Virus record (IMG/VR): IMGVR_UViG_3300030328_004377
Span: 1 to 22,767 of that record
Direction: 5' to 3' (one strand)
Origin: a virus
Length of the DNA stretch: 22,767 nt
In this document: positions 1-22,767 of the stretch, in pieces
Numbering within the stretch: position 1 is the stretch's first letter
Layout: every line of letters starts with the position of its first letter
The notes under the pieces: model-generated
Told to the model about the DNA's origin: nothing
The model's input: only the letters and a program-made list of their open reading frames with translations
Databases searched by the model: none
Translations under genes and position numbers: made by a program

Positions 1-465
1 CTATCTGCGATGTTATTTTCTTGGGTGAAATCCAAGAAGCCAGACTATACTATGACTACAAATGGCGTACTAGCAGGGCTAGTAGGAATAACAGCGGGAG
101 CAGACGTAGTGAGTATCTGGAGTGCGTGTACAATCGGGGCTATCGCCGGTATAATACTTTGTCTCGCGTCATCTTTTATTGAGAGAGTGATTAAGATAGA
201 TGATCCAGTAGGAGCTATCGCTGTTCATGGGGTATGTGGCGTATGGGGAACCGTTGCCGTAGGCATATTTTCATCAGAACATTCTATACTAATTCAATTA
301 TTAGGAACATTAATAATAAGTGCATTTTCTTTCTTGTTTTCTTTATTAACATTTGGTATTATTAAAAAGACATTAGGAGTAAGAATAAATGGTCAATTAG
401 AAGCTAAAGGTCTAGATCTTTTAGAGCATGGTCATACTGCTTATCCAGACTTTCAAGTGAGTTGA
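1..465 (+). CDS. amt: Amt/MEP/Rh-family ammonium transporter, C-terminal part (5' end outside the window)
   Basis: The reading frame is open from base 1, so the gene is cut by the window edge and only the C-terminal ~154 residues are present. Family signatures are clear. NGVLAGLVGITAG matches the Amt pore-helix signature, and DDPVGAIAVHGVCGVWG carries the second histidine of the pore twin-His pair. The tail ending in EHGHTAYPDF resembles the usual Amt C-terminus. Several hydrophobic helices are visible. The family conducts ammonium or ammonia across the inner membrane. The gene is followed by a strong hairpin terminator, so it ends its own transcript. In this phage context it is probably an auxiliary gene that supports nitrogen uptake during infection (inference). 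Whether the N-terminal half is intact cannot be seen. Confidence 0.93.
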   Translation, partial: LSAMLFSWVKSKKPDYTMTTNGVLAGLVGITAGADVVSIWSACTIGAIAGIILCLASSFIERVIKIDDPVGAIAVHGVCGVWGTVAVGIFSSEHSILIQLLGTLIISAFSFLFSLLTFGIIKKTLGVRINGQLEAKGLDLLEHGHTAYPDFQVS

Positions 466-490
466 TAATAAAATTCATATAATTGTCAAG

Positions 491-513
491 CCACCCTTCG
501 GGGTGGTTTTTTT
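491..513 (+). terminator. Rho-independent terminator after amt
   Basis: A six-base-pair GC-rich stem, CCACCC with GGGTGG, is closed by a TTCG tetraloop and followed by seven T residues. It starts 25 bases after the amt stop codon. It separates amt from the phosphate-transporter gene. Confidence 0.93.
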
Positions 514-550
514 GTTACAGAGTTGTTACTTGATCTATAGGCAAGTTTAC

Positions 551-565
551 TGTATAATATAAATA
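551..565 (+). promoter_or_regulatory. Candidate promoter (TGTATAATATAAATA) abutting the pit start codon
   Basis: The stretch contains a TATAAT box at 553-558 and a TATAAATA octamer at 558-565, one base before the ATG at 567. If TATAAT acts as a -10 element, the transcript would start at or very near the ATG and be nearly leaderless. The stretch lies just after a terminator, where a promoter is expected. Related motifs occur before other genes in the window. Confidence 0.5.
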
Positions 566-566
566 G

Positions 567-1520
567 ATGAACATAGAATCTTTATATGTGATTGTCGGTT
601 TTTTATTAGCTTCTTATTCTGTTATTGCAAATGACTCAGTCCAAACATTAGGAACATGGATAGCTTCTAACTCTAAAAAAATTAAATGGTATTATATGTG
701 GTGCGCGGCAAGCTCTGTTCTACTATTTACTATATGGTATGGATGGATAGTGAATAATGGGGATATATCTTACGGCAGGTTAGAAAAAATACCTTATCAA
801 ACTGTTCAATGGTATCATGCTTTGGCTCCTATGATATTAGTAGCTCTCACTAGATTTGGAGTTCCAGTAAGCACAACATTTTTAGTTTTATCAGCTTTTG
901 CCAGCACACTCGTATTGGAAAAAGTTTTAATCAAGTCTGCTATGGGGTATGTAGTCGCTGCAACGGCTGCTTATGTAATCTGGCTTGCAGTGTCTAAATA
1001 TTGGGAAAACCAAAAAGATGTGGCTCCAGAGAGAGAAACTGCTTGGCGTTGTGCTCAATGGCTAACAACAGGCTGGCTTTGGTTTACATGGCTATCTCAT
1101 GACATGGCAAATATAGCAGTCTTTTTACCTAGGGAGATACCAATAGAAACAATGGCTTTGGTTAGCTTGGTCTTTGTAGGAGGCTTAGGATATATGTTTT
1201 TCGAAAAGGGAGGTAGGATACAGAAAATAGTCCTCTCTAAAGCTAATGTTAATTATGTAAGATCTGCGACTATCGTCGATTTAGTATACAGTATCATACT
1301 TTGGTATTTTAAAGGCTACAACAACATTCCTATGAGTACGACTTGGGTATTTGTTGGTTTACTGGCTGGAAGAGAGTTGGCTTTCGTAACGACTAACTCA
1401 TTAGGCGACTCACATAACATGAAGATAGTCTTTCCTATGTTGTTAAAAGATTTTCTAAAAATGATGGTTGGCCTTGCTATCTCTGTGGCTATGGTATTAG
1501 CTATCCACTACATATTCTAA
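567..1520 (+). CDS. pit: PiT-like inorganic phosphate transporter
   Basis: This 317-residue integral membrane protein has two inverted signature repeats typical of PiT/PHO4 transporters. The first half has AND-SVQTLGT (residues 21-30) and GVPVSTT (98-104). The second half has SHDMANIAVFLP (177-188) and PMSTT (255-259). These correspond to the family's G-ANDVANA and PVSTTH motifs. PiT proteins import phosphate with a cation across the inner membrane. At 317 residues it is shorter than typical cellular PiT proteins (about 400-500), with a short central loop. The final His of PVSTTH is replaced by F in the first repeat and by W in the second. No Shine-Dalgarno sequence is seen, and a promoter-like TATA box abuts the start. 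With amt upstream it suggests phage-boosted P and N uptake (inference). Confidence 0.8.
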   Translation: MNIESLYVIVGFLLASYSVIANDSVQTLGTWIASNSKKIKWYYMWCAASSVLLFTIWYGWIVNNGDISYGRLEKIPYQTVQWYHALAPMILVALTRFGVPVSTTFLVLSAFASTLVLEKVLIKSAMGYVVAATAAYVIWLAVSKYWENQKDVAPERETAWRCAQWLTTGWLWFTWLSHDMANIAVFLPREIPIETMALVSLVFVGGLGYMFFEKGGRIQKIVLSKANVNYVRSATIVDLVYSIILWYFKGYNNIPMSTTWVFVGLLAGRELAFVTTNSLGDSHNMKIVFPMLLKDFLKMMVGLAISVAMVLAIHYIF

Positions 1521-1593
1521 ATATACTGTTTAATGGCCCGTAAATGCCCCCTGAGGACGTTTTTACTAAAATAACCTATCTTCCTATACCTTT

Positions 1594-1604
1594 GTGTAAA
1601 TATA
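1594..1604 (+). promoter_or_regulatory. Recurring GTGTA motif (GTGTAAATATA)
   Basis: The motif ends 4 bases before the ATG at 1609. It belongs to the set of GTGTA plus A/T motifs found just upstream of gene starts on both strands. A promoter role is inferred from position and recurrence only. Confidence 0.35.
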
Positions 1605-1608
1605 GGGT

Positions 1609-1929
1609 ATGGGGAGAATTATATTTTACGAAGGGATAGTAGAGCCGCCAACAGAGACTTTGGCTATAAGAGGGTTGTGTTTATACTTAAATATTTTCGG
1701 AAAAGACTCTGAAATATTATTAGAAACTCGTAAAAAACATAGAGATCTATATTTTCAATGGATAAAGCAGACAGGTCTAAGCGATTTCGTAGAAGAGATA
1801 GTTTATCCTGAGTATAAAGTAATGGGTTTTAGGATAGCAGCCCAAAAGGTCAGATCTCCTTATATGAAAGTCGATAGGATATCTTTTGATAACCTAAACG
1901 ATATACTTTCCAAGTTAAAAAGTGTATAA
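1609..1929 (+). CDS. Hypothetical protein, 106 residues
   Basis: I do not recognise this protein. It has no signal peptide or membrane helix. It is mixed alpha/beta by appearance, with a basic helical middle (residues around 40-60: ETRKKHRDLYFQWIKQ) and a C-terminal helix NLNDILSKLKSV. It lies between the phosphate-transporter and ferredoxin genes. Its last codons overlap the promoter-like motif of the ferredoxin gene. There is no Shine-Dalgarno sequence before the ATG. The close packing suggests it belongs to the same accessory cassette, but no function can be assigned. Confidence 0.75.
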   Translation: MGRIIFYEGIVEPPTETLAIRGLCLYLNIFGKDSEILLETRKKHRDLYFQWIKQTGLSDFVEEIVYPEYKVMGFRIAAQKVRSPYMKVDRISFDNLNDILSKLKSV

Positions 1930-1933
1930 TATT
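1922..1933 (+). promoter_or_regulatory. Recurring GTGTA motif (GTGTATAATATT) before the ferredoxin gene
   Basis: The motif contains a perfect TATAAT and lies over the stop codon of the preceding gene, 3 bases before the chosen ATG at 1937. A -10 element here would give a transcript with almost no leader. Confidence 0.45.
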
Positions 1934-1936
1934 AAA

Positions 1937-2164
1937 ATGGCAGAAATATCAGATAGATATGAAGATAATGTAGCTGGTAGGTATTTTGTTGACGAGCAAT
2001 GTATAGACTGTGATCTGTGCAGAGAAGAAGCTCCTAAAAATTTTACCAGAAACGAAGCAGAGGGTTACTCTTACGTTTATAAACAACCAGAGGGTGAAGA
2101 AGAAGGAGATTGCAAGACAGCCATGGAAAACTGTCCTGTAGAAGCGATCGGTGATTTTGGGTAA
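1937..2164 (+). CDS. Small 4Fe-4S ferredoxin
   Basis: This 75-residue acidic protein has the cluster ligands C22-x2-C25-x2-C28 (QCIDCDLCRE) and C66-P (ENCPVEAIG), which fits a single [4Fe-4S] cluster. An extra Cys59 is present, but a second full motif is not. The pattern CIDCDLCR...NFTRN...SYVYKQP is one I associate with short ferredoxins of Verrucomicrobiota and related phyla (recalled, not searched). The start is set at MAEISDR. An in-frame GTG 15 bases upstream lies inside the promoter-like motif and is less likely. It would act as a cytoplasmic electron carrier. Its partner is unknown. It ends 1 base before the HxxSHH gene, so the two are probably co-expressed. Confidence 0.88.
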   Translation: MAEISDRYEDNVAGRYFVDEQCIDCDLCREEAPKNFTRNEAEGYSYVYKQPEGEEEGDCKTAMENCPVEAIGDFG

Positions 2165-2165
2165 A

Positions 2166-3410
2166 ATGAATAGAAGAAAATTCATAGGTTCCTTAGGTCT
2201 TTCTATGGCATTGCCGGGGTTAGAGTGTTTTGGTAATGTTAAAAAGGATGTGAAAAGGTTTGCGGCTGTATACGTACCTAACGGTATCAATATGCATCAC
2301 TGGACTCCTAAGAACTATGGTAGCTTAATTGACTTACCGAATATAATTTCTCCGATGGAAAGTTACAGAGACAGCTTACAGATAGTCTCTGGATTGACTC
2401 ATGATAAAGCTAGGCCAAATGGAGATGGAGCTGGAGATCACGCTAGAGCTTGTTCAACATTTCTTACAGGCAAGCAAGCCAATAAGCACGAGTCACAAAT
2501 ACGTTCAGGTAAATCTGTCGATCAATACTTAGCAGACAAATATAATGGTATTACAAGATTTGATAGTCTTCAATTTACTGGTTCTAAAGCTAGAATAATT
2601 GGTAAGTGTGATTCTGGTTATAGTTGTGCGTATCAATATAATTTATCTTGGAAATCTGCTTCTCAACCTATGGCATCTATGTATGACCCTAAAGATATTT
2701 TTAATAGGTTGTTTAATGTTGAGAAAATAGAACAGAAACAGAAATTATATAAAAAGTCTATTCTTGATTTTGTTTTAGAAGAGAGTCGTGCATTATCTAA
2801 TAATATTCCAGCAAGTGATAAAGCTAAGTTAGATGAGTATATGTATTCAGTAAGAGAAGTAGAACTAGAATTAGAAAGAAGAGATAAATTTAATTTAAAT
2901 AATAATTTTGAGTTTGATTTCGATATAGAGAAAAAATCTGATAAGTTTAGATTAATTTATAGCTTAATGCACTTAGCCTTCCTAACTGACACATCAAGAG
3001 TAATAACTTTTTTAACAGCGCACGATGGATACAACGGACACCATAGAGAGATAGGTATTAGCGAAGGCCATCACAGCTTATCACATCATCAGAAAGATCC
3101 TCATAAGTTAGCTGCGCTTGCTAAGATTAATTTGTTCCACGTGAAACTATTCTCTGAGTTTATAGGTAAGTTAGAAAAAGATGACCTCTTAGAAAACACT
3201 GATGTCTTATATGGGGCAGGTATATCTGACGGTAATAGACACAACCACGACGAACTTCCATGTATGTTAGTAGGAGGTAGCAACAAAGGTAATCATTTTC
3301 GAGTAAAAAAAGAAAAACCCATGTGCGACCTTTTTGTAAGCTTGCTGAATAAACACGGAATTGATATGAAGCATTTCGGAGACTCAGAAAGCGAATTAAA
3401 TATACTTTAG
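2166..3410 (+). CDS. Tat-exported HxxSHH-family protein (DUF1552)
   Basis: This 414-residue protein starts with a twin-arginine signal (MNRRKFIGSLGLSMALPGLE), so it is probably exported folded to the periplasm. Residues 303-308 are HSLSHH, the motif that names the HXXSHH/DUF1552 family. Downstream, LYGAGISDGNRHNHDELP (about residues 350-367) matches the family's conserved C-terminal block. The family is common in Planctomycetota, Verrucomicrobiota and Myxococcota and has no established activity. It resembles the DUF1501/alkaline-phosphatase-like proteins in motif style, so a hydrolase role is possible but unproven. The start at 2166 is preferred over 2151 because it places the RR motif at the N-terminus and is 1 base after the ferredoxin stop. 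Length is about normal for the family. Such a gene is unexpected in a phage. Confidence 0.85.
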   Translation: MNRRKFIGSLGLSMALPGLECFGNVKKDVKRFAAVYVPNGINMHHWTPKNYGSLIDLPNIISPMESYRDSLQIVSGLTHDKARPNGDGAGDHARACSTFLTGKQANKHESQIRSGKSVDQYLADKYNGITRFDSLQFTGSKARIIGKCDSGYSCAYQYNLSWKSASQPMASMYDPKDIFNRLFNVEKIEQKQKLYKKSILDFVLEESRALSNNIPASDKAKLDEYMYSVREVELELERRDKFNLNNNFEFDFDIEKKSDKFRLIYSLMHLAFLTDTSRVITFLTAHDGYNGHHREIGISEGHHSLSHHQKDPHKLAALAKINLFHVKLFSEFIGKLEKDDLLENTDVLYGAGISDGNRHNHDELPCMLVGGSNKGNHFRVKKEKPMCDLFVSLLNKHGIDMKHFGDSESELNIL

Positions 3411-3423
3411 TGTATTAGTATTT
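3410..3423 (+). promoter_or_regulatory. Recurring GTGTA motif (GTGTATTAGTATTT)
   Basis: The motif begins at the last base of the HxxSHH stop codon and ends 3 bases before the ATG of the small basic protein at 3427. It fits the pattern seen at other starts, although the A/T part is less regular. Confidence 0.3.
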
Positions 3424-3426
3424 ACT

Positions 3427-3567
3427 ATGTTCAAAAAAATAAAAAACTTTTTTAAGAGAGGTAAGGATGCAGTGAAGACACCACAGAAGGTATTAGAGAA
3501 GCCAAATGAGACTCTCGAAGAGCGCAAAAAACGCGTAAAAGCAAATAAAAAGTTAAGAGGTCTATAA
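3427..3567 (+). CDS. Small, highly basic protein, 46 residues
   Basis: This short open frame begins MFKKIKNFFKRGKDAVK and ends KRVKANKKLRGL. About a third of its residues are Lys or Arg, and the N-terminal part is an amphipathic helix. It fills the gap between the HxxSHH gene and the convergent minus-strand block and has its own upstream GTGTA motif. Nucleic-acid or membrane binding is plausible from charge alone. I recognise no family. Such small basic proteins are common in phages. Confidence 0.55.
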   Translation: MFKKIKNFFKRGKDAVKTPQKVLEKPNETLEERKKRVKANKKLRGL

Positions 3568-3569
3568 AG

Positions 3570-3953
3570 TTAATCTTTATGTTTCAAAGGCGACACTAGA
3601 GGCGTAAAAGGATGTGGTGGGTTGTGTAGTTCTTCTTGTTGTACGGACTTTATTCTAAGGGAGTCAACATGAGCTCCCATTATTTCCATATCTTTTTCTA
3701 TAAATCTTAAACGCATATTTTGTTCTGCGTCGTCAGGAAGTGCTCCAAGTTGTCCTAGGGGCCATTTTACTCGAAATTCTGAATTCATAGTTACGCTATC
3801 TTTCATTCTCATTACGTCTATTTCTAATTGAGAGATTTTAGAAGTTAATCCAAAGTAACCATATACCGCAGCGCCTGCCAGTACTATAATTTGTATAAGC
3901 CATTTGAGGTTGATGCCTAAGCTAGTGTCGTTATTTATTTTTGTAGATTCCAT
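3570..3953 (-). CDS. Membrane protein with one helix and a coiled coil, 127 residues
   Basis: A short polar N-terminus is followed by one membrane helix (about residues 18-36, LKWLIQIIVLAGAAVYGYFG) and then a heptad-like segment (KISQLEIDVMRMKDSV). The C-terminus is Pro-rich (HNPPHPFTPLVSPL). It is the last gene of a minus-strand group of small membrane proteins. The architecture fits phage inner-membrane proteins such as holin or i-spanin types, or virion ejection accessories. No family is recognised. A GTGTA/TATAAT stretch lies just upstream of the start. Confidence 0.7.
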   Translation of the reverse strand: MESTKINNDTSLGINLKWLIQIIVLAGAAVYGYFGLTSKISQLEIDVMRMKDSVTMNSEFRVKWPLGQLGALPDDAEQNMRLRFIEKDMEIMGAHVDSLRIKSVQQEELHNPPHPFTPLVSPLKHKD

Positions 3954-3954
3954 C

Positions 3955-3973
3955 GTATTATATAATATTACAC
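3955..3973 (-). promoter_or_regulatory. Candidate minus-strand promoter (GTGTAATATTATATAAT)
   Basis: Read on the minus strand, the motif GTGTAATATTAT is followed by TATAAT, and the ATG follows within a few bases. This is one of the clearest copies of the recurring motif and would give a very short leader. Confidence 0.45.
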
Positions 3974-3980
3974 AATTCTA

Positions 3981-4313
3981 TCATTCTTCTTCTCTTTTGT
4001 TTTGCGCCCTATTAGAAGGAATGCCTTTGCTGATTGGTCTTGATACAGTATTTGGAGGTGGGGAAGGTCTACTTCGGGGTACATTTCTTAAAGGTTTTGA
4101 AGCAGGAGCGCTATCATGTCTTCGTGAACGTCTTTTTTTCTTATAGTGATGGTGGTCGTAGTAATGGTGGTCATAATGGATATAATGCACATCGTGATGA
4201 TGATGGCTAGGCTCCACCGACTCCCATCCATAAGAAGAACAACCACAAGTTGACAAACCAAACATAGTTATTATAAAAACAGTGATTAGAATTTCTTTTA
4301 TATATTTTGTCAT
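3981..4313 (-). CDS. His-rich, Pro-rich lipoprotein; candidate o-spanin
   Basis: The 110-residue protein has a hydrophobic N-terminal signal (about residues 8-20) followed by LSTCGCSS, a probable lipobox with Cys23 or Cys25 as the lipidated residue. Residues about 30-62 hold twelve histidines interspersed with Tyr and Asp (EPSHHHHDVHYIHYDHHYY), then a basic KKKRRSRRH stretch. The C-terminal third is rich in Pro, Ser and Arg (RSRPSPPPNTVSRP). Its start overlaps the stop of the preceding 79-residue membrane protein (ATGA). A Pro-rich lipoprotein overlapping a small type II membrane protein is the usual layout of phage o-spanin and i-spanin. The His tract could instead bind metal. Both readings are inference. 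Confidence 0.7.
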   Translation of the reverse strand: MTKYIKEILITVFIITMFGLSTCGCSSYGWESVEPSHHHHDVHYIHYDHHYYDHHHYKKKRRSRRHDSAPASKPLRNVPRSRPSPPPNTVSRPISKGIPSNRAQNKREEE

Positions 4314-4549
4314 TTTATAATATTCTTGTAAATTGGTTCCTCGTATTCAATATCATTATTTAACATCCTAAGGTATTCCATATATTCATCTCGCTCTTTT
4401 CTAGTAAGTTCTTTATGTAAGTTACCTTTTTTTTCCTGAATCTTAATTGCTTTAGCTTCTATAGAATCTTTATCGAATAAGATTATTCCAACCAAAACAA
4501 AAAACATTAATACGGTTGCTTTCAATGCTTCAACTATAAATTTCTTCAT
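4310..4549 (-). CDS. Small membrane protein, 79 residues; candidate i-spanin
   Basis: An N-terminal membrane helix (about residues 9-25, LKATVLMFFVLVGIILF) is followed by a charged, helix-forming domain of about 50 residues (KIQEKKGNLHKELTRKERDE). This is the shape of an i-spanin, with one inner-membrane anchor and a periplasmic helix, though it is short for one. It is translationally coupled by ATGA to the His-rich lipoprotein. No Shine-Dalgarno sequence is visible. No sequence family is recognised, so the spanin idea rests on architecture and gene order. Confidence 0.65.
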   Translation of the reverse strand: MKKFIVEALKATVLMFFVLVGIILFDKDSIEAKAIKIQEKKGNLHKELTRKERDEYMEYLRMLNNDIEYEEPIYKNIIK

Positions 4550-4552
4550 TTA

Positions 4553-4777
4553 TTACTTTTTAAATTTAGATACTATCCATCTAAAAGAAGTGACTAATCC
4601 ATGATACACCCATCCTAAAACATACATAAGAAACAGAACAATAGCTAAAGGATTTATTTTAGATAATATACTAACTTTTTCTTTCTTCTCTTTACTAATC
4701 ATTTTATTTATGAATTTTAAATCTTCCTTATCAGCACTCCATCTTTCGTCTTTCCATGAAATGCAATATATCTTCAC
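4553..4777 (-). CDS. Small membrane protein, 74 residues (GTG start)
   Basis: The protein starts with GTG, giving MKIYCISWKDERWS. It has a charged N-terminal half and one membrane helix (about residues 45-62, INPLAIVLFLMYVLGWVY), then a short basic tail (RWIVSKFKK). The hydrophobic helix near the C-terminus distinguishes it from its neighbours. It precedes the 79-residue membrane gene by 3 bases, so the two are probably co-transcribed. A holin-like role is possible but not supported by any recognised motif. A GTGTAATA motif lies 13 bases upstream of the start. Confidence 0.6.
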   Translation of the reverse strand: MKIYCISWKDERWSADKEDLKFINKMISKEKKEKVSILSKINPLAIVLFLMYVLGWVYHGLVTSFRWIVSKFKK

Positions 4778-4790
4778 TTTATTTAATAGA

Positions 4791-4798
4791 TATTACAC
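4791..4798 (-). promoter_or_regulatory. Recurring GTGTA motif (GTGTAATA), minus strand
   Basis: Read on the minus strand, GTGTAATATCTATTAAATAAA leads into the GTG start at 4777. It is one copy of the repeated upstream motif. Confidence 0.35.
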
Positions 4799-4804
4799 TA
4801 TATT

Positions 4805-5344
4805 CTAAAGCTGAATATTAGTGTTTTCGTAGTAAACGTTATCTTCTTTAGATGTGCCTTGGGTAAAGACAGGCTCTCTTAAAGCATAGACTTTAAACTT
4901 GTCCATTAACTCATGAGCCCAAACAACATCTAGTAAAACGTCATTACATACAGCTGCTGCCGTGTATTCAAGAGCGGACTGAACTGCTTTAATATTAAAA
5001 AAGGAAACAGCATGTGTCGTGCCCATCCTTTGTAAGCGGGCAAGATGGGGATATCCTTCTACGTCGTGATAAGTCTCTTGCCATATCTTCTCCGGGTCCT
5101 CATCAAACTTACATACTCCATAGTAGAGAATGTCGCAGTCTTCAGGTACATCGAAATCTTCTAAAGGCTTTATTTGATTAGCGTCCGACTCTAAAACTAG
5201 AACTGGAAAAGACTTTTCTTCTTTTATTTTAACTAAAGCTTTTAACCAAGCTAAGTTACAGCCCATACCACTCGAAGTACCCCAAACCGGCGCGATCCTC
5301 TCGTACTGAGTATATAGATCGTCTGTTATCTTATATATCTTCAT
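4805..5344 (-). CDS. GT25-like glycosyltransferase
   Basis: This 179-residue soluble protein resembles the core of glycosyltransferase family 25 (LPS glycosyltransferases). GMGCNLAWLKAL (about residues 26-37) corresponds to the GC-LSHL segment. FPVLVLESDA (about 46-55) corresponds to the hydrophobic strand ending in the acidic pair of the family. GTTHAVSFFNIKAV (about 108-121) corresponds to GTHAYVI. It is shorter than typical bacterial GT25 enzymes. It may glycosylate a surface glycan or virion protein, but the acceptor is unknown. It sits among membrane-protein genes on the minus strand. No Shine-Dalgarno sequence is seen. The assignment is by motif memory only. Confidence 0.5.
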   Translation of the reverse strand: MKIYKITDDLYTQYERIAPVWGTSSGMGCNLAWLKALVKIKEEKSFPVLVLESDANQIKPLEDFDVPEDCDILYYGVCKFDEDPEKIWQETYHDVEGYPHLARLQRMGTTHAVSFFNIKAVQSALEYTAAAVCNDVLLDVVWAHELMDKFKVYALREPVFTQGTSKEDNVYYENTNIQL

Positions 5345-5383
5345 AAGATAAAAAACGTTTGTCGCTAAAAAGCTTAAGTGCTT

Positions 5384-5680
5384 TTACTTTCCTGAGGAAC
5401 CTGAAGAGCCGCCAGAACCACCAGAACCAGAAGAGCTATTAGAGGTTGGTCTATCAAAACCTACGCTTTTCTTCTTTTTTGGGGTTGCTTTGGCCGAGGA
5501 ACCAGCAGAGCCATTTGAACCACCTGAGCCACTAGAGGCTGATGTTCCTGATGAACCTGCAGAGCCAGAAGAGCTAGTTTCAACTTTAACAGTTGAGGTT
5601 ACTCTTTTGAAGTCTCTTGGCTTTCCTTGGAAGCCGCATTCTGGGCATTCTCTCTTTCGACTGAATAATCTTCTAAACAT
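5384..5680 (-). CDS. Gly/Ser-rich low-complexity protein with a CxxC knuckle
   Basis: The 98-residue protein begins MFRRLFSRKRECPECGFQG, with C12-x2-C15 as a possible half zinc site. The second pair is absent. From about residue 34 it is almost entirely Ser, Gly, Ala and Thr (SSGSAGSSGTSASSGSGGS), interrupted by a basic ATPKKKKSVGF segment. The start is placed at 5680 because AAGGA lies 10 bases upstream. The ATG at 5689 would leave only one base of spacing, and the longer frame to 5746 has no ribosome site. Function is unknown. The tail is probably disordered. Confidence 0.6.
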   Translation of the reverse strand: MFRRLFSRKRECPECGFQGKPRDFKRVTSTVKVETSSSGSAGSSGTSASSGSGGSNGSAGSSAKATPKKKKSVGFDRPTSNSSSGSGGSGGSSGSSGK

Positions 5681-5750
5681 ATTTAACATGTCCTTGTATA
5701 AGTTTATAATATGTTTTTGAGAAAACAGAAAAATTAAATATAACAATTTG

Positions 5751-5984
5751 ATGGCTAAAAAGGTGATAATTACTTGGGAAGCTTCCCACGAAGCAGTTGT
5801 TGGTATTACGTTTGATGACGATATTAATGTTCAGGACTTTGAGACTGACTTAAATGATAATACAGACGCTAAAGATCCTAATGGAGCATTAGCAAAAATA
5901 GAACAAATGACTAGAGAAAATAACGTAGATTTCCAGAACATGAGCAATGTTGAATTAAGAAATTTTAAAGTTAGAGAGCTTTAA
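5751..5984 (+). CDS. Small acidic hypothetical protein, 77 residues
   Basis: This isolated plus-strand gene lies inside the minus-strand block and starts MAKKVIITWEASHEAVVG. The N-terminal half is beta-rich and acidic, with DFETDLNDNTDAKD in the middle and a helix-forming C-terminal half. No membrane helix or known motif is seen. The ATG at 5751 is preferred to the TTG immediately before it. Its stop codon overlaps the stop of the convergent gene at 5981. Function is unknown. Confidence 0.6.
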   Translation: MAKKVIITWEASHEAVVGITFDDDINVQDFETDLNDNTDAKDPNGALAKIEQMTRENNVDFQNMSNVELRNFKVREL

Positions 5985-6466
5985 GGCTTTTTTTTGTTTG
6001 GGTTGTTCTTTGGCCCTATTTCCCTAAGGGTATTACGTATTTCTGTTCTATCAGCTTTCTTAGCAGCAGCGCTTTTATTCCCAGTGTTTTTACTTGCGTT
6101 TCTCTTTGGGCCAGCAGAAGGTTTTTTGTTTCTATTTGAATTAGATTTAGGTAAAATATTAGGTGCCCAATTAAATGAGGGAGAAAGTCCTCCACTATGT
6201 TGTCTAGCTGCGTCAATTTCTAAAGCTCTGAGTCTTTCGTTTATTTGCTTTATCTCTTCTGTAAGGACTTGTTTATTATGAAGTACATTCATTTCAGTCA
6301 TTTTTTTATCCATTTGAATTAAATGCTGATTTAGTTTATCAAATTCAGCCTTACTGGGAAAAAGGGTTTGAAGATATGTTAAAAGAGCTAAGCCTATAAT
6401 AGGAGCTACTTTAAGGACTATATCTAAATCTGCAAAACTTATTTTATTTTTTGTTTGTTCGGCCAT
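5981..6466 (-). CDS. Membrane protein with a coiled coil and basic tail, 161 residues
   Basis: The start MAEQTKNK at 6466 is 4 bases after the stop of the upstream gene and is preferred to an overlapping start at 6502. One membrane helix (about residues 17-36, VLKVAPIIGLALLTYLQTLF) is followed by a long coiled-coil segment (about 38-83). The last 60 residues are very basic and rich in Asn, Lys, Ser and Ala (KSNSNRNKKPSAGPKRNASK). The basic tail could bind nucleic acid or phospholipid. It shares its layout with the neighbouring 101- and 127-residue proteins. No family is recognised. Confidence 0.68.
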   Translation of the reverse strand: MAEQTKNKISFADLDIVLKVAPIIGLALLTYLQTLFPSKAEFDKLNQHLIQMDKKMTEMNVLHNKQVLTEEIKQINERLRALEIDAARQHSGGLSPSFNWAPNILPKSNSNRNKKPSAGPKRNASKNTGNKSAAAKKADRTEIRNTLREIGPKNNPNKKKP

Positions 6467-6470
6467 GATG

Positions 6471-6776
6471 TTATTGAGTATCGTGTGTTTTTCTGCTAGC
6501 ATTCACTCTTATTGGAATGTTTTGGGACATTTTATCTAGTTTATGATCTAACTTATCGAATCTGTCATGTATGATATCTATAGCGTGTGTTAGGTCATTC
6601 TTAGTCACATAATTTTTAGGTAGTTCTATTGCCATTTCTGTTAGCCTTTTAGTTACCTCATCATGTTTATTCCATAGTTCATCTATGCTGTGGTAAGCTC
6701 TCTTTACTATAAGACCTACCATAAAACCTCCTGCGGCTAATACCCCTTCTATAATATAATGTACCGAATTATCCAT
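6471..6776 (-). CDS. Membrane protein with one helix and a coiled coil, 101 residues
   Basis: An N-terminal membrane helix with small residues (about residues 8-25, IIEGVLAAGGFMVGLIVK) is followed by a helical, heptad-like charged domain (HSIDELWNKHDEVTKRL and HDRFDKLDHKLDKM). This is a typical layout for small phage inner-membrane proteins. The gene is tightly packed between its neighbours, 2 bases after the MscS-like gene. No Shine-Dalgarno sequence is seen. A holin-like or virion-associated role cannot be chosen from sequence alone. Confidence 0.68.
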   Translation of the reverse strand: MDNSVHYIIEGVLAAGGFMVGLIVKRAYHSIDELWNKHDEVTKRLTEMAIELPKNYVTKNDLTHAIDIIHDRFDKLDHKLDKMSQNIPIRVNASRKTHDTQ

Positions 6777-6778
6777 AT

Positions 6779-7225
6779 CTATTTATCTATTTTTGTGTCG
6801 TCTTTTAATTTAGTTATGATCTCAGAAATATTCTCATTAATTTGTCGTTTTTTCTCTTGTTCTTCATAACCCTGTTCTCCCGCTTTATATAAATACGGGT
6901 AAGATCCGTTTTTGGGAAGTTGTTTTTCAATTACAAGTAATTTTAATCTGTCATTTGGAACCAACATCTTAGTTCCACGATCTGACATGTAAAAAATTGT
7001 CTTAAGAAGCCCAACCCGAACTATACGTGCTTGTCTACCAGAGATATAAAGTATATCGTCATTTTTAAAGTCAGATCCAAGCCATATTAAAAAACCCTCA
7101 GCAGCTTTATGGACGGCATCTTTAAAGAGAATTGCTGCAAAAGCAAAAAAGAAAATCCATCCGTATTGGCCCAATAGTTGCTCTATCGCAGCTTGAGCCT
7201 CGGGGGCTATTAATTGTTGATTCAT
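6779..7225 (-). CDS. Minimal MscS-like membrane protein (paralogue A)
   Basis: In this 148-residue protein a hydrophobic helix (about residues 20-38, GQYGWIFFFAFAAILFKDAV) is followed by a small beta domain (NDDILYISGRQARIVRVGLL). A charged helical C-terminus of about 45 residues follows. The stretch from the helix through the beta domain resembles the pore helix (TM3) and beta domain of MscS channels, where the pattern is GD-V-I-G--G-V--I---ST---PN. It is a paralogue of the divergently transcribed gene at 7282, with shared segments GW, FK, DD-Y, GR and RIVRVG. TM1, TM2 and the large C-terminal vestibule of MscS are absent. It could be a small ring-forming membrane protein. Confidence 0.6.
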   Translation of the reverse strand: MNQQLIAPEAQAAIEQLLGQYGWIFFFAFAAILFKDAVHKAAEGFLIWLGSDFKNDDILYISGRQARIVRVGLLKTIFYMSDRGTKMLVPNDRLKLLVIEKQLPKNGSYPYLYKAGEQGYEEQEKKRQINENISEIITKLKDDTKIDK

Positions 7226-7230
7226 ATTTC

Positions 7231-7247
7231 AGTATAAATAATTACAC
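7231..7247. promoter_or_regulatory. Candidate divergent promoter between two MscS-like paralogues
   Basis: The minus strand reads GTGTAATTATTTATACT and leads to the ATG at 7225. The plus strand of the same stretch contains TATAAATA (7233-7240), pointing to the gene at 7282. The element lies in the only gap between the paralogues and may serve both. This is inferred from motif and location. Confidence 0.4.
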
Positions 7248-7265
7248 AGAATATTAGATTAAAAT

Positions 7266-7277
7266 GTGTAATATATA
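7266..7277 (+). promoter_or_regulatory. Recurring GTGTA motif (GTGTAATATATA)
   Basis: The motif ends 4 bases before the ATG at 7282. It is one of the best copies, and its presence makes the upstream in-frame ATG at 7264 an unlikely start. Confidence 0.4.
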
Positions 7278-7281
7278 CCAT

Positions 7282-7599
7282 ATGGAAGATCAAATCGCTA
7301 GTGCCGGTCAAAATTTTATCGGCGAACACGGTTGGTTGTTGCTCGCAGGAGCAGCAGGTATCATTTTCAAAGAGACCATTACTAGTTTTGCAGCGGCAGT
7401 ATCCATGTCTCTCTTTGGCGGTATAAAATCAGATGACGTTTATGTCATGGGTGGAAGAGTCTGTAGAATAGTCAGAGTAGGAATGAGAAGTACTACTTTT
7501 TACTTCAACGACACTAAAACTAAAGTAGATATCGCTAACGAAGATATTAAAGGTTTGAGATTAGAAAAGAAAATCAAACCTATGGATGAAGAAGCTTAA
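7282..7599 (+). CDS. Minimal MscS-like membrane protein (paralogue B)
   Basis: This 105-residue protein has an N-terminal helix GWLLLAGAAGIIFKETITSF (about residues 17-36). SMSLFGGIKSDDVYVMGG and RIVRVGMRSTTFYFND follow. The run matches MscS TM3 and beta domain closely in layout: a Gly/Ala-rich pore helix, a turn before DD-V-V-GG, I-RVG-RST, then an IANEDI segment in place of the usual IPN. The channel's TM1/TM2 sensor helices and C-terminal cage are missing. It is a paralogue of the gene at 6779-7225 on the other strand. The start at MEDQ is preferred over the ATG at 7264, which overlaps the promoter-like motif. Possible roles include a small oligomeric pore or a decoy subunit for host channels (speculative). 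Confidence 0.62.
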   Translation: MEDQIASAGQNFIGEHGWLLLAGAAGIIFKETITSFAAAVSMSLFGGIKSDDVYVMGGRVCRIVRVGMRSTTFYFNDTKTKVDIANEDIKGLRLEKKIKPMDEEA

Positions 7600-7608
7600 T
7601 AAACTATA

Positions 7609-8376
7609 ATGCCAAAAATAAGAGTTGACCAATTGGCCGATTCTCTAGAAGAATTGGATAACCCTAAAGGTAGAGCCTTACAAAGGGAGCCTATAAGACA
7701 TAGAGAGAAGTTTCATATAGAAAACTTTGATTGGACCGATAAACAGAAAGAGTTTATCAAAATTGCTCTAAGTAAAGAGTCTAAAATACTTTTTGCTAAA
7801 GGTCCAGCAGGATGTTCTAAGACCCTATTAAGCGTATATTGCGCTTTACACCTATTGAATGAAGGTAAGGTTTCTGAAATAGTTTACGTTAGATCAGCTG
7901 TAGAAAGCTCTGATTCAAGAATGGGCTTCTTACCGGGAGATGCAGACCAAAAGCTTCATTTTTACAATCTTCCGTTTCTTCATAAACTGGAAGAGTTAGT
8001 ATGTCCTAATGTAATAAAAAAGCTTCAGAAAGACGAAAGAGTCTCAACTTATCCAGTTAATTTTTGTAGAGGTATGAGTTGGAACTCTAAATGTTTAATA
8101 TTTGATGAGTGCCAGAATAGTACTGTAAAAGAAATAGTGACTGTTTTGACTAGATTAGGAATGAGCTCTAAATGTTTCGTCCTAGCAGATCCTGCTCAAA
8201 CAGATTTAAAGAATGGAGCAAGAGGAGGCTTCGAGAAGATACAAGGATTATTTTCAGATAAAGAAAGTAAAAACTTTGGTATTAATACTTTTGAGTTTGA
8301 TGAGTCGGACGTTGTAAGGTCTGAATTAGTCAAATTTTTAGTCACTAAATTCAAAGATGTTACTACTGTAAGTTAA
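7609..8376 (+). CDS. phoH: PhoH-like P-loop ATPase
   Basis: This 255-residue protein has a clear PhoH domain. Walker A is GPAGCSKT (residues 65-72, usually GPAGTGKT), and the PhoH-typical GFLPGD is at 106-111. Walker B is CLIFDECQN (161-169), followed by LADPAQTDL in place of the usual GDP-Q-D. An N-terminal extension of about 40 residues precedes the WTDKQKEFI helix. PhoH proteins are cytoplasmic ATPases common in marine phages. They are linked to phosphate starvation or RNA metabolism, but their role in phages is not settled. The Walker A loop has Cys-Ser in place of Thr-Gly but keeps the catalytic Lys and Thr. The gene begins a plus-strand run. No Shine-Dalgarno sequence is seen. Confidence 0.92.
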   Translation: MPKIRVDQLADSLEELDNPKGRALQREPIRHREKFHIENFDWTDKQKEFIKIALSKESKILFAKGPAGCSKTLLSVYCALHLLNEGKVSEIVYVRSAVESSDSRMGFLPGDADQKLHFYNLPFLHKLEELVCPNVIKKLQKDERVSTYPVNFCRGMSWNSKCLIFDECQNSTVKEIVTVLTRLGMSSKCFVLADPAQTDLKNGARGGFEKIQGLFSDKESKNFGINTFEFDESDVVRSELVKFLVTKFKDVTTVS

Positions 8377-8390
8377 GTTAATAAAGTTTT

Positions 8391-8591
8391 ATGAGTGAAG
8401 AAAAACAATCAACATTAGAAGAAGAATACGCAGTTAAGGAAAATCTCTATTTTTTACTAGAGGCCTTTAAAAAATACTCTATCGACCCTGATATTAAGAA
8501 AATACCAGATCCATACATTACAGCTTTTATAAAGTTGGCTAACTATTACGATAAGAAATATGACGCCAAGCTTGAACTTTGGAAAATTTAG
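8391..8591 (+). CDS. Small hypothetical protein, 66 residues
   Basis: This is a soluble, charged protein, predicted mostly helical (EEEYAVKENLYFLLEAFKKY), with DPYITAFIKLANYYDKKYDA near the C-terminus. No membrane helix or motif is recognised. It lies 14 bases after phoH on the same strand and is probably co-transcribed with it. It ends facing the minus-strand gene at 8597. Function is unknown. Confidence 0.6.
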   Translation: MSEEKQSTLEEEYAVKENLYFLLEAFKKYSIDPDIKKIPDPYITAFIKLANYYDKKYDAKLELWKI

Positions 8592-8596
8592 ATAAT

Positions 8597-8905
8597 CTAT
8601 TTATCTTTTTCGAAGTGCTCTTCTACAACTGTTTGCCTCCAACCGTCCTTATGCAGGATGTTGGTTAGCGTACTGCAGAATCTTCTTACCTTTGTCTCTG
8701 ATACATCCCAAAAGAAGGCATGAAAGATTTCTTCTATCATAACAGCCATCTCCCTTTTCGGGGGTAGATCAGGAGAGACAAGAATCTTAGGGCCTCTGTA
8801 TTCTGGCGGGTCACACAAACCGTCAGCGTTATAGCTATAATGAGGTCTCTTCCTAAAGATCTTATATTTTATCCCATCGTTGTTCGTAAATGTGTAATTA
8901 GACAT
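8597..8905 (-). CDS. Metallopeptidase-like small protein with altered HExxH
   Basis: The 102-residue protein has a short beta-rich N-terminus and then a helix MAVMIEEIFHAFFWDVSE (about residues 53-70). A further helix ends in HKDGWR. The layout resembles small phage zinc-peptidase-like proteins, in which the helix reads HE--HA and is followed by a D-SEE segment. Here the first His is replaced by Glu (E58-E-I-F-H62), so the classic zinc site is incomplete. It may be an inactive or altered relative. The assignment is by pattern and is tentative. It is a lone minus-strand gene, diverging from the zinc-ribbon gene at 8966. Confidence 0.5.
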   Translation of the reverse strand: MSNYTFTNNDGIKYKIFRKRPHYSYNADGLCDPPEYRGPKILVSPDLPPKREMAVMIEEIFHAFFWDVSETKVRRFCSTLTNILHKDGWRQTVVEEHFEKDK

Positions 8906-8965
8906 AACATTTTTTGTGTAAAACGGTATCTAGTTGTAATAACTATCTGCTTAGTTATAAAAGAT

Positions 8966-9289
8966 ATGTCTAAGTTAAAAAAAGTTACTTATTGTAAAAG
9001 CTGCGGTCAATCTAACCCTTGGTCGCTTGATCGTAAGTCTTCTCTAATGCAGAGACCAAAATTTTGTTGTTCTTGTGGTTCTAATTTGCTGACAGGGCAA
9101 AAGCCAGTTGAAAACTTAAACACCGAAGCGGAAACGCACGAAGAAGATGAGGAGATAGTATCAATCTCAAGTAATATACCTCCCTTAGAGTTGGATATGC
9201 AAGCTTGTTACTTTCCGAAAAGAGATTCTCAAGCCTTAGGTAGCTTAGTAAAGCCTGCGAAAGATGCGGGTGAAAATGAAGATACCTAA
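8966..9289 (+). CDS. Zinc-ribbon protein, 107 residues
   Basis: The start is placed at MSKLKK (8966). The longer frame from 8840 would run back through the opposite-strand gene. The N-terminal 40 residues hold two CxxC knuckles, C10-K-S-C13 and C34-C-S-C37, each followed by Gly, which form a probable four-cysteine zinc ribbon. The rest is acidic and probably disordered (NTEAETHEEDEEIVS). It is directly followed by the sigma-factor gene, 5 bases away. It could be a transcription-associated or nucleic-acid-binding protein. That is inferred from the fold and neighbour only. Confidence 0.65.
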   Translation: MSKLKKVTYCKSCGQSNPWSLDRKSSLMQRPKFCCSCGSNLLTGQKPVENLNTEAETHEEDEEIVSISSNIPPLELDMQACYFPKRDSQALGSLVKPAKDAGENEDT

Positions 9290-9294
9290 ACCAC

Positions 9295-9987
9295 ATGCCA
9301 AGAAAAAAGGCTGCAGAAATAAAATTTGAGGATTGTATAGATGTTATTGACCAAGAGATTTCTAAAAGAAGGAATAAATGGACTCTGACCTCTATCGCTT
9401 GGATGGATTTTGACGATATATCTCAAATTCTAAAAATACACATCTATAAAAAATGGCATCTTTACGATGTCACTAAACCTTTAGCTCCTTGGCTAAATAG
9501 GATAATCTCCAACCAGCTTAAAAACTTAATTAGGAATAACTATAGCAATTATTGTAAACCTTGTTTGAAGTGTGCCGCTGCAGAGCCAGATTCTGCATGT
9601 TCAATATACGGAAATCAAGATGATAGATGCCCTCTTTACAAGTCTTGGATGCAGAAGAAGAAATCTGCGTACGACGTCAAAATGGCGTTACCTCTAGAAA
9701 AGCATAAAGAGCAAGTAAACGAAGTTGAAGTTTCTCCAGCTGACATAGAGCTAGGCATAGTTAAGTTGAACAGAAAATTAAAAGAAATACTAAAACCTAA
9801 CGAGTGGATTGTTTATGAAGGTTTTTATATGTATAACAAAACAGAGCAAGAGATAGCCGAAACTTTAAATTTTAAAACTACTGAAAAGAATAGAACACCG
9901 GGCTACAAACAGATAAAGAATATACAAAAATCTATTATAACTAAAGCTAAGAAGATTTTAGATAGAAACGATTTAGATTGGATATGA
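9295..9987 (+). CDS. Divergent sigma-70-family RNA polymerase sigma factor
   Basis: This 230-residue protein has a region-2-like part: MDFDDISQILKIHIYKKW then PLAPWLNRIISNQLKNLIRN (about residues 37-81). The C-terminal region-4-like HTH reads YNKTEQEIAETLNFK (about 180-194) and is followed by a basic helix. Between them is an unusual cysteine-rich insertion, C87-x2-C90-x2-C93 with C102 and C112, that may bind zinc. Two-domain sigma factors of this size redirect host RNA polymerase to phage promoters. It is a candidate reader of the GTGTA motif (inference). Its stop overlaps the oxygenase start (ATGA). No Shine-Dalgarno sequence is seen. The assignment rests on pattern, not on a search. Confidence 0.68.
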   Translation: MPRKKAAEIKFEDCIDVIDQEISKRRNKWTLTSIAWMDFDDISQILKIHIYKKWHLYDVTKPLAPWLNRIISNQLKNLIRNNYSNYCKPCLKCAAAEPDSACSIYGNQDDRCPLYKSWMQKKKSAYDVKMALPLEKHKEQVNEVEVSPADIELGIVKLNRKLKEILKPNEWIVYEGFYMYNKTEQEIAETLNFKTTEKNRTPGYKQIKNIQKSIITKAKKILDRNDLDWI

Positions 9988-10928
9988 TTGATATACCTGA
10001 GTTAAAGAATACTGTCTCTATTGGAGACGGAGGCTTCATCCAAAATTTCTCAAAAGAGGATGCCGAAAGAGTCATGAGTAGTATCGTGACTAGGTCTTTG
10101 AGATACCCAATAAGTAGTAAAGTTATAAGAGCTCAAAAAGAAAACTCTTCAGAGTTAAGATCAAAAGGCTGGCTAAAACTAGAAGGAGCGTTATCTGACA
10201 AATTAGGTACTATAGATTTGATTAGTGAAAGGTTGAATCATATACTTGATGGAGGAAAAATTGACGCTGTCTCAGATTTAGGAAGACAAGTTGGAGAAGA
10301 AGAAGTAACTACTTTTAATCAATCTGAAGCAAGAGATAATCAGTTATTCCTTTCTGTACCAGAGCCTTTGTATAATGTACCGGAGATATCTGAAATAATA
10401 TTTCATAAAACTCTAATAGGTTTGGCTAAGTCATTTTTTGAATCTATGCCTGCAGTAGGTACTTTAAATTTAAGAAAAAGTTTTGCTAATAACTTAGATA
10501 GCGAAAATACTACATTATTTCATGTTGACCCTAACTCTCCTTATTTTTTTAAAGCTTTTGTATATTTAAAAGATGTTGATTCTGTCGATGACGGACCTTT
10601 TACTTATGTTGAAGGTAGCGTTGATAATAAGCCAGATAATCTTTTAGAAAATTATAGATGGTCAGACAATGAGATAGAGAATTTTTATGGTAAGGATAAA
10701 ATTAAACATTTAACAGCTAAAAAAGGAGATGTGTTATTTGCTATGACTACTGGTTTTCATAAAGGCCAAAAATGTATAAGTAATGATCGAGAGCTATTAA
10801 CTATAGACTATGTTTGCCATCCAGATAGTTGGGACATTAAAAAATCAATGCTTATAAAGAGAGATACTTTTTTAAACCTTAAGCAAGAGGACTTACCCTT
10901 AACAGACTTTTTAACAATATCAGCATGA
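9984..10928 (+). CDS. PhyH-like 2-oxoglutarate/Fe(II) dioxygenase
   Basis: This 314-residue protein, predicted to have the double-stranded beta-helix core, has the iron-binding triad of non-heme dioxygenases. H180-x-D182 lies in TTLFHVDPNSPYF and the distal His259 in GFHKGQKC. Arg269 is a likely 2-oxoglutarate contact. FKAFVYLKDVDSVDDGPF matches the PhyH segment in which the strand after HxD leads to a DGPF/DNGP turn. Such enzymes hydroxylate small molecules, proteins or nucleotides, and the substrate here is unknown. The start at 9984 overlaps the sigma-factor stop by ATGA. The end overlaps the next gene by ATGA, so it is translated as part of a coupled operon leading to the packaging genes. 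Confidence 0.78.
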   Translation: MIDIPELKNTVSIGDGGFIQNFSKEDAERVMSSIVTRSLRYPISSKVIRAQKENSSELRSKGWLKLEGALSDKLGTIDLISERLNHILDGGKIDAVSDLGRQVGEEEVTTFNQSEARDNQLFLSVPEPLYNVPEISEIIFHKTLIGLAKSFFESMPAVGTLNLRKSFANNLDSENTTLFHVDPNSPYFFKAFVYLKDVDSVDDGPFTYVEGSVDNKPDNLLENYRWSDNEIENFYGKDKIKHLTAKKGDVLFAMTTGFHKGQKCISNDRELLTIDYVCHPDSWDIKKSMLIKRDTFLNLKQEDLPLTDFLTISA

Positions 10929-12025
10929 ACGAGTCAACTTTAAGTAACGAACAGAAGTTTGCGCTAACATCAGTTAGGGACAGGTTCCTAGCGGGAGAAG
11001 ATGTAGATATATCTTTAATGCACCTTATCCAAGATGTTGCTGGATTCAAAGGGAAAGATGGAAGAAGCAAAGAAGGCAGAGCAGTAAAATCTTATTTAAG
11101 TGAAATAGACTTTAACGCAATACCGGCTAGCGAATACCAAAAAGTTGAAAAGCCAGAGCTATCAGAAGAGCAAAAAGAATTTATTTCTAACCATAGAGGC
11201 ACAATGAAGTACGTTGAGATGTCTCGTATAATTTTTGTAGATGAAACTTTAACTAGTTTAAGCGCAGAAACTAGGATGGTGACAGATTACTGCAAAAGCT
11301 TAGAAGGGGAAGACTTTGAAACTCCTGAAGAAGAGCAAGAAAGATTTGAATATAAGCCGCCTAAGCATCCAGACAGAGTCTTAAGTAGGGTTAATAGATT
11401 TGTTCATGATAGTGGTATAGATAAAGATAAGATCACGCCTAGACAGAAGAAAAATTTAGAGAAACTAATGGGTTACCTTCATACCTTTAGGTTCGTTCAC
11501 CAAATAAATAACTACGAACACGAAACAGAGAGAGAGTTGTTCGAATCTTCTTTTGTTAGATATACAAACGATAAGGCAGACTTAACTCAAGAAGAAGTTG
11601 ATCAGTATATTGTATTATCTGGAGAAGTAGTAATAGCCTCTAACATACAAAGAAGGGTAGGTAGACTACAAAGGCTACTTGACGATACAGCTAACGATAA
11701 TGAAGGAAGAAGGATTTCAATGAGTTTAGTCGAGGCTATAAGCACAGCACAGAATGAATACAATTCATGCGTTAACAGGCAACATAAACTGTTGAGCGAC
11801 TTAAAGCAAAAAAGAAGTGATAGGTTAAGCAAGCAAGTGCAGGAAAATGCTAGTATACTCAATCTAGTAGAAACTTGGAAAGACGAAGAGAGTAGGAAGG
11901 AACTTATCAAAATGGCAGAACTCAGAAAGAAAGTCGTCCAAGACGAAGTTGAAAAGCTTTCGACTATTGACGATGTAAAAGCTAGAATATTTGGCTTATC
12001 AGAAGAGGAGGCTATAAATGGATAA
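10925..12025 (+). CDS. Putative terminase small subunit / DNA-recognition protein
   Basis: The 366-residue protein is mostly helical and charged. SKEGRAVKSYLSEI (about residues 48-61) resembles a short DNA-binding segment seen in marine-phage proteins next to terminases. MKYVEMSRIIFVDETLTSL (about 93-111) could be a helix-turn-helix. The C-terminal half contains long coiled-coil stretches (RQHKLLSDLKQKRSDRLSKQ). Position supports the call: it lies two genes before the large terminase and overlaps both neighbours. It is larger than most small terminases, and homology is not established. It could instead be a DNA-binding protein of another kind. Confidence 0.5.
   Translation: MNESTLSNEQKFALTSVRDRFLAGEDVDISLMHLIQDVAGFKGKDGRSKEGRAVKSYLSEIDFNAIPASEYQKVEKPELSEEQKEFISNHRGTMKYVEMSRIIFVDETLTSLSAETRMVTDYCKSLEGEDFETPEEEQERFEYKPPKHPDRVLSRVNRFVHDSGIDKDKITPRQKKNLEKLMGYLHTFRFVHQINNYEHETERELFESSFVRYTNDKADLTQEEVDQYIVLSGEVVIASNIQRRVGRLQRLLDDTANDNEGRRISMSLVEAISTAQNEYNSCVNRQHKLLSDLKQKRSDRLSKQVQENASILNLVETWKDEESRKELIKMAELRKKVVQDEVEKLSTIDDVKARIFGLSEEEAING
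12006..12011 (+). promoter_or_regulatory. Strong Shine-Dalgarno site (AGGAGG) for the ERCC4 nuclease gene
   Basis: AGGAGG lies 6 bases before the ATG at 12018, inside the end of the upstream gene. It is one of few strong ribosome sites in the window and fixes this start. Confidence 0.8.
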
Positions 12026-12953
12026 TACTGAGTTTGTCTGCAAAGTAGACGGAGAAAAATTTGAGACAGAAAAGCAACTACACATGCATTTGCGCAAACA
12101 TAAAATGCGCATGGCTGAGTATTACCAAAAATTTTACCCACGAAGGGATTTACTTACAGGAGATTTAATTAAATTTAAAAACAAAGCTCATTACTTTGCT
12201 AATTATTTTAATTCCAGACCTAATATGAAAAAGTATCTTGAGTCTGCTCCTGAAGGAGAAGCTAGGGACTTTTGTACTCAAGTTATTAAAGACAGAATAG
12301 AAAGGAGGAGTATTAAATATTCCCCTACTCAAGTAGAGATGAGGTCTTCAATGATGCCTCCAATATTCTACTATCAAAAACTTTTTGGTAACTATTATAA
12401 TCTTTGCGAAGAGTTAGGCCTTTTAGCTAGATTCAAAAATACACCTAAAAGTAAAATAAATGAGAGCATAGAAGAGGGCTTTGAAATTGTCGTAGATACA
12501 AGAGAACAAAAGCCTTTGAATATAAACTATGGCACAAGAAGAGAAGGTTTAAAATTTGCTGACTACTGGCTTGACAAAGAAGATAATAAATGCTATGTAG
12601 AAAGAAAAGAGACAAAAGATTTTATAGGTACGTTTACTGGAGGCTGCGAAAGGTTTTCTAGAGAATTAGAAAGAGCCAAAGAGAAAGACTCTTATGTGGT
12701 AGTTGTGGTAGAAAATTCTCTTGACAACATGATGAAGTTTAATTATTTAAAATACGTTACAAAGAAAATTCAAGTTACTCCAGAGTTTGTTATGAGGAAC
12801 GTTAGAGATATTATACAAAAGCATGACAACGTTCAATTTTTATTTGCAAAAGGCAGAACTGAAGCTACTAGGCTGACTAGAAAACTTTTTTTCTGTGGTG
12901 AAAACTACAAGAACGTAGATCTTCAGCTAGCTTATGATATGGATTTATTGTAA
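12018..12953 (+). CDS. ERCC4-type nuclease with N-terminal zinc-finger-like segment
   Basis: In this 311-residue protein, residues 8-28 (CKVDGEKFETEKQLHMHLRKH) look like a degenerate C2H2/MucR-type finger, with the second Cys missing. They are followed by AEYYQKF, a motif often next to such fingers. The C-terminal half is an ERCC4 nuclease: VVDTREQKPL (158-167), then FADYWL with Asp182, then YVERKETKD (193-201). This is the ERK-x3-D active-site signature. Such nucleases cut branched or flap DNA. In the position just before the large terminase it may process replication intermediates for packaging (inference). The stop codon overlaps the terminase start (TAATG). A strong AGGAGG precedes the start. 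Confidence 0.8.
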   Translation: MDNTEFVCKVDGEKFETEKQLHMHLRKHKMRMAEYYQKFYPRRDLLTGDLIKFKNKAHYFANYFNSRPNMKKYLESAPEGEARDFCTQVIKDRIERRSIKYSPTQVEMRSSMMPPIFYYQKLFGNYYNLCEELGLLARFKNTPKSKINESIEEGFEIVVDTREQKPLNINYGTRREGLKFADYWLDKEDNKCYVERKETKDFIGTFTGGCERFSRELERAKEKDSYVVVVVENSLDNMMKFNYLKYVTKKIQVTPEFVMRNVRDIIQKHDNVQFLFAKGRTEATRLTRKLFFCGENYKNVDLQLAYDMDLL

Positions 12954-14806
12954 TGTGGTCAACTCCAGAAAAATACGAAAGAGAAGTAGAAGATGTCAAT
13001 GCTGAACTAGCAAAGATTGAAGGCTTTCTGGATGAGAAACAAGCTCGTAGCTCTTTAGCGAAATTCCTAAGAAACAATTTATACTTCACGACTTTTTTAT
13101 TGACAGGGATAAAACTCGCGCCCTTTCAAGAAATTACTTTAAGGGGAATGTTCAATAGGAACTTTAGTATGTGCGTATGGGGTCGTGGTTGCGGTAAATC
13201 TTTTATAGCCTCTATTTACTGTTTCTTGCAATGTATATTTGAACCCAATACGAAGATACTTATAGCTGGCCCAACTTTTCGTACAGCTAGATTTATATTT
13301 AACAATATAGAAAAGATAGTTGAGACAAGAGAAGCTATGCTACTTGCCCAAGCCTTTGGAGCAAAAACAAAAAGAAACGATCAATACGAATGGAAAATTA
13401 ATGGTGGGACTATAACAGCTATCCCTCTTAGTGGTGAAAAGATTCGTGGTTTCCGCGCTAACATACTTGTGCTTGATGAGTATTTACTACTACCCGAAGA
13501 CATAATCAAAAACGTTTTAATGCCCTTCCTTGTGGCTCCTCAGGACATGAAGAGAAGAATGGAAGTAAAAGAGTTAGAAGATAAGCTAGTCAAAGAAGGG
13601 GTCATCAAAGAAGAAGAGAGAACTAAGTTCGAAAATAAATCTAAGATGATAGCTCTTTCGTCAGCGAGTTATACTTTCGAAAATCTTTATAAAACTTACC
13701 AAGAGTGGATTAATAAAATACAATCAGAAGACGAAGAATCTGACGCAAAGTATTTTGTATCTCAAATGGGATACGAGGCCTTACCAGAGGAGATGATAGA
13801 TAGAACTATTATCGAAGAAGCTCAAGAAGGAGGGTCTTCTCACTTCTCGTTTCAGCGAGAATATTGTGCTCAGTTTACAGATGGTAGTGATAGCTATTTT
13901 AGCGCAAAGAAGATGGAGTTGTGCACCCTAAAAGGCGAAGAAGAACCTAGTACCTTAATGGTTGGAAGAGGAGGAAAACGTTACGTGCTGGGTATTGACC
14001 CCAACATGAGCGATAGCCCTACGGCCGATTACTTTGCTATGTCTGTTATGGAGATAGACGACGATACGGGCCAAGGGACTCTTGTTCATACTTACGCTGG
14101 CCTTGGGAGTTTAAATAAACATGTAAAATATTTAGCTTATTTACTTCAAGCTTTTAATATTGTTTTTATATGTCTTGATAATGCTGGCTCTGATACATTT
14201 TTAGATAGTTGTAATGAGTCTCAATTCTTTAAAGACATTCGCGTTAATTTAAAAACTATACCTTTAAGTTCTGATGCAGATGGAGTAGAATATCAGAAAT
14301 CATTAAGACAAGCTAAACAAAAATATAATTTAGAAAATAATCAAATTTGTTTTAATCAAGTATTTACTAGTAACTTTATACGAAGAGCTAATGAATATTT
14401 ACAGGCTTGTATAGATTATAAAAAGATTTGGTTTGCTTCAAGAACAGCTTCGAATGAAACATTTTTTAATAGGACTAGTTCTATAAGACTACCTAACCCT
14501 AAAAAGCTCATCTTTATTGACGATAGAAAAGAATGGTCTATGCTTGACTTTATTGAGCATCAAGACGATATGGTTTATCAAACTAAAAAGCAATGTAGCT
14601 TAGTAGAACATAAGTCTACTGCTAGGGGATCACAGAACTTTGACCTACCTCAACACCTCAAAAGATCCACTTCTCCCAATAAAGCAAGAAAAGATAATTA
14701 TTCTTCATTAATGTTGGCGAATTGGGGACTTAAGCTCTATAACGACTTAAATAAGGCCGAAACTAACACTAATAAGGAAACTTTCGAGCCTATTATGCTT
14801 TTTTAA
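12953..14806 (+). CDS. terL: Terminase large subunit (DNA-packaging ATPase and nuclease)
   Basis: The 617-residue protein has a full terminase layout. Walker A is WGRGCGKS (residues 76-83) and Walker B is ILVLDEY (171-177). A coupling motif is ALSSASYTF (about 234-242). The RNase H-like nuclease domain shows acidic residues in LGIDPN (346-351), ICLDNAG (406-412) and HQDDM (536-540). The enzyme powers DNA translocation into the prohead and cuts concatemers. The Walker A has GRGCGKS, a common terminase variant. The start ATG overlaps the nuclease stop. The product is normal length for a T4-like or related terminase. Confidence 0.96.
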   Translation: MWSTPEKYEREVEDVNAELAKIEGFLDEKQARSSLAKFLRNNLYFTTFLLTGIKLAPFQEITLRGMFNRNFSMCVWGRGCGKSFIASIYCFLQCIFEPNTKILIAGPTFRTARFIFNNIEKIVETREAMLLAQAFGAKTKRNDQYEWKINGGTITAIPLSGEKIRGFRANILVLDEYLLLPEDIIKNVLMPFLVAPQDMKRRMEVKELEDKLVKEGVIKEEERTKFENKSKMIALSSASYTFENLYKTYQEWINKIQSEDEESDAKYFVSQMGYEALPEEMIDRTIIEEAQEGGSSHFSFQREYCAQFTDGSDSYFSAKKMELCTLKGEEEPSTLMVGRGGKRYVLGIDPNMSDSPTADYFAMSVMEIDDDTGQGTLVHTYAGLGSLNKHVKYLAYLLQAFNIVFICLDNAGSDTFLDSCNESQFFKDIRVNLKTIPLSSDADGVEYQKSLRQAKQKYNLENNQICFNQVFTSNFIRRANEYLQACIDYKKIWFASRTASNETFFNRTSSIRLPNPKKLIFIDDRKEWSMLDFIEHQDDMVYQTKKQCSLVEHKSTARGSQNFDLPQHLKRSTSPNKARKDNYSSLMLANWGLKLYNDLNKAETNTNKETFEPIMLF

Positions 14807-14818
14807 GTGTAAGTAAAG
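14807..14818 (+). promoter_or_regulatory. Recurring GTGTA motif (GTGTAAGTAAAG)
   Basis: The motif starts directly after the terL stop codon and ends 14 bases before the ATG at 14833. The A/T part departs from the other copies, so this is a weaker example. Confidence 0.25.
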
Positions 14819-14832
14819 TCGAATAAGCTTTT

Positions 14833-15960
14833 ATGCCAAGTAAAATAACATCTGGACAATTAGACGAAACCAGCCTTACAGAGCTTCTATTGAAGAAACT
14901 CTCTGGTTCTGACACAGTATCTTCTGGATTCTATACTATCACAAACCCTTCGGGGTATGTACCTTTAGCTGGAGGATCGGAATCAATGACTGGCTATAGC
15001 GGTGATATAACATCTAGAACTACAGAGCTTATATCTAACGTTTCTGGAGCTTTAAACTCTAGTGGGACTCTTCTTTTCGATAAAGCTGTTGATGTCTCAG
15101 GACATGCTGAGGCTTTCGCTACTGGAATAAGCGGGGTGCTTTCTAATAGAGTAAATGATGTTTCAAGCGATTTTTCAACTGTTAGTGGCGACTTCTTAAA
15201 GTCAGGAAGTTTTTTCCATACTATTAGTGGAGACTTTTCGACTTCGGCAGCTACTGGCGCTTTGGCTTATTCCTCTGGTGATGCTAGGGGCTTATATGTA
15301 GTCACAGGAAGCTCATCAACAAAAGAAGGCTGGGCAAAAGTAACTGAGTATCCTGAAATGACAGGGTACGTTAGTGCAGCTAGTGGAGATATAAGGACTA
15401 GTTTGGAAGCGACAGGAACCAACTTATCTAACTTGGTTTCTAATATCAACGCAAGTAGTTCAACAAACTTTACAGCAAAGAAGACTTTTTCGGCAGGCCT
15501 GAATACAGAGCTTGTGAATTTTGGAAATGATGGAGTTACTCTTAGAGTGAATTCAAATAACTCTGTTACTTTCGATGATGTAAGCGGAGCCTTACTGACA
15601 GTAGCTCCCGGTTATGGTGCAGATGCTCCTGTGTTTTCTGTCACAGATAAAGCAGGGCTACCTTTAGTAGATGTCTTTGATGACGATAGAATAAATCTTG
15701 GGCCTTACGGAACTAACCCATTAAATGTTAGTGGGGAAAAAGTTTGCTTAGGTAATTATAGATCTTACTTTAGTGGGTCAAATGTTCATCTAAGTGGCAA
15801 TGTAACTATAAATGATTTAATTACAGTTAGTGGTTTATCTGGAGGTTATGCAATATTTAATAATCTTCCAGAATGGCCACAAATAGGCGGTCTAAATAGT
15901 GGGACTCTTTTTAGAAGCGGCAATCATGGAGTAGGTCCTAGCGTATTATGCGTTGTTTAA
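14833..15960 (+). CDS. Fibre-like virion protein with SG-rich repeats
   Basis: The 375-residue protein begins MPSKITSGQLDETSL, a start seen in phage fibre-type proteins. It then carries degenerate repeats built on (V/I)SG(D/A/V): NVSGAL, DVSGHA, GISGVL, TVSGDF, TISGDF, ASGDI. The rest is beta-rich and Gly/Ser/Thr/Asn-rich, with no catalytic motif. The composition fits a trimeric beta-structured appendage or head fibre. It lies between the large terminase and the portal, an unusual place for a tail fibre, so it may be a head or neck appendage (inference). The C-terminal part (from about 330) may be the tip. No homologue is identified. Confidence 0.62.
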   Translation: MPSKITSGQLDETSLTELLLKKLSGSDTVSSGFYTITNPSGYVPLAGGSESMTGYSGDITSRTTELISNVSGALNSSGTLLFDKAVDVSGHAEAFATGISGVLSNRVNDVSSDFSTVSGDFLKSGSFFHTISGDFSTSAATGALAYSSGDARGLYVVTGSSSTKEGWAKVTEYPEMTGYVSAASGDIRTSLEATGTNLSNLVSNINASSSTNFTAKKTFSAGLNTELVNFGNDGVTLRVNSNNSVTFDDVSGALLTVAPGYGADAPVFSVTDKAGLPLVDVFDDDRINLGPYGTNPLNVSGEKVCLGNYRSYFSGSNVHLSGNVTINDLITVSGLSGGYAIFNNLPEWPQIGGLNSGTLFRSGNHGVGPSVLCVV

Positions 15961-15982
15961 AAAATAATAAATAGAATTCAAA

Positions 15983-17875
15983 ATGACAAAGAAAACAAAA
16001 AAGCAAGAAGACGATATTAAGCCAATGATGACAAGCTTTGCGGCTTCTCCATATACTACTTCGGATCAGTCCACTAGGACTAGGAGGAATGTAGGTGGAC
16101 AAATAGAAAGGACCAACAGGTTCGAAAATATTGATAACGGTTTAGTTCCATACAAGTATACAAAAGGAGCTAACAATAGAAGTTCTCTAGACGTTAGAGA
16201 TGCAGTAATTCTTTGTCAAAAAGCTTATTATAATTTTGCTGTTTTCAGAAACGTCATTGATTTGATGACCGAGTTTTCCTGCACTAATTTGTATTTTACA
16301 GGAGGAAGCAAGAAGTCAAGAGATTTCCTTAAAGCTTTATTTAAGAAGATTGATATGCAAAGTTTTCTTGATAAGTTCTTTAGGGAATACTATAGATCTG
16401 GTAACTGTTTTATTCATAGATTTGACACTAAGATACAACCAGAAGATTTAAAAAGAATCACTCAAACTTATGGTGGAGGCAAGTTGTCTTCTCTCGCTGA
16501 AGAAGGAAAGTTACCTTCTAGATATATTATACTTAACCCTGCTGATATTCAAATGGGCGGCAATATATCTTTCTTCTCTGGTTTGTATTATAAAATACTT
16601 ACAGATTACGAGCTAGAAAGGATTAAGAATCCAAAAACAGAAGAAGATCAACAAGTCTTCGACTCTCTTGATGAAGAAACAAAAAAAGCTTTAAAAGGTA
16701 GGAACTTAGGTATTATATCTCTTAAACTAGATACAGATAAAGTAACTCCTGTATTTTACAAAAAGCAAGATTACGAACCATTTTCTGTGCCTTTAGGTTT
16801 TCCAGTGCTAGAGGATATAAACTGGAAGTCTGAAATGAAAAAGATGGACATGGCTTTAACTAGAACTACAAGCCAAGCTATACTCTTAATCACTATGGGT
16901 TCTGAGTTAAAAGACGGTAGTCTTAATATTAATCAAAGAAGCATTGAGACTATGCAGAAGCTTTTTGAGAATCAATCAATTGGAAAGGTTTTAGTTTCTG
17001 ATTATACAACTCAAGCAAAATTTGTTATTCCAGATATAGCTAGTATTCTAGATCCTAAAAAATATAGCGTAGTAAATGAAGATATACAAATGGGTCTTAA
17101 TAATATATTAGTGGGTGATGATAAGTTTGCTAACACAAGTATTAAAATTCAAGTATTTATAGAAAGATTAAAACAAGGTCGTGATGCTTTTATTAATCAG
17201 TTTCTTTCTGAAGAGATAAAAAGAATTTGTAAGTCTTTAGGTTTCAAAAATTACCCTAAGGCTCATTTTCAAGAAATCGAATTAAAAGACAAAACGACTT
17301 GGAATAGAGTTGTCGCCCAGCTTATACAGTATGGTGTTCTTACCGCTGAAGAAGGTATAGAAGCAATAGGAACAGGAAGACTTCCTGAACCAGAAGAGTC
17401 TCTAGATTCACAGAAAAGATTTAGAGAGCTAAAAGATCAAGGTTTTTATTCTCCTCTTCTAGGAGGAGGCGGTGGAGGTGAGCCAGTAGGCAGACCAGAA
17501 GGTGAATCAGCTCCGCAGACTACTAAGAAGGTGAGTCCAGTAGGAGAGAATACTTCTGGGTCTCAAAAGTTCAGCGTAGAAAAAATTAAAGAGAGTTTAG
17601 CACTAGCAGAAAAGCTAGAAACAGAGATTCAAGAGAAGCTTAAACTAAAGTATGAAAACAAAAGAGTAACTAATAAGATTAGAACTTTGTCTTCTGAATT
17701 GTGTAAAATAGTTATGGCTAATGAATCTTCTGACAAATGGTTAGAAAAAGTTGGTGAATACATCAATAACCCAGCAGATACTAATGCAGAAGCTATACAA
17801 GAAATACAAAACATAGCGATGGAGCATCAAGTTGATGAGTATTTAGCAAGTTTGTTATATGCAAGTAAGGTTTAA
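15983..17875 (+). CDS. Portal protein
   Basis: The 630-residue protein matches the layout of phage portals. There is an N-terminal tail, a wing-like region starting FRNVIDLMTEFSCTNLYF (about residues 87-104), a long helical stem, and a C-terminal coiled-coil end. A Gly-rich linker (LLGGGGGGEPVGRP, near residue 495) separates the core from a helical C-terminal domain. The position after the terminase and before the head genes supports the call. The portal forms the dodecameric vertex through which DNA is packaged. Length is at the upper part of the usual range. The FtsZ-like gene follows 3 bases later. Confidence 0.85.
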   Translation: MTKKTKKQEDDIKPMMTSFAASPYTTSDQSTRTRRNVGGQIERTNRFENIDNGLVPYKYTKGANNRSSLDVRDAVILCQKAYYNFAVFRNVIDLMTEFSCTNLYFTGGSKKSRDFLKALFKKIDMQSFLDKFFREYYRSGNCFIHRFDTKIQPEDLKRITQTYGGGKLSSLAEEGKLPSRYIILNPADIQMGGNISFFSGLYYKILTDYELERIKNPKTEEDQQVFDSLDEETKKALKGRNLGIISLKLDTDKVTPVFYKKQDYEPFSVPLGFPVLEDINWKSEMKKMDMALTRTTSQAILLITMGSELKDGSLNINQRSIETMQKLFENQSIGKVLVSDYTTQAKFVIPDIASILDPKKYSVVNEDIQMGLNNILVGDDKFANTSIKIQVFIERLKQGRDAFINQFLSEEIKRICKSLGFKNYPKAHFQEIELKDKTTWNRVVAQLIQYGVLTAEEGIEAIGTGRLPEPEESLDSQKRFRELKDQGFYSPLLGGGGGGEPVGRPEGESAPQTTKKVSPVGENTSGSQKFSVEKIKESLALAEKLETEIQEKLKLKYENKRVTNKIRTLSSELCKIVMANESSDKWLEKVGEYINNPADTNAEAIQEIQNIAMEHQVDEYLASLLYASKV

Positions 17876-17878
17876 AAT

Positions 17879-19036
17879 ATGAGCGAAAATAAAGAAAATA
17901 TTCAAGACGTAAATCAGTACTTTGGTGCTGCAGAGATAGACGTTATGGTTCCGGACATTCCATTGCCTCCAGAACCAGAAGAGAAAAAGGAAGTTAAAGA
18001 CGAGGTCGAAGGAGCCTTTAAGTTTGCTTTCATCGGTGCTGGGCAAGGTGGCTCCAGAATTGCAGAAAGCTTTCATAAATTAGGCTACAGAAAAGTAGGC
18101 ATCGTCAATACTGCCCAACAAGATTTAAATTCTATTAATGTAGAGAACAAGCTGTGTATTGGAGCAGGTGGCGCTGGTAAAGACAGAAGCGTTGCTGCTA
18201 AATGCTTTGATGAGAAGCGCGATGATGTTCTTGACTTTATGCGTCGTTCTTTTGGGGAGGATGTGGACAGAATCTTTGTTTGTGCTGGAGCCGGAGGAGG
18301 ATCTGGTGCAGGTACGCTAGTTCCTTTAGTAAAGACTGCTAAAGAGTTACAGGAAACAATTAAATCTGGATCTAAGAAGGTTGGGGTTATTCTAGCCTTA
18401 CCTAAATATTCAGAAGGTAGAAAAGTAAATGCTAACGCTTACAATACTTTAAAAGAGGCATGTGATTTGGTCAATGAGGGAGTAGTTTCTCCTCTTGTCA
18501 TCATCGATAATGAAAAAACAAGTAAGTTATATTCTAATGTATCTGTCTCTAATTTCTGGCAGACTGCTAATATGAGTACAGCAGGGGTTTTCCACTTGTT
18601 TAACATGACAGCTTCTAAGGATAGCTCTTATTCTTCTTTTGACTCTAGTGACTATAAGAACGTGCTAGATTCTGGAATTACTATCTTTGGCGCAACACCA
18701 GTTCCTAAATGGGACGATCCTGTAAGTATTTCTAGGGCTGTTAGAAGCATAGCTCAAAGTGGCAGCATGTCTGGTGGTATAGATGTATCTACAGCTAATT
18801 CAGCTGGTGCTATTCTTATTGGGGGTAAAGAGGTGTTGGATAACATTCCTCAGTCTAGCCTTGATGAAGCTTTTGATCAATTAACTAGAATTCTTAGATC
18901 TGGAAGTGTAGTACATAGAGGCATTTACAGTGGAGATAAAAATAATCTTACAGTATTTACGATTATTGGTGGTATAGCTACCCCTCAAGAGAAGCTAGAG
19001 GAGCTAATGAAGTTAGGAGATTTAGAAGAAAAATAA
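17879..19036 (+). CDS. FtsZ/tubulin-family GTPase
   Basis: The 385-residue protein has an acidic, Pro-rich N-terminal extension (residues 1-46) and then an FtsZ-like GTPase domain. FIGAGQGGSR (51-60) is the T1 loop. GIVNT-AQQDL (74-83) corresponds to the FtsZ VNTDAQAL segment. AGAGGGSGAG (136-145) is the tubulin signature (FtsZ AGMGGGTGTG). A T7-like SFDSSDYKNVL (253-263) keeps both acidic residues D255 and D258 that complete GTP hydrolysis between subunits. A C-terminal beta domain follows. It therefore probably polymerises with GTP. It sits 3 bases after the portal gene, inside the late head operon. Phage tubulins known to me (PhuZ, TubZ) are more divergent from FtsZ. No FtsZ C-terminal partner-binding peptide is seen. 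Confidence 0.88.
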   Translation: MSENKENIQDVNQYFGAAEIDVMVPDIPLPPEPEEKKEVKDEVEGAFKFAFIGAGQGGSRIAESFHKLGYRKVGIVNTAQQDLNSINVENKLCIGAGGAGKDRSVAAKCFDEKRDDVLDFMRRSFGEDVDRIFVCAGAGGGSGAGTLVPLVKTAKELQETIKSGSKKVGVILALPKYSEGRKVNANAYNTLKEACDLVNEGVVSPLVIIDNEKTSKLYSNVSVSNFWQTANMSTAGVFHLFNMTASKDSSYSSFDSSDYKNVLDSGITIFGATPVPKWDDPVSISRAVRSIAQSGSMSGGIDVSTANSAGAILIGGKEVLDNIPQSSLDEAFDQLTRILRSGSVVHRGIYSGDKNNLTVFTIIGGIATPQEKLEELMKLGDLEEK

Positions 19037-19072
19037 AATTTCTAAAATAACAAAAAACAATGTAATTGATAG

Positions 19073-19084
19073 TATAAATAGGAG
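19073..19084 (+). promoter_or_regulatory. TATAAATA box and AGGAG ribosome site before a virion gene
   Basis: TATAAATA (19073-19080) is followed by AGGAG (19080-19084), 9 bases before the ATG at 19094. The octamer equals the T4 late-promoter consensus, but overlap with the ribosome site would remove that site from the transcript. Only one of the two functions is likely; AGGAG is the better supported. Confidence 0.5.
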
Positions 19085-19093
19085 AAATAAACA

Positions 19094-19696
19094 ATGGCAA
19101 ACTCAGATACAAGTTTTATTTTAAGTACGAAAGCCGCAGGCGGTAGCCCTTTGACCAACCTGACTAGCGGTGCTGGCGCGGGCAAAATTAAGTACGTTGA
19201 AGGCGGAGCAATTAAATCCGTTTCAACTTTAGCAAAAGGAGCAATCTCAGGAATTGTTATACCTTTGCATGGAGCAACTATTACAAGCTTTCCAGACAGT
19301 GATGGAGCATCTCTATCTCACAGTCCAACAAACATCATAGGTGACCCTGCTGTAGGTGACTACTCTTTGACTTCTGGAGACTTCGTTTCCACTGCTGGTG
19401 CAGAAGTTAACGGAGGAGCTCAGAAATTCGTTAATGCTATCCTCGATGCAGCTTATAGGGGCTACACTTCAGGAGTAGATCAATCTAGTGGAATTAATAG
19501 TATGACCGTTACGAGAGGTGATCTTAGTTTATCTAACACATCTATCACAGACGGGACAGGAATTGTAAACACTTATACAAGGTCTTATACAGTAAACTTC
19601 AAGTATTATCAGTCTGGTGTTATCCAGAATGGTGACAATGATACTGCTGCCAGACCTGATATTGCAAACGATGGATCAGATGGTGTACCATTCTAA
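19094..19696 (+). CDS. Abundant-looking virion structural protein, 200 residues
   Basis: This is a soluble, Gly/Ser/Thr-rich, beta-rich protein (GAISGIVIPLHGATITSF, DLSLSNTSITDGTG) with no Cys and no catalytic motif. It has a strong Shine-Dalgarno sequence upstream and a strong terminator directly downstream, which suggests high expression. Near-modular placement with other virion genes suggests a head, neck or tail-tube component. No family is recognised. The N-terminal MANSDTSFILSTKAAGGSP resembles starts of small phage structural proteins. Confidence 0.68.
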   Translation: MANSDTSFILSTKAAGGSPLTNLTSGAGAGKIKYVEGGAIKSVSTLAKGAISGIVIPLHGATITSFPDSDGASLSHSPTNIIGDPAVGDYSLTSGDFVSTAGAEVNGGAQKFVNAILDAAYRGYTSGVDQSSGINSMTVTRGDLSLSNTSITDGTGIVNTYTRSYTVNFKYYQSGVIQNGDNDTAARPDIANDGSDGVPF

Positions 19697-19726
19697 GAAC
19701 TAAAGTTTGTATTTCCCTATTTAAAG

Positions 19727-19753
19727 CCCCTCATTTATTTGAGGGGTTTTTTT
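19727..19753 (+). terminator. Rho-independent terminator after a virion gene
   Basis: A seven-base-pair stem, CCCCTCA with TGAGGGG, has a TTTATT loop and is followed by a run of seven T, then more T. Flanking AAAG extends pairing with the T tract. It isolates the 200-residue virion gene from the downstream head genes. Confidence 0.94.
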
Positions 19754-19781
19754 ATTTTTTTTATAAGTTTTTTAAAAATAA

Positions 19782-19794
19782 GTGTATAAACTAT
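19782..19794 (+). promoter_or_regulatory. Recurring GTGTA motif (GTGTATAAACTAT)
   Basis: The motif lies 29 bases after the terminator and 11 bases before the ATG at 19806, where a new promoter is needed. It contains TATAAACT. This makes the in-frame GTG at 19782 an unlikely start. Confidence 0.45.
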
Positions 19795-19805
19795 CAGGTA
19801 ACTTA

Positions 19806-20258
19806 ATGCAATCTAATAATAAAATGATGTCGCTTGATATAGAATTTTCTTACGGTAAAAAATTTGCTCCTATTTCAGGACAGAAAGATGCAGCATTAGA
19901 GTTCTCTTCCAAAGTGGTTGAGTTGCTAACAAGCAAAGCTAATCAACATAATTACATAAACGAAGAGCAAGTTACTTCTGAAAAATTAAAACAAGTATTT
20001 GTAGATAGTTTTTCTGAGTCTCTACAGTCTGTTAAAGCGCTAGCTAGCGTAAATACATTCTTAATTACCTGTTCTGCTGGCTACGTGGACGACACGGAGC
20101 ATTTTGAGCCTTCTATGGAGGAAATCAAAGAAGCAGAGAGAGAAGTAAAAAGACATGGATTGGGAAGCTATGATTTTAGAGATGTAGATGATTTATACTT
20201 TCAAAGTGACGAACAGGCCAAAGCGGAAGCAAGGGACTGGATAAATAGTGTAATATAA
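19806..20258 (+). CDS. Hypothetical protein, 150 residues
   Basis: I do not recognise this protein. It is soluble and mixed: a beta-rich N-terminus (MMSLDIEFSYGKKFAPISG), a helical middle and an acidic C-terminal half with EEIKEAEREVKRHGL and DVDDLYF. The start at 19806 is preferred to the GTG at 19782, which sits in the promoter-like motif. It lies directly after a terminator and before small virion genes. It could be a neck, head-completion or assembly protein (position only). Confidence 0.6.
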   Translation: MQSNNKMMSLDIEFSYGKKFAPISGQKDAALEFSSKVVELLTSKANQHNYINEEQVTSEKLKQVFVDSFSESLQSVKALASVNTFLITCSAGYVDDTEHFEPSMEEIKEAEREVKRHGLGSYDFRDVDDLYFQSDEQAKAEARDWINSVI

Positions 20259-20259
20259 A
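20248..20259 (+). promoter_or_regulatory. Recurring GTGTA motif (GTGTAATATAAA) followed by AAGGA ribosome site
   Basis: The motif overlaps the end of the preceding gene. An AAGGA site at 20262-20266 follows, 9 bases before the ATG at 20276. In this copy the leader would be long enough to carry a ribosome site. Confidence 0.4.
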
Positions 20260-20275
20260 ACAAGGATAATTTAAA

Positions 20276-20569
20276 ATGTCAAGAGCAACTAATTCACAAC
20301 AGACCCAAGGAGTACCTTCTGTATCAAGAACGGCCAATAAGGGTGGAGCAGGAGCTGTGGTTGCAGCAAGCTCAGGAGATACTATCATAATCACGGATAT
20401 AATGGCCTCAGCCGCCACCACACTAAGCACTTCAGCGGCAGGTGCAGATACTATCATAGCTTACGCCCCTGCTGGAACAACAAATTTAAATCAAGGCATT
20501 TCAGTGCCAACTAGTTCCGGCGTCTACAGTAGTGCCGGTAACGTCACAATGAACTATTATATAATCTGA
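20276..20569 (+). CDS. Small virion-like protein, 97 residues
   Basis: This is an Ala/Ser/Thr/Gly-rich, beta-rich small protein (SVSRTANKGGAGAVVAAS, DTIIITDIMASAATTLS) ending MNYYII. It has no charged catalytic motif and low Lys/Glu content, which fits a virion component such as a decoration or fibre-associated protein. It has an AAGGA ribosome site. Its stop overlaps the start of the prohead protease gene (TGATG), so the two are translationally coupled. No family is recognised. Confidence 0.6.
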   Translation: MSRATNSQQTQGVPSVSRTANKGGAGAVVAASSGDTIIITDIMASAATTLSTSAAGADTIIAYAPAGTTNLNQGISVPTSSGVYSSAGNVTMNYYII

Positions 20570-22041
20570 TGAAATATACTACCATTTTCAGCTCAAACGT
20601 AAAGCCTGTTGTATCAGAAGAAAAAGACAAATATTTAGCTTTGGCTTCTGCTATTGAGGTTGCTCAATTTATTCCAGAGGTTGACGAGAAGCAAGTAGAC
20701 CTATTACCAATAGCTTTTAATGCATTTGTTGCTAATAGAGTTAATAAAAATGGCGATGTAGTTGATACAGATTGTGCCATGGCTTTTCATAAAGATTTCA
20801 AAAACAAACCAATTAATATCGAACATAATAGAGATAGAGTGATTGGTACTATTTTAACTGCTGGTTTCTCTGAATTTGGCACTGATAAGCCTTTAACGGA
20901 AGAAGAAGTAAAAGATATAAAAGGTCCTTTTAATGTTACTCTAGGTGGCGTTATATGGAAAGTGGTTAACCAAAGAATCGCAGACCTAATAGAGGAGTCA
21001 GCAGACCCAAGTAGCGAAGACTATATGAAGATTAGTGCTAGTTGGGAATTAGGTTTTAAAGATTATAATTTGGTCCTTTTAGAAGGAAATGACAAGAACA
21101 TAGAGAATGGACTCATTGTTGACAACGAAGAGGACATAGCTTCTATGGAAAAAGACTTAAAAGCCCTAGGGGGAGAAGGTAAAACTAAAGATGGCATGTC
21201 AGTATACAGGAAGGTAGTGGGCGAAGTTGTTCCTTTAGGAATAGGCCTCACTGAGACACCTGCTGCAGACGTAAAAGGCGTGTCAACTATGATGAATTCT
21301 GAAGAGACTCCGGAAGAGACTCAAGAAGAAGAAAACACTTTTGCTGAAGCGAATACTTCACAAAACACAGAAAAAAATGTAATAATCCAAAACGAGGAGA
21401 AAACTATTATGAAAATAGAAAGTATTAAAGACATCACTAACGATTCTTTGAAGGAGCTTTCTGCCTCGGCTGTTTCAGATTTTATTGAATCAGAACTCAA
21501 GGAAGCTTCCGAGAGATTCACAGCCGAAAAAGCTCAGGTGGAAGCCAATCTCAAAGAAGCTCAAGAGAAGATTGAGTCTATTAACGTAGACTACGATAAA
21601 ATGCAAGCAGAACTTAGTTCTGTTTCAGAAAAACTAACCAGTCTTGAAGCTGAAAAAGCGGAGAAAGAAGCTGAAGAATTGTTCTCACAGAGAATGGCCT
21701 CTTTGGATGAAAAGTACGCTCTGGAAGCAGAAGACCGTGAAGTTTTAGCTGGACAGGTTAAAGACTTAGATGCTGAAGGCTGGGACGCTTTCGCTAAAAA
21801 CATCGACGTTCTGTTGAGAGACAAGTCAAGAGAAGTCTTGGCTAAAAAGGAAGACGAAGCTTCGAAAGAAGTGGAAGTTGAAGAAGAATCAAAAGCTTCT
21901 GAAGAAGTTGTAGATGAAGCCATCGAAAGAGGCGAGCAAGAAGAGAGCGCTATTCCAGCCTCAACTCAAGCTTCCGAAGGCTCTGCTTACGACAAGTACA
22001 GAAAAGCTTTTGAAATCGATCAATTTGATATTAATTACTAA
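20569..22041 (+). CDS. Prohead protease fused to scaffold-like domain
   Basis: The 490-residue protein has two parts. Residues 1-240 fit a prohead serine protease of the herpesvirus-assemblin/T4 gp21 type. His86 lies in INIEHNRDRVIG, and Ser156 or Ser158 in MKISASWELGF, the catalytic-Ser strand. This enzyme cleaves scaffold and capsid proteins during head maturation. Residues about 281-440 form a long charged coiled coil (KAQVEANLKEAQEKIESINV) typical of scaffold. An acidic linker with EETPEETQEEEN joins them. An in-frame ATG at 21409 with a strong AGGAG could yield the scaffold alone. The C-terminus (DKYRKAFEIDQFDINY) may bind capsid. Confidence 0.82.
   Translation: MKYTTIFSSNVKPVVSEEKDKYLALASAIEVAQFIPEVDEKQVDLLPIAFNAFVANRVNKNGDVVDTDCAMAFHKDFKNKPINIEHNRDRVIGTILTAGFSEFGTDKPLTEEEVKDIKGPFNVTLGGVIWKVVNQRIADLIEESADPSSEDYMKISASWELGFKDYNLVLLEGNDKNIENGLIVDNEEDIASMEKDLKALGGEGKTKDGMSVYRKVVGEVVPLGIGLTETPAADVKGVSTMMNSEETPEETQEEENTFAEANTSQNTEKNVIIQNEEKTIMKIESIKDITNDSLKELSASAVSDFIESELKEASERFTAEKAQVEANLKEAQEKIESINVDYDKMQAELSSVSEKLTSLEAEKAEKEAEELFSQRMASLDEKYALEAEDREVLAGQVKDLDAEGWDAFAKNIDVLLRDKSREVLAKKEDEASKEVEVEEESKASEEVVDEAIERGEQEESAIPASTQASEGSAYDKYRKAFEIDQFDINY
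21395..21399 (+). promoter_or_regulatory. Internal ribosome-binding site (AGGAG) for nested scaffold
   Basis: AGGAG with a preceding G lies 9 bases before the in-frame ATG at 21409, inside the protease gene at the protease-scaffold junction. Few starts in this window have so good a site. Confidence 0.6.
21409..22041 (+). CDS. Probable nested scaffold protein (internal start in the prohead protease gene)
   Basis: In-frame translation from ATG 21409 gives 210 residues starting MKIESIKDITNDSLKEL. The product is almost wholly helical coiled coil plus an acidic tail and a C-terminal segment. The start matches the junction where the acidic linker ends and the coiled coil begins. Lambda C/Nu3 is the known precedent for a scaffold made from an internal start within a protease gene. 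The evidence is the ribosome site and the domain boundary. Production of the short form is inferred. Confidence 0.6.
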   Translation: MKIESIKDITNDSLKELSASAVSDFIESELKEASERFTAEKAQVEANLKEAQEKIESINVDYDKMQAELSSVSEKLTSLEAEKAEKEAEELFSQRMASLDEKYALEAEDREVLAGQVKDLDAEGWDAFAKNIDVLLRDKSREVLAKKEDEASKEVEVEEESKASEEVVDEAIERGEQEESAIPASTQASEGSAYDKYRKAFEIDQFDINY

Positions 22042-22062
22042 TATACAAGGAAATAAAATATT

Positions 22063-22704
22063 ATGGCAACGTTTGTTAAAAACACACAACGGCTAAAGCC
22101 TTTTAGGCAGCACGCCGAAACAGATGTCGTAAATCTTTTCAGCCTTAAAGATGATGACGGAGATGTAGTAGCTTCGCATAGTGCCCTCGCAACTGATGGT
22201 GCTAAGCTAAACAAGGGGTTACTCGTTTCTGTTAAAGCTGGCTGGAAGAATACCGACGATCCTGTAAACAAAACTGGTATCGGCAACGCTGGTAGTAGTT
22301 ATACGAACACGGTATCATTCCGTTATGGCGCAGCTGCAACAGTTGAGCCTTGTGCATCTGGTACTCAACCTCTTGGCCTAACCCTATGGGACGTCGCTGA
22401 AGTCGACGAAAATGGCGAGAAGTTGATCTACAACCCGCGCAAGGCAGCTGAAATGCAGGCTGTGGTTAGTGGTCAGGCAGTCCCTGTCTTGACCAAGGGT
22501 ATTGTTCTTTACAGCGGAAACTTGACCAGCGGTGGCGCTGACTCAGTTGGCGCTGGAGTCCCAATCTACGCTGATGCGCTCCGAAATGGTGATATCAGTG
22601 CTTCTGCTACTGAAAGTACAGGAAGTGCTGCTCAAACCAAGATCGGAACAACTCTAGGCGCGGTTGACGAAGACGGTTTCATTCTGTTGAAGATCGACAT
22701 CTAA
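22063..22704 (+). CDS. Putative head decoration/stabilisation protein
   Basis: The 213-residue protein has an AAGGA ribosome site 11 bases upstream. It contains Gly/Ala/Thr/Val-rich beta segments (SFRYGAAATVEPCASGTQPL, VLTKGIVLYSGNLTSGG) and no catalytic motif. Its place between the protease/scaffold and the next, probably major capsid, gene is where phages encode head decoration or stabilisation proteins. Codon choice (more AAC, ATC, GGC, CGT and fewer A/T-ending codons) differs from the rest of the window. This suggests selection for high expression. The family is not recognised by name. Confidence 0.68.
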   Translation: MATFVKNTQRLKPFRQHAETDVVNLFSLKDDDGDVVASHSALATDGAKLNKGLLVSVKAGWKNTDDPVNKTGIGNAGSSYTNTVSFRYGAAATVEPCASGTQPLGLTLWDVAEVDENGEKLIYNPRKAAEMQAVVSGQAVPVLTKGIVLYSGNLTSGGADSVGAGVPIYADALRNGDISASATESTGSAAQTKIGTTLGAVDEDGFILLKIDI

Positions 22705-22739
22705 TTCAGTATTTAAATATAGAAAGGAAATTTAATAAA

Positions 22740-22767
22740 ATGAGACTTAAATTGAAAAACACCCCCG
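22740..22767 (+). CDS. Start of the next gene, probably major capsid protein (cut by window end)
   Basis: ATG at 22740 follows an AAAGGAAA ribosome site by about 10 bases. Only MRLKLKNTP is visible, so identity cannot be read from the sequence. The capsid assignment is from gene order alone (protease-scaffold, decoration, then major capsid in most tailed phages). Confidence 0.5.

Follow-up and report, generated by a model that had tools for sequence, protein, structure and literature searches.

An uncultured, probably marine phage with predicted ammonium and PiT-fold transporter genes side by side

An uncultured tailed phage with two predicted functional auxiliary uptake genes lying next to each other, one for an ammonium transporter (Amt) and one for a PiT-fold importer, is the reading that we favour, at a probability of about 0.6, for the DNA analysed here (the window, which is an entire IMG/VR record of 22,767 bp). 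The phage is probably marine. Marine phages carry single nutrient genes, such as pstS, phoA or amt. A phage that encodes an ammonium importer as well as a phosphate-type one would imply that, in some viruses, the cost of the genome is covered for nitrogen and phosphorus at once. Specifically, Amt made during infection would conduct ammonium into the cell from the host inner membrane, and the PiT-fold protein, placed in the same membrane, may import phosphate as a sodium-coupled carrier, by analogy with the transporter TmPiT. More nitrogen and phosphorus would thereby reach phage DNA and protein synthesis, and both nutrients may enter infected cells via virus-made proteins. Counted against this reading are the rarity of the pair, a PiT score below the Pfam PHO4 cut-off, and two related contigs (G020 and G021) in which amt is present with no match to PiT.

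The phage locus and its sister contigs

The features assigned in the window are the following.

1-465, plus strand: Amt/Mep/Rh ammonium transporter, C-terminal 154 residues, open at the contig edge (PF00909, 6.1e-40)
488-509, plus strand: intrinsic terminator in the gap between amt and PiT (pattern scan, conservation in both sister contigs)
530-558, plus strand: sigma-70-like promoter, TTGATC-17-TATAAT (scan, hexamers kept in three contigs)
567-1520, plus strand: short PiT-fold transporter, 317 aa, complete (weak PF01384, AF2 model, TmPiT fold match, hhalign)
1609-1929, plus strand: 106-aa protein with no family match (adjoins PiT in the sister contigs too, 81-82%)
1922-2164, plus strand: ferredoxin (Fer4_13), 80 aa (PF13370, 5.4e-20)
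2166-3410, plus strand: HXXSHH (DUF1552) protein, start at 2151 or 2166 (PF07586, 1.4e-79)
7609-8376, plus strand: PhoH-like ATPase (PF02562, 2.3e-46; phrog_170, 3.4e-58)
12018-12953, plus strand: ERCC4-type nuclease (PF02732, 2.1e-8; phrog_3490, 2.1e-14)
12953-14806, plus strand: terminase large subunit (TerL), a phage hallmark (phrog_2, 1.5e-25; PF03237, 8e-9)
17879-19036, plus strand: tubulin/FtsZ-like GTPase (PF00091, 8.9e-11; phrog_17961)

The original prediction described an Amt C-terminus and a PiT-like gene, one after the other with a terminator between them, in a phage genome. The arrangement is as described, and the phage assignment is borne out by the TerL, PhoH and ERCC4-type nuclease genes on the same contig. 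TerL has 344 relatives in IMG/VR; candidates for the portal and MCP were assigned by position only, the family scans being without a match. The tubulin/FtsZ-like gene lies directly 3′ of a large gene (15983-17875) in the window and is 81-98% conserved in those marine terminase relatives that have it, and in G020 and G021 a relative (43-45%) sits between amt and the HXXSHH gene instead.

As the window is the whole record, direct extension upstream was impossible and two sister contigs from IMG/VR, G001 (36,355 bp) and G002 (20,429 bp), were used instead. Both have a full amt, PiT, the 106-aa gene, PhoH and the terminase in the order of the window, with identities to it (G001 and G002, respectively) of 92% and 89% for PiT, 91% and 89% for PhoH and 90% and 90% for the terminase. 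Upstream of amt in both contigs are an outer-membrane-barrel-like protein with a signal peptide (PF13505 at E 0.022 in G001, which is below the cut-off, and no match in G002) and then a membrane protein of 104-106 aa. Relatives of the barrel-like gene occur in three terminase-related contigs (29-35%) and one of the small 104-aa gene in a more distant contig, G022 (45%), and near amt in G020 and G021 there is a relative (38%) of a 163-aa gene that lies further to the left in G002. In G021 (79 kb), rIIB, clamp-loader and DNA-ligase genes are found upstream of amt. These shared phage genes to the left, together with the rIIB, clamp-loader and ligase neighbours in G021, therefore place amt inside a phage genome, and the amt-PiT pair has the two-sided context by which auxiliary genes are judged, with TerL, PhoH and the nuclease on its right. 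The upstream check proposed with the original prediction thus led to a full amt and to phage-group genes on its far side.

The two predicted transporters and the gap between them

The Amt fragment in the window matches PF00909 with 137.6 bits (profile positions 237-399 of 399; cut-off 23.2), and the full protein of a sister contig reaches 385.8 bits over positions 1-399, which puts it within the Amt/Mep/Rh family. The full-length copies, called at 414 aa in G001 and 404 aa in G002, are 95% and 94% identical to the fragment. Seven residues (F107, W148, D160, H168, F215, S219 and H318 in E. coli AmtB numbering), which we take to be those of the pore, are all kept in the Amts of G001, G002, G022 and two further loci (L024 and L010); the window fragment spans H318 only and keeps it. 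The general NCBIfam model for amt (TIGR00836) is matched at 400.1 bits against a cut-off of 343.3, and the model for a marine Amt subtype (TIGR03644) is missed at 415.3 bits against 514. The Amt of the phage is a predicted ammonium channel, the gene being intact and full-length in two sister contigs.

Among the Bacteroidota and Pseudomonadota genomes that the cellular search covered, the nearest Amts are from Bacteroidota (62% identity, 296 genomes), the best in Pseudomonadota reaching 49% (299 genomes). In a quick Amt tree, which came with long-branch warnings, the window group and L024 form one clade (100) among Bacteroidota-like Amts, and the Amts of L010 and L015, two records that also carry PiT, belong to a different virus clade, placed towards Pseudomonadota. 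A Bacteroidota type is the best reading of the window Amt, and the donor, and perhaps the host, may therefore be sought in Bacteroidota. Few of the 31 listed window genes are preceded by a Shine-Dalgarno-like sequence and most by A-rich stretches, as judged by eye and with no control count. Some hosts, Bacteroidota for example, do not rely on Shine-Dalgarno sequences, and the scarcity of such sequences at the window gene starts would fit a host of that kind.

The PiT protein is more difficult to place by routine family searches. It scores 19 bits (E 0.00073) against PF01384 (PHO4), for which the cut-off is 33.7, so that Pfam membership is not attained, and an NCBIfam scan gave no match; for these two reasons its substrate is not fixed by sequence. 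A short SAR11 relative is below the PF01384 cut-off as well (15.4 bits). The signatures that the original prediction had recognized (AND/HDMAN and VSTT) are indeed present in the 317 residues, as four motifs in order over both halves (ANDSVQTLGT, GVPVSTT, SHDMAN and IPMSTT), and their core residues (N22 D23; P100 S102 T103; H178 D179 N182; P255-T259) are invariant in all 89 aligned relatives. While an earlier hhalign run with a shallow profile recovered the PVSTT motif alone, comparison with 13 classical PiTs brings all four motifs into register (local probability 72.8, global 94.1).

Structure prediction followed a similar course: an AF2 model from 15 close sequences had a low pLDDT of 45, and the one then built from 89 sequences was better (pLDDT 79, pTM 0.77). 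Two chains of TmPiT (PDB 6L85) are the sole Foldseek matches of this model in the PDB at E <= 0.001 (E 3.1e-5, TM 0.67), and VIA-align 2 superposes model and TmPiT over 289 residues with Z 20.2 and rmsd 3.9, the next row being unrelated at Z 7.0. The likeness is one of fold, whereas sequence identity is 16-17% and the window protein has 317 residues to the 400 of TmPiT; searches of PDB sequences, whether with the single PiT or with its profile, found no credible relative. On the strength of the model, the window protein has the PiT fold, and it probably works like a PiT from outside the Pfam PHO4 membership.

The original prediction had regarded the PiT as shortened, and this part did not hold: cellular relatives, those of SAR11 and Flavobacteriales among them, are of similar length, so that the length is native to the family and the reading as a truncated PiT was rejected. 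In one SAR11 single-cell genome (L060, 6001-11427) a short PiT lies about 3 kb from a DUF47/classical PiT pair, and both kinds thus coexist in a single genome.

The short PiT is widespread in uncultured viruses. As the original prediction advised, viral metagenomes were searched, and both genes occur on other IMG/VR contigs, PiT with at least 592 relatives among 599 matched stretches. A profile search of bacterial genomes gave 288 relatives out of 343, and the 80 of these that were kept are mostly from SAR11 and Flavobacteriales. Phylogeny against cellular lineages had also been proposed, and it set the Amt among Bacteroidota-like sequences, as above, and all 53 viral PiTs of an 89-row tree (36 rows being cellular) in one clade with support 100/98. 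That clade also includes two ‘cell’ rows, and the window, G001 and G002 PiTs fall in a virus-only subclade of 15 rows (100/97). In a contig binned as Rhodobacteraceae (L027), PiT groups within the viral clade and the genes around it are phage-like by eye; this is probably a phage contig in that bin. As the best explanation, the phage PiT may derive from a clade that is borne by viruses and handed on from phage to phage. The short PiT has no match in PHROGs, in INPHARED (tblastn) or in BFVD at E <= 0.001. Being common in uncultured viral contigs, unmatched in these collections and below the Pfam cut-off, the clade may therefore have been missed by viral phosphorus-gene surveys that use them.

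Between the amt stop and the PiT start there are 101, 100 and 99 bases in the three contigs. The terminator is kept in both sister contigs, with a stem longer by one pair in one of them, although the pattern scan as such is not above chance (2 found, 2.1 expected from shuffles). The same is true for the promoter pattern (11 found, 15.3 in shuffles), of which both hexamers and the 17-nt spacing are nonetheless kept in all three contigs, with a variable spacer sequence and small changes in the first hexamer in G002. This arrangement suggests that PiT could be transcribed apart from amt, from its own promoter. With about 8-9 nt between the -10 box and the ATG of PiT, a leaderless transcript is possible. 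The gap has no Rfam match in the window, L003 or L264, and the idea of a known RNA family there was rejected.

Recurrence of the pair, known systems and rival readings

The pairing of amt and PiT is recurrent but rare. Among the 19 records nearest by the window PiT, five have amt (G001, G002, G008, G013 and G014, the two genes being about 30 kb apart in the last), and none of 50 further PiT records does (50 out of 69). Conversely, a short PiT is present in 4 of 80 viral amt loci, within the stretch examined around amt, and in 2 of 50 terminase-related records, both already known, many of these records ending before the site. The order is PiT-amt, the reverse of that in the window, in G008, G013 and G022. 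The last of these, found via amt, has the end of a PiT at the contig edge, followed by amt and a PII gene (PF00543, 4.1e-31). In its locus (L275), amt (1717-3394) has an N-terminal extension, the PII gene is at 4612-4959 and the relative of the 104-aa gene lies nearby on the other strand. With at least two Amt lineages, both orders and few records, the pairing is therefore recurrent yet not a rule.

That viral amt genes and viral phosphate-transporter genes are each known, as the original prediction had it, agrees with the available parts of three papers (PMC7174320, PMC8115048, PMC3429862). A close parallel is with viral glnK-amtB-ompL contigs from the Pacific oxygen minimum zone (PMC8115048), which, in the part of the text available, resemble the present locus in having a Bacteroidota-type phage Amt, with amtB followed by a terminator and adjoined by a porin gene. 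Those contigs have a PII gene and, in that part of the text, no phosphate transporter, whereas amt in G001 and G002 is followed by PiT, with no sign of an adjoining PII gene; the distant G022 has amt-PII and the PiT end. Open-ocean bacteriophage amt genes (PMC7174320) are likewise viewed as an aid to uptake in infection, with no adjoining phosphate transporter in the available portion of that paper. PHO4/PiT genes have been described, as far as the accessible text goes, in algal viruses and in one Pacific clone close to HIMB59, which its authors read as phage-derived (PMC3429862). The likeness is a virus-borne gene of the PHO4 superfamily, and the difference is between a single clone in 2012 and a clade of at least 592 IMG/VR matches, missed by the Pfam cut-off and here paired with amt. 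Two pelagiphage papers (PMC9599517, PMC7029224) mention neither an ammonium nor a phosphate transporter in the text seen. As far as the open-access literature was searched, no report was found of amt with PiT in a phage, and both this pairing and the breadth of the PiT clade in phages seem to be new.

It is quite possible, if not our preferred reading, that both are genuine auxiliary genes which happen to share a cargo-tolerant stretch upstream of the PhoH-terminase region, their adjacency having no functional meaning over and above that of either gene. The terminator and separate promoter between them would agree with this, as would the absence of amt from most PiT records, the variable neighbours among the sisters (no ferredoxin in G001, no HXXSHH in G002) and the retention of amt and HXXSHH without PiT in G020 and G021. 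Chance adjacency is however harder to reconcile with the return of the pair elsewhere among phage records, where the Amt lineage differs and the order is reversed, and with the confinement of full-length amt-PiT cases to a single subclade of PiT (6 of 15 rows of the tree versus 0 of 38, although the rows are interdependent, the records partly short and the scan for amt limited to part of the 38). The same facts divide the original prediction that nitrogen and phosphorus limits would be lifted together: a phage locus with both genes intact is there, but ‘together’ is weakened by the terminator, the separate promoter and the lack of amt in most PiT records.

The PiT family includes the sulfate permease CysP, and if the PiT-fold protein carried another anion such as sulfate there would be no nitrogen-plus-phosphorus pair. 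We consider this unlikely, with the distance below the PHO4 cut-off in its favour and a SAR11 cell that has a short PiT besides a classical PiT with DUF47, the substrates of which may differ. Yet a sodium-phosphate transporter is the one protein whose fold clearly matches (CysP structures lying outside the comparison), and all four signature motifs line up with those of classical PiTs. An assembly chimera near 3.4 kb, or a host chromosome at the left end, was named with the original prediction as what would overturn it. Either is hardly credible: amt in the window is indeed cut by the contig end with no phage gene to its left, but G001 and G002 cross the same junction in the same order, which refutes the chimera as far as contigs allow, and the genes to the left of amt are common to other phage contigs, including G021 with its rIIB, clamp-loader and ligase genes, so that the host chromosome was rejected too.

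Selection and exchange of neighbouring genes

Both genes are under purifying selection, like TerL, with pN/pS of 0.085-0.118 for PiT, 0.065-0.094 for amt and 0.055-0.096 for TerL. Among the window-group contigs, dS is 0.43-0.67 for amt compared with 1.1-1.9 for TerL and 2.4-2.9 for the tubulin-like gene, the range for PiT (0.79-1.78) overlapping that of TerL. The identity between G001 and G021 is 81% for both amt and HXXSHH, as against about 40-42% for TerL and for the next large gene. The low dS of amt and the 81% identity fit an exchange of cargo between phages, or a stronger constraint on the cargo. The cargo itself differs, as G001 has HXXSHH without ferredoxin, G002 has ferredoxin (71%) without HXXSHH and the window has both.

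A bolder proposal is that the barrel-like gene, the 104-aa membrane protein, amt, PiT, ferredoxin and HXXSHH make up a mobile island for nutrient acquisition, exchanged among phage lineages, with HXXSHH as a putative exported hydrolase whose action would supply PiT with phosphate or another anion. If true, the island would combine outer-membrane entry, release and inner-membrane import of nitrogen and phosphorus. The G001-G021 identity of amt and HXXSHH and the lower dS of amt, and in part of PiT, relative to core genes were counted for it; we nevertheless hold it to be quite improbable. The N-terminus of HXXSHH is twin-arginine-like by eye and a phosphatase-like fold would be our guess for the protein, for which a PDB sequence search gave no credible relative; DUF1552 has no match in the main text of PMC5615132.

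The cellular search for HXXSHH took in marine PiT-bearing genomes (0 of 24), Pseudomonadota (3 of 398, best 36%) and Bacteroidota (0 of 395). Its absence from the 395 Bacteroidota genomes is a poor fit with the guess of a Bacteroidota host. In the cargo region of G021 (L267, 9483-11036, minus strand) there is an ankyrin-repeat protein with a weakly guanylate-cyclase-like C-terminus (E 0.016, below the cut-off). Relatives of HXXSHH at 75-90% are found in 15 viral loci, some on contigs of 115-201 kb, and in four of these a ferredoxin gene lies just before it.

Follow-up and report, generated by a model that had tools for sequence, protein, structure and literature searches.

A TubZ-like tubulin GTPase beside the putative portal gene of an uncultured phage and its placements among relatives

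In our analysis of the window (the whole 22,767-nucleotide stretch of viral DNA studied here), sequence profiles and a structural model confirmed that one ORF encodes a genuine tubulin/FtsZ-superfamily GTPase of 385 residues with a complete fold. Judged from profile comparisons, its nearest known kin is the plasmid protein TubZ, and not bacterial FtsZ or PhuZ. The gene is under very strong purifying selection, and its relocation happens inside one virus family. Our preferred reading, to which we give a probability of roughly one half, is that the protein is a TubZ-type phage tubulin whose filament would organise the infected cell and which would carry an N-terminal docking arm.

Identity, fold and selection

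An earlier note on this DNA, made from the sequence alone, had described an FtsZ/tubulin-like GTPase of 385 residues encoded 3 bases after the upstream gene. Both the length and the position were borne out by our ORF check, the ATG lying 3 bases past the stop codon of the putative portal gene (Table 1). The superfamily assignment also held, with Pfam matches to Tubulin (PF00091; E 8.9e-11, 42.8 bits against a curated cut-off of 33) and Tubulin_2 (E 5.9e-7, above the curated cut-off), and with PDB sequence matches to TubZ/RepX (1.2e-14) and CetZ (1.2e-10). The structure prediction that the note had proposed gave the tubulin GTPase fold with both tubulin domains in an AF2 model built from an alignment of 33 homologues (pLDDT 81, pTM 0.82). 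Foldseek matched this model to TubZ-Bt at 1.5e-23, and VIA-align gave Z scores of 35.6 for CetZ2 (4b45), 35.3 for TubZ and ∼30 for FtsZ; 4xcq, the TubZ structure of phage c-st, was among the structures listed by the search. Among viral structures the nearest is A0A6J5RW92 (26% identity), which comes from an uncultured phage of the Caudovirales and is already annotated “FtsZ Cell division GTPase”; among cultured phages, only gp138 of Bacillus phage G matched (24% identity).

Table 1. Features of the tubulin gene and its neighbours, in window coordinates.
Feature	Position	Strand	Basis
Terminase large subunit (TerL)	12953..14806	+	PF03237 8e-9, phrog_2 1.5e-25
Uncharacterised 375-aa protein between TerL and portal	14833..15960	+	In close relatives; no family match
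Putative portal protein gene, 630 aa	15983..17875	+	Position after TerL; weak PHROG portal match in a relative
TubZ-like tubulin/FtsZ-superfamily GTPase, 385 aa	17879..19036	+	PF00091, AF2 model, Foldseek/VIA-align, 163 homologous loci
N-terminal conserved motif PDIPLP (residues 25-30)	17951..17968	+	95/100 unique relatives
T1 nucleotide loop GAGQGG (53-58)	18035..18052	+	G.GQ[GA]G in 100/100 unique proteins
T3 loop GGAGKD (97-102)	18167..18184	+	GA[GS]K in 100/100
T4 tubulin signature loop AGAGGGSGAG (136-145)	18284..18313	+	100/100
T7 synergy loop FDSSD, D255 + D258 (254-258)	18638..18652	+	FD..[DE] in 100/100
Downstream genes (19094, 19782, 20276, 20569, 22063), assumed head-assembly candidates	19094..22704	+	Order conserved in close relatives

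Every motif previously named was found, namely FIGAGQGG (residues 51-58), AGAGGGSGAG, D255 and D258, and all six GTPase signatures that we tested occur in all 100 unique relatives. The core glycines, D255 and D258 are invariant across the 33 aligned homologues (63-98% identity), and the two acidic residues are invariant in a diverse homologue set too. In FtsZ and TubZ, the acidic residues of the T7 loop complete the active site only upon polymerisation, and since both are kept here, we infer GTP-driven polymerisation. The same two residues count against a tubulin-fold GTPase that makes no cytomotive filaments, such as a regulator or a membrane scaffold, which we consider improbable even though some Tubulin_2 proteins are not known as filament formers. 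The dN/dS ratio of the gene was 0.009-0.055 in five of the six computable pairs, the sixth (0.22) being a comparison of nearly identical sequences with few changes. With one PF00091 match per record, the tubulin is the single detectable copy in the long contigs.

To place the protein within the superfamily, a diverse tubulin alignment was compared by hhalign with single sequences of TubZ, FtsZ and PhuZ; profile comparisons were used because the PhuZ and E. coli FtsZ branches reached the length limit in our tree, which made their placement unreliable. The match to plasmid TubZ was full length (8e-25 across 324 columns), that to E. coli FtsZ was confined to the GTPase domain (2e-12), and that to PhuZ was partial (2.5e-6, 137 columns). 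The FtsZ equivalog model TIGR00065 scored 56.5 bits, below its cut-off of 295.2. The PHROG PhuZ match had an E value of 0.063, and neither this nor the partial hhalign match points to a close relationship with PhuZ. The Pfam family TubZ-like_C (PF22453) was not listed for the window protein, and its matches in two relatives (0.00035 and 0.00097) fell below threshold. As a name for the protein, the “FtsZ” label used previously is less apt, the full-length likeness being to TubZ.

Genomic placement and relocation

The portal assignment of the upstream ORF is putative and derives from its position next to TerL and from one weak PHROG “portal protein” match (E 0.0014) of its homologue in a relative; in the window itself no direct profile match was obtained, including in a PDB profile search, and the AF2 model was poor. 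The five downstream genes gave no informative matches in Pfam or PHROG. The start of TerL is overlapped by an ERCC4-type nuclease gene (PF02732; 12018-12953), in an order conserved family-wide. Ahead of the terminase region, a gene for a sigma-70-type factor (9295-9987), likewise conserved family-wide, makes a bacterial host likely. At 1-3410, genes for the ammonium transporter Amt (C-terminal part), a PHO4-like phosphate transporter, a ferredoxin and a DUF1552 protein stand one after another. One relative (G010) has Amt, PHO4 and DUF1552 in identical order at 90-95% identity, and another (G058) has Amt and DUF1552, for which reason these look like viral accessory genes and not host flank. As clues to the host, the accessory genes gave distant plasmid matches or none. 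The adjacent divergent genes at 6779-7225 (-) and 7264-7599 (+), whose products share ∼36-38% identity, form an inverted paralogous pair that is conserved in close relatives.

From IMG/VR, one scan returned 207 related stretches and divergent queries returned more, and the analysed set comprised 163 loci with 100 unique proteins; pattern scans of cellular genome contigs found no tubulin relatives. In the window clade the tubulin gene directly follows the portal gene, and its product is conserved about as well as TerL and better than the portal. A search of relatives for this arrangement, as the earlier note had advised, found 53 of the 100 unique proteins encoded directly after the portal gene and another 6 encoded between TerL and portal, counts that may be biased because the first scans were seeded with the window clade. 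A reciprocal search with the portal likewise returned some relatives with the order TerL-tubulin-portal, and many with no tubulin near the portal; in the portal tree, the “TerL-Z-portal” label of L080 is due only to a reversed locus. In one subclade (L044, L082, L084 and others), a gene of ∼430-440 codons with no family match lies between portal and tubulin. Elsewhere, the tubulin gene has DnaB on one side and a RecA-like gene, in some cases followed by a homing-endonuclease-like gene, on the other; further positions are next to DUF1552 in an accessory (metabolic) region, ahead of a glycosyltransferase gene, and close to a sugar epimerase gene. Including the portal-downstream position, there are at least six genomic placements; they cluster on the tubulin tree, and most are single clades.

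The adjacency noted previously holds in the window and in most close relatives and fails in three records of the family. In G065 (170 kb), TerL and portal lie side by side at 132-136 kb (portal at 134.1 kb), and the only detectable tubulin is at 70.1 kb in a DnaB module; in G066 (144 kb), the portal is at 115.0 kb and the tubulin at 15.7 kb, again in the DnaB module and 99 kb apart, the distances in these two contigs thus spanning 62-99 kb. In G058, the tubulin is in the accessory region at 44.8 kb, ∼15 kb from the portal (59.6 kb) and on the opposite strand. The TerL proteins of G065 and G066 are 63-64% identical to that of the window, as are those of G001 and G062, two relatives that carry the tubulin at the portal or close to it. 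In the DnaB placement, a homing-endonuclease-like gene adjoins the tubulin gene (L272:9147-9563 and homologues; phrog_9084, 3e-5), and G001 has such a gene at the same spot with no tubulin there; this gene might bear on how the tubulin gene moves. In most DnaB-type phages, the tubulin gene is immediately preceded by a gene for an acidic protein of ∼90 residues with no family match (L272:9579-9857 and homologues).

In a sister clade that has the family portal, no tubulin was detected on four possibly incomplete contigs (132, 134, 118 and 97 kb); controls were positive as expected. In all, 26 portal loci had no adjacent tubulin, and as some of these cluster with G065 and G066, where tubulin is in the DnaB module, we claim absence only for the long-contig sister clade. 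Five long tubulin-bearing contigs have 13 gene families in common, three of which (tubulin, GP88 (PF17338) and a family of 112-aa proteins) are missing from all three tubulin-lacking contigs compared; since the tubulin-lacking set is one clade, this association is confounded by descent. The G+C content of tubulin-lacking relatives (G084, G085 and G086; L350-L369) is ∼30% against 39-44% in tubulin-bearing long contigs, which suggests a different host group. The existence of a portal-bearing sister clade with no tubulin is indicative that the function is dispensable or host-dependent.

These placements bear on the proposal, drawn previously from portal adjacency, that the protein is a factor for the head or for packaging which, as filament or GTPase, works directly with portal, proheads or terminase. 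Such a role would fit the 53 proteins encoded directly after the portal and the 6 encoded between TerL and portal, and it would fit an adjacency that arises on either side of the portal; with the portal side the commonest location, albeit in scans first seeded with the window clade, a head-linked role retains some probability. However, the gene does not stay with portal or terminase in all relatives that have it, as G065, G066 and G058 demonstrate, and the sister clade has the portal with no tubulin. The portal side, as one of at least six placements, does not define function, and relocation disfavours a head-only role, which we regard as unlikely.

The N-terminal arm and the possible role of the filament

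The N-terminal extension of ∼46 residues was described previously as acidic and Pro-rich; this is indeed what the sequence contains, and residues 1-36 are disordered in the AF2 model. Within it, and not remarked on previously, the pattern PD[IL][PL].P occurs in 95 of the 100 proteins, always 27-31 residues ahead of the T1 loop; it mostly reads PDIPLP or PDIPMP, and in a few cases a position is changed to E, N or M. The tail upstream of the motif is of low complexity and varies in length from 9 to 147 residues; in shuffled tails, the core pattern appeared in 0.17% of cases. The motif is present in all six main genomic placements, and the proteins that have no such motif are among the most distant relatives. 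Its fixed distance from the T1 loop suggests an arm that may reach a defined site, whether on the adjoining subunit, on a protofilament alongside or on some partner.

The motif has the core DIP in common with the C-terminal peptide of E. coli FtsZ, DYLDIPAFLRKQAD, in which the loosely similar stretch is LDIPAFL. Conceivably, and in line with the interference with host FtsZ that the earlier note had offered as a second possibility, the protein could be a manipulator of host division that co-assembles with or poisons host FtsZ, or whose arm captures FtsZ-binding proteins, and a role in trans would suit the loose gene location. The likeness, however, amounts to three residues at the opposite end of the protein, which is too short to serve as an argument, and an identity to FtsZ of only ∼20-24% in structural alignment makes co-assembly with host FtsZ unlikely; we hold this explanation to be about as doubtful as a head factor.

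The kinship with TubZ raises a further alternative, a partition motor of the TubRZ type for segregating a plasmid-like prophage, which is in keeping with plasmid TubZ as the closest full-length relative and with phage c-st, which partitions by TubZ (PMC7950403). Of five plasmid genes used for comparison, four follow a small gene of ∼95-110 aa that looks TubR-like, but the phage gene has no such neighbour, the 90-aa gene of the DnaB type encoding an acidic protein with no family match. Using phmmer, we found no TubR relatives in five long contigs, and no convincing centromere-like repeats were seen near the phage tubulin gene. The absence of TubR and of repeats disfavours a partition role, which we rate as less likely still than a role in the head or in host division.

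In our preferred reading, the tubulin would bind GTP and assemble head to tail to give cytomotive filaments, the N-terminal arm would dock on a neighbouring protofilament or on viral or host cargo, and the filament would position maturing virions or viral DNA inside the host during infection, in a PhuZ-like manner with no recognisable phage nucleus. A PhuZ-spindle role with a phage nucleus finds no support, because no chimallin-like protein was detected by phmmer with phiKZ gp54 in five possibly incomplete long contigs, a single-sequence search of weak power.

Relation to known tubulins

Two subgroups of phage tubulins, PhuZ and the TubZ of c-st, were recognised in a review of 2020 (PMC7950403); two distinct FtsZ/tubulin representatives likewise figure in a later jumbo-phage comparison (PMC7824862), and a study of hot-spring viromes listed tubulin/FtsZ proteins without analysis (PMC8597652). 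We found no description of the present group in the open-access literature, and an earlier account may exist elsewhere. It is tentatively, and with somewhat less than even odds, that we propose a third class of phage tubulin, found widely among uncultured phages (contigs of ∼120-170 kb, with no recognised nucleus), whose filaments would be tethered by the PDIP arm to virus-specific or host cargo and whose gene would have been kept through repeated moves. Were this the case, nucleus-forming jumbo phages and plasmid prophages would not be the only settings of tubulin transport inside the cell, and a third group, common in uncultured phages and under very strong selection, would point to tubulins organising infected cells more widely than in nucleus-forming jumbo phages alone. 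The pairing of tubulin-bearing with tubulin-lacking sisters, together with a single conserved candidate docking motif, makes the question of filament cargo directly testable.

Among known systems, the PhuZ of nucleus-forming phages is likewise a phage tubulin with the tubulin fold, but similarity to it is weak, the contigs here measure 116-170 kb, and the gene neighbourhood differs from that of phiKZ. The earlier statement that the placement is unlike that of known phage tubulins agrees with this, and with gp138 of phage G, which sits amid nucleotide-metabolism genes; gp138 and A0A6J5RW92 are alike in being phage-encoded FtsZ-like proteins, and we found no experimental description of either in the open-access literature searched. 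Archaeal CetZ has the highest structural Z, but at 24% identity, and it is a cellular shape protein of archaea, whereas the host of the window virus is probably bacterial. Bacterial FtsZ is similar in its GTPase domain and in structure, but the profile match does not extend into its C-terminal domain, and the phage protein ends in MKLGDLEEK, with no FtsA/ZipA-binding peptide, whereas E. coli FtsZ has DYLDIPAFLRKQAD. The TubZ proteins of Bacillales plasmids (type III partition; 4ei7, 2xka) come closest in full-length profile homology, in fold (Z ∼35) and in the GTPase loops, the phage gene differing in that no TubR-like neighbour or centromere repeats were found beside it, in its setting in a tailed-phage genome, and in a product with an N-terminal PDIP arm and a short C-terminus.
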